This document shows positions 1 through 40,392 of a stretch of 40,392 nt of DNA, one piece after another. How positions within the stretch are numbered: the first letter of the stretch is position 1; each line of letters starts with the position of its first letter. The notes under the pieces are model-generated. The model ran no database searches, was not told the origin of the DNA, and saw nothing but the letters and a program-made list of their open reading frames with translations. A program made the position numbers and the translations under genes. This DNA is from a virus: IMG/VR virus record IMGVR_UViG_3300028800_002446, positions 1 to 40,392 of that record; one strand, given 5' to 3'.

Positions 1-318
1 ATGAGCACAGAAGCGCAGCAAAAAAACACCGGCGGTGACTGGAGCGCCCACAAGATCAGGTACGCCCTCAATGAGGCCGGTTGGAACTGGTCGTCTCTCG
101 CCAAGGCAACCGGATACGCAGGTAGCGCAGCCCTTCGCAACGCAACCATGAAGCCATACCCAAAGGCCGAACGCATTATTGCGAACGCTATCGGGGTTGC
201 CCCCGAAACAATCTGGCCAAGTCGATACGAGAAACGGAATTTTACGCCCGTTTTGTCACCGTCCACGCCTGTCTGTGTGCCGCGCCGCGAGCGTCAGCTC
301 TTCGTGGCGATGGGTTGA
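1..318 (+). CDS. ner: Ner/Nlp-family DNA-binding regulator
   Basis: A 105-residue protein whose N-terminal ~75 residues have the Ner/Nlp layout: W14 followed by H17-K18-I19, a helix-turn-helix near residues 29-52 (SSLAKATGYAGSAALRNA), and the PKAERIIANAIGV-PE-IWPSRY segment (residues 54-76) that is highly typical of the family. In Mu, Ner represses early and repressor-gene transcription from the operator region; the same role is inferred here. The tail after residue 76 is longer than in Mu Ner (75 residues) and resembles nothing I recognise. The start codon is the first base of the window, so the ribosome site and any upstream start cannot be seen. Confidence 0.85.
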   Translation: MSTEAQQKNTGGDWSAHKIRYALNEAGWNWSSLAKATGYAGSAALRNATMKPYPKAERIIANAIGVAPETIWPSRYEKRNFTPVLSPSTPVCVPRRERQLFVAMG

Positions 319-379
319 ATCGTAGTCGTCGAGCGTCCCGCACGCCACCACCGCGATTCTCACGAGAGGTAACGAGACG

Positions 380-850
380 ATGGGAAAAAAATCCTTGCAC
401 GCGAGCACGCTGAGCGACGCGATCGAGATGTGCGTCGAGGCGGCCGCCAAGCGCCGTCGGCCGGCGAAGGTCATGTCCGAGCTGATGGGAGTCGAGTTGA
501 AGACGTACTACCGCTGGATGTCCGAAAACTCCATGCCGCTGAATCGCCTGCGGCAGTTCGAGGAATTCTGTGGCGCCAGCCATATCAGCGAATACCTGTG
601 CGTGGCCGATGGTCGACGCGTCGTGATCGACATTCCGACCGGGCGCCGACCGCGCATCATTGACATTGCGCAGTTGCAATGCATGTTCGCCGACGCGGCC
701 GCAGCGCTGTGCCGCTATTACGAATCCGGCGAAGAGCGCGACGCAGTGATCGCATCACTTACGACCGCCATGACGCAAGCTGCGTTCCACCGGGAGAACG
801 TCACGAAGGATCGCGCGCCGGAGCTGCCATTTGAGGAGACTCGGGCATGA
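380..850 (+). CDS. Putative phage regulatory helix-turn-helix protein
   Basis: A 156-residue soluble protein between the Ner-like gene and the transposase. Residues 30-55 (KVMSELMGVELKTYYRWMSE) look like a helix-turn-helix in which a recognition helix follows the Gly-Val turn. The C-terminal half is helical, with a possible short dimerisation helix near residues 95-130. A purine-rich AGAGGTAACGAGACG stretch sits just before the ATG. Its stop overlaps the transposase start by four bases (ATGA), so the two are probably translationally coupled. A role in early-gene control or transposition is inferred from position only; I do not recognise a named family with certainty. Confidence 0.75.
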   Translation: MGKKSLHASTLSDAIEMCVEAAAKRRRPAKVMSELMGVELKTYYRWMSENSMPLNRLRQFEEFCGASHISEYLCVADGRRVVIDIPTGRRPRIIDIAQLQCMFADAAAALCRYYESGEERDAVIASLTTAMTQAAFHRENVTKDRAPELPFEETRA

Positions 851-3015
851 CGCGGACTATCGTCAAGTCGCACTACACAGCGCTTGAGCTGGCGTCACTT
901 GGCCTACCTCGGATGCCTGGTACGGTGCAAGGGATCAGTCTGCGCGCGAAGTCTGATAGATGGGCATTCCGTAAGCGTGCAGGCCGTGGCGGCGGAGTCG
1001 AATACGATCTTGATAGTCTGCCGGCCGAAGCTCAGGCAGAGCTTCGCTGCCGTGCCACAGCGTCGTTGATCGCTGTCGAGTCCACACCGGTCAAATCTAC
1101 CGCGATCATTCGCCGCGAGCAGCAGCTGCAGCTTATGGAAACCGACACGCAACGCCTGCGTGCCGACGCGCGCAAAGGCATCCTGTCCGCGCTCGATCGC
1201 ATCATGGTCCAGTGCCGCGTCTCGCGCGAGGCAGCGATGAATGCGCTGCTCACACAGGCTCGCATGGGAACGCTCGACGATCATCTCGCCGCCATGTTGC
1301 GCGCGGCCCGAGATGAACGGGGCCGCAAGGGAGACGACTTCCCCAGCATCCGCACGCTCAAGCGCTATCTCGGTCTCGCGAAACAGGGTTCACTCGCACC
1401 GAAGAAGCCGCGCGCGAGCTTCATCGTGCCGGAGTGGGCGGCGCTGTTCCTTGGTTTCTATCAGCAGCCCCAAAAGCCCTCGGTTGAGTCTGCGCATCGC
1501 GACTTCGAGAAGGCGTGTGTCGAGCAGCGCGTGGCGTATGAGGTCCCATCTGTCCATGCAGTGCGCCGCTTCCTTGGCAAGCTCGGTGCGGTCACGCTGC
1601 AGTCTGGTCGCATGGGCTCGCGCGAACTGAAGAGCCTGCTGCCGTTCATCCGACGCACCTTTGGCGGGCTGCAGCCGAACGATGTCTGGTCGGCCGACGG
1701 TCACACGTTCGATGCCGAGGTCCAGCATCCGCTGCATGGTCGGCCATTCCGCCCGGAAATCACGTCGATCGTCGACATTGCGACGCGCAAGGGCGTGGGC
1801 TTCTCGCTCGATCTGGCCGAGTCTTCATTCGCCGTGCTCGATGCGCTGAGCGCGGCGGTGCTGAACCACGGCGTGCTGGCAACCTTCTATGTCGATAACG
1901 GCTCGGGATATCACAACGCGCTACTCAAGGATGAGGGCGTCGGTGTGGCTGGCCGTCTTGGCTTCGAGGTGATGCATTCGCTTCCGTACAACTCCCAGGC
2001 GCGCGGCGTGATCGAGCGTTTCCACCAGACGGTGTGGGTGGACGCCGCTAAAAAACTGCCGTCCTATATGGGCGCCGACATGGATCGGGAGGCGCGCAAC
2101 GTCGCGCACAAGATCACGCGCAAGGCACTCAAACAGGATGGCGTGATGCCCATGATGGGCTGGGACGATTTCATCCAGTTCTGTCATGAGCGCATCGACG
2201 AATATAACAGCACGCCGCACGGTTCGCTGCCGTTCATTAACGACCCGGTCACCGGACGTCGCCGGCACATGTCGCCGAACGAGGCATGGGACGCGCATGT
2301 CGCGAAGGGCTTCCAGGCTGACATGCTCGATGTGCATGACGCTCAGCTGGTGTTCCGTCCGCGCGAGACGCGCACGGTACAGCGCGCCGAGGTGCGCCTG
2401 CTCAATCACCGCTATTTCTGCGATGCGCTCACGGAGCACCACGGCGACGAAGTGCAGGTTGCCTACGACATCCACGATGCGCGGTTCGTATCGGTTTATA
2501 CCCTCGATGGCCGGTTCATCTGCCGCGCCGAGGCGGGCGCGAACGAGCGCGACTACATGCCTGCGTCGGCCATTGAGCAGGCCCGCGAGAAGCGCGCGGA
2601 CGGTCGTGTGAAGCGACTGGAAGCGAAGCTCGACGAGGTCGAGGCCGAGCGTCGTGGTCAGCGCGCGCTCACGCTCGACACGCCTGAAGTGCTGGAGATC
2701 GCCGGATTCGGCCAGATCCCGCGCGCCGCACTCGATTCACGCGTCATCGACATGGCGACATTGGTCGAGCCAAGCGAGGCCGTGCGTCCGATCGCAGCCG
2801 CGCCGATGGCGACCGTCCACGAAATGCCGGAACGCAAGGAAACGCCCGAGCAGACGTTCGCCCGGTGGCAGGCCCTGGATCAACTGATTTCTGAGGGAGG
2901 TGTACCCGAGACGAGTGCGTTGAAATTCTACGCGATGTACCCGAAGAGCAGCCAGTTTGCGTCGATGAAGCGGCGCATTGAAGAGGCTGGCGAGCAGCAA
3001 CTCGCCAGCCGGTGA
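847..3015 (+). CDS. A: DDE transposase, MuA type
   Basis: A 722-residue protein (MuA is 663) that should cut the phage ends and join them to target DNA during integration and replicative transposition. Residues ~8-68 match the Mu-type N-terminal winged DNA-binding domain (YTALELASLGLPRMPGT, later RWAFRKRAGRGG). The RNase H-like core supplies the catalytic triad: D284 in WSADGHTFDAEV, D350 in FYVDNGSGYHN and E390 in GVIERFHQTVW, spaced 66 and 40 apart, close to MuA. A beta-barrel region follows (~500-570), then a charged helical C-terminus (~575-722), where MuA contacts MuB and ClpX. It overlaps the upstream and downstream genes. The reading frame is intact and no catalytic residue is missing. 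Confidence 0.96.
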   Translation: MTRTIVKSHYTALELASLGLPRMPGTVQGISLRAKSDRWAFRKRAGRGGGVEYDLDSLPAEAQAELRCRATASLIAVESTPVKSTAIIRREQQLQLMETDTQRLRADARKGILSALDRIMVQCRVSREAAMNALLTQARMGTLDDHLAAMLRAARDERGRKGDDFPSIRTLKRYLGLAKQGSLAPKKPRASFIVPEWAALFLGFYQQPQKPSVESAHRDFEKACVEQRVAYEVPSVHAVRRFLGKLGAVTLQSGRMGSRELKSLLPFIRRTFGGLQPNDVWSADGHTFDAEVQHPLHGRPFRPEITSIVDIATRKGVGFSLDLAESSFAVLDALSAAVLNHGVLATFYVDNGSGYHNALLKDEGVGVAGRLGFEVMHSLPYNSQARGVIERFHQTVWVDAAKKLPSYMGADMDREARNVAHKITRKALKQDGVMPMMGWDDFIQFCHERIDEYNSTPHGSLPFINDPVTGRRRHMSPNEAWDAHVAKGFQADMLDVHDAQLVFRPRETRTVQRAEVRLLNHRYFCDALTEHHGDEVQVAYDIHDARFVSVYTLDGRFICRAEAGANERDYMPASAIEQAREKRADGRVKRLEAKLDEVEAERRGQRALTLDTPEVLEIAGFGQIPRAALDSRVIDMATLVEPSEAVRPIAAAPMATVHEMPERKETPEQTFARWQALDQLISEGGVPETSALKFYAMYPKSSQFASMKRRIEEAGEQQLASR

Positions 3016-3041
3016 ACCACAACCATAACTTGACAAGGCGA

Positions 3042-3791
3042 ATGATGACACAACAGGAACTGTCGCTCAAATCCGATTCTGCGGGCATTGCCCAGATCAC
3101 GAATCTCGGTCTGTGCGATATCGCGATCGACCGCGCGCTCTCGCGCGGCGCCAACCTGCCGGGCCTCGTGTGCTTCTATGGGCCGTCAGGCTACGGCAAG
3201 AGCATGGCCGCGAACTATGTCGCGAATTTCCGCCGTGCGCGCTACGTGCAGGCCAAGTCGGTCTGGACGAAGAAGCACTTCCTGAAGGCCGTGCTGTTTG
3301 AGATGGGCATCAAGCCGGCGGGGACGATTGCGGAGATGGCCGATCAGGTGGCCGAGGAGCTGGCCACGAGCAGCCGGCCGCTAATCATCGACGAGATGGA
3401 CCACCTCGTCGATCGTAACGCGGTCGAGCTGGTACGCGATCTGTACGAATCCAGTCAGGCCGCAATCCTGATGATCGGCGAAGAAGGTCTGCCGGCAAAA
3501 CTGAAGCAGTGGGAGCGTATGCATGGCCGTGTGCTGGCGTGGGTACCAGCGCAGCCGGTCACGCTGGACGACGCGCGCCGGCTTGCATCTTTCTACTGCC
3601 CCGGCATCAGCGTCAAAGACGATCTGCTCGCGCGGCTGGTCGAGCTGGCCCATGGTTCCGTGCGACGCGTGTGCGTGAATCTCGCACAGATCAAGGAAGA
3701 AGCGCTGGTTGCCGGTGAAGACGTGGTGAGCCTGGCTGCATGGGGCAAGCGCGAGCTGTACACCGGCGAAGCGCCGAAGCGGAGGGTGTGA
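3042..3791 (+). CDS. B: Transposition target protein, MuB-type AAA+ ATPase
   Basis: A 249-residue AAA+ ATPase placed directly after the transposase, as MuB is. Walker A is GPSGYGKS (residues 47-54) and Walker B is PLIIDEMD (113-120). A sensor-1-like strand, AAILMIGEEGLP, follows. In Mu this protein binds target DNA non-specifically, activates the transposase and gives target immunity. It lacks the long N-terminal HTH extension of MuB (312 residues) and is nearer the TniB-like short form. The frame is open from a GTG at 3,012 that overlaps the transposase stop, but AAGG at 3,035-3,038 better serves the tandem ATGs at 3,042/3,045, so the start is uncertain by ten codons. Confidence 0.93.
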   Translation: MMTQQELSLKSDSAGIAQITNLGLCDIAIDRALSRGANLPGLVCFYGPSGYGKSMAANYVANFRRARYVQAKSVWTKKHFLKAVLFEMGIKPAGTIAEMADQVAEELATSSRPLIIDEMDHLVDRNAVELVRDLYESSQAAILMIGEEGLPAKLKQWERMHGRVLAWVPAQPVTLDDARRLASFYCPGISVKDDLLARLVELAHGSVRRVCVNLAQIKEEALVAGEDVVSLAAWGKRELYTGEAPKRRV

Positions 3792-4414
3792 TGTCACGTA
3801 AGCCCGCACACCTCGAAATGGCTGGTGGCCGCGGTCCGCGTCAGCGGATCTGGGAAGCGCTGCGCGCACGTCGCACGGCAATGTCGGTCGCGGACATTTC
3901 GCGCGCGACCAAGATCGAAATCGACCCCATCCGGGTGTACCTGCGATCGCTCGCGCGCGGCGGCTATGTCGAAGCATCTGCTGTGGCCGTGGGCGAAGAG
4001 AAGCGCTGGGATCTCGTGCGTGATGTCGGCGCGTTTGCGCCACGCATCAAGGAAGACGGCACACCGGTCACGCAGGGTCTCGCGAACGAGAACATGTGGC
4101 GCACGATGCGCATCATGAGAGACGGCTTCACCGCCGCCGAACTCGTTATCCACGCATCGACCGCCATCACGAAGGTCGCGGAGGCCACAGCGAAAGCGTA
4201 CCTGAAGGCGCTGACCACGGCCGGGTATCTCAAGGTGCTCGAAGAAGGGCGCGCGTTCGTCCCCGGCAAGGGGGCGCGGCAGACGCGCTACTGCCTGCTG
4301 CCGTCGAAGTACACCGGCCCGCGCCCACCGATGATCCAGCGCACCAAGTGCGTCTACGACCCGAATCTCGCGAAGATCGTCTGGCAGGAGGAACCCGACC
4401 ATGACGCCTGCTAA
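3791..4414 (+). CDS. Early-region protein with two winged-helix-like segments
   Basis: A 207-residue protein with a strong GGAGGG ribosome site (3,781-3,786) directly before the ATG; the start abuts the stop of the MuB-type gene. Residues ~13-52 (helix, AMSVADISRATKI, then a helix ending in LARGGYVEA) have a winged-helix pattern. Residues ~105-150 repeat it (GFTAAELVIHAST, then AYLKALTTAGYLKVLEEG), so the protein looks like a tandem wHTH. Similar proteins occur after the B gene in Burkholderia Mu-like phages as hypotheticals. DNA binding is inferred; the target and role are unknown. The downstream gene overlaps it by 14 bases. Confidence 0.8.
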   Translation: MSRKPAHLEMAGGRGPRQRIWEALRARRTAMSVADISRATKIEIDPIRVYLRSLARGGYVEASAVAVGEEKRWDLVRDVGAFAPRIKEDGTPVTQGLANENMWRTMRIMRDGFTAAELVIHASTAITKVAEATAKAYLKALTTAGYLKVLEEGRAFVPGKGARQTRYCLLPSKYTGPRPPMIQRTKCVYDPNLAKIVWQEEPDHDAC

Positions 4415-4733
4415 CGCCGACTGGATGCGGATGCTTCGCGAGGCTGTCGACGCGTCGTCTCAGACCGCTGTGGCCGAACGGCTCGGCGTATCCCGCACCA
4501 CGGTTTCGCTTGTGCTCGCCGACAAGTATCCGGGCAAGACCGATCGAGTTGCCGACCGCGTGCTGCGCGTTTTCGGCCAGGTGAAGTGCACCCATACCGG
4601 GCAGCTAGTCCAGTTGGCGGTATGCGTGTCCTATGCCAATCGGCGCGCTCCCCTGAACAATCCGCTCGAATTGAGCCACTGGCGCGCGTGCCGCACGTGC
4701 GCGCTCCGCCCCGTTAAAGGAGATAAGCAATGA
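4401..4733 (+). CDS. HTH protein with C-terminal cysteine cluster
   Basis: A 110-residue protein. Residues ~18-45 (SQTAVAERLGVSRTTVSLVL) form a clear lambda-repressor/LacI-like helix-turn-helix. The C-terminal half has four cysteines: C63 after FGQVK, C75, and the pair in RACRTCALRP (C97, C100). They could bind a metal, but the spacing is not a standard zinc finger. The start overlaps the preceding gene by 14 bases and the stop overlaps the next gene as ATGA. It could be an operon-internal regulator of early genes. The DNA-binding call is well supported; the operator is unknown. Confidence 0.8.
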   Translation: MTPANADWMRMLREAVDASSQTAVAERLGVSRTTVSLVLADKYPGKTDRVADRVLRVFGQVKCTHTGQLVQLAVCVSYANRRAPLNNPLELSHWRACRTCALRPVKGDKQ

Positions 4734-5038
4734 CCCACGCTTTTAACGCCGTCGCCCACGAGCCGGCTCCGATCAACCAGAAGATGTGGCTCGGCGCTGC
4801 CCGTATGGCCAATGCGATTGCGATGCTGTCCGACGACGGCTTTGTCGTGACCGGCATGGAGTATTCCGGCTCGGCCGCTCCGACCGTTCAGGTGCAGCCC
4901 TCCGAGCAGTGCAATCGTCTGATCGAAGCCGGTGACGCCACCTACTTCTACGAGGGAGGCAATGGCCTGGGTCGCCACCGTAAAGGTCAGTTCCACGTGC
5001 ACGGCGTCCGCGTGATCTGGGTCGAAGCCGCTCACTGA
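4730..5038 (+). CDS. Hypothetical early protein (102 aa)
   Basis: A 102-residue protein with a good AAGGAG ribosome site (4,717-4,722) and an ATGA overlap with the upstream gene. The sequence is soluble and mixed alpha/beta: a helix around residues 16-34 (QKMWLGAARMANAIAMLSDD), then strands ending in HVHGVRVIWVEA. No catalytic motif is recognised. It resembles uncharacterised proteins of Burkholderia Mu-like phages in size and place. The function is unknown. Confidence 0.72.
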   Translation: MTHAFNAVAHEPAPINQKMWLGAARMANAIAMLSDDGFVVTGMEYSGSAAPTVQVQPSEQCNRLIEAGDATYFYEGGNGLGRHRKGQFHVHGVRVIWVEAAH

Positions 5039-5095
5039 TTCGGATTGTGCCAAAAGTTCCACAAAAAAACATCCTTTCAGATAAGTACTACTAAT

Positions 5096-5659
5096 ATGAA
5101 ATTTAACGTCACGTGTTCCAGCGAAGGCCGCATGCGCCGTATCGAGGTCGAAGGTGAGCCGATTGATCTTCCGAATTCCCCGGCTGGCGCATTCGCGGTC
5201 CATCGCGATGTCTTCGGCGACCGGGATGGGTTCGTCGTCTCCCACGTCGAGACGGGCTTTCGTGTTGGGCGAGCCGACACGGCAGAGCGCGTCATCGAAG
5301 CCGCCAGAATTGCTACGGCAAGCCGCACGCCTGAAGAGATTGCCCAATGGGTTTCGCGGGCCAAAGCGCAAATCGAGCGCAGCACCGATCCCGACCGGAT
5401 CGACGACGTGCAGACTCTGCGCCGGGAGCTGCGCGCTGCACAGGGGATGATTGCGGATCAGGCCGAGACGATCAAGCGGATCACTGCCGACCGGAATTCC
5501 ATTGATGGCGTCCTCAAGTCGATGGCTGGCGAATTCAGTCGGATCATCGTGGCCCACAAACTCGAAGACGGGAGCGCCGTTAAGTCGCTGCTCGACGATT
5601 TCTGTGCACGCCACGTAATCGTCAACGACGAGCGAACCACGGCCGGAGCAATCCACTGA
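5096..5659 (+). CDS. Hypothetical early protein with coiled-coil segment
   Basis: A 187-residue protein. The ATG at 5,096 is preferred over a TTG at 5,045 because the extra 17 codons (CQKFHKKTSF...) do not look conserved-protein-like and lie in an AT-rich gap. There is, however, no good ribosome site in front of the ATG. Residues 1-60 look beta-rich (MKFNVTCSSEG, VFGDRDGFVVSHVETGFRVG). Residues ~75-150 are helical with heptad-like spacing (TLRRELRAAQGMIADQAET), suggesting a coiled coil. The stop overlaps the next ATG (TGATG). No family is recognised. Confidence 0.72.
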   Translation: MKFNVTCSSEGRMRRIEVEGEPIDLPNSPAGAFAVHRDVFGDRDGFVVSHVETGFRVGRADTAERVIEAARIATASRTPEEIAQWVSRAKAQIERSTDPDRIDDVQTLRRELRAAQGMIADQAETIKRITADRNSIDGVLKSMAGEFSRIIVAHKLEDGSAVKSLLDDFCARHVIVNDERTTAGAIH

Positions 5660-6279
5660 TGCCGCTGCCGCAGATCTGCTGCCCGAACTGCCGTGCGGTC
5701 ATGAGCCTCGACGTGGTGTTGGCCGACGACGCGCCGCGCGAAGCGCTGAATGCGATCGTCGCGGCTCACCCGGCCGGCGATTCGTTCATCCGCCCGATGC
5801 TGCGCTACATCGGACTCTTCGCGCCGGCTAAAAGCCAGATGAGCCATTCGCGCGTGGCAGCGCTGATCAATGAGCTGTCGCCCATGATCCGCACCGCCCA
5901 GTTCGAGCGCAATGGCCGTGTCTGGGTGTGCCCGATCGACGTGTGGCGCGCGGGCTTCGAACACATGCTGACCACGCGCGACGAGGGACGTCTGAACCTG
6001 CCGTTGAAGAGCCACGGCTATCTGCTCGAAGTGCTCGTGGGCCTGATCGATCGTGCCGAGTCGCGCGCCGAGATGCACACCGAACGGCAACGTCAGGGGC
6101 ATTCCGGGCTCGGCACGCCGAATGCCCGTGCGTCGCCACCGCCCACCATTGAACCGCCGCCGGCACGTACCGATGCCGAACGGCAAGTCACTGCCGGTGC
6201 CGCCGAGGCACTTGGTGCCATCCGGCGCATCACGAAAGAAATGAACGCATTCTCAACGACAGGAAAGATCCATGACTAA
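5659..6279 (+). CDS. Hypothetical early protein with N-terminal CCPNC motif
   Basis: A 206-residue protein starting in the one-base TGATG overlap with the upstream gene. The N-terminus carries a knuckle-like ICCPNCRAVMS (C7, C8, C11). No second cysteine pair follows, so metal binding is doubtful unless it is intermolecular. Residues ~20-135 are helical, containing RPMLRYIGLFAPAKSQMSHS, and a Pro-rich linker follows at ~145-170. The body resembles hypothetical proteins upstream of DUF3164 genes in Mu-like phages. A role in replication or host takeover is possible but not shown by the sequence. Confidence 0.72.
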   Translation: MPLPQICCPNCRAVMSLDVVLADDAPREALNAIVAAHPAGDSFIRPMLRYIGLFAPAKSQMSHSRVAALINELSPMIRTAQFERNGRVWVCPIDVWRAGFEHMLTTRDEGRLNLPLKSHGYLLEVLVGLIDRAESRAEMHTERQRQGHSGLGTPNARASPPPTIEPPPARTDAERQVTAGAAEALGAIRRITKEMNAFSTTGKIHD

Positions 6280-6889
6280 GCAACACATTCCCGAAGGCTA
6301 CGTTCTCGACGCACGCGGTCGCCTCGTTCCGAAGGAAATGGTCAAGCCGATCGACCAGCTGCGCGACCAGACCATCGCCGGTTTGATCGAGGAAGCGAAA
6401 CGCCTGCAAGCGCAGATGGTCGAGTTCAAGACGCGCACTTTCACCGACATTGCGGCATTCATCGAAACGAGCAACGAAGAGTATGGCGTGCGAGTTGGTG
6501 GAAACAAGGGAAACATCTCGCTGATCACGTTCGACGGCCGGTACAAGATCGTCCGCCAGATTGCAGAACGTATCCAGTTCGACGAACGCCTGCAGGCTGC
6601 GAAGGAGCTGATCGACGAGTGCATCCGCGAATGGACGGCAGGCAGCAGCGACAAGATCCGTGCGCTGATCAACGAAGCATTCCAGGTCGACAAGGAAGGC
6701 AACGTGAATACCGGTCGCATCCTCGGCCTGCGCCGCCTCGCGATCGAGGACCCCAAGTGGGCCACCGCCATGCGCGCGATCGTCGACAGCATCCGTGTCA
6801 CGGGTTCGAAGCCATATGTGCGCTTCTATGAGCGCATCAAGGAGACCGAGGAGTACCGGCCGATCAGTCTCGATCTCGCGGCGATCTGA
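6272..6889 (+). CDS. DUF3164 family protein
   Basis: A 205-residue protein with AGGAAAG before the ATG and an eight-base overlap with the upstream gene. The family pattern is clear: an N-terminal YVLDARGRLVPKEMVKPID, a long helical centre (residues 30-60), the SLITFDGRYKIVR strand-turn-strand (~87-100), then GRILGLRRLAIEDPKW and a C-terminal segment near YVRFYER. DUF3164 proteins are nearly confined to Mu-like phage early regions, where their biochemical function is not established. The gene is intact. Confidence 0.9.
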   Translation: MTKQHIPEGYVLDARGRLVPKEMVKPIDQLRDQTIAGLIEEAKRLQAQMVEFKTRTFTDIAAFIETSNEEYGVRVGGNKGNISLITFDGRYKIVRQIAERIQFDERLQAAKELIDECIREWTAGSSDKIRALINEAFQVDKEGNVNTGRILGLRRLAIEDPKWATAMRAIVDSIRVTGSKPYVRFYERIKETEEYRPISLDLAAI

Positions 6890-6891
6890 TC

Positions 6892-7149
6892 ATGGCGACC
6901 AAAAAGAACGCGCCCCGTGCGCGCGACGTCGCGTGTGTCTCGATCGGCTTCAGCGATTACCTGATTGATGCGGACGATGCGATGCAGTTGATGAGGATTT
7001 TCCGGAAAGCAGTCGAGTGCCAGAAGGATTTCCTCGGCGGCAGCTATCGGTACATCGCCGGGCGTACTCCCCGGCTGGAAATGGCGATGGTGTCGGCATC
7101 CGAGGTCGTCATGCCGACCAGCGCACCAGCGATCGAAGATCAACGCTGA
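6892..7149 (+). CDS. Hypothetical early protein (85 aa)
   Basis: An 85-residue protein starting two bases after the DUF3164 stop. It is basic at the N-terminus (MATKKNAPRARDV). A strand-helix unit follows, in which SIGFSDYLIDADDAMQLMRI places acidic residues before a helix, then a short C-terminal tail. No ribosome site stronger than GATCTGATC is visible, so translation probably relies on coupling. No family is recognised. The codon usage matches its neighbours and supports a real gene. Confidence 0.65.
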   Translation: MATKKNAPRARDVACVSIGFSDYLIDADDAMQLMRIFRKAVECQKDFLGGSYRYIAGRTPRLEMAMVSASEVVMPTSAPAIEDQR

Positions 7150-7162
7150 CACGGGAGGAAAC

Positions 7163-7867
7163 GTGGACAAACAAACTGCGATCGGAAAAATCAGGAAGTG
7201 CCTCGCGCTCGCGAAGTCCAGCGAGCCACATGAGGCAGCGGCCGCGATGCGTCAGGCCCAGAAGCTGATCGAGCAGTTCGGTATCGAGCATCCCGAGCCG
7301 CTCGTGGCCGGCGTCTCCGAGGAGTGGTCGAAAAGCGCTGCGGCAAGCCGCCCGGTACGCTACGAGGTGGCACTCGTGAGTACCGTCGCCGATGCGTACG
7401 GGTGCGAACTCGTTTTTACCCGGCGTCTAAATCGGGCGCATTCCGACATCGAGGGTGGCTATTCGTTCATCGGCATCGATCCCGGCCCGGAAGTGGCGTC
7501 GTACACGTTCGACGTGCTCGCGCGGCAGTTGCGCGCGCCGCGGCGCGACTACATCCGGTCAAAGCTGCGTCGATGCGGACCGAAGAACAAGACTGCACGT
7601 GCCGACGAGTTCTGTGAAGGCTGGGTGCGTGCTGTCCGGCAGTCGATCCAGCCGGCGCAGCGCAGCGGCGCACAGGATGCTCTCGTCGATGCATACATGC
7701 GGGCGAACTGCGCGGCTACGTCCAGCCTCTCGCCGACAAGGCGTGAGGTCGGTGGGCGTCGTGACAGTTTCGGCGATCGCATGTCCGGATACGCGTCCGG
7801 GAAACGTGCGAACGTGAGCAAGGGACTTGGTACGGCGCCCGAGATCGCGAGGCTTGGCCATGCCTGA
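7163..7867 (+). CDS. DUF2786 domain protein
   Basis: A 234-residue protein with a GTG start behind GGGAGGAA (7,153-7,160). The first ~45 residues match DUF2786 (IGKIRKCLALAKSSEPHEAAAAMRQAQKLI...FGI), a helical unit found in phage and prophage proteins. The middle (residues ~65-130) alternates strands and helices (SFIGIDPGPEVASYTFDVLA). The C-terminal ~100 residues are basic. DUF2786 proteins lack a defined biochemical role; nucleic-acid binding is plausible from the basic C-terminus but is inferred. The last eight bases overlap a 29-codon reading frame that leads into gemA. Confidence 0.85.
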   Translation: MDKQTAIGKIRKCLALAKSSEPHEAAAAMRQAQKLIEQFGIEHPEPLVAGVSEEWSKSAAASRPVRYEVALVSTVADAYGCELVFTRRLNRAHSDIEGGYSFIGIDPGPEVASYTFDVLARQLRAPRRDYIRSKLRRCGPKNKTARADEFCEGWVRAVRQSIQPAQRSGAQDALVDAYMRANCAATSSLSPTRREVGGRRDSFGDRMSGYASGKRANVSKGLGTAPEIARLGHA

Positions 7868-7949
7868 CTTTTATGTCATCTCGAACGGCATCGCTTTCCT
7901 TCTCTATCTGTGCCGAAGGAGGCTGCAGCGCTGGTGGAGGCCGCAATGA
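7860..7949 (+). CDS. Candidate 29-aa membrane microprotein
   Basis: This short frame runs from ATG 7,860 to TGA 7,947-7,949. It starts inside the last codons of the DUF2786 gene and its stop overlaps the GemA ATG (ATGA). GAGG lies seven bases before the ATG. The product has one hydrophobic stretch (FYVISNGIAFLLYLC) followed by a very basic aromatic tail (RRRLQRWWRP), a typical positive-inside single-pass layout. The exact junctions on both sides match the coupling style of the rest of the operon, which argues for a real gene. It may instead be a coupling leader for gemA. Confidence 0.45.
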   Translation: MPDFYVISNGIAFLLYLCRRRLQRWWRPQ

Positions 7950-8347
7950 AAATCTCGAAATCAACCCTTGCGAAGATCCACATCGCGAAGCAACAGCTCG
8001 TGATGGACGATGACAGCTACCGTGCCATGCTGCGCTCGGTGGGCGGCGTCGAGTCGGCAAAGGATCTGGACGCCCGCAGCGCGGCGCAGGTACTGCGCCA
8101 CCTTGAGCGTTGTGGCTTTCAGCCGAAAGGTGGTGGCCACCGCCCTCGCGTAGCGGGCAGTCGTGCCGCGCAGTTGGGCAAGATCGAGGCGCTGCTCGCC
8201 GACGCTGGCCGTCCGTGGGAATACGTTAACGGCATGGTTAAACGCGTCTGCAAGGTTGATGCGATCGAGTTCTGCGATAGCGAGATGCTGGCCAGACTGA
8301 TTGCCGCGCTTCAGATCGACGCCAACCGCAGGAGGGCACGCGCATGA
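7946..8347 (+). CDS. gemA: GemA/gp16 family regulatory protein (DUF1018)
   Basis: A 133-residue protein. The N-terminus STLAKIHIAKQQLVMDDDSY and the following RAMLRSVGGVESAKDLDA are diagnostic of the Mu gp16/GemA family. The second half (IEALLADAGRPWEYVNGMVKRVC...IEF) is the usual C-terminal motif. Mu GemA is linked to modulation of host gene expression and DNA topology; the mechanism is not settled. ATG 7,946 is chosen because the family starts with K-x-K/L-A-x-IHIAK close to the initiator; GGAGG at 7,936-7,940 is well placed. The stop overlaps the mor start (ATGA). Confidence 0.9.
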   Translation: MKISKSTLAKIHIAKQQLVMDDDSYRAMLRSVGGVESAKDLDARSAAQVLRHLERCGFQPKGGGHRPRVAGSRAAQLGKIEALLADAGRPWEYVNGMVKRVCKVDAIEFCDSEMLARLIAALQIDANRRRARA

Positions 8348-8778
8348 AGATCTGCGCCGTTGAGCACCTGCTGCCTGAAGTCGTGCAGACGATCGTCAGC
8401 CTGATCGGGATGGCCTCGACCATGAAGCTGGTCGACGAGCTGGGCGGCACGACCTTCCCGGTTGCGCTGCGCAGATCCCGCCTCGGCGAGATCCGTTACG
8501 AGGCGCTGGCCGAGGTGATAGGCGCTGAGGCGGCCGACGTGCTCACGAAGCACTTCGGCGGCGATATGCTGTACATCCCATTGTGCAAAACGGCGCTGCG
8601 TGAGCTGATGTATCGCGAGATCCGCGCGGAGTTCGATCGCATCACCCGCGAGCACAGCGCGATCTATGCAGTGGTTGCGCTGGTCACGAAATACCGCCTG
8701 TCTGACCGGCAGATCTGGCGCATTCTCAAGAAGAACGATGTCGAGGCTCACGCAGGAAATCAGGCCGCGCTTTTTTAA
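8344..8778 (+). CDS. mor: Mor-family transcription activator
   Basis: A 144-residue activator of the Mor/C family. The N-terminal dimerisation part holds IGMASTMKLVDELGGTTFPV (residues ~21-40), the classic Mor signature. The C-terminal helix-turn-helix is AIYAVVALVTKYRLSDRQIW (~103-122). In Mu, Mor activates the middle promoter and C activates late promoters. No second Mor/C gene is seen here, so this protein probably drives the lysis and structural operon that starts after the terminator. An AGGAGGG ribosome site (about 8,330-8,336) precedes the start, which overlaps gemA by four bases. Confidence 0.93.
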   Translation: MKICAVEHLLPEVVQTIVSLIGMASTMKLVDELGGTTFPVALRRSRLGEIRYEALAEVIGAEAADVLTKHFGGDMLYIPLCKTALRELMYREIRAEFDRITREHSAIYAVVALVTKYRLSDRQIWRILKKNDVEAHAGNQAALF

Positions 8779-8809
8779 CACCCTGCTGTAGACTACCCGC
8801 CTCTATCTC

Positions 8810-8836
8810 GAACGCCCCGCCTTGTGCGGGGCGTTC
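8810..8836 (+). terminator. Intrinsic terminator after mor
   Basis: A perfect 11-bp inverted repeat (GAACGCCCCGC / GCGGGGCGTTC) with a five-base loop (CTTGT) is followed by TGCTTTGG. It lies 32 bases after the mor stop and separates the early operon from the lysis/structural operon. The weak T-tract is offset by the very GC-rich stem. Confidence 0.85.
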
Positions 8837-8927
8837 TGCTTTGGATACTGACACCCTCCAGCTTAGGCATTCACGCTTCATCCGCGAAGATCGTTCTCAT
8901 CGAGTGATACGGTTTTCGGAGGAGTAG
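8837..8927 (+). promoter_or_regulatory. Likely late-operon promoter region (Mor target candidate)
   Basis: This 91-base gap lies between the terminator and the endolysin gene. As the first sequence after a strong terminator it should hold the promoter for the lysis, head and tail genes. No good -35 box is visible. GTGATACGGT near 8,903-8,912 could serve as a poor -10, as expected for an activator-dependent promoter. A GGAGGAG ribosome site (8,918-8,924) precedes the ATG. The Mor-binding dyad cannot be assigned from sequence alone. Confidence 0.45.
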
Positions 8928-9419
8928 ATGGCGCGAATCAGCGCAGTACAGGCAGGCGGCCAGAACGTGATCGCGTTTCTGGACATGATCGCGGCGAGCG
9001 AGATTGGCTCGCCGCTGCTCAACGCGAGCGACGACGGCTATAACGTGCTCGTCGGGGCCACGGCTGACAAGCCTCTTCTGTTCTCGTCCTATGCCACGCA
9101 CCCGAACGTCCTGAATCACGCGCTGGACTCGACCGCTGCCGGTCGTTACCAGTTGCTCCATCACTGGTACGTGGCGTATGCCCAACTGCTGCACCTCGAC
9201 GATTTCAGCCCGCTCTCGCAGGACCTCATCGCAATCCAGCAAATCCGCGAGCGCAAGGCAATCCCGCTGATTCTCGACGGCCATATCACGGCAGCCGTCG
9301 CCGCCTGCTCGAACATCTGGGCATCGCTGCCGGGCAACGGCTACGGTCAGCACCAGAACGCGGCGTCGATGCTCGTCGCTGCGTATCAGGCTGCAGGCGG
9401 CACCGTGGCGGTGGCGTAA
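8928..9419 (+). CDS. Endolysin, lambda R-type lytic transglycosylase (GH104)
   Basis: A 163-residue protein that should cleave the glycan strands of peptidoglycan. It aligns along its length with lambda R: FLDMIAASE places the catalytic acid at E25, then the DGYNVLVG and AGRYQLLHHWY blocks, FSPLSQDLIAIQQIRER, and CSNIWASLPGNGYGQ. No signal peptide or signal-anchor is present, so release probably needs a holin. Two small membrane-protein genes follow at once. It is the first gene of the late operon. Confidence 0.93.
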   Translation: MARISAVQAGGQNVIAFLDMIAASEIGSPLLNASDDGYNVLVGATADKPLLFSSYATHPNVLNHALDSTAAGRYQLLHHWYVAYAQLLHLDDFSPLSQDLIAIQQIRERKAIPLILDGHITAAVAACSNIWASLPGNGYGQHQNAASMLVAAYQAAGGTVAVA

Positions 9420-9598
9420 TGGGGCGATTTTCCCTGCTTGCTGCTGCCGCGCTCCTGTTCGGGAAGTCGTGGCCACCCGTAGCCGATCCGGTGTTCACCG
9501 GTCCCAGTCGTCCCGCCGCGCCGGGCCGCAAACCCACCGGTGTTAGCGCCGCGCGTCGCGCAGCCGCGAAGCGCCGCAACGGTGCCCGAGGTAAATGA
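9419..9598 (+). CDS. Small lysis-cassette protein with hydrophobic N-terminus
   Basis: This 59-residue frame starts in a TAATG overlap with the endolysin stop and ends in an ATGA overlap with the next gene. Residues 3-14 (RFSLLAAAALLFG) are hydrophobic. The rest is Pro/Ala/Arg-rich, ending in AARRAAAKRRNGARGK. It could be a small membrane protein of the lysis cassette or a signal-peptide-bearing basic peptide. No ribosome site other than coupling is needed. No family is recognised; conservation of the junctions is the main support. Confidence 0.6.
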   Translation: MGRFSLLAAAALLFGKSWPPVADPVFTGPSRPAAPGRKPTGVSAARRAAAKRRNGARGK

Positions 9599-9825
9599 TG
9601 GCGCTTCGCGATCTCATCACTGGCGTCGACGGCAAGCTCTCGCACTCGAAGCTCTGGCCGAACGTCGCCTCGGCAGTCTCGACGGGCATGTTCATTTACG
9701 AGGGCATGAAAGGTCAGCTCTCGTTCGATGTGTGGCTCGCCTATCTCGGGTGTGTCGGCGGCTACTCGGCCGTCATTCAGGCCATCGGCGTATGGCGTGG
9801 CCGTCCGCAAGGAGCACCGGAATGA
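9598..9825 (+). CDS. Putative holin-like membrane protein
   Basis: A 75-residue protein (76 if the tandem ATG at 9,595 is used). After an amphipathic start with LRDLITGVDGKLSHSK there are two hydrophobic spans, about residues 22-36 (NVASAVSTGMFIYEG) and 43-66 (FDVWLAYLGCVGGYSAVIQA). The LRELxTxxDGKLS-type N-terminus followed by two membrane helices resembles the small DUF2644-like membrane proteins of Mu-like prophages. Its place between the endolysin and Rz suggests a holin, but this is an inference from context. The stop overlaps the Rz start (ATGA). Confidence 0.7.
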   Translation: MALRDLITGVDGKLSHSKLWPNVASAVSTGMFIYEGMKGQLSFDVWLAYLGCVGGYSAVIQAIGVWRGRPQGAPE

Positions 9826-10487
9826 ATCCGTTCTCTGGCCTCACCACCTACATCAAGGTGGGCACCGCGATCGTGATCGCCATCGTGGTGGCGTTCGCCT
9901 TCACGAAGACCTACGACTTCGGGTACCACAACGCCCAGGTCATCGGCGAGAAGAATCTCTCCAACTACAAGGCTTCGATCCAGCAGGCATCCGCGTCCGC
10001 TGCGAACGATGCGTTCGGGCGGTACGCCGCCAACGTCGCACTCGGGCAGGCGGCCGAATCGGGTTTTCTCAACGACCAGACCAACGGCGCTACACGCGCT
10101 ACCGCGCTCAAGGAGCAAATCGATGACGTCTCTCAGCCGCGCATTGCGCCGGTACCGCGCACGGGCTCAGGCGTGGTTGCTGCGCCTGCTGCTACTGCCT
10201 ATGACTGTGTGTTTTCTCGCGGTTTTGTACGGCTGTGGAACGCAGCAGCCGGCATTGCCGACGATAGTGACGCAGCCCTGCAGGCCGGCACCGATTCCGG
10301 CAGCGCTGCTGGCCGATCCGGCGCCGATGCCGCCGTTGACTCCGGGGTATCACAGGCCGACGTCCTCGACTGGTTTGTCGATTACGCCAACCGCGCCCAC
10401 GGCACCGAAGACAAACTGAAGGCGATCCGCAGCCTTCAGTCGCAGGCAGCATCGCAAGCGGCCGGCGCAACACCGGCCACCCGTTAG
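9822..10487 (+). CDS. Rz: Inner-membrane spanin-like protein (Rz analogue)
   Basis: A 221-residue protein with AAGGAG (9,809-9,814) before the ATG. A single N-terminal membrane helix (residues ~12-28, KVGTAIVIAIVVAFAFT) is followed by a periplasmic region with helical stretches at ~35-100. This is the signal-anchor layout of Rz/i-spanins, which link the inner membrane to the lipoprotein Rz1 for outer-membrane disruption. The Rz1 frame lies inside its second half. The stretch after residue ~110 is Ala/Ser-rich and probably shaped by the overlap. It is longer than lambda Rz (153 residues). Confidence 0.75.
   Translation: MNPFSGLTTYIKVGTAIVIAIVVAFAFTKTYDFGYHNAQVIGEKNLSNYKASIQQASASAANDAFGRYAANVALGQAAESGFLNDQTNGATRATALKEQIDDVSQPRIAPVPRTGSGVVAAPAATAYDCVFSRGFVRLWNAAAGIADDSDAALQAGTDSGSAAGRSGADAAVDSGVSQADVLDWFVDYANRAHGTEDKLKAIRSLQSQAASQAAGATPATR
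10123..10419 (+). CDS. Rz1: Outer-membrane spanin lipoprotein (Rz1), embedded in Rz
   Basis: A 98-residue frame wholly inside the Rz-like gene, in a different frame. AAGGAG (10,110-10,115) sits seven bases before its ATG. A basic N-terminus, a hydrophobic core (WLLRLLLLPMTVCFLAVLYG) and a lipobox with C38 (L-Y-G-C) mark a lipoprotein signal. The mature part is Pro-rich (PALPTIVTQPCRPAPIPA, then PAPMPPLTP), as is typical of Rz1. It should be lipidated and sorted to the outer leaflet side of the periplasm to pair with Rz. The 37-residue leader before the cysteine is unusually long. Confidence 0.8.
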   Translation: MTSLSRALRRYRARAQAWLLRLLLLPMTVCFLAVLYGCGTQQPALPTIVTQPCRPAPIPAALLADPAPMPPLTPGYHRPTSSTGLSITPTAPTAPKTN

Positions 10488-10498
10488 CAGGGAGATCT

Positions 10499-10741
10499 AT
10501 GCCAGACGATTTCGATCACGCGAGCGCCATCGAAGAGCTGTTCCGCGAACTCGTGATCGCAGCAGGTACACGTCGGGTCCAGTCCACGCCGGCCGTATCT
10601 GCACAGTACTGCGCCGACGACGGATGCGGCGTGGAAATTCCCCAGGCGCGGCGCGACGCGGTACCCGGATGCCAGTTCTGCATCGAGTGCCAAACGCGGC
10701 GCGAAAAACGACTACGACTCGGATATGCAATTCACCCTTGA
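10499..10741 (+). CDS. TraR/DksA-type zinc-finger protein
   Basis: An 80-residue protein with GGGAG before the ATG. It has an N-terminal helix and a C-terminal DksA/TraR finger: the GVEIPQARRDAVPG block and CQFCIECQ. The likely zinc ligands are C38, C43, C61 and C64; the first pair is C-x4-C instead of the usual C-x2-C. TraR-like phage proteins bind in the RNA polymerase secondary channel and alter transcription without ppGpp. A role in late transcription or host shut-off is inferred. Its last 17 bases overlap the next gene. Confidence 0.87.
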   Translation: MPDDFDHASAIEELFRELVIAAGTRRVQSTPAVSAQYCADDGCGVEIPQARRDAVPGCQFCIECQTRREKRLRLGYAIHP

Positions 10742-11024
10742 CGGGACCACGATCGTCACCGCGGTCGTTTGTGCGCTATGGGCCGTCGCATTTGCCGCAT
10801 GCGGCATCTGGGTGGCCCGCGTGCAGAGCGACGCGAAGGAAGATCGCAAGGCGATCGCGAAGCTATCGCAGGATCTCGCTGACTTCCGCGAGGCCGTGGC
10901 AAAAGGATGTGCAAGCCGCGACGAAGTGAAGGACGAACGCGAAGAGACGCGCAAGCTGTTCCAGCAGATCGACGCGAAGATCAATGCATTGCAAGCCTAC
11001 CTGATGAAGGCGAAAACCCCATGA
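10725..11024 (+). CDS. Membrane-anchored coiled-coil protein
   Basis: A 99-residue protein with one N-terminal membrane helix (residues ~9-30, IVTAVVCALWAVAFAACGIW) and a long charged helix (~33-95, with KEDRKAIAKLSQDLADFREA), probably a coiled coil. The layout resembles small prophage membrane proteins near lysis genes. It could be a second spanin-like or holin-associated protein; nothing proves this. It starts inside the TraR-like gene and its stop overlaps the next start (ATGA). Confidence 0.72.
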   Translation: MQFTLDGTTIVTAVVCALWAVAFAACGIWVARVQSDAKEDRKAIAKLSQDLADFREAVAKGCASRDEVKDEREETRKLFQQIDAKINALQAYLMKAKTP

Positions 11025-11596
11025 GCGACACGACCAACACGAGCAACACCAGCAATGCGATGCCGCCGGAGCAGATGGCCGCGATCCTGATGGCTGCGGC
11101 GAACGCACTCAGCGGTCAGAACCAGCCCGCGACCACCGCTGCGGTCACCACCGCCACGACCACGACGGGCGTTGCGGCAGCGTCGGCCACGCCGGCTGCC
11201 GGCGCCGACGCGACGACAGCTACCGCTGACGCGACGTCGGGCGCGGCGGCGCCGACCGGCAATCCGGCAGCAGCTGGCAGCGCTGGTGCCCCGGCACCCG
11301 TACCGACACCCGCGCTCGCCGGTACGGTGACGGTATCGGTTTCGGGCACGGCGTCCGCGACCTCGGGCGACAGCGGCAATGCTCTGGTCGCAGCAGCGGC
11401 GACGGGCAGCGATAGCGAGTCGCTCGCGCTGCTCAAGAAGATCGACGCCAACGTGACGGACCTGTCCACGCAAATTTCGGCGATCAAGAAAACGGCGATC
11501 CGCAACGGTGCCGTGGCCGGCGGGGTGGCCGGCGGCGTCGCGGGCGGCATCGTCGCCGCTGGTATCTCGTTCGCGCGCACGAAGCTCGGCCTGTAA
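11021..11596 (+). CDS. Ala/Thr-rich protein with glycine-zipper C-terminus
   Basis: A 191-residue protein. Residues 15-31 form a short helix (PEQMAAILMAAANALSG). Residues ~33-130 are low-complexity Ala/Thr/Gly/Pro. Residues ~135-158 form a second helix (LALLKKIDANVTDLSTQ), and residues 163-183 form a glycine-zipper membrane segment (GGVAGGVAGGIVAAGIS) before a basic tail. This gives a tail-anchored layout. The function is unknown; membrane association is the main inference. The length of the linker may vary between relatives. ATG 11,021 overlaps the previous stop. Confidence 0.68.
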   Translation: MSDTTNTSNTSNAMPPEQMAAILMAAANALSGQNQPATTAAVTTATTTTGVAAASATPAAGADATTATADATSGAAAPTGNPAAAGSAGAPAPVPTPALAGTVTVSVSGTASATSGDSGNALVAAAATGSDSESLALLKKIDANVTDLSTQISAIKKTAIRNGAVAGGVAGGVAGGIVAAGISFARTKLGL

Positions 11597-11603
11597 AGGA
11601 CAC

Positions 11604-12101
11604 ATGGCGCATCCGAAGGAACTCCGCGACAAGGTCAGGCGATCGTTCGTCTTCGATCGCCTGTCCGTCGAAATCGCTGCTTCGCTACACGGTATCTCGT
11701 ACTCGACTGCACGGCGATGGAAGGATGACGCGCTCGCGAACGGCGACAACTGGGAGAAGGCGCAGGCCGCGCAACTGATGGCCGGCGGCGGCATCGAAAG
11801 CGCCGCGCGCCAGATGCTCGCCGGCATGATCACGCAGTATCAGGCGACGATCGACCGGCTCGAAACGGCCGAGATCAATCCGGCCGACAAGGTGTCGATG
11901 CTCGCAAGTCTTGCGGACGCGTACAACAAGACGATCAACGCGTCCAAGCGCGTGCTGCCCGAGACGAACGAACTGGCCGTCGCGATGGGCGTGGTGCAGC
12001 GGCTCGCGGCGTTTATCAAGGAACGCCATCCCGACCATATCGTGACGTTCGCGGAGATCCTCGGACCGTTCGGCGACGAACTGGCGACGGCATATGGCTA
12101 A
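11604..12101 (+). CDS. Terminase small subunit-like protein (DUF1804)
   Basis: A 165-residue protein with AAAGGA before the ATG. The N-terminus (ELRDKVRRSFVFDRLSVEIA and the ASLHGISYSTARRWKDDA helix-turn-helix) is the DUF1804 signature and would bind DNA. Residues ~60-165 form a helical oligomerisation region (AADKVSMLASLADAYNKTIN-like). DUF1804 proteins sit just before the large terminase in Mu-like phages and are taken as the small terminase, which recognises the packaging site in the left end. Confidence 0.88.
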   Translation: MAHPKELRDKVRRSFVFDRLSVEIAASLHGISYSTARRWKDDALANGDNWEKAQAAQLMAGGGIESAARQMLAGMITQYQATIDRLETAEINPADKVSMLASLADAYNKTINASKRVLPETNELAVAMGVVQRLAAFIKERHPDHIVTFAEILGPFGDELATAYG

Positions 12102-12282
12102 CTGGTGGACGCTCGGCAGCGGCATCAGCAAGCTCGGGACGGCGTATGACACGCCGTCCCAGATTGTCATCTGCGCGGACAGCGACGCCGATCTGCCGCG
12201 CGATCACGACTGCGCGCTGATGGGTTGTGGCTCGCGGCATGTCGTGCTGCGTATCGGCAAACCGGAGGGCGACTCGAAATGA
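12094..12282 (+). CDS. Hypothetical protein between terminase genes (62 aa)
   Basis: A 62-residue frame overlapping the small terminase by eight bases and the next gene by four. It is short and aromatic at the start (MANWWTLGSG), with an acidic centre DSDADLPRDHD and a CALMGC pair. No family is recognised. Tight coupling on both sides and unbroken coding bias support expression. Confidence 0.6.
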   Translation: MANWWTLGSGISKLGTAYDTPSQIVICADSDADLPRDHDCALMGCGSRHVVLRIGKPEGDSK

Positions 12283-12479
12283 TGATCAAGCTCGGCAGAC
12301 ACGAGGTCGTGAACGCACAGCACGTCGTTCATGCCTACATCGACAGCTACGGCGATACGGTGCTTGTCGTGGAGCTGGTGACCGGCCGCACCATTCGCGT
12401 TCGTGATACGCGGCACTGTTTCGATGGTTTTGACGCCTACGAGGCGCTCGACCAGATTCTCGCTGCGCAAGCCGGGTGA
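12279..12479 (+). CDS. Hypothetical small beta-rich protein (66 aa)
   Basis: A 66-residue protein starting at the first of two ATGs (12,279/12,282) in an ATGA overlap. It alternates strands (VLVVELVTGRTIRVRDT) with a C-terminal helix (DAYEALDQILAAQ). It could be a small SH3-like or barrel domain. No family is assigned. It precedes the large terminase by one base and may be co-translated with it. Confidence 0.65.
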   Translation: MMIKLGRHEVVNAQHVVHAYIDSYGDTVLVVELVTGRTIRVRDTRHCFDGFDAYEALDQILAAQAG

Positions 12480-12480
12480 T

Positions 12481-14253
12481 ATGAGCCAGAAGTTCACCGA
12501 GAAGGATTTCCGCGACGAGCTGGCCGAACTGGCCGCGCAGCTGCGGCGCGATATCGATGCCCACGCAACCGGCCTCGATCCGTCGCCAGAGGCCCGGCTC
12601 GCTCGTCGCCGTCGCGTGCTCGTCGACGGCGACTATCAGTTCTTCGCCTACACGTATTTCCCGCATCACATCCGTGGCACGCCGTCGCTCTTCCAGGCGC
12701 ACTTCTGCAACCGCTTCGCGAAGCTGCTGCGCCAGTCCGGCGGCACGCGCGAGTGGTGGGTCGCGCCTCGCGGCGAGGCGAAGTCGTCGCTCACGACGAA
12801 GATCGGCCCGGTGTACATCATCGTGCAGGCGCTCCTGCAGCGTGAGGAAGTGCGCCGCGAGATCGGATGGACTGGCGAGACGCCGCCGTTCCTCGACTAC
12901 CTGATCCTGCTCGGCGCCGAAACATCGCTGCCGACGAAGCTGCTCGAAGTCGTTAAAACGGAGCTGACGGCTAACGCCGCACTCGCGCTCGACTTTCCCG
13001 AGGTGTGCGGAAAGGGGCCGATGTGGAAGGTTGGCGAGTTCATCTCGCGCACGGGCGTGAAGGTCGAGCCATTCGGTGCCGAGCAGGCCATTCGCGGCAC
13101 GTTCCACGGCGCAAGCCGTCCGAAGGTTCTGTTCGGCGACGATCTGATCACTGACGCGGAAGCCAAGAGTCCGACCGAACGGCAGAACCGCTGGACGTGG
13201 CTGGAAAAAGCGATCGACTATCTCGGGCCGCCGGACGGCACCGTGAAGTATGTCGGCGTCGGCACGGTGCTCGACAAGGATGATCCGATCTCGCGCGCGA
13301 AGCGCAGCATCGGGCACGTCGTGCATCACTTCCGCGCGATCGAGGCGATGCCCACGCACATGGATCTGTGGGAACAGTGCGAGGCGCTGATGCTGAACGC
13401 GGACAAGGACGCGATCAGCGATGCGGCGGCGCGCGGCGAAGTCGTGCCCGACACCGCACTGCCATCGCACCGCTTCTACATCCAGCACGCCGCAGAGATG
13501 GACGAAGGTGCCGTGACGTCGTGGCCGAGCGTGCGATCGCTTTACTGGCTCATGCGCCAGCGTGCGAAGTCGCCGCGCGCGTTCGCCACCGAGATGCAGG
13601 GCGACCCGCGCGCGGACGAAGACCGCGTGTTCGGGCACATCACGTACTGGGCGCAGCGCTCGCAATACTGGCGCATCTTCGGCGCGTGCGACCCGTCGAT
13701 GGGCCGGGGCGAAAGCTCCGACCCGTCCTCGCTCCTCGTCGGCGGGTGGGACACGGTCGCGAAGAAGCTGCACGTCATGCACGCGGAGATCAAGCGCCGC
13801 GTGCCGTCGAAGCTGGAATCCGACCTGATCACGCTGCAGCGCGAGTTCCGGTGCCTCTCGATCGCGTTCGAGAACAACAACGCGTATGAGCATTCGCGCC
13901 AGAGTTTCATCAGGGCCGGGCTCGCCGTCGGCGTCGCGCTGCCGCTCGTCGGCGTGACGGCGACGGTGCCGCAGGAGGTACGCATCGATTCGCTGGAGCC
14001 GTTCATCACGGACCGGCTCGCGCCGTCGATCCTCATGCACCCGTCGCTCACGGCGCTGCTGGCCGAGCTGGATGCGTGGCCGGAGCCGCAGAGCGGTCAC
14101 CACTACGACGGACTGTGCGGTCTGCACCTCCTGTGGGCGATCGCCGTATCGCGCGGCGGCGCGAAGTTCGAATACACGCCCGTGTCAAAACACGCGCGAA
14201 ATGGTGATCAAAACGATGATGAGGCAAGCAGTTTTGACTGCGGTGCCTGGTAA
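12481..14253 (+). CDS. Terminase large subunit (Mu gp28-like)
   Basis: A 590-residue packaging motor. The ATPase Walker A variant is APRGEAKSS (residues 95-103) and Walker B is VLFGDDL (216-222). The C-terminal RuvC-like nuclease has D404 in ACDPSMGRG, the FENNNAYE block (463-470) and D543 in HHYDGLCGLH. It should bind the portal and pump DNA into proheads, cutting headful-style into flanking host DNA as in Mu. ATG 12,481 is used because it lies one base after the previous stop; an upstream in-frame codon at 12,403 would lie inside the preceding gene. The sequence is intact. Confidence 0.93.
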   Translation: MSQKFTEKDFRDELAELAAQLRRDIDAHATGLDPSPEARLARRRRVLVDGDYQFFAYTYFPHHIRGTPSLFQAHFCNRFAKLLRQSGGTREWWVAPRGEAKSSLTTKIGPVYIIVQALLQREEVRREIGWTGETPPFLDYLILLGAETSLPTKLLEVVKTELTANAALALDFPEVCGKGPMWKVGEFISRTGVKVEPFGAEQAIRGTFHGASRPKVLFGDDLITDAEAKSPTERQNRWTWLEKAIDYLGPPDGTVKYVGVGTVLDKDDPISRAKRSIGHVVHHFRAIEAMPTHMDLWEQCEALMLNADKDAISDAAARGEVVPDTALPSHRFYIQHAAEMDEGAVTSWPSVRSLYWLMRQRAKSPRAFATEMQGDPRADEDRVFGHITYWAQRSQYWRIFGACDPSMGRGESSDPSSLLVGGWDTVAKKLHVMHAEIKRRVPSKLESDLITLQREFRCLSIAFENNNAYEHSRQSFIRAGLAVGVALPLVGVTATVPQEVRIDSLEPFITDRLAPSILMHPSLTALLAELDAWPEPQSGHHYDGLCGLHLLWAIAVSRGGAKFEYTPVSKHARNGDQNDDEASSFDCGAW

Positions 14254-14262
14254 GGAAAAGAG

Positions 14263-15879
14263 ATGCCCCAGATCGTCGATGTGAACGGCAACCCGATCCA
14301 GTCGCAGGTGCTGCGCGAGCAGCAGACTGCCCAGCTCGGCTGGCTAAAGTCGAGCTACGAGGAGCACCCGTCACTGCGGCTCACGCCACAGAAGCTCTAC
14401 CAGATCATGGAGGCGGCCGAACTCGGCTACCTGTTGCCACAGTCCGACCTGTTCACGGACATGGAGGAAAAGGACGGTCATATCTTCGCCGAGATGAGCA
14501 AGCGCAAGCGCGTGCTGCTCACGCTTGACTGGGATGTGCTGCCGCCGCGCGACGCATCGGCGACTGAGCGCAAGCTCGCGGCGTGGGTGCGCGAGACGCT
14601 GCAGGATATGACGTTCTTCGAGGACATGCTGCTCGATGCGCTCGACGCTATCGGCCACGGGTTCTCTGCGCTTGAAATCACCTGGAGCCGCATCGAGAAC
14701 ATGTGGCTTCCAACTGCACTCACGCGCCGGCCGCAGCGGTGGTTCATGACGCCGTGGGACGATCGCGACAACATCCGTCTGCGCGGCATGGAGGTGATGG
14801 GTACGCCGCTGTGGCCGTTCGGGTGGGTGTTGCACAAGCACCGCGCCAAGTCGGGCTATGTGGCGCGCAGCGGCCTGCACCGCATTCTCGCGTGGCCGTA
14901 CCTCTTCAAGAACTACGGCGTGCGCGACCTGATGGAGCTGCTTGAAATCTACGGCATCCCGCTGCGCGTGGGCCGCTATCCGGGCGGCGCAACCGATGAC
15001 GAGAAGGCTGCGCTGCTGCGCGCCGTCACCGGCATCGGCCACAACGCGGCCGGCATCATCCCGCAGGAGATGCTGATCGAGTTCAAGGAAGCCGCGAGCA
15101 CGTCGGGCCACAGTCCGCACCTCGCGCTCGTCGACTATATGGAGCGCACGCAGTCCAAGGTGATTCTGGGCGGCACGCTCACGAGTCAGGCGGACGGCAA
15201 GTCGTCGACGCACGCGCTCGGCAACGTGCATAACGAGGTGCGCCACGACCTCATGGTGTCGGACGCACGGCAGCTCGAATCGACGCTCACGCGCGACCTG
15301 ATCTATCCGATCGTCGCGCTCAACAAAGGTGTGATCGACATCCGGCGTCTGCCGCGCCTCACGTTCGAAACGCGCGAGCCGGAGGATCTGAAGCTGTACG
15401 CGGACTCCCTGCCGAAGCTCGTAGCGATGGGCCTGCCAATTCCGGTGGGCTGGGCGCGCGAGAAACTCTCCATCCCGGCCGCTGACGGTGATGAGCCGAT
15501 CCTCTCGATCCCTCAGCCGCTGCAGGCACTTCCGCCCGAGTTCCGGCCGGCACCCGCGCCCGACGCACAGCCGCCCGTGAAGCAGGCGCAGATGACGTAT
15601 CGCGCCGTGCTCACCAACCGGCGCGGCGAGACGGTCTATCCGGATCAGGCCCAGCTCGACGATACGATCGACGGGCTGCCGTCTGCACCTCTCGCGGCCG
15701 GCATGGACAAGCTGCTCGCGCCGGTGATCCAGGCGATCAGGAACGGCGAGACACCCGACAGCGCGATCGAGGCGTTGCTGACGGCGCAGCCGGACATGGA
15801 TGAGACCACGCTCGCCGAGCTGCTCGCGCGCGCCATGTTCGTCGCCGACATCTGGGGTCGCGTCAATGGCGGGAATTGA
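14263..15879 (+). CDS. Portal protein (DUF935, Mu gp29-like)
   Basis: A 538-residue portal. The DUF935 features are clear: QLGWLKSSYEEHPSLRLTP near the start, the region LYQIMEAAELGYLLPQSDLF, AIGHGFSALEITW (residues ~129-141), FKNYGVRDLMELLEIYGIPL (~210-230), and ILGGTLTSQADGKSSTHALG (~298-317). Twelve copies should form the head-tail connector and docking site for the terminase. AAGGAAAAGAG precedes the ATG. The last 14 bases overlap the next gene. Confidence 0.95.
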   Translation: MPQIVDVNGNPIQSQVLREQQTAQLGWLKSSYEEHPSLRLTPQKLYQIMEAAELGYLLPQSDLFTDMEEKDGHIFAEMSKRKRVLLTLDWDVLPPRDASATERKLAAWVRETLQDMTFFEDMLLDALDAIGHGFSALEITWSRIENMWLPTALTRRPQRWFMTPWDDRDNIRLRGMEVMGTPLWPFGWVLHKHRAKSGYVARSGLHRILAWPYLFKNYGVRDLMELLEIYGIPLRVGRYPGGATDDEKAALLRAVTGIGHNAAGIIPQEMLIEFKEAASTSGHSPHLALVDYMERTQSKVILGGTLTSQADGKSSTHALGNVHNEVRHDLMVSDARQLESTLTRDLIYPIVALNKGVIDIRRLPRLTFETREPEDLKLYADSLPKLVAMGLPIPVGWAREKLSIPAADGDEPILSIPQPLQALPPEFRPAPAPDAQPPVKQAQMTYRAVLTNRRGETVYPDQAQLDDTIDGLPSAPLAAGMDKLLAPVIQAIRNGETPDSAIEALLTAQPDMDETTLAELLARAMFVADIWGRVNGGN

Positions 15880-17182
15880 CCTGCAGTATGCGATCGGCCT
15901 GCCGCCCGAGCAGGCAATCCGGTTCTTCGAATCAAAGGGATACCAGCTCGGATTCAAATGGCAGGACGTGTGGGCCGAGGCGCATGCCCGCGCATTCACG
16001 GTCGCGGGCGTGATGAAGGTCGATGTGCTGCAGGACATCCGGCAAGCGCTCACGGATGCGTTAAAAAACGGCAAGACGCTCGCGCAGTTTAAAGACGAGC
16101 TGATGCCCGTCTTGCAGAAGAAGGGATGGCTTGGGCGCGGCGACGTCGTCGACGGCGACACGGGCGAGATACAGGGGCGGCGTCTCACGCCGCGCCGGCT
16201 CAACACGATCTTCCAGACGAACATGCAGTCGGCGTACATGGCCGGGCGCTTCGCCTCGCAGATGGAGAGCGTCGGCGAGCGGCCGTACTGGGAATACGTC
16301 GCGGTGCTCGACAATCGAACGCGGCCGGCGCACGCGGCGCTGTCCGGTTCGATCTACCGGTACGACGACCCGTTCTGGGCGACGTTCTACCCGCCGAACG
16401 GGTACAACTGCCGGTGCCGCGTCCGCACGCGCGCACGAGCCTGGGTCGAACAAAACGGCGTGCCGGTACGGAACAGCGACGGGCACATTGTCGAAGTCGA
16501 GATCGTCGATCGCACCGGCATAAGGCGGCCGGCGCTTGCGTACTCCGATCCGGCGACGGGAAAAAAGGTGCTGCCCGACCCCGGCTTTGGATTCAATCCT
16601 GGCCGCGAGTGGCAGCGGCCGTTCACGCCGCCGCCGCTCGACACGCTCCCGCGCACGTTTCCGGTTGGTGTCGATCTGCCGGAGCTACCCATGCCGACAA
16701 CGGTACCGGCATCGAGCCTGCTGCCGTCGAACCTCGCGCCCGAGCAGTACGCGCAGGCGTTTCTCCACGAGTTCGGCATCCAGCCTGGCCAGACGAAAGT
16801 CTACGAGGACGTCGCCCATTCCCGGCTGGCCATCTCCGACGATCTGTTCAAGGCGGGCGACGGCAGCTGGAAGGCGGATAAGGATGGTCGCGGCCCGTAC
16901 ATGGCGCTGCTCGCCCGTGCAGTGCAGGCGCCGGACGAAATCTGGTTGCGCTGGGAGCAAAGCCGCGACCAGCCCGACAAGTGGCTGCTCAAGCGCCGCT
17001 ATATCAAGTCGTGGCTTGTCGACGGACAGCAGGGGCCGCAATACGGGTTGAGCGTGTTCGAATTCGGGCAGGACGGCTGGTCGGCTTCGACGTCAATGAT
17101 GTCGAATGCGGATCGCGGCCCGGATGCGCGGCGTCGTTATATCCAGAAGCAGCGCGATGGCTTTCTGGCATACCGGAAATAG
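15866..17182 (+). CDS. Minor head protein (Mu gp30/F-like) with C-terminal PBECR-like nuclease domain
   Basis: A 438-residue protein. Residues ~55-195 are the Mu F head-morphogenesis domain, with VLDNRTRPAHAALSGSIY (148-165) and PPNGYNCRCRVRTRA (176-190). After a Pro-rich linker (~250-290), residues ~295-438 resemble the phage Barnase-EndoU-ColicinE5/RelE-like (PBECR) group, with KVYEDVAHSRLAISDDLF, GRGPYMALLARAVQAPDEIW and a C-terminal RRRYIQKQRDGFLAYRK. Known minor head proteins of this type are carried in the virion, so the domain may be delivered with DNA. The nuclease call rests on pattern memory only. ATG 15,866 lies inside the portal gene. Confidence 0.88.
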   Translation: MAGIDLQYAIGLPPEQAIRFFESKGYQLGFKWQDVWAEAHARAFTVAGVMKVDVLQDIRQALTDALKNGKTLAQFKDELMPVLQKKGWLGRGDVVDGDTGEIQGRRLTPRRLNTIFQTNMQSAYMAGRFASQMESVGERPYWEYVAVLDNRTRPAHAALSGSIYRYDDPFWATFYPPNGYNCRCRVRTRARAWVEQNGVPVRNSDGHIVEVEIVDRTGIRRPALAYSDPATGKKVLPDPGFGFNPGREWQRPFTPPPLDTLPRTFPVGVDLPELPMPTTVPASSLLPSNLAPEQYAQAFLHEFGIQPGQTKVYEDVAHSRLAISDDLFKAGDGSWKADKDGRGPYMALLARAVQAPDEIWLRWEQSRDQPDKWLLKRRYIKSWLVDGQQGPQYGLSVFEFGQDGWSASTSMMSNADRGPDARRRYIQKQRDGFLAYRK

Positions 17183-17185
17183 AAA

Positions 17186-17213
17186 GGCCCGCGACGCCGA
17201 CTCGTTGCGGGCC
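17186..17213 (+). terminator. Intercistronic hairpin after minor head gene
   Basis: GGCCCGC (17,186-17,192) pairs with GCGGGCC (17,207-17,213); the stem can be extended inward by GAC/GTT with one wobble pair, leaving an eight-base loop. It starts four bases after the stop codon. No T-tract follows, so it may stabilise mRNA or attenuate transcription and not be a full terminator. Confidence 0.45.
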
Positions 17214-17285
17214 ACCGTGCAGTTCCTTTGGACGCGCCAGTCGGGAGCCTGTGCGACTGCAATCGGGGTAACTGGAGAATAGCAC

Positions 17286-17861
17286 ATGATCGAAATCGCA
17301 ATTGACACCAGCGGGCTGGAAGCGACCCTCGAACGCCTCGTCGCTGCTGTCGCCGACGCCAGTCCGGTGATGCGGCAGATTGGCGACATCATGTGGGACG
17401 CCGTCGAGGAAAATTTCGCGCAGCAGGGCCGGCCGCGCTGGCTCGGGCTGAAGCCATCGACGCTGCAGCAGCGCGTCGGCAGCCAGCTCGGCAAGGGGCG
17501 CGGCGTGCTGAAGTCCGGCGCATGGAGCCTGCAGGTCGGGCAGCGTGTTGCCCGCTCGATCAAGATCCTGCAGGCGTCCGGGCGACTTGCCTCCAGTATC
17601 ACGCCGAGCTACGACGCCACGAGCGCGCGCGTGGGCACTAACGTCGTCTATGCGGCGATCCACCAGTTCGGCGGCACGACGAAACCGCACGTGATCCGTC
17701 CGAAGAACGCCAAGGCGCTTCACTTCGGCGGCATCTTCGCGAAACAGGTCAATCACCCCGGCTCGAAAATCCCCGCGCGACCGTTTCTCGCCATCACGAC
17801 TTCGGACGGTATCGCGATCGAGGAAGCGATGGCAAACTACCTGCGCAACGTGGTCGGATGA
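17286..17861 (+). CDS. Phage virion morphogenesis protein (Mu gpG-like)
   Basis: A 191-residue protein of the phage virion morphogenesis/tail-completion family: the N-terminal IDTSGLEATLERLVAAV helix, GDIMWDAVEENFAQQGRPRW (residues ~36-56), then YAAIHQFGGTTKPHVI (~121-136) and a C-terminal RPFLAITTSDG. In Mu, gpG is involved in head-tail joining or fiber-related maturation; head completion is the usual annotation. Upstream lies a 103-base gap with the hairpin and CTGGAGAATAGCAC before the ATG. The gene is intact. Confidence 0.9.
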   Translation: MIEIAIDTSGLEATLERLVAAVADASPVMRQIGDIMWDAVEENFAQQGRPRWLGLKPSTLQQRVGSQLGKGRGVLKSGAWSLQVGQRVARSIKILQASGRLASSITPSYDATSARVGTNVVYAAIHQFGGTTKPHVIRPKNAKALHFGGIFAKQVNHPGSKIPARPFLAITTSDGIAIEEAMANYLRNVVG

Positions 17862-18067
17862 CCAGTTCCGAAATCGGGCGCTGGGAGCCGTTGGCGGGGT
17901 TGCTACGCGCCGTACCCTATCGTTGCCCCCGGCGACCCCGTTAAACCCCCGTTAAAACGCGCCGGATCATCCTTCCGGTTCCGCATGCTCACCCGATAGC
18001 CGGGTGACGCCTCCGAACTGACACCGTTCCACTCTTTTCTTGCCGTGCCGGTCAACAGAATGACGGC
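17862..18067 (+). promoter_or_regulatory. Gap before protease gene with 7-bp inverted repeat
   Basis: This 206-base gap is the largest inside the head genes. It holds a perfect inverted repeat TCACCCG (17,989-17,995) / CGGGTGA (18,001-18,007) with a five-base spacer. No convincing -35/-10 pair and no SD-like site directly before ATG 18,068 is seen. It may carry an activator-dependent late promoter for the protease-capsid genes, as late Mu genes have several such promoters. That is inference. Confidence 0.35.
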
Positions 18068-19162
18068 ATGGCTACGAAACGCACATCGGGCTCGGCGATC
18101 GCCGCCCTGACCGTCGAAATCACCGACCGCACCGGCAAGTCGATCCAGCTGCTACCGGCGGGCCGCTTCTCGTCCATCGACGGGCGGCCGGCATCCGTCG
18201 CGACATGCAGCCAGTGGGTGTGCGGCCCGGATCAGGCGGCATCCGTCGTGGCCCTCGCCGCGCAGCAATCCAATCCGATGGTGATCGACTATGAGCACCA
18301 GACCCTGAGCAGTCAACAGAACGGCCAGCCCGCGCCGGCCGCTGGCTGGTTCAAGAACCTCGAATGGCGCGAAGGCCAGGGGCTCTTCGCAACCGATGTC
18401 GAGTGGACACCGGCCGCCGCACGCGCCATCGCGGATGGCGAGTACCGCTTCATCTCTCCCGTATTCGAGTTCAACGCCCAGACCGGTGACGTGCAGCGCA
18501 TGCGTATGGCTGCACTCACAAACAACCCCGGTCTGGACGGCATGCAGACCGTTGCACTTTCCGCTTTTTTCCCCTCAACCCAGGAGCCGCAGATGAACAA
18601 GCTGCTGCAGGCACTGCTCACGGCCCTCGGGCTCGACGTGCGGGCGTCTGAAGACCAGGCGACCACCGCCTTGAACGCGCACCTCGCGAAAGCGAAGAGC
18701 GACGCCGATCAGGTGGCCGCCCTTACCGCCCAGAAGGCTAACGACACCGCGCAGATCGCGGCGCTCACCGCTGCTGCCGGCAAACCGGACCCGGCGCAAT
18801 ACGTCCCGATCGCCGTCGTGTCCGACCTGCAGAAACAGGTTGCCGCGCTTTCCGCCCAGCAAACCGGTCGCGAAGTCGAGGAGGTGGTCCAGGCTGCACT
18901 GTCGGCCGGCAAGCTGCTGCCCGCCCAGGAAACGTGGGCACGCGACCTCGGCAAGAGCAATCTCGCTGCGCTCAAGAGCTACGTCGAATCGGCGCCGAAG
19001 ATCGCAGCACTCACGAGCCAGCAGACCGGCGGGCGTGCTCCGGCCGGCGACACCGATGTCGGGCAGCTCGTGACCACCGACCCCACGCTCGTCGCCGTGT
19101 GCCGGATGTTCGGCAACAAACCGGCTGACGTCATCAAGTCCGCGTCGGGAGCTGAACAATGA
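18068..19162 (+). CDS. I: Prohead protease fused to scaffold (Mu gpI-like)
   Basis: A 364-residue Mu I-type protein. Residues 1-165 are the protease: ASVATCSQWVCGPDQAASV, then NPMVIDYEHQTLSSQ (residues 69-83) and EYRFISPVFEFN (125-136), a pattern shared by Mu I proteases. Residues ~190-345 are helical and Gln/Ala-rich, as expected of a scaffold (DADQVAALTAQKANDTAQIA). In Mu the protease matures the head and its C-terminal half is also made separately as gpZ. An internal ATG with its own ribosome site (18,593) fits that arrangement. The stop overlaps the next gene's ATG. Confidence 0.9.
   Translation: MATKRTSGSAIAALTVEITDRTGKSIQLLPAGRFSSIDGRPASVATCSQWVCGPDQAASVVALAAQQSNPMVIDYEHQTLSSQQNGQPAPAAGWFKNLEWREGQGLFATDVEWTPAAARAIADGEYRFISPVFEFNAQTGDVQRMRMAALTNNPGLDGMQTVALSAFFPSTQEPQMNKLLQALLTALGLDVRASEDQATTALNAHLAKAKSDADQVAALTAQKANDTAQIAALTAAAGKPDPAQYVPIAVVSDLQKQVAALSAQQTGREVEEVVQAALSAGKLLPAQETWARDLGKSNLAALKSYVESAPKIAALTSQQTGGRAPAGDTDVGQLVTTDPTLVAVCRMFGNKPADVIKSASGAEQ
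18593..19162 (+). CDS. Z: Internal in-frame scaffold protein (Mu gpZ-like)
   Basis: The ATG at 18,593 is in frame with the protease gene (codon 176). AGGAG (18,582-18,586) lies six bases upstream, an optimal site that is unusual within coding sequence. The 189-residue product MNKLLQALLTALGLDVR... is wholly helical and Ala/Gln-rich, suiting a scaffold that lines the prohead and is removed by the protease. Mu uses the same nested I/Z arrangement. Separate expression is inferred, not shown. Confidence 0.72.
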   Translation: MNKLLQALLTALGLDVRASEDQATTALNAHLAKAKSDADQVAALTAQKANDTAQIAALTAAAGKPDPAQYVPIAVVSDLQKQVAALSAQQTGREVEEVVQAALSAGKLLPAQETWARDLGKSNLAALKSYVESAPKIAALTSQQTGGRAPAGDTDVGQLVTTDPTLVAVCRMFGNKPADVIKSASGAEQ

Positions 19163-19563
19163 CCGCCACGACCACTGACCGTAATACACCGCTGAAGGAC
19201 GGCGAAATCATCGCCGTACCGGTTGCAGCCAACACCGTCATCCGTGCGGGCGTGATCGTGTGCGTGAACGCCCAGGGCGACGCCGTCGAAGGTAGCACCG
19301 CCGAGAACCTCACGTATCTGGGCCGCTCGGAGGCGTCCGTCGACAACACCGGCGGCGCAGCTGGCGCTGTTGTCGTGCAGGTGCGGCGCGGCCTGATGTT
19401 CCAGTGGGCCAATGCTGCCGACGATCCGGTGACGCAGGCGCTGCTCGGCAAACCCTGCTACGTCGAGGACAACCAGACGGTCGCGGCGACGAACGGTGGC
19501 AATACCCGTTCGCCCGCTGGCTACGTGTACGGCGTGGACGCCAGCGGCGTCTGGGTCCTGTAA
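19159..19563 (+). CDS. Head decoration-like protein (DUF2190-type)
   Basis: A 134-residue beta-rich protein between the scaffold and the major capsid gene, starting in an ATGA overlap. The pattern LKDGEIIAVPVAANTVIRAG, VCVNAQGDAVEG, LTYLGRSEASVDN and GLMFQWANAADDP resembles DUF2190/lambda gpD-like capsid decoration proteins of Mu-like phages. It should bind the expanded capsid surface. The gene is intact. Confidence 0.8.
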   Translation: MTATTTDRNTPLKDGEIIAVPVAANTVIRAGVIVCVNAQGDAVEGSTAENLTYLGRSEASVDNTGGAAGAVVVQVRRGLMFQWANAADDPVTQALLGKPCYVEDNQTVAATNGGNTRSPAGYVYGVDASGVWVL

Positions 19564-19608
19564 CGAGCCAGCAGCCCGGCGACATTCACATATAGAGGGA
19601 GCTAATAC

Positions 19609-20538
19609 ATGCTCGTCAATGCCAGTACCATCCAGGCCGTCTTCCTGAACCTGAACGCGAGCTTCAACAACGCGTTCGAGGGGGCGCCCGTCATGTGGGA
19701 TCAGATTGCGATGCTCTCGCCGTCGGGTTCCCGCGAGAACGTCTATGCGTGGCTCGAAAATTTCCCGCGCATGCGCCAGTGGATCGGCGAAAAGGACGTC
19801 AAGGCGCTGATCGCCCACGGCTACACGGTGGTCAACCAGGACTGGGAAGCGACCGTCGAAGTCGACCGCAACGACATCGAGGACGACAACCTCGGCATCT
19901 ACGCGCCGATGGCGCAGTCGGCCGGCTACTCGGCGAAGCAATTGCCCGACGAGATCGTGCTGGGCGTCGTCAATGGTGCCTTCGAGAACCCGTGCTACGA
20001 CGGTCAGCCGTTTTTCTCGGGCGCACATCCGGTCCAGGGCGAACCGTGGTCCAACCTCGGCAACGTGCAGTTGTCGATCGCAGGTCAGGCGCAGGCGATG
20101 AACAGTCTCGGCGTGGCGCGCACGCAGCTGCGCAAGGTGGCCGACAACGAAGGCCGGCCGCTGAACATCAACCCGAACATCCTGCTCGTGCCGCCGGCAC
20201 TCGAAGACACCGCCAACGCGCTGATGATCAACGACCGTCTGAACGACGGCATGCCGAACCCGTACAAGGGGACGATGAAGGTCATCTGCGACGCGCGCCT
20301 GACCTCGGACAGCGCATGGTTCGTGCTGGATACGACCAAGCCGGTCAAGCCGTTCATCTACCAGCAACGCAAGGCGCCCGTGTTCGTGCAGCAGACCGAG
20401 CCGGAAGCTGAAGGCGTGTTCACGCGCAAGAAGTTCAAGTTCGGTGCCGAAGCGCGCGCGGCTGGAGCCTATGGCTTCTGGCAGCTCGCGTGGGGCTCGA
20501 CTGGCACGACCGCGCCGGCCGGCGCCCCCGCTCAGTAA
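19609..20538 (+). CDS. T: Major head subunit (Mu gpT-like)
   Basis: A 309-residue capsid protein with the gpT pattern: FLNLNASFNNAFEGAP near the N-terminus, NVYAWLENFPRMRQWIGEKD (residues ~44-63), WEATVEVDRNDIEDDNLGIY (~82-101), and CYDGQPFFSGAHPVQGEPWS (~128-147). The C-terminal part has RKFKFGAEARAAGAYGFWQLA-like residues, typical of the HK97 A-domain end. GAGGGAGC (19,595-19,602) precedes the ATG. It builds the icosahedral head. Confidence 0.95.
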   Translation: MLVNASTIQAVFLNLNASFNNAFEGAPVMWDQIAMLSPSGSRENVYAWLENFPRMRQWIGEKDVKALIAHGYTVVNQDWEATVEVDRNDIEDDNLGIYAPMAQSAGYSAKQLPDEIVLGVVNGAFENPCYDGQPFFSGAHPVQGEPWSNLGNVQLSIAGQAQAMNSLGVARTQLRKVADNEGRPLNINPNILLVPPALEDTANALMINDRLNDGMPNPYKGTMKVICDARLTSDSAWFVLDTTKPVKPFIYQQRKAPVFVQQTEPEAEGVFTRKKFKFGAEARAAGAYGFWQLAWGSTGTTAPAGAPAQ

Positions 20539-20596
20539 CGCATACCCCGTGAGCGAGAACTGCCGCGCGAGCCGGTAAGCGCGGAGGAAGGATCGT

Positions 20597-20628
20597 CCGC
20601 TGCCCGCCGGGCAATGTCTGGGCAGCGG
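20597..20628 (+). terminator. Hairpin after the major capsid gene
   Basis: CCGCTGCCC (20,597-20,605) and GGGCAGCGG (20,620-20,628) form a perfect nine-base stem with a 14-base loop. An alternative inner hairpin (GCCC-GCC-GGGC, 20,602-20,612) competes with it. It is followed by TGTAATTCC, without a T-run. It sits 58 bases after the capsid stop and could set the capsid-to-downstream expression ratio or protect the capsid mRNA. Confidence 0.5.
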
Positions 20629-20660
20629 TGTAATTCCAGTACATCACCCAGGAGTCACCT

Positions 20661-21092
20661 GTGTCGGAAAAAACCAAGGTTCTGGTCGTTGAGGCAAAGC
20701 GCAACGGCTACCGTCGCGCCGGTCTGCTCTTCGGCGAATCCGCCGTCAACATCCCGGTATCGACGCTTACGAAGCACCAGATCAAGGAGCTGGAGCACGA
20801 TCGCATGCTCTCGGTGTGCGAGGTCGAGCTGGACACCCCAAGCGCTGCGGATCTGTTGGAGATGCGCCGCAAGGAAGCGATCGTCGATGAATTGATCGCG
20901 GCGCTGCCGGCCGACTTCGTGTGGACCGAAAGCCCGGTCGAATACATCGCGAATCTGCAGACGCAACTGCGCGTCCAGACCGAGCGCGCGTCGTCGCTGT
21001 CCACCGAGGTCGAAACGCTGCGCGCTACTGCGGCCGACGCCGCACAGTCGCAAGCGGGCATCTCGACCACCAAGCCGCACGGCCGGAAGTAA
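20661..21092 (+). CDS. Mu gp35-like protein
   Basis: A 143-residue protein starting at GTG 20,661 with AGGAG (20,650-20,654) six bases before it. The N-terminal part contains GYRRAGLLFGESAVNIPVST and LTKHQIKELEHDRMLSV, matching the short phage protein after the capsid gene in Mu-like phages (HI1506-like; Mu gp35). The C-terminal third is helical. It is probably a head-completion or capsid-associated protein; no activity is known. Confidence 0.75.
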   Translation: MSEKTKVLVVEAKRNGYRRAGLLFGESAVNIPVSTLTKHQIKELEHDRMLSVCEVELDTPSAADLLEMRRKEAIVDELIAALPADFVWTESPVEYIANLQTQLRVQTERASSLSTEVETLRATAADAAQSQAGISTTKPHGRK

Positions 21093-21095
21093 GCG

Positions 21096-21518
21096 ATGGA
21101 CTACGCAGCGCAGACCGATATGGTCGCCCGCTTCGGCAATGACGAAGTGGTCGCCCTGACCGATCGCAGCCAGGCCGGGGTGATCGATCCGACCGTGCTC
21201 GGGCAGGCGCTCGATACGGCCAGCGCGCAGATCGACACGTATCTGTCGGGTCGCTACGCGCTGCCGTTGCAGATCGTGCCGAAGTTCCTCGTGACGGTGT
21301 GCTGCGATATCGCGCGCTACAACCTGTGCGTGGGCAGCACGCGTGGCAGCGAGGAGATCGAGACGCGCTACAAGGATGCCGTGCGCTTTCTTGAACTGGC
21401 TTCGAGCGGCAAGGTCACCCTTGGCCTCACACCGGCCGGTCAGGTGCAGACGTCGAGCACGATCGAATTCAACACCGGCACGAAGATCTTCAGCCGTAGC
21501 GATCGCGGAGCGTACTGA
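21096..21518 (+). CDS. DUF1320 family protein (Mu gp36-like)
   Basis: A 140-residue protein with the DUF1320 signature: YAAQTDMVARFGNDEVVALT at the start, then LDTASAQIDTYLSGRYALPL (residues ~44-63) and VTVCCDIARYNLCVGSTRGS (~70-89). Members act as head-tail connector/adaptor proteins (gp6-like fold) in Mu-like phages. The stop overlaps the next start by one base (TGATG). Confidence 0.9.
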   Translation: MDYAAQTDMVARFGNDEVVALTDRSQAGVIDPTVLGQALDTASAQIDTYLSGRYALPLQIVPKFLVTVCCDIARYNLCVGSTRGSEEIETRYKDAVRFLELASSGKVTLGLTPAGQVQTSSTIEFNTGTKIFSRSDRGAY

Positions 21519-22228
21519 TGGCCGCGCCCGTGCCGATCATCACTGCCGTCGAGAACGCGATCGTCGATCGCCTTACGCGCGGCCTTGGCCAGATGGTGCG
21601 CAGGGTGAGCACTTACGGGGGTGAGTTCGACGACGACGGGCTCGCTGATGTCGTGCGTAACCTGCCGGCCGCATGGGTCACTTTCGGCGGCATCCGCAAG
21701 TCGGAGCCGGTCGACAAAAGCAAACGGAAGTGGAAGCGCGACGCCACGTTCGTCGTCATGGTCGGTGACCGCAGCGTGCGCAGCGAGGCCGCGAGCCGCC
21801 AGGGCGGTGCGAGCCTCGCCGAGGTCGGCGCCAACATGCTGATCTGGGCCGTGACGCGGCTCGTCACGCGGCAGGATCTCGCGTTGCCGATCCGCGAGTT
21901 AGAGCCCGGTGCTGTTCGCACGCTGTTCAACACAAAGCTCCAGCGTGACGCCTTCTCGGTGTTCGCTCTGGAGTTCCACACCGCGTGGATTGAAGAGGCG
22001 CTGGTCGGTCGCACGTATCCGCAGCCGGTCGATCCGGCCACTGTCGACGCGAGCGACCCGACGTCCGGACTCGACGCGCTCTTCGCCCTGTATCACGGCC
22101 AGCTCGACCCGGCCACCCCCGATCTCAAGTCGGTCGAACTCAACACGTTTGTCAATAACGCGCCCGAGTCGGGCTTGCCGCAGGCGCAGGACATCGTCAC
22201 CTTGCCCCCCTCACAGGAGTCGCAATGA
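21518..22228 (+). CDS. DUF1834 family protein (Mu gp37-like)
   Basis: A 236-residue protein of the DUF1834/gp37 group: IITAVENAIVDRLTRGLGQM, then AAWVTFGGIRKSEPV and ATFVVMVGDRSVRSEAASR, with IREL near residue 127. Relatives are taken as tail-terminator or head-tail joining proteins, because the gene lies between connector and sheath. The extra C-terminal ~80 residues include an acidic Asp/Pro/Ser-rich stretch. The last four bases overlap the next gene. Confidence 0.86.
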   Translation: MAAPVPIITAVENAIVDRLTRGLGQMVRRVSTYGGEFDDDGLADVVRNLPAAWVTFGGIRKSEPVDKSKRKWKRDATFVVMVGDRSVRSEAASRQGGASLAEVGANMLIWAVTRLVTRQDLALPIRELEPGAVRTLFNTKLQRDAFSVFALEFHTAWIEEALVGRTYPQPVDPATVDASDPTSGLDALFALYHGQLDPATPDLKSVELNTFVNNAPESGLPQAQDIVTLPPSQESQ

Positions 22229-22446
22229 AAGTCAAGGCAGCTGCTGGCGTGATGGTCCCGATGGAGGGAACCCCGCGCAAATACATCACCGACGCGCAGG
22301 AGCAGGAAGTGCCCGCGTCGGCCTACTACCGTCGCCGCGTGGCCGAGGGCGATCTGGTTGTCGTCGACGCGAAGCCGGCCGCCGGAAAGTCGTCGGGCGC
22401 GACGGGTACGCCGGCCGTAGCGCGCGGCGTCGCGTCCGAAGCGTGA
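22225..22446 (+). CDS. DUF2635 family protein (Mu gp38-like)
   Basis: A 73-residue protein starting in an ATGA overlap. It matches DUF2635: VPMEGTPRKYI, then the VPASAYYRRRVAEGDLVVVD block (residues ~33-52), ending in an Ala/Gly tail. These small proteins always lie just before the sheath gene in Mu-like phages. Their role in tail assembly is not known. Confidence 0.87.
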   Translation: MKVKAAAGVMVPMEGTPRKYITDAQEQEVPASAYYRRRVAEGDLVVVDAKPAAGKSSGATGTPAVARGVASEA

Positions 22447-22475
22447 TCGCAGTTCGCCGTTAAAAAGGAGCTGAC

Positions 22476-23906
22476 ATGAACAGTCCGAACATCAGTTTTA
22501 GCAGCATCCCGGCGAGCACGCGCAAGCCGGGTGACTATTTCGAATTCAATACGACGGGCGCGGTCAACGCGCTGCCGGGCAATCCCCAGCTCGTGCTCTT
22601 CATCGGGCAACGCCTGACGACGGGCACCGTTCCCGCGCTGCAGGCCGTGTCGGTGTTCTCGGATGAGGACGCTGCGACGTATTTCGGCCGCGGCTCGATC
22701 GCCCACCAGATGGCGATGGCGGGACTCACCGCGAACAACTATGTGGCCCTCACAATGATCGCCGTCGACGACGACGCGGCCGGCGTGCTCGCGACCGGCG
22801 CGTTGCTCCTCGATGGCGCGGCGACGGCCAACGGCTCGGTGAGCATCTCGATAGCGAACGTTGCGGCAACGGTCGCCGTGAATAGCGGCGACACGGCCGC
22901 TGCGATCGCCACGGCGCTCGTCGCGCAGATTGGCAATCAGCCGAACCTGCCCGTGACGGCCAGCGTCGACGCACAGACGCCGGGAAAGATCACTATCTCC
23001 GCGCGCAACAAGGGCGCTGCCAGCAACGGCATCACGATTGCGTTCGCATCGCAGGCCGATGGCGTGAGCGGCACGGTCACCACGATGTCCGGTGGCCAGA
23101 ACGACCCGGATATCAGCGATGCGCTTGCTGCCGTATTCGGTGCTGGCCACGACATCATCGCGAGCCCGTTCTCGACGGCCACCGCGCTCACCGCGCTGCG
23201 AACACACCTCGACGCGGTGTCCAGCCCGATGGAACAGCGCGGTGCGCTCGGCTTTGCGGGCTGGCCCGGCACGCTGGCAACCGCGACCACGCTGGCGACG
23301 GCCATCAACAGCGGTCGTATCTCTCTCGGCTGGCACAACGGCTCGACGCTGCCGGCATGGCAGATTGCCGCCGCCTACGCCGCCGAGGTCGCCTCCGAGC
23401 AGGACCCGTCGATGCCGCTCGATACTCTGCCGCTTACCGGTCTCGATGCCACCGACGTAACGCTGCGACCGGGCCGCACGGAACAGGAGAGCGCGCTCTG
23501 GAACGGCGTGTCCCCGTTCGAGGTCGGACCGGGCAATGTGGTGCAGATCGTGCGCGCGATCTCGACCTATACGGTCAACGCGCAGGGCGTGTCCGATCCG
23601 TCGCTGCTCGACATCACGACGATCCGCACGCTCGACTACATGCGCGAGGCGTGGCGCCAGCGCATCGCACTGCGTTTCCCGCGTGCCAAAAACGACGCAA
23701 AAACGGCCGACAAGGTGCGCTCCGAGCTGCTCGACGTGGCCTACAAGGCGGAAGACGCGGAGATTATCCAGAACGTCGACCAGTACAAGAATCAGTTCCT
23801 CGTTGAGCAGGATCTGCAGGACCCCACGCGCCTCGACGCGAAGCTGCCGTGCAACATCGTGCCAGGTCTGCACGTCTTCGCGGCCGTGATCGACCTGATC
23901 CTCTAA
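22476..23906 (+). CDS. L: Tail sheath protein (Mu gpL-like)
   Basis: A 476-residue contractile sheath subunit with AAAAAGGAG before the ATG. It carries the Mu L pattern: ISFSSIPASTRKPGDYFEFN at the N-terminus, VLFIGQRLTTGTVP, FGRGSIAHQMAMAGLTANNY (~71-90), then the C-terminal FEVGPGNVVQIVRAISTYTV (~347-366), LDITTIRTLDYMREAWRQRI and the final RLDAKLPCNIVPGLHVFAAV. It marks the phage as a myovirus. The insertion between residues ~110 and 230 is Ala/Thr-rich and probably forms the outer, variable domain. Confidence 0.95.
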   Translation: MNSPNISFSSIPASTRKPGDYFEFNTTGAVNALPGNPQLVLFIGQRLTTGTVPALQAVSVFSDEDAATYFGRGSIAHQMAMAGLTANNYVALTMIAVDDDAAGVLATGALLLDGAATANGSVSISIANVAATVAVNSGDTAAAIATALVAQIGNQPNLPVTASVDAQTPGKITISARNKGAASNGITIAFASQADGVSGTVTTMSGGQNDPDISDALAAVFGAGHDIIASPFSTATALTALRTHLDAVSSPMEQRGALGFAGWPGTLATATTLATAINSGRISLGWHNGSTLPAWQIAAAYAAEVASEQDPSMPLDTLPLTGLDATDVTLRPGRTEQESALWNGVSPFEVGPGNVVQIVRAISTYTVNAQGVSDPSLLDITTIRTLDYMREAWRQRIALRFPRAKNDAKTADKVRSELLDVAYKAEDAEIIQNVDQYKNQFLVEQDLQDPTRLDAKLPCNIVPGLHVFAAVIDLIL

Positions 23907-23927
23907 CGCAGCCACCGGAGAACCGAA

Positions 23928-24302
23928 ATGGCATTGGAAGAATACGCTGGCGCCATCGTGATGGAGGTCGACGGCACTGAAGTCGAGGTGACCGATATCG
24001 ACGTCCAGACGAAGACCGGCCGCAAGCTCGTCAAGACGATGAACAGCACCGGCCGCCCGAAGGGCTTTTCGAAGGGCGTGCCGGAGATCGAGCTGTCGGT
24101 CACGGTCGTGATCCCCCTGACCGGCGACCTCGACTGGGGCAGCATCGAAGGCTCGAAGATCACCGTCTATCCGAGTGCGCCCGGTGGCCAGCGAACCACC
24201 TATCAGGACTGCTTTACCACGAGCGTCGGCGCCAAGTACACGGTCGACAATGAAGGTCGCCGTGACATCAAGATGAACGCCCTGCGGGAGATCGCCGAAT
24301 GA
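23928..24302 (+). CDS. M: Tail tube protein (Mu gpM-like)
   Basis: A 124-residue tube subunit directly after the sheath. It shows the conserved GAIVMEVDGTEVEVTDIDVQ, KTMNSTGRPKGFSKGVPEIE and DWGSIEGSKITVYP blocks of the Mu M family. It should stack into hexameric rings inside the sheath. GGAGAACCG precedes the ATG. The stop overlaps the next ATG. Confidence 0.93.
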   Translation: MALEEYAGAIVMEVDGTEVEVTDIDVQTKTGRKLVKTMNSTGRPKGFSKGVPEIELSVTVVIPLTGDLDWGSIEGSKITVYPSAPGGQRTTYQDCFTTSVGAKYTVDNEGRRDIKMNALREIAE

Positions 24303-24673
24303 TTACCGAAACCGGAAAGCTGACGTTCGGCATCGACTACGACGGCGCGACGCATACCGACTTCGAGCTGCGCCTGCCGATGATCGGCGACAACATCGCC
24401 GCATTGGAAGAGGTCGGTGCGGCCTCGACCCTGAAGCTGCACGCGGCGATGCTGGCGCACACCATCGTGCGCATCGGCACGATCCCGGCCGAGGCGATGA
24501 CCTACGACTTCCTCTCGAAGAATCTGGTCGACGACGATTTCGACGTGCTCGCCGCCGCAGAGAAAGAGCTTAAAAAAAAGCGGAAGGCATCGAATCAGCC
24601 CTCGCAGGATACCGGCTCACCGTCGCCTTCCTCACCAGCCACGGATTCGACGAGTCCCGCATCGTCGGCCTGA
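24299..24673 (+). CDS. Tail assembly chaperone, short form (Mu gp41-like)
   Basis: A 124-residue product read in the zero frame. Residues ~1-90 (FGIDYDGATHTDFELRLPMI, AALEEVGAASTLKLHAAMLA, DDDFDVLAAAEKELKKKRK) have the gpG/gp41 chaperone pattern. The last ~25 residues after the lysine run are low-complexity Ser/Pro/Thr, as expected when the real C-terminus is reached by frameshift and this is the abundant short form. The ATG overlaps the tube stop. Confidence 0.88.
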   Translation: MITETGKLTFGIDYDGATHTDFELRLPMIGDNIAALEEVGAASTLKLHAAMLAHTIVRIGTIPAEAMTYDFLSKNLVDDDFDVLAAAEKELKKKRKASNQPSQDTGSPSPSSPATDSTSPASSA

Positions 24674-24813
24674 CGCTGGTCGAACTGGAGGGTTACGTAG
24701 CGGCAGTCCAGCGCCTCGTGACCCTCCGCAGTACGGCGGGCGCGAACGGCGGTGGCCAGTTCGATATCAAGCAACGCCGGATCAAGTCCCAGCGCCGGCG
24801 CAAACAGAAATAG
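24299..24813 (+). CDS. Tail assembly chaperone, -1 frameshift extended form (gp41-gp42)
   Basis: At the slippery heptamer A AAA AAG (24,574-24,580) a -1 shift continues into a protein-like frame from 24,580 to the TAG at 24,811-24,813. It gives a total of 171 residues (94 + 77). The new segment (AEGIESALAGYRLTVAFL, HGFDESRIVGLTLVELEGYV, RLVTLRSTAG) is typical of the T-part of G-T chaperones. It ends four bases before the tape-measure ATG. In lambda and many phages the G/GT ratio controls tail assembly by the tape measure. Confidence 0.85.
24574..24580 (+). promoter_or_regulatory. Programmed -1 ribosomal frameshift site
   Basis: The heptamer A AAA AAG is in the correct phase (codons ctt aaa aaa aag), the same sequence used by E. 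coli dnaX. It lies in an eight-base A run. The downstream GC-rich bases could form a stimulator, but I cannot define a clear stem by eye. Confidence 0.85.
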
Positions 24814-24816
24814 GTC

Positions 24817-27111
24817 ATGTCCGGCGATCTCTCAGTCTCCCTCCTGCTCAAGCAGCGCGACGAGCTATCTGGCCCGATGCGCCGCACGCTCGGCGGCGTG
24901 GTCGAGCAAAGCCGTGAAGCTACGCGCAGCGTTGACGCTGTCACGGATGCAGGCGTTCGCGGCGCATCGACACGCGCGCAGGCAACCACCCAGGCCGAGC
25001 GAGCCATCCAGCGCGGCATCTCGGAATCCGTTGCGGCTTACTCGGAGAAAGAGAAGACTGCGGTGGGCGCCGAGCGCGCGATCGCACGCGAGGCCAATCG
25101 CGCGATCGACGAGCGCCTGCGCGCGCAGACCGAGTTCAATGAGGCGCTGCGCACGCTGAACATTCGCACCGAGCACGAGATACAGCGCGAGATCGAGCGC
25201 ACGCAACGCGCCTACGAACGCCTTGCCGAGTCAGGCCAGCTCTCCGCAGAGGAACAGGCCCGCGCGTTCCAGAGTATGCGCACGACCGTGGCGGAACTGA
25301 ACACCGAAATGGGCCGCCTTTCGCGTACCGAGCGCGGTATCCACTTCGGCCAGCGTATTGGTGGCGCCGTGGTCGGTGTCGGCGAACTTGCGCTCGCGGG
25401 TGCTGCCGCCACGCACGTCGTCGCTGGTCCGGCAGGCCGTGCGATGAGCTACGACCGCAGTCTGGCGCTGATGGCCAACACGGCCTATAACGAGGAAGGC
25501 ACAGCAGGCCGCATTCGCGGCATGAAAGAGTTAAACGAGGTCGTTAAAAGGACCATCGCGGCCGGCGGCGGCTCGCCCGAAGAGGTTGTCCAGGCGATGA
25601 CGCAGATGCTCGGCCAGAACGCGATCTCACACGAATCCGTCTTCCGCCTCATGCCGCTGCTGCAGCGCTATGCCACCGGCACCGGCTCGGATACAACCGA
25701 GCTGGGCGACGTCGCCATGCGCAGCATCCAGACGTTCGGCATCCGCGAAGACCAGATTCAGGATGTGCTCGACGCGTCGATCAAGGGTGGCCACATGGGT
25801 GGCTTCCACCTTCGACAGATGGCGAAGTGGTTGCCACAGCAGATGGCCTCGGCTAAGAACGCCGGCATGACGGGCATGGACGGCATCGCCTCGCTCATCG
25901 CGCTCAATGAAGTGTCGATGACAACGGCCGGTACCGCCGACGAGGCCGGTAACAATACGCTGGACCTGCTGCAGCATCTGAATGCCCAGGACACGGCGCG
26001 CAAGATCCACAAGGAACTCGGCGCGACGCTCTCGGTGCGATACGCCAACGCCATCGAACACGGTCAGGGGCCGCTGGAGGCATTCGCCGGCCTGATCAAC
26101 CAGGTGATGGCGAAGGACAAGAACTACCAGATTCTCCAGAAACGTATTGCATCGACGAAAGACGACGGCGAGAAGCGTCAGCTCTACGAGCGCATGGAGC
26201 AGGTGATCTCGGGCTCTGCGATCGGCAAGGTGATCCACAACCGGCAGGAAATGCTGGCCATGATGGGTTACCTGAATAATCGCGACCGCTACAACCAGAT
26301 CAAGTCGTCTGTGCTCAACGCGCGCGGCATGGGCGAAGCGGATGCCCAGGTGATGGAGAGTACCGATTCGTTCAAGACCGAGCGTGCGAAGTCGCTGGCC
26401 GAGCTGGGCGAATTCGATTCGCTTCGTGGCTTCGACAAGGTGGTAGGCAATGCCGCCGACAAGGTCACCGAGTACGCGCAGAAGTATCCCGGCCTGATGT
26501 CCGCCATCATGGGCACCAAGGTCGCATTCGATGGCTTGACCACCGTACTGGGGACCATTGGGCTGCTGCGCTTTGTCACCGGCCACGGCGCGGGCGCCGC
26601 CGAGCGCGGTGCGGCGAAAGCCGGTTCGTCGGTGCTTGGCTCGGTTGCTCGCGGTGCTGCCGGTGAAGGCGGCCTGCTCGCCCGCTTCCTGAAACCAGCC
26701 GGGTCCGCCGCGCTCTCGCTACTGATCGGCGGCGCCGAAGCGTACCAGACGGCCGGCAACGACTCGCTCTCCAGCAACGAAAAGAAAAGCGAGTACACGC
26801 GCATCGCTGCGCACACTGCCGGTGGATTCGGCGGCTGGCTCGGTGGTGCGGCAACCGGCGCCGCAATTGGCTCGGCTGTGCCTGTCGTCGGCACGGCTGC
26901 CGGCGGCATCATCGGCGGGCTGCTCGGTGGGCTCGGTGGCGACTTCCTCGGCGACAGGCTCGGCAAGATGCTCGGCGACGCCATCTTCAAGGCGGAGGCT
27001 GCAAAGCCCGCGCCACAGCCCGCGAACGTCAGCGTGAAGGTTGAGCTGGACGGCCGCCAGATCTACGAAAGCCTCAACCAGATCTCGCTTGAAGCGGCGC
27101 GGAGGCACTGA
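24817..27111 (+). CDS. Tail tape measure protein
   Basis: A 764-residue protein. Residues 1-170 are highly charged helix (QRDELSGPMRRTLGGVVEQS, and repeated EREIERTQRAYERL-like heptads). The centre has the phage tail tape measure region, with KRTIAAGGGSPEEVVQAMTQ (~243-262), RLMPLLQRYATGTGSDTTEL and KTEFNEALRTLN-type helices. The C-terminal part contains Gly-rich hydrophobic stretches (FGGWLGGAATGAAIGSAVPV, ~670-690, then AAGGIIGGLLGGLGGDFLG), typical of segments that may enter the host membrane. Its length should set tail length. The stop overlaps the next ATG. Confidence 0.93.
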   Translation: MSGDLSVSLLLKQRDELSGPMRRTLGGVVEQSREATRSVDAVTDAGVRGASTRAQATTQAERAIQRGISESVAAYSEKEKTAVGAERAIAREANRAIDERLRAQTEFNEALRTLNIRTEHEIQREIERTQRAYERLAESGQLSAEEQARAFQSMRTTVAELNTEMGRLSRTERGIHFGQRIGGAVVGVGELALAGAAATHVVAGPAGRAMSYDRSLALMANTAYNEEGTAGRIRGMKELNEVVKRTIAAGGGSPEEVVQAMTQMLGQNAISHESVFRLMPLLQRYATGTGSDTTELGDVAMRSIQTFGIREDQIQDVLDASIKGGHMGGFHLRQMAKWLPQQMASAKNAGMTGMDGIASLIALNEVSMTTAGTADEAGNNTLDLLQHLNAQDTARKIHKELGATLSVRYANAIEHGQGPLEAFAGLINQVMAKDKNYQILQKRIASTKDDGEKRQLYERMEQVISGSAIGKVIHNRQEMLAMMGYLNNRDRYNQIKSSVLNARGMGEADAQVMESTDSFKTERAKSLAELGEFDSLRGFDKVVGNAADKVTEYAQKYPGLMSAIMGTKVAFDGLTTVLGTIGLLRFVTGHGAGAAERGAAKAGSSVLGSVARGAAGEGGLLARFLKPAGSAALSLLIGGAEAYQTAGNDSLSSNEKKSEYTRIAAHTAGGFGGWLGGAATGAAIGSAVPVVGTAAGGIIGGLLGGLGGDFLGDRLGKMLGDAIFKAEAAKPAPQPANVSVKVELDGRQIYESLNQISLEAARRH

Positions 27112-28589
27112 TGAGCTGGGCGAATAACCTGCAGGTAGCCTCGTTTCGCGGCGTGCAGTTTGACGTCATGCGTACGCGTGACGGACGCCGACGCTCGACG
27201 GCTCGCCACGAGTATCCCTATATCGACGGTGCCGACATTGAGGATCTCGGCGCAGGCGCACGGAGTTTTTCGCTCTCTGCCGTTTTCTGGGGTGACGACT
27301 ACGACGATCGCCTGCGCGCTTTCATTGCGGTGCTTGACCAGGGCGGCTCCGGCGAGTTGATCCATCCCGTCTACGGGAGCATCCCGAAGGCCCAGCTCGA
27401 CGACTACGACATCGAGCACGACGCGAATGAGCCCGATCATTGCCTCGTGCAACTGCGGTTCGAAGAGTCGACGCCGAGCAATCCATTCTTCGTCAAGCAA
27501 CTGCCCGCGCAGCAGGCGCAGTCGATCAGCGCTCTCGCCACGACTGCCCAGTCCGGGGCCTTCTCGGCCTTCGGTAACGCCATCTCCGCACTCAAGAGCG
27601 GGATGAAAGAGCTGAATGCGTTGCGCTCTGTCGTGACCGGCACACTCGGGGCAATCCGCAATCAGGTGCAGGGTGTGATCGGGACAGCGCTCGATCTGAT
27701 CAACTTCCCGCAGGCGTTTGCGGCCGACGTCATGAGCTGCCTGTCCGGCATTGTCGATCTGCGCGACTTCGCCCCTGGCACGATCGCTTCGGAATGGAAA
27801 GGTCTGGCCAGCCAGTTTTCGAACATCGTCGAACTACCGACGAGCATCAACAATGGTACTGCCGCGATCGACACCGCCACCGGTGTCGTGAGCGTCGGCG
27901 TCGGCGGCCCGTCGACTTCGACGTCAGGGTCCGGCTCGTCGGGTGGTGGTTCGTCAGGTGGCGGCACGTCGGGTGGTAGTTCGTCCAGCGGTGGCTCATC
28001 CGGCAGCGGTGCGACGCCGGGCAACAGCATTGCCGGTGGCACGCCCATGCCGCTCGTGCCAGCCGCTGTGGTCGTTACGGGCACGAGCGGGTTTGACGCC
28101 GCCTCCACGGTGCCAGCGTCGTTCACACCGGCAGGCGCCAATCCAGACGATGTGACGCTGGTCGAAACCGTCGTCCGGCTCGCAACTGCCCTGCAGCTCG
28201 CGCAAACCGCTTCGGACATCCTCACCGCCGAATACGGCGATCCGACGCTGTCGCCACCGGATATCGAGCAGATCGTTGACGACACGCGCACGGCAATCGA
28301 GGCGACGATCACCCAGCATCGTGCGGTCTACGACTCGCCGACTGCATTGCCGATCGTTGATGCGTTAAAAAGCATCGCGCTCGCCGTGCAAACGGCCGGT
28401 GCCAACGCTATCGAGGCGCGGCCGGCACTGACCACGCGCATGGTCGGCTCACTGTCCAATCTGACGCTGATCGCGTTTCGGTGGTACGGCGACTACACCC
28501 GCGCGGACGAACTCGCGCGCCTGAACCCTTCGATCCGCAACCCGAATTTCGTGCTTCCCGGAACAGTACTCAATGCCTACGTCAGCTAA
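27111..28589 (+). CDS. N: DNA circularisation/baseplate protein (Mu gpN-like)
   Basis: A 492-residue protein. Residues 1-125 match the DNA-circularisation protein N-terminus: SWANNLQVASFRGVQFDVMR, RRRSTARHEYPYIDGADIED, and GDDYDDRLRAFIAVLDQGGS. Residues ~265-305 are a Ser/Gly-rich linker (many SGGGSSGG units). The C-terminal part is helical, ending in a LysM-like ADELARLNPSIRNPNFVLPG stretch that could bind glycan. In Mu, gpN is a tail/baseplate component that also helps to circularise incoming DNA. The start uses TGATG coupling. Confidence 0.9.
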   Translation: MSWANNLQVASFRGVQFDVMRTRDGRRRSTARHEYPYIDGADIEDLGAGARSFSLSAVFWGDDYDDRLRAFIAVLDQGGSGELIHPVYGSIPKAQLDDYDIEHDANEPDHCLVQLRFEESTPSNPFFVKQLPAQQAQSISALATTAQSGAFSAFGNAISALKSGMKELNALRSVVTGTLGAIRNQVQGVIGTALDLINFPQAFAADVMSCLSGIVDLRDFAPGTIASEWKGLASQFSNIVELPTSINNGTAAIDTATGVVSVGVGGPSTSTSGSGSSGGGSSGGGTSGGSSSSGGSSGSGATPGNSIAGGTPMPLVPAAVVVTGTSGFDAASTVPASFTPAGANPDDVTLVETVVRLATALQLAQTASDILTAEYGDPTLSPPDIEQIVDDTRTAIEATITQHRAVYDSPTALPIVDALKSIALAVQTAGANAIEARPALTTRMVGSLSNLTLIAFRWYGDYTRADELARLNPSIRNPNFVLPGTVLNAYVS

Positions 28590-29829
28590 TCAAGATCCGG
28601 TTTCGGGCGGCTGGACAAGTACCGCCATCAATCTGGGGGATGGTGTCGCGCATGGAGACGGGAACGGCAACAACTACATTCCGCCAGATAGCGCTTACGC
28701 TCCTGCGCCGCCCTCAAAAGATATTCCGACCAGCACCAACGACAAGGTAAGCCTGCTGGTCGGTGGCCATGTCCACAGCGACTGGACAAGCTACGAGGTC
28801 GACTCCGATCTGCTTACGCCGGCCGACGCGTGGCGCGTTGACCTCGCGCATCCGCACGGCACACTTCCTTCGGAGGTCGTCGAGGGCGCAACGATCGAAC
28901 TGCGACTCGGAACGGACACGGTGCTCGTAGGACGCATCGACACGATCGACGAAGACGTTGGCAAGGATCGCGATACGCTGGCACTCACCGGCCGGGACAA
29001 TGCCGCGATTCTCGTGGATTGCAGCGCACCGGTTTTCGTCTCGCGTCAGGTCTCGCTCGAACAGGTCATGGCCAACGTGGTACGGCCACTCGGGCTCACG
29101 AAGATCCGCGTCGATGCCGACACGACATACGCGAGCGACAAAATCAACGTAGAACCGGGCGATACCGCGTGGCACGTACTGGCCAACGTCGCCGAAGCGA
29201 ACGGCCTGTGGCCGTGGTGCGATCCCGATGGCACGCTCGTCATCGGTGGCCCGGACTACACGACGCCCCCGGTGGCCACGCTGATCCTGCGTCTCGATGG
29301 CAAGGGCAATAACGTGATCAGTCTGCGTCGCAACCGGAGCATGGCCGAGCGGTACTCGCAGGTCACCGTGCTCGGCCAGGCGCACGGAACGTCGGTCGAA
29401 AGCGGACGCAATGCGATCAAGGCTACGGCCACCGACAGCAGCGTGAGCGTCTACCGGCCGCATATCGTGGTCGACCACGAGTGCGACAGCGCTGCGATCG
29501 CGCAGTCACGGGCGCGCAAGCTGCTAATGGATTCACGCCTGAAGGGCTTGACGCTAACGGCGCAGGTGCGTGGCCACCGCACATCCGATGGTGTGCTGTG
29601 GAAACCCGGACAGCGCGTTCACGTCATCTCCGAGCCGCATAACATCGACGGCATTTTCTTTTTGATGGGCAGGCGGTTTTCGAAGGGGCGCGGTGGCATG
29701 GGGACCACGACCACGCTCACCCTCAAGGAAGATGGTGTGTGGACGCTCGACGCGCATCCGCACCAGAAGAAGCACCGACGTGGCAAGAATAACGCGCCCG
29801 AGGAGATCGTCGATGTGGCACAAGGTTGA
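28573..29829 (+). CDS. P: Baseplate hub protein (Mu gpP/gp44-like)
   Basis: A 418-residue hub protein overlapping gpN by 17 bases. It has VSLLVGGHVHSDWTSYEVDS (residues ~59-78), RVDLAHPHGTLPSEVVEGAT, TLALTGRDNAAILVDCSAP (~138-156) and the region GDTAWHVLANVAEANGLWPW (~196-215), in line with gp44/gpD-like hubs. A trimer should sit at the tail tip above the spike. The N-terminal ~55 residues are Pro/Asn-rich and absent from the smaller Mu gp44 (379 residues). Confidence 0.9.
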   Translation: MPTSANQDPVSGGWTSTAINLGDGVAHGDGNGNNYIPPDSAYAPAPPSKDIPTSTNDKVSLLVGGHVHSDWTSYEVDSDLLTPADAWRVDLAHPHGTLPSEVVEGATIELRLGTDTVLVGRIDTIDEDVGKDRDTLALTGRDNAAILVDCSAPVFVSRQVSLEQVMANVVRPLGLTKIRVDADTTYASDKINVEPGDTAWHVLANVAEANGLWPWCDPDGTLVIGGPDYTTPPVATLILRLDGKGNNVISLRRNRSMAERYSQVTVLGQAHGTSVESGRNAIKATATDSSVSVYRPHIVVDHECDSAAIAQSRARKLLMDSRLKGLTLTAQVRGHRTSDGVLWKPGQRVHVISEPHNIDGIFFLMGRRFSKGRGGMGTTTTLTLKEDGVWTLDAHPHQKKHRRGKNNAPEEIVDVAQG

Positions 29830-30475
29830 GGCGTATATCAATCGCGCGCTCGCGCGCATCCGGCTCCCATTCCGGGGCGTTATTTCCTCGGTTGACAGCA
29901 GTGGTGGTGTCCAGCTTGTGACCGGGACGGGCCTGAACGGCGAAGCGATTGAAGCTGCGGAAATGTTCCAGCATTACGGCTTCACGTCGAATCCGCCGGA
30001 CGGCGCGATGAAGATCGTTGTACCGGTCGGGGGCAGGACCGCGCACAGCATCGTCATCGCAACCGAGCATGCGAGCTATCGCGCGAAGTTGCTCGCGACC
30101 GGCGAGCTGGCGATCTATTCCGATGAAGGCGATTCGATCGTTCTCAACCGTGGCCGCGTCATCAACGTCACCACGAAAACGCTGAACATCAATGCCGAAG
30201 AGGCTGTGAATATCACGACGAAGACCATGACGATCGAAGCGTCATCGGCCGTCAACGCGACCACGCCGCAGTTGACCGCAAGCGAAAACGTGACCGTTAA
30301 TGGAGCTACCGCCCTTAACGGTGGTTTCTCGGCCACGCCCGGTGCGTCCGGTGGAGATGCGGGCCAGATTGCAGGCACGGTGCGCGTTACCGAAGACGTC
30401 GTTGCGGGCGGCAAGAGTCTGGTCGGTCACGACCACCGCGACAGCCAGGGCGGAACGACGAGCCCGCCGTTGTAG
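29813..30475 (+). CDS. Baseplate spike protein (Mu gp45/gpV-like)
   Basis: A 220-residue spike. An OB-fold region (residues ~15-85, with RGVISSVDSSGGVQLVTGTG and FTSNPPDGAMKIVVPVGG) is followed by beta-helix repeats (~95-165, KTLNINAEEAVNITTKTMTI) and a C-terminal apex with GHDHRDSQGGTTSPP. The H206-x-H208 pair matches the iron-binding HxH at the tip of Mu gp45. It should pierce the outer membrane. ATG 29,813 lies inside the hub gene. Confidence 0.93.
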   Translation: MWHKVEAYINRALARIRLPFRGVISSVDSSGGVQLVTGTGLNGEAIEAAEMFQHYGFTSNPPDGAMKIVVPVGGRTAHSIVIATEHASYRAKLLATGELAIYSDEGDSIVLNRGRVINVTTKTLNINAEEAVNITTKTMTIEASSAVNATTPQLTASENVTVNGATALNGGFSATPGASGGDAGQIAGTVRVTEDVVAGGKSLVGHDHRDSQGGTTSPPL

Positions 30476-30508
30476 GCATAATGGTGCCTCCACAACGAAG
30501 GGGCCAAT

Positions 30509-30805
30509 ATGAACGGAAAGAGAAACCTGCGGTTGATGATGTCGCTGCTTGTGGCGATCGAGGCTGAAACCAGCATCAAATGGAATGAAAATCACGAGCG
30601 TCGCCTGGGCGGCGTGGACAAGATCGATCCCGAAGTTGTCCAGCTCCACTACCAGCTTCTCCTGGAGGAGAAATTCGTGATCGGGCATGTCGATCCGAAG
30701 GCTGATCCGGTGAAGGTATTCGTGAGTCGTATGACGTGGAAGGGCTACGACTACCTAGACGAGCTGCGCGCGCGAGGAATCCTGCCATTGGGCGCGGGAT
30801 ACTGA
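30509..30805 (+). CDS. DUF2513-like winged-helix protein inserted in baseplate genes
   Basis: A 98-residue protein with CGAAGGGGC before the ATG. The pattern MGKRNLRLMMSLLVAIEAET (helix), VVQLHYQLLLEEKFVIGHVD and SRMTWKGYDYLDELRARG resembles DUF2513, a small winged-helix family of prophage and chromosome proteins. It is not a known baseplate gene, and it separates the spike from gp46, which are normally adjacent. A moron-type insertion is likely. CATAAT near 30,477-30,482 might be a -10 box, but no -35 is evident. Confidence 0.72.
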   Translation: MNGKRNLRLMMSLLVAIEAETSIKWNENHERRLGGVDKIDPEVVQLHYQLLLEEKFVIGHVDPKADPVKVFVSRMTWKGYDYLDELRARGILPLGAGY

Positions 30806-30852
30806 CGCACGCCACTTAGAATTACCAGCGTCCATGCACAGACAATCAACGC

Positions 30853-31203
30853 ATGGACGCGCTTCTCGACCCCTACACTGGCGACTACGCCGGCACGCGA
30901 ACGACAACGCTCGCGAATGCCGTATATTTGCGCCTGCAGACGCCACTCGGTTCATACTGGCGCGATCCGGCAGTCGGATCACTGCTCTATACCCTCAAGC
31001 GATCGAAAGACGTTCCGCGCATCGCCATGCTTGCGCAGCAATACGCCGAGCAGGCGCTTCAGCCTCTCCTTGACAACGGTCGCGCACAGTCCATCACGGT
31101 AACCGCAAGCCAGCCGAATCCTGGCTGGTTGACGCTTTCCATCGACGTTGTCGATCCTGCTGGCGACACGCAAACATTCCAGCATCCGGTGAAGGTGATC
31201 TGA
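30853..31203 (+). CDS. Baseplate wedge protein (Mu gp46-like)
   Basis: A 116-residue gp46/gp25-like baseplate protein: MDALLDPYTGDYAGTRTTTL at the start, NAVYLRLQTPLGSYWRDPAV (residues ~22-41) and LQPLLDNGRAQSITVTASQP (~72-91). It anchors the sheath initiation ring in contractile tails. A 47-base gap precedes it and contains no evident gene. The stop overlaps the gp47-like start. Confidence 0.9.
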   Translation: MDALLDPYTGDYAGTRTTTLANAVYLRLQTPLGSYWRDPAVGSLLYTLKRSKDVPRIAMLAQQYAEQALQPLLDNGRAQSITVTASQPNPGWLTLSIDVVDPAGDTQTFQHPVKVI

Positions 31204-32267
31204 TGACCTATCCGGTTCCAGACCTCGAAACGGTCGAGTCAAATATCCTGCGCGACATCGCGAACCAGGACCCTGACGCGGATACCTCGACCGACTCGGA
31301 TAACGGCGTTCGCGCGGCGGCCACGGCGAGCGCGATCGAAGGTCTCTACGATCATCAGCAGTGGATCGCGCGCCAGATCTTCCCGGACACAGCCGACCCG
31401 GACATGGTCCTGCGTCACGCGCAACAGCGCGGCCTGTCACTCAAGCAGGCCGTAGGCGCCGAGGGCTCGATCCTGCTCAACGGCGTGCCGAATGCATCGG
31501 CCGACGCGGGCCTTATCGCGCTGTACTCTGACGGTACGCAGTATCAGACGACGGCCGTGGCCACGATCGGCGCAGATGGAACCGTGAGCGTTGCGGCGAT
31601 CGCAGTCGTCGCGGGTAGCGCGGGCAATCTCGCCACCGGCACCGCGCTCGCGCTTGCAGCGCCCCCGGCAAACTTCTCCAGCGTGGCCAGCGTCGTCTCG
31701 ATGGTGGGCGGCACAGACGCGGAAACCATCGATCAACTTCTGGACCGTCTTCTCGACGTGCTACGCAATCCGCCTGCCGGCGGGAATGCCTACGACTATC
31801 GCCGCTGGGCGATGGACGTGAGCGGCGTGACGGCGGCCTACGTCTATCCGTTGCGACGCGGACCGGGCACGGTGGACGTGCTGATCACGTCGGGTAGCGG
31901 TCTGCCTTCGGCTTCGGTGATCAGCGCTGTGCAAAGTCACATCGACACGCTGCGTCCGGCCGGCATCGCAGACGTATGGGTCGGTGGTCCTGTAATTCGC
32001 CCCGTCGATTTTGTCGTCGCGCTGCAGGTTTCCAGCGGCACTCCCGAGGACATGCAGCCGAACGTGCAGACAACGCTGGGCAACTGGATGGCGACCTTCC
32101 GCCCGGCCGACCCGATGATCCGCAGTCAGGCCGAGGCACTTATCAGCACGTTGAATGGCGTCGTCGATCGCGCCATCCAGACACCCACCACTAACGTGAT
32201 TCCCCAAAACAGCGGGGAGACCATCGAGTGGTTGCAACTCGGGTCCGTACAGGTCGTTCCGCTATGA
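31203..32267 (+). CDS. Baseplate J family protein (Mu gp47-like)
   Basis: A 354-residue baseplate J protein: VPDLETVESNILRDIANQDP near the N-terminus, AEGSILLNGVPNASADAGLI, GGTDAETIDQLLDRLLDVLR (residues ~168-187), then GGNAYDYRRWAMDVSGVTAA and YPLRRGPGTVDVLITSGSGL (~217-236). It forms the wedge of the baseplate with the gp46- and gp48-like proteins. The start overlaps the preceding stop (TGATG); the stop overlaps the next start. Confidence 0.95.
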   Translation: MTYPVPDLETVESNILRDIANQDPDADTSTDSDNGVRAAATASAIEGLYDHQQWIARQIFPDTADPDMVLRHAQQRGLSLKQAVGAEGSILLNGVPNASADAGLIALYSDGTQYQTTAVATIGADGTVSVAAIAVVAGSAGNLATGTALALAAPPANFSSVASVVSMVGGTDAETIDQLLDRLLDVLRNPPAGGNAYDYRRWAMDVSGVTAAYVYPLRRGPGTVDVLITSGSGLPSASVISAVQSHIDTLRPAGIADVWVGGPVIRPVDFVVALQVSSGTPEDMQPNVQTTLGNWMATFRPADPMIRSQAEALISTLNGVVDRAIQTPTTNVIPQNSGETIEWLQLGSVQVVPL

Positions 32268-32791
32268 GTCACGCCGATCTGCTCGCCCGTCTGCTGCCGC
32301 CGGTCAGCTACGACACGACCGGGCCAAGACTGACCGCCCAGCTAACTGGCGACGGCAACGCGCTGGACGCGGCGCTGGTCAGCGGGGACGTCATCCTGTC
32401 GCCAGATCCGTGGCTCTTCGGAGGCGAGGTGTTTCTTGCCGACTGGGAGCGGCTGTACCAGATCACGCCACCTGATGGTGCGACCGTCGCGCAGCGGCAG
32501 GCCATTGTGCTCGCGCGCATCAATGCAACGGGCGGACTGTCGATCGGGTATTTCGAGAACCTGCTGACGAGCATGGGCTACGAGGTCGTCATCGACGAGC
32601 CACGTGGCTTCCAGGCAGGCGTGAACTGCGCGGGTGACACGCTCTTTGATCCTGCGGCCGTCACGTTCTACACACGGTTTCGCGTGCGGCATGCAGATGG
32701 AACGCCGTTAAGTCAGACCGAACTCGACACGTTGACCGCGTATCTGACCAGCCTTGTTGCGGCCGGAACCATTTTTACAGTCGGAGACTGA
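32264..32791 (+). CDS. YmfQ/DUF2313-like baseplate protein (Mu gp48-like)
   Basis: A 175-residue protein with LARLLPPVSYDTTGPRLTAQ, the DPWLFGGEVFLADWERLYQI block (residues ~46-65), and RQAIVLARINATGGLSIGYF (~77-96), all typical of the YmfQ/DUF2313 family. It joins the fiber to the baseplate wedge. ATG 32,264 is used because of the ATGA overlap and the family start MSHADLLARLLPP. Confidence 0.92.
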   Translation: MSHADLLARLLPPVSYDTTGPRLTAQLTGDGNALDAALVSGDVILSPDPWLFGGEVFLADWERLYQITPPDGATVAQRQAIVLARINATGGLSIGYFENLLTSMGYEVVIDEPRGFQAGVNCAGDTLFDPAAVTFYTRFRVRHADGTPLSQTELDTLTAYLTSLVAAGTIFTVGD

Positions 32792-32792
32792 C

Positions 32793-33794
32793 ATGCAGCG
32801 TATCGGTACGCCGGACGGGCTTTTCGCCGACGGCGATCCCTTCAACAAGATTCTCGGCACGATCGTCAGAGCTGTGTGGCTCAACTCCATGCAGGAGGAA
32901 GTGGCGGGTGTCATCGAGGGACTCGGGTTCACGCTTGACCCAACAAAAAACAACCAGTTGCTCACGGCAATTGAAACGCTCATCGAGGCGCGTGCCGGCA
33001 ACTACCTGATCGATACCGGAGCTGCGAATGCCTACGCGGTTACGCTCAATCCGCCCGTCACCCAGTTCCCGAACGGTCTCGAAATCAGGTTCCGCGCGCA
33101 GCATGCAAACACAGCCGCGAGCACACTCAACGGGGTGCCGTTGCTTCGTGACGATGGCGCGCCGCTGCGGCCTGCTGACATCGAGCAGAACGCGATCATC
33201 ACCGCCACCTATGACACGGCAGCCAATGCGTTCCTCGTGAACAGCATCGTGCTGTCGCAGCTCGGCGCGCTTGCTCAGTTAGGTATTGGCGCCTACTTTT
33301 CCGATAACGCTGGTGCATTGACGCTGCTGCTCGGGGCACTTCTCGGCAACGATGGCGAAGGAAACCTGACGATCAATCTGGGGAAAGGTCTCAAGAACGA
33401 CGGATATAACAACCTGACGCTAAGGGCCGATGCTCCGCTTGGATTCGATGGCAGCGGTAACCTTCAGGTTAACCTTGGCTCGGGACTGTACCTTGACACG
33501 AACAACGGTCTCGCACTTACCGGACCGAAATACGTCAACGCCGCCTCGAATCTCGCATGGGGCGACTACATCGTCGACACGTCAGCCGGCAGCTTCGCGC
33601 TCACGCTGCCTCAAAACCCGACGAAGGGGGGCGTGATTACCTTCGCGGACGCTGCCGCAACGTGGGGCGTCAACACCTGGACGCTCGGCCGCAACGGCAA
33701 AACGATCATGGGTCAGGCGGCTGATCTGACCGTCAATTTGAGCGACCAGAAATTTTCTATCTGGTACAACGGCGCTGACTGGAGGCTTGTTTGA
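32793..33794 (+). CDS. Tail fiber protein with beta-spiral-like shaft repeats
   Basis: A 333-residue fiber. Residues 1-60 form the baseplate-attachment end (GTPDGLFADGDPFNKILGT, MQEEVAGVIEGLGF). Residues ~75-150 form a beta-rich domain. Residues ~171-243 contain short repeats of the type GNLTINLGKGLKNDG / NNLTLRADAPLGFDG / GNLQVNLGSGLYLDT. The hydrophobic-x-hydrophobic-x pattern with Gly or Pro-Leu turns resembles adenovirus-type triple beta-spirals. The last ~90 residues form a beta-rich tip. The ATG is two bases after the gp48 stop. It is probably trimeric. Confidence 0.85.
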   Translation: MQRIGTPDGLFADGDPFNKILGTIVRAVWLNSMQEEVAGVIEGLGFTLDPTKNNQLLTAIETLIEARAGNYLIDTGAANAYAVTLNPPVTQFPNGLEIRFRAQHANTAASTLNGVPLLRDDGAPLRPADIEQNAIITATYDTAANAFLVNSIVLSQLGALAQLGIGAYFSDNAGALTLLLGALLGNDGEGNLTINLGKGLKNDGYNNLTLRADAPLGFDGSGNLQVNLGSGLYLDTNNGLALTGPKYVNAASNLAWGDYIVDTSAGSFALTLPQNPTKGGVITFADAAATWGVNTWTLGRNGKTIMGQAADLTVNLSDQKFSIWYNGADWRLV

Positions 33795-35458
33795 AACTCA
33801 CCGATTTTGTCGCGGGCGGCGCAAGCGCCTCTTACGGTCTTTCGACCGCAGCCACAGGACTCAACGCGGGCGAAGCTATCGCGCAGGGCGATCTTGTCGT
33901 GCAGGCGGCTGATGGTAACGCGTACTGGGCTAACGACCCTGCGTCCACTTTTGCTTCGTGGCGTCCGATGTTGCAGGCAAGTTCGGCGTATGGCATTGTG
34001 CAGGGCGGCGCTGTTCCGTTGACCCTATCGTCTATCAACCCGCCGTATGGAAGCAGCTCGACCTCTGCACCGCAGATGCGGACGACAGCCGTTTTGACGA
34101 ACGGAAACATTGTCGTCGTCTGGGTGACTTCGACGTATCAATCCAACTTCTCAATCATCTCTCCGACCGGATCAGTCGTAGTCCCGACTACGGCTATCGC
34201 AACCACCGATAACGTCAATACCGGGTGGAATGTCTGCGCGTTGACTGGCGGCGGTTTCGCGGTTGTATATGTCAACGCGAGCGTGCAATACGCATACGCT
34301 GTTTATTCCAGCGCTGGTGCATTGGTTGGGAGCTATACGGTCACAGGCATTACGGCGACATGGGGCAATCCGTATTGCCTCGTCCCGTTGAGCAATGGTA
34401 GTTTCGCTGCCAGCTTCAACGCGAGCGGTGGGCTGTATATTGGCGTTCTCAGCGTGTCGTGTACTGTCGTTTCTGCCTTTGCAGTTGTGGGGTCCACCTA
34501 CACCTATTCGTCGTTGGCGGCGCTCTCTGGCGGCGGATTTGTCGCCTACTATGCTGGTTCCACGGCGGCCACATGGTTCACGATTTACTCGAATACGGGC
34601 AGTGTCGTAGTCGCGCAAACGGCTTCGATAACTCCGACAACGAGTGTGGGGGGAATCAATGCGGCTGGGCTATCAGGCGGCGGATTTGCCGTCGCTGCTT
34701 ACGCAACTGTTTCATCCACGACTGGCGCAAGTGTTGCGATTTACAATGCCAGCGGTGTGCTGCAAGGGTCCATCATTACCCTTGATCCCGGCTTTGCTCC
34801 GCAACTTGTTCCGGTACTTCTGGCTGCGAGCCAAACGGACGGCGGCGTGTTCGCGTGCTGGGCTGGCAATGTGGCGCAGTACGGGAGCTACTTCCGAATC
34901 GCGAAATTTAGCGCGAGCGGTGTTCGGGTCGGCAGCACTTTTCAAACCAACCTAGCACCAAGCACTACCGCCAATCTGTTGTGGACGCCAGACAATGGCG
35001 TGATGCTCTTTGGTTTTTCAGGCAGCGCGAGCCCGTATTACATCGCGGTTCTTTATCTGAATAGCTCTTTGTCTCAGCCATACCCGATTGCAAGCATCGG
35101 GTCATCTACAACCGTTCCTGTCGCTTACGCGAATGTTTTCCCGGCGCCCAGCAACTTGGCTATAGGCAATTGCTTCTCCATCTTGTCGACGAACATGAGC
35201 GGTTCGCCCGCCGCCACGTTTAACACGTACGCTTTCCAGGTCCAGCAGTGCGCTCCGATCGGTGTGTCTAATGCAGCTTACGCGCAGGGTCAAACGGCAA
35301 CTGTTCAAGTGCTTGGCGCTGCTGCTACGCGCCTCACGTTCGCGAAGCCCTACGCGATTGACGCACGAAGCAGTTACGGCCAACGCATGAATCTAGTCGG
35401 CAATCTCGCGATCATGAATGGCATACAGGGCGCGACTCCGAACCGCAACATCAACTAA
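33791..35458 (+). CDS. Repeat-rich fiber/receptor-binding protein (candidate beta-propeller)
   Basis: A 555-residue protein starting at TTG 33,791, which overlaps the fiber stop and has GGAGG (33,781-33,785) five bases before it. Seven copies of a ~50-residue unit are anchored at residues 101, 150, 199, 244, 293, 348 and 399, with cores such as ALTGGGFAVVYV, PLSNGSFAASFN, ALSGGGFVAYYA and GLSGGGFAVAAY. Seven units suggest a seven-bladed beta-propeller. The N-terminal ~60 residues (FVAGGASASYGLSTAATGLN) look like a fiber-attachment segment, and the C-terminal ~70 residues resemble a cap domain. Its place suggests host recognition; no homologue is named. The coding sequence is less GC-rich than the baseplate genes. 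Confidence 0.8.
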   Translation: MKLTDFVAGGASASYGLSTAATGLNAGEAIAQGDLVVQAADGNAYWANDPASTFASWRPMLQASSAYGIVQGGAVPLTLSSINPPYGSSSTSAPQMRTTAVLTNGNIVVVWVTSTYQSNFSIISPTGSVVVPTTAIATTDNVNTGWNVCALTGGGFAVVYVNASVQYAYAVYSSAGALVGSYTVTGITATWGNPYCLVPLSNGSFAASFNASGGLYIGVLSVSCTVVSAFAVVGSTYTYSSLAALSGGGFVAYYAGSTAATWFTIYSNTGSVVVAQTASITPTTSVGGINAAGLSGGGFAVAAYATVSSTTGASVAIYNASGVLQGSIITLDPGFAPQLVPVLLAASQTDGGVFACWAGNVAQYGSYFRIAKFSASGVRVGSTFQTNLAPSTTANLLWTPDNGVMLFGFSGSASPYYIAVLYLNSSLSQPYPIASIGSSTTVPVAYANVFPAPSNLAIGNCFSILSTNMSGSPAATFNTYAFQVQQCAPIGVSNAAYAQGQTATVQVLGAAATRLTFAKPYAIDARSSYGQRMNLVGNLAIMNGIQGATPNRNIN

Positions 35459-35467
35459 GGAAAAGAC

Positions 35468-35701
35468 ATGGCAACTGGAATTGTTGGGACGCTTGGGGCG
35501 AGCGGGACGCTTACATATACGCCGGCATCCAACGCAAAGATGATCGTCGCTGCGGGTACTGGCGGCGCAGTCGTCAATGGCGTTGGCGCGGTCGCTGCAA
35601 CCTCGCAAGGGACGTTCTACGTCGGCGCGGGGCAGACCGCGACGGTGACGACCGGAGCAAACAGTTCCGCGATCGTTACTGCGATTGAGGAAAACTCCTA
35701 A
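35468..35701 (+). CDS. Small fiber-associated protein (77 aa)
   Basis: A 77-residue protein with AAGGAAAAG before the ATG. It is Gly/Ala/Thr/Val-rich and almost purely beta-like (GTLGASGTLTYTPASNAKMI, GQTATVTTGANSSAIVTAIE), consistent with a small jellyroll-type domain that decorates fibers. No named family. The stop overlaps the next ATG (TAATG). Confidence 0.7.
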   Translation: MATGIVGTLGASGTLTYTPASNAKMIVAAGTGGAVVNGVGAVAATSQGTFYVGAGQTATVTTGANSSAIVTAIEENS

Positions 35702-36174
35702 TGAAAACAGTTTTCGTAGTGAATGGTGTCGTGGTCGGAAGCGGCTGGGTGCCGGACCGCAGCATGAATGCCTCGGTCTCATCTGTTGATCCGGATGCCA
35801 CGGAATATGTCGTTGATGACAGCAACCCGGTCGGCGTGGGCTGGACATGCCTTGTCACGAATGGCGTGCCAGCCTTTACCGCGCCGACAACGCAGACCTA
35901 CGCGCTGCTCACGCCAATGCAGTTCTATCTCGCGTTCAAGACGAACGAGCGCATGCTGCTAAAGGCCCTGACGGCTGGAATTCCGGCGAATAGTGCGCTC
36001 AATTCGACGCCGAACCCGATCCCCGTAGACCCGATCATCTCCGAGTTTTGGGCGACCATATCAGATGGCGGTCGACGCAAAGGCGAACGTGGACCCGAAC
36101 CTTCCATCGATTCGGGAGGCGCTGGAATACCTCGCCAGCCCGACATCGCCGACGCCCCAGGTTATTACCGCTGA
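35701..36174 (+). CDS. Fiber-associated protein, C-terminus altered by frameshift
   Basis: The annotated frame gives 157 residues. The first ~119 residues read as a normal phage protein: TVFVVNGVVVGSGWVPDRSM, LTPMQFYLAFKTNERMLLKA (residues ~70-89) and DPIISEFWAT. After that, the frame becomes basic and Gly/Pro-rich (ISDGGRRKGERGPEPS). The neighbouring frame from 36,059 reads YQMAVDAKANVDPNLPSIRE, which fits this protein family's usual EFWxTYQ-type continuation. A single extra base near 36,058 would explain this. Whether it is a true mutation or an assembly error cannot be decided here. Confidence 0.7.
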   Translation: MKTVFVVNGVVVGSGWVPDRSMNASVSSVDPDATEYVVDDSNPVGVGWTCLVTNGVPAFTAPTTQTYALLTPMQFYLAFKTNERMLLKALTAGIPANSALNSTPNPIPVDPIISEFWATISDGGRRKGERGPEPSIDSGGAGIPRQPDIADAPGYYR

Positions 36175-36211
36175 CCGTATTCCATCCATCCTTCAAGGAG
36201 TCGCGCAATGA
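36059..36211 (+). pseudogene. Displaced C-terminal part of the 35,701 gene
   Basis: Reading from TAT 36,059 gives YQMAVDAKANVDPNLPSIRE, then ALEYLASPTSPTPQVITADR and IPSILQGVAQ, ending at TGA 36,209-36,211. That stop overlaps the next gene's ATG (ATGA), the junction style used throughout this operon, whereas the zero-frame stop at 36,174 leaves a 33-base gap. Deleting one base at about 36,058 would restore a continuous 169-residue protein. Confidence 0.75.
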
Positions 36212-36525
36212 GTCGACTGCAACTCGTGGGTCTGTGGTTGATGTGTCTCTTGGTTACGCCGGTTCTCCTCGCCGCCATGCTGGTGCAAGCCAGCTTCGGT
36301 GCCGAGATCCGGGCAAAGAGCATGGCCGTCGCGTACGACGAGTGCGGAAACGCGCTATTCGGTGGCTCCGCAACGGAAACTATCTCGACGCGGACCGGTA
36401 ACATGCTGATAGAGGGCAAGCGCTGGGCCAAGATTGTGGCACCGCTGATCGACGCGATTTTCGGGAAGGGACACTGTCTGGCGAACGCCACGACCAAAGT
36501 CGGGCAGGTCGTCGCGAGCGTTTGA
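36208..36525 (+). CDS. Small exported or membrane-anchored protein (105 aa)
   Basis: A 105-residue protein with AAGGAG (36,194-36,199) before the ATG. The N-terminus has a basic start and a long hydrophobic stretch (residues ~6-29, LVGLWLMCLLVTPVLLAAML), followed by ASFGAE, which could be a signal-peptidase site or a membrane anchor. The rest is extracytoplasmic-like with two cysteines (C46, C90) that could pair. Lying after the fibers in a typical cargo position, it may act in lysogenic conversion or superinfection exclusion. No family is recognised. Confidence 0.7.
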   Translation: MSRLQLVGLWLMCLLVTPVLLAAMLVQASFGAEIRAKSMAVAYDECGNALFGGSATETISTRTGNMLIEGKRWAKIVAPLIDAIFGKGHCLANATTKVGQVVASV

Positions 36526-36538
36526 TAGAGGACGCGGC

Positions 36539-36570
36539 GACGTGCGCGGTGTTAGAGCACCGCGCACGTC
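36539..36570 (+). terminator. Strong 13-bp hairpin before methylase gene
   Basis: GACGTGCGCGGTG (36,539-36,551) and CACCGCGCACGTC (36,558-36,570) pair perfectly around a six-base TTAGAG loop. It starts 14 bases after the stop of the exported-protein gene. No T-tract follows, so termination without Rho is uncertain, but the stem is strong enough to slow polymerase or block 3' decay. It lies 95 bases before the methylase start. Confidence 0.6.
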
Positions 36571-36665
36571 CCGTACCCGCAGCGGTCACTGCGAATCCGG
36601 CAAGGCCACGTCGCCCCTGCAGAGGCGGACGAAGGCTAACACGGCCGGACGCCAATAGCCAAGTG

Positions 36666-37463
36666 ATGCAACAACCAACACCGATCATTCCGTGGCTCGG
36701 CGGCAAGCGCCGCCTGGCCGACAAGCTCATCCCGCTATTTCCGCCGCACGAGTGTTACGTCGAGGCATTCTGCGGAGGTGCCGCGCTGTACTTCCTGAGA
36801 CCGGTGCCGGCCCCTGTCGAGGTCATCAACGACGTCAACGGCGAGCTGGTGAACCTCTATCGTGTCGTGCAGCACCATCTCGAAGAGTTCGTGCGCCAGT
36901 TCAAATGGGCGATCAGCAGCCGGCAGGTGTTCAAGTGGCAGCAGATGACACGCCCGGAGACGTTGACGGATATCCAGCGCGCTGCGCGGTTCTACTATCT
37001 GCAGCACCACGCCTTCGGCGGCAAGGTCGCTGGCCAGACGTTCGGAACTGCCACTACCACTCCCTCGGTCAACCTGCTTCGCATCGAAGAGTCCCTGTCG
37101 GCGGCCCACCTTCGCCTCGCCGGCACGCATGTCGAAAACCTGCCGTGGCAGGAGTGCATCAGCAGGTACGATCGGGAGCACACATTCATCTATCTCGACC
37201 CGCCGTACTGGCAGACCGAAGGATATGGCGTCCCGTTTGGCTTTGAGGAATATGAGGCGATGGCGGCACTGATGCGTGGGGCGCGCGGGAAGATCATGGT
37301 GTCGATCAACGACCACCCGGACATCCGGGCCGCGTTCGCCGGCCTTCCTATGCTGACGCTCGATATCCGCTATTCGGTAGCCAATAGCCACGGCCGGCCG
37401 TCGACTAGCGGGGAACTGGTGATTACGAACTGGGAGCCGCAGGTGATGGGCGGCCTGTTCTAG
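36666..37463 (+). CDS. DNA adenine methylase, D12/Dam class
   Basis: A 265-residue N6-adenine methyltransferase. Motif X is IIPWLGGKRRLADKLIPL (residues 7-24). The AdoMet-binding motif I is YVEAFCGGAALYFL (31-44), an FxGGxA variant. The catalytic motif IV is IYLDPPYW (175-182). The last part has VSINDHPDIRAAF and the TSGELVITNW end. Phage enzymes of this class protect DNA from host restriction or alter gene expression; no restriction partner is nearby. ATG 36,666 is chosen because the upstream in-frame extension (from 36,522) runs through the hairpin and looks non-coding. Confidence 0.92.
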   Translation: MQQPTPIIPWLGGKRRLADKLIPLFPPHECYVEAFCGGAALYFLRPVPAPVEVINDVNGELVNLYRVVQHHLEEFVRQFKWAISSRQVFKWQQMTRPETLTDIQRAARFYYLQHHAFGGKVAGQTFGTATTTPSVNLLRIEESLSAAHLRLAGTHVENLPWQECISRYDREHTFIYLDPPYWQTEGYGVPFGFEEYEAMAALMRGARGKIMVSINDHPDIRAAFAGLPMLTLDIRYSVANSHGRPSTSGELVITNWEPQVMGGLF

Positions 37464-37601
37464 TGCCAATACGAGCGCGAAGGGCGTTAGTGGCCGGGTG
37501 ACAAATCAGGCGCAAAACGATGCCAAATCGCGCGCGACGCTACACTGAAAGTCGCGATTGACGAAATCCGGTTACACCATGGTTACACGGACTCCAGAAA
37601 G
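37464..37601 (+). other. Right phage end and prophage-host junction region
   Basis: No gene is visible in these 138 bases. Three similar short motifs occur: TGACAAATCAGGCGC (37,499-37,513), TGCCAAATCGCGCGC (37,521-37,535) and TGACGAAATCCGG (37,559-37,571). The first two are spaced by 22 bases (two helical turns). They are candidate transposase-binding sites, as Mu carries three such sites at its right end. GGTTACAC occurs twice (37,570-37,577 and 37,581-37,588). The exact 3' terminus (Mu-like ends finish in CA) is unresolved, but should lie at about 37,570-37,600. Confidence 0.55.
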
Positions 37602-37629
37602 CAAAAAGCCCAGTTCAACGAACCGGGCT
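37602..37629 (-). terminator. Intrinsic terminator of tRNA-His
   Basis: On the minus strand, AGCCCGGTTC and GAACTGGGCT form a ten-base stem (one G-T pair) with a three-base loop, followed by TTTTTGC. It lies 17 bases downstream of the tRNA 3' end. It is a standard factor-independent terminator. Confidence 0.85.
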
Positions 37630-37645
37630 AAGTGCTTGAATTCTT

Positions 37646-37722
37646 TGGGGTGGCTGATGGGACTCGAACCCACGACGACAGGAATCACAATCCTGGACTC
37701 TACCAACTGAGCTACAGCCACC
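37646..37722 (-). tRNA. tRNA-His (anticodon GTG)
   Basis: The 77-base cloverleaf reads on the minus strand. The acceptor pair is GTGGCTG/CAGCCAC, the D arm contains AGCTCAGTTGGTAGAG, the anticodon loop is TTGTGAT with GTG at 37,686-37,688, and the T arm contains GGTTCGAGTCCC. An encoded CCA is present at 37,646-37,648. The extra G at -1 opposite C73, diagnostic of histidine tRNA, is encoded (37,722). It is intact and close to the phage right end. Confidence 0.97.
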
Positions 37723-37780
37723 ACTGACCAACTTTCCCAATATCTGCAGAAGCGATATGCAGTAGATATCGAGAAACAAG

Positions 37781-37786
37781 ATTATA
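37781..37786 (-). promoter_or_regulatory. -10 box of tRNA-His promoter
   Basis: A perfect TATAAT on the minus strand, about 60 bases upstream of the mature tRNA 5' end and just after the dusA stop. No strong -35 is visible at 17 bases (AGGCAA). The tRNA may be transcribed both from here and by read-through from dusA. Confidence 0.55.
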
Positions 37787-37815
37787 TACACACTCTAATG
37801 CGCTTGCCTAGCCTT

Positions 37816-38841
37816 TCATTCAATTATTTCGGCAGGCATTTCCACGTCCGTAGCCAAAGATGCGTGCAGATGTTCGCGTGCCTCGTCGAAGATGGCGAGA
37901 TCGGCTTTCGCGAGCTTGCGGTTGTCCGAGAGCACGCGCCGCCAGCCGCGTGCACCGGATTCACCGCGATAGAGCCCCAGCGCGTGGCGTGTAATGGCGC
38001 CCAGATACGTGCCGCGCGCGATTTCGTGTGCGCAGTATTCGATGAGCCTGGCTTCGACCGCTTCACGCGTGAGCGCGGGTTCGGTCGAGCCGTAGAAACG
38101 CGCGTCGACGTCGGCCAGCACGTACGGATTGTGATACGCCTCGCGGCCGAGCATCACGCCGTCGACATGTTCCAGATGCGCCTGAACCTCGTCGAGCGTC
38201 TTGACCCCGCCATTGATGATGATCTCGAGCTGCGGAAAGTCGCGCTTGAGTTGATGCGCGTAGTCGTATTTGAGCGGGGGGATCTCGCGGTTCTCCTTCG
38301 GGCTCAGTCCCTTGAGAATCGCGTTGCGCGCGTGGACGATGAACACCTCGCAGCCCGCGTCGGCGATCGTGCCGACGAAGTCGCGCACGAACGAGTACGC
38401 CTCGACGCTATCGACGCCAACGCGATGCTTCACAGTTACCGGCACGGAGACGGCGTCGCGCATCGCCTTCACGCAATCGGCCACGAGTTGCGGCTCGTTC
38501 ATGAGGCATGCGCCGAATGCGCCGCGCTGCACGCGCTCGGATGGGCAGCCGCAGTTCAGATTGATCTCGTCGTAGCCCCATTGTTCGCCGAGCTTCGCCG
38601 AGCGCGCCAGATCGTCGGGCTCGCTGCCGCCCAGTTGCAGCGCCACGGGCGCTTCGGCGGGCGTGAATGCGAGATGACGTGGCACGTCGCCGTGGAGCAG
38701 GGCGCCTGTCGTCACCATCTCCGTGTACAGCCACGTGTGCCGGGAGATGAACCGGTGCAGCGAACGGCAGTGACGATCCGTCCAGTCCATCATCGGAGCA
38801 ACCGAGACGCGGCGGGGGCTGGTAATACGGTTGGCAGACAT
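37816..38841 (-). CDS. dusA: tRNA-dihydrouridine synthase A
   Basis: A 341-residue flavoenzyme that reduces U20/U20a in the tRNA D-loop, using FMN and NADPH. The barrel starts with RRVSVAPMMDWTDRHCR. The catalytic cysteine lies in NCGCPSERVQRGAFGACLM (family motif). FIVHARNAILKGLSPKENRE and the FMN-phosphate site IINGGVKTLDEV with GVMLGREAYHNPY follow. ATG 38,841 gives a family-typical length; a TTG ten codons upstream (38,871) would add ten residues of no known value. It is a host gene, followed on the same strand by tRNA-His. Confidence 0.96.
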   Translation of the reverse strand: MSANRITSPRRVSVAPMMDWTDRHCRSLHRFISRHTWLYTEMVTTGALLHGDVPRHLAFTPAEAPVALQLGGSEPDDLARSAKLGEQWGYDEINLNCGCPSERVQRGAFGACLMNEPQLVADCVKAMRDAVSVPVTVKHRVGVDSVEAYSFVRDFVGTIADAGCEVFIVHARNAILKGLSPKENREIPPLKYDYAHQLKRDFPQLEIIINGGVKTLDEVQAHLEHVDGVMLGREAYHNPYVLADVDARFYGSTEPALTREAVEARLIEYCAHEIARGTYLGAITRHALGLYRGESGARGWRRVLSDNRKLAKADLAIFDEAREHLHASLATDVEMPAEIIE

Positions 38842-38880
38842 AACGGAGCAGCTGGCTGGTGACGTAGACAACCCGACATT

Positions 38881-39237
38881 TTAACTCATGCGCCCAAACG
38901 CATTGCGCACAGTGCAAACTGGCCGAAGCGCTCCCGCGAGCCCTTGCAATAAGGGCCGATTGCGTAAAAACCCTGGTCACGGTATGTAATCCGCGTGCCG
39001 TTTTGTGCGTCGCAAGATTTTTTTGAGGGGCTCTTTTAGGGTCTGTTCGTCGCTCAGCCGCTTCAGGATTGGCTGTCGGGATTGTTTCCGAATGTGGAAT
39101 AGTAAATTCGGATTATCGTCATTATTTTCCAATAGTAGGTGTATACACTAGGTCTCGTTGACGCAGCTCATGGGCTCAGACCTCCCAGGCGCGGCGCCAT
39201 TCGGAACCGAAACCTGAACCTGATATTGGAGTCCTCC
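38881..39237. other. Divergent intergenic region between dusA and exported-protein gene
   Basis: No convincing gene lies in this 357-base gap. It holds promoter-type sequence for both sides. Notable elements are an inverted repeat CCGAAT (39,088-39,093) / ATTCGG (39,106-39,111), a ten-base palindrome GTGTATACAC (39,139-39,148) that contains a -10-like TATACA, and a run TTTTTTTGAGG near 39,019. ATATTGGAGTCCTCC precedes ATG 39,238 and contains GGAG. Regulators are not identifiable. Confidence 0.5.
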
Positions 39238-39510
39238 ATGAAGACCAAATTCATCGCAGCGCTGCTGGTCGCAGCTTCCGCTTCTGTTGCCGCTCCGGCG
39301 TTCGCCAGCGGCTATGGCCCGGCACCGTTCTATCGCCCGGACGTCGGCGCTCCCGCGTCGCAACGCGGCGTGAGCGACCAGACCGTTACCGCCGAGCGCG
39401 CCCAGCAACAAGGTGACGTTGCGTACGGCGGTGTCGCCGCGACCGCGTCGCAGTCGGGCAGCCACGCAAAGGGTGGCGCCGGCTCGCAGTCGGTGTTCTT
39501 CGGCCAGTAA
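39238..39510 (+). CDS. Small exported protein (90 aa), host
   Basis: A 90-residue protein with a clear Sec signal: MKTKFIAALLVAASASVAAP and cleavage likely after AFA (residues 22-24). The mature part is Gly/Ala/Ser/Gln-rich (SGYGPAPFYRPDVGAP, TVTAERAQQQGDVAYGGVAA), with no cysteines. It is like the small periplasmic proteins common in Burkholderiaceae, somewhat reminiscent of DUF4148 proteins. Its function is unknown. GGAG lies seven bases before the ATG, and a strong terminator follows. Confidence 0.85.
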   Translation: MKTKFIAALLVAASASVAAPAFASGYGPAPFYRPDVGAPASQRGVSDQTVTAERAQQQGDVAYGGVAATASQSGSHAKGGAGSQSVFFGQ

Positions 39511-39554
39511 ATCTCGCCGATCCTCCTCGCCGCCCAGCTTTTCGGGCGGCGCGC

Positions 39555-39583
39555 ACGCCGGGTGTCCACAAGACACCCGGCGT
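39555..39583 (+). terminator. Intrinsic terminator of the small exported-protein gene
   Basis: ACGCCGGGTGTC and GACACCCGGCGT form a perfect 12-base stem with loop CACAA, followed by TTTGCTTT. It lies 44 bases after the stop codon and should prevent read-through into the convergent gene. Confidence 0.9.
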
Positions 39584-39616
39584 TTTGCTTTCTGGGCGTG
39601 CGGGTTCAGCGCGTTG

Positions 39617-39859
39617 TCAGCGCTTTGCGGCCACCCGCCTGTCGATGGCGTCGCGGATCCGGTCGAACGACGCGTCCAACGCGTTGTCCTGGGTCGGGAA
39701 GCGGCCGGCGGCGATGCCGTCGATCGGCACCTCGGCGCTCAGGTCTTCGGTGAGGCTGCGGATCGTCTGCGACGAGATGAAAAAGCCGTGCTCGTGGTCG
39801 CCGTCGACGCCGGCGATCATGTCGAATCCCATGTATTCGTAGGCGCGTTGGTTTTCCAT
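39617..39859 (-). CDS. Hypothetical host protein (80 aa)
   Basis: An 80-residue protein read on the minus strand. ATG 39,859 is chosen because GAAGGAGATCACGC directly precedes it; a longer frame to 40,033 has no ribosome site and Arg-rich, non-protein-like sequence. The N-terminus contains YEYMGFDMIAGVDGDHEHGF, and the C-terminus is helical (ALDASFDRIRDAIDRRVA). Small proteins of this kind are common in Burkholderiaceae. The function is not known. Confidence 0.8.
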   Translation of the reverse strand: MENQRAYEYMGFDMIAGVDGDHEHGFFISSQTIRSLTEDLSAEVPIDGIAAGRFPTQDNALDASFDRIRDAIDRRVAAKR

Positions 39860-40068
39860 CGCGTGATCTCCTTCCCGGGCGTGTCCGATTCTGGCACGTC
39901 TTCGGTGTTCGACGCTTCGCACTGCGCGCGCACTCGCGCAGGTCGAGCCGGTCCTCTCGCGCCCTGTACTAAGATGACCAGCATGACCAGCGAAGGGCGC
40001 CCGCGCGGCGAGCCGCACGGGCTTACACCGCAACGCCAGGCCGTCACAGGCAAAACAGGAGGTGAACG

Positions 40069-40392
40069 ATGGATAGACGTATCGTGCTTCTCGCCATGCT
40101 GGTCCTTCCGGCCATGCTGGCGTCGATCCCGACGTTCGCGCAGCAGCCGCGCCCCGGGGAAACCTATCGCGGCGGGTCGCCGCCGACCCACATGCCGCCC
40201 GGCGATATGCCGCCAGAATTGCAGAGGGGCGACCGCGTGGGTCCCGAATTCCGCAATCGTCAATTCGTGGTCGACGACTGGCGCCAGCACCATCTGCAGC
40301 CGCCGCCGCGCGGCTATCACTGGGTCGGGCTGGCGGGCCGGTACTATCTTGTGCGCAGCTCGAACTGGACCGTGGAGCGGGTCGGGCCGTAA
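40069..40392 (+). CDS. RcnB-like periplasmic protein
   Basis: A 107-residue protein with a near-perfect ribosome site (AGGAGGTGAACG). Residues 1-24 are a Sec signal (MDRRIVLLAMLVLPAMLASI, cleavage near TFA-QQ). The Pro/Arg-rich middle precedes an RcnB-like C-terminal segment: FVVDDWRQHHLQPPPRGYHW (residues ~66-85), then LAGRYYLVRSSNW. RcnB members are linked to nickel/cobalt homeostasis in E. coli, but these Burkholderiaceae relatives are uncharacterised. The stop is the last codon of the window. Confidence 0.85.
   Translation: MDRRIVLLAMLVLPAMLASIPTFAQQPRPGETYRGGSPPTHMPPGDMPPELQRGDRVGPEFRNRQFVVDDWRQHHLQPPPRGYHWVGLAGRYYLVRSSNWTVERVGP

Follow-up and report, generated by a model that had tools for sequence, protein, structure and literature searches.

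The PBECR and MuF-C domains of phage polyvalent proteins (PF18810, PF18812 and PF18819) were described by Iyer et al. 2017 (PMC5512222). That paper predicts for them a metal-independent RNase fold with an active site formed by a helix His and a strand-4 Ser/Thr, reports a sixth PBECR family with Arg instead of His, recognises active and inactive versions, an inactive one being that of Mu gp30, and already describes PBECR domains fused to MuF. In the MuF polymorphic toxins (Jamet et al. 2017; Bxa, Apk2) a MuF delivery domain is joined to an exchangeable C-terminal effector, and the small downstream immunity protein is exchanged along with it. Type III toxin-antitoxin systems (ToxIN, CptIN, AbiQ) combine an endoribonuclease-type protein with a pseudoknotted non-coding RNA, the antitoxin being arranged as tandem repeats that precede the toxin gene in one operon, behind a terminator. 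In the AbiF/RCd22 pair of a C. difficile prophage (PMC12373285) a phage-encoded toxic protein is neutralised by its cognate structured RNA, and phages also carry tRNAs and tRNA-like RNAs.

The locus described here lies in a window of 40,392 nucleotides, positions 1 to 40,392 of the IMG/VR virus record IMGVR_UViG_3300028800_002446. It shares with the first system the domain and its C-terminal position on MuF; an RNA partner is not described in the available part of Iyer et al., whereas here the integrity of the domain is tied to an adjacent structured RNA. The delivery domain, the exchangeable effector and the co-exchanged adjoining unit recall the MuF polymorphic toxins, but an RNA element stands where those have a small downstream immunity protein. 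A predicted pseudoknotted RNA adjoins the protein gene as in type III systems; unlike in these, it is a single element, downstream and apparently antisense (minus strand favoured) rather than a set of tandem upstream repeats in one operon, and the protein is a virion component. The likeness to AbiF/RCd22 would lie in the neutralisation by a cognate RNA proposed below, although AbiF belongs to another protein family and is no head protein. Sister elements reach the Rfam tRNA threshold, yet they differ from phage tRNAs in a degenerate anticodon arm, in lying antisense between two head genes and in being tied to a nuclease motif. The protein-coding features of the locus are as follows.

14263..15879, plus strand: Mu-type portal protein (PF06074), upstream neighbour of muF
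15866..17182, plus strand: muF/gpF homologue, minor head protein with C-terminal PBECR2; a single open frame of 438 aa (Pfam, PHROG)
16031..16423, plus strand: Phage_Mu_F domain (PF04233), residues 56-186 (Pfam, E=2.1e-28)
16757..17176, plus strand: PBECR2 domain (PF18810), residues 298-437 (Pfam, AlphaFold model)
16871..16891, plus strand: helix motif K336-x2-K339-x2-R342, candidate active-site or RNA-contact residues; R or H at the R342 position in every element-carrying PBECR2 locus
17078..17095, plus strand: strand 4, W405...S408-T409-S410, candidate Ser/Thr of the BECR active site (homologue alignment, AlphaFold model)
17286..17861, plus strand: gpG homologue (Phage_tail_S, PF05069), the next late gene after muF

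An earlier note on this DNA, made from the sequence alone, had read the muF product as a Mu F domain followed by a C-terminal PBECR-type nuclease domain, and the profiles agree: the C-terminal region belongs to PBECR2, with 104.2 bits against a cut-off of 27.1 (E=6.7e-30, residues 298-437), and residues 4-437 match PHROG 220, "minor head protein and DNA pilot" (E=9.5e-100). Such a fusion is ordinary by itself because it has already been published (Iyer et al. 2017). The AlphaFold model of the domain is confident (pLDDT 86.9; helix, four strands, helix, strand), but no solved BECR nuclease was matched significantly by Foldseek in the PDB, where the best hit had E=0.07 and the folds were unrelated; a Foldseek search of BFVD was likewise without a significant hit, and a PDB sequence search and a defence-system library search returned no match. 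For the sister domain MuF_C, Foldseek placed HigB2, MqsR and a CDI chain on top at E=0.16-0.82, which is not significant. Comparison of the PBECR2 and MuF_C profiles detected neither similarity nor common ancestry, and the two domains may therefore be analogous rather than homologous.

The His that is canonical in the N-terminal helix of PBECR domains is absent, and its position is occupied by R342. The latter is the constant helix residue in a wider set of 73 sequences, usually inside K336-x2-K339-x2-R342, and W405 and R430 are nearly constant in the same set. Among 40 non-redundant full-length homologues W405 is invariant and the strand-4 Ser/Thr, represented in the window protein by S408, T409 and S410, varies. 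The most obvious His, H301 of FLHEFG, was rejected as a catalytic residue, its column holding H, Q, R, G and others in the 40 homologues. A conserved catalytic candidate thus exists in R342, although the conspicuous His is freely variable; the conserved helix Arg makes the domain fit the Arg-for-His sixth family of Iyer et al. 2017. RNase activity of the window domain is plausible as a prediction from these residues.

The earlier note had also stated that no immunity gene is evident beside muF. This holds for proteins: gpG is the next gene in the window and in nearly all domain-bearing relatives, no immunity ORF was found 3' of muF, and the gap of about 100 nt contains chance ORFs only. What had been missed is a structured RNA at 17180-17266, so that the interpretation as a whole is upheld in part, for its domain call. 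Behind similar MuF parts the relatives carry PBECR2, PBECR3 (PF18812), a MuF_C-like domain (PF18819) or no domain; the combination of MuF with an exchangeable C-terminal domain is thus that of the MuF polymorphic toxins, minus their small downstream immunity ORF, and a degenerate C-terminal domain is kept in Mu, D3112 and Burkholderia phages. Loci L014-L043 and similar ones, mostly from Gastranaerophilales and rumen genomes, encode a MuF of about 254 aa without C-terminal domain, and in most of them a conserved ORF of 260-280 aa resembling a DNA adenine methylase lies between muF and gpG. In L197, L362, L363 and L364 the PBECR3/MuF_C matches fall within open frames of about 2000-2900 aa, which are likely polyvalent proteins.

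The RNA element is 87 nt long and lies in the 103 nt that separate the muF stop (17182) from the start of G (17286). Its parts are listed here on the strand considered likely.

17180..17266, minus strand: conserved pseudoknotted RNA element, candidate RNA antidote or partner of PBECR2 (covariation; covariance model R1, 99.8 bits, E=2e-18, a score that is not independent because the window is among the 16 sequences from which R1 was built)
17186..17213, minus strand: stem H1, 10 bp with an 8-nt loop; a T-rich stretch follows H1 on the minus strand
17197..17202, minus strand: H1 loop bases pairing with 17239-17244 in a 6-bp pseudoknot (covariation)
17239..17244, minus strand: pseudoknot partner of the H1 loop
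17218..17261, minus strand: closing stem H2, 17218-17224 with 17255-17261 (covariation)
17276..17281, minus strand: weak -10-like hexamer TATTCT (family consensus TATACT/TATAAT)

In an alignment of 20 sequences the whole structure (H1, H2 and the loop-loop pseudoknot) has 88% of its cells paired, and 16 of 23 pairs are changed on both sides. The closing stem H2 is paired in 97.9% of cells with five such pairs, the pseudoknot in 92.5% with three, one pair running from A-U through G-C to C-G. The covariation of the window-type structure including the pseudoknot amounted to 0.483, against 0.184 when shuffled (0/500) and at most 0.115 for slid versions; a minus-strand version of the analysis supports the element and H1 as well. 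This covariation demands a folded RNA. Rfam gave no match for the window element, which stays below the tRNA (RF00005) gathering score. A scan of 73 loci (630 kb) with R1 found 24 elements, all on the minus strand and all 3' of muF, and none in the loci without the helix motif; a genome-wide R1 search for stray copies was empty, but it carries no information, as no positive control was picked up either. In L006, where the motif is intact, a window-type copy (7904-7992, minus strand) lies 593 nt away behind an inserted stretch. What is new here is this structured RNA next to muF and its tie to the nuclease-domain motif, the domain fusion itself being known; no description of an RNA in the muF-G gap was found among open-licence papers, and it may have been described elsewhere.

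The muF-G gap was measured in 273 non-redundant muF loci in which G was located by profile. Where MuF has no C-terminal domain and G is adjacent, the gap is at most 30 nt, and all 28 such loci are without the element. Domain-bearing loci show a gap of about 90-150 nt when the helix motif is intact and a short or overlapping junction when it is broken. Across 210 non-redundant loci motif and element occurred together in 136, the element without the motif in none, the motif without the element in three and neither in 71 (Fisher p=5e-53). On supported branches of a tree of the MuF N-part the association recurs in 13-14 independent pairs, with no pair opposing it (p ~0.0002); for domain-bearing loci only, the four counts are 136, 0, 3 and 43, and 12-13 of 13 pairs agree (p ~0.0005). 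The three exceptions, L003, L100 and L115 from Burkholderia, keep R342, have lost both lysines and lack the element. For L123, whose G start had been called wrongly, presence of the element was assigned by visual inspection, and loci were left unscored when a further gene intervened between muF and G or when no G was found (for example L006, L010, L011, L049, L170, L182, L191 and L194). The motif rule had been chosen after the first data set was seen; it was therefore frozen and tried on new loci, drawn from three further scans and one genome search. The 48 scorable held-out loci comprised 3 with both and 45 with neither, with 0/48 discordant, which is a weaker test than the count suggests because negatives make up most of the set and many of its members stand close to D3112. 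One locus, L421, encodes a protein 67% identical to that of D3112 and has an intact RRH motif and the element, and the D3112 clade has neither. Rhodobacter phage RcapMu likewise combines PBECR2 with an element in the gap. The coupling of the active-site helix motif and the RNA element across the family is well supported.

This coupling bears on the view that the domain is without catalytic activity and serves the head as a structural or RNA-binding module, the role proposed for Mu gp30, and that the element is an unrelated conserved DNA or RNA feature of the F-G junction. The missing helix His, the variable strand-4 Ser/Thr, the lack of a significant structural match to any nuclease and the retention of a degenerate domain in Mu, D3112 and Burkholderia phages would all suit it. 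Nevertheless R342 is conserved in distant relatives, the element is gone whenever the motif is lost, and the covariation calls for a folded RNA, so that we regard this view as very improbable.

The transcribed strand was approached through promoters and pairing. Sigma-70-like promoters scoring at least 9/12 and reading into the element on the minus strand are present in 40 of 83 element loci, as compared to 3 of 83 on the plus strand, about 6% in shuffles and 2 of 47 element-less loci; the -10 boxes alone show the same minus-strand pattern. In the window a simple promoter and terminator scan found no 9/12 promoter and no -35 on the minus strand. Wobble pairs of the window-type structure favour minus by 18:3 once a stem-end pair that is never formed on that strand is excluded, and stand at 18:19 with all pairs. 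The minus strand is graded as likely only, given the weak -10 of the window, the missing -35, folding energies that leave the strand undecided and the dependence of the wobble count on one pair.

A resemblance to tRNA appears in other members of the family. Although a first set of sister loci gave no Rfam match at gathering, in MuF_C-type relatives of Mu the gap element exceeds the Rfam tRNA gathering score in 7 of 10 loci, on the minus strand only, and ARAGORN called "tRNA-???" in two of them. These tRNA-like genes, opposite in strand to muF and G and odd in their anticodon arm, are those of L282 (3829-3901, minus), L283 (3828-3900, minus), L261, L263, L265, L271 and L276. T-arm and acceptor geometry is found on the minus strand in 19 of 86 loci and never on the plus strand; by class it occurs in 15 of 28 KH/RH loci, 4 of 18 PBECR3 loci and 0 of 40 PBECR2 loci, so that the RNA type of the window is without it. 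In L425, with an intact RRH motif, the minus strand carries a tRNA-like sequence, CGGTTCAACTCCG enclosed by a GTGGGTGCAG/CTGCACCCAC stem, some 200 nt beyond the point where muF was called to stop; muF seems to be frameshifted in that region.

Strand and shape also bear on a regulatory account, in which the nuclease would cut at the element itself, or the element would act as an antisense regulator, and the RNase would set muF-G mRNA levels, without any immunity. The position of the element at the muF 3' end speaks for this, a nuclease target would vanish along with the active site, and RegB-type phage nucleases cut phage mRNA, as cited in PMC5512222. Neither a minus-strand promoter nor a tRNA shape is predicted by this account, however, and element-less phages have G translationally adjacent with no visible compensation; we judge it quite unlikely.

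Among close relatives, domain and RNA come and go together as a single cassette. In the close pairs L263/L269, L089/L102 and L116/L117 the two differ together. L263 and L269 share 95% identity in the MuF N-part and 90% identity in their DNA as far as base 3455, after which the sequences are unalignable through domain and RNA, the alignment returning at the G start; L089/L102 show the same pattern, and in L116/L117 domain and RNA are deleted together. The same coupling and cassette behaviour would be expected if the RNA were a functional partner, which PBECR would bind and perhaps trim and which would enter the virion in a ribonucleoprotein with MuF and serve, once injected, as a guide, a decoy or a small RNA in the new host. 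The tRNA-like shape in related loci is compatible with such a partner, as is the RNA-binding role suggested for the inactive Mu domain by Iyer 2017 (PMC5512222). A packaged RNA should come from the late (plus) strand, yet promoters and tRNA matches indicate minus, and no packaging signal is known; a packaged partner is thus unlikely, if one to be kept in mind.

The restriction of the RNA to loci with intact key residues suggests that it is the missing antidote or partner, and a nuclease-antidote pair is the simplest account of the joint retention and loss of motif and RNA, their movement as a cassette and a promoter independent of the late operon. We put at about even the case for a two-part module composed of a PBECR2 effector on MuF and a likely opposite-strand RNA, the RNA being most likely an antidote; it may instead be a packaged partner or a target, either of which would give the same coupling. 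In the proposed module the phage head would carry PBECR2, on MuF, as a BECR-type RNase-like effector, and the element would be the gene of a small RNA, most probably encoded by the opposite strand. The RNA, an antidote similar to those of type III toxin-antitoxin systems and tRNA-shaped in some relatives, would bind the nuclease and keep it in check in cells that produce or harbour the phage, and the nuclease would act only after injection into a cell without the RNA. Transcription of the RNA, direct binding, inhibition, RNase activity, injection and the target (tRNA or mRNA) are all inferred in this model. Against an antidote count the single-copy, downstream and apparently antisense RNA, unlike type III antitoxins, the weak promoter of the window, the three Burkholderia exceptions, the post hoc motif rule and the lack of tRNA likeness in the window type. 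Somewhat more tentatively, the Mu-like phage family may be one in which virion BECR nucleases are neutralised (or armed) by antisense-encoded tRNA-mimic or pseudoknot RNAs exchanged as a cassette, that is, RNA immunity for a polymorphic toxin.

The earlier note had instead proposed a nuclease injected against host or rival RNA; on such a reading a late protein confined to the capsid would require no antidote. In favour of this proposal, a Mu lysogen does not express the late operon, and injection has been put forward for MuF toxins (PMC5576092). Characterised MuF toxins nevertheless carry immunity (PMC11699363) and the co-inherited RNA holds that place here, which leaves the proposal only a slight probability.

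The nuclease-antidote module would explain, in specific terms that lend themselves to testing, why a lysogen can live with an RNase-like protein of the phage head, and it would give a function to the domain that has stood without one since its description in Mu gp30. Should the RNA prove to be an antidote, one branch of the MuF effectors would rely on RNA immunity, and in Mu and D3112 toxin and antidote would both have been lost naturally. The tRNA-like shape in sister phages makes tRNA a possible target.

Two further features of the window were recorded. A gap of about 206 nt (17862-18067) separates G from a protease-like gene, and Mu has its annotated gyrase cut site at the equivalent place. 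A tRNA-His gene (anticodon GTG; 37646-37721, minus strand), identified by ARAGORN and Rfam in agreement, lies towards the right end of the record.
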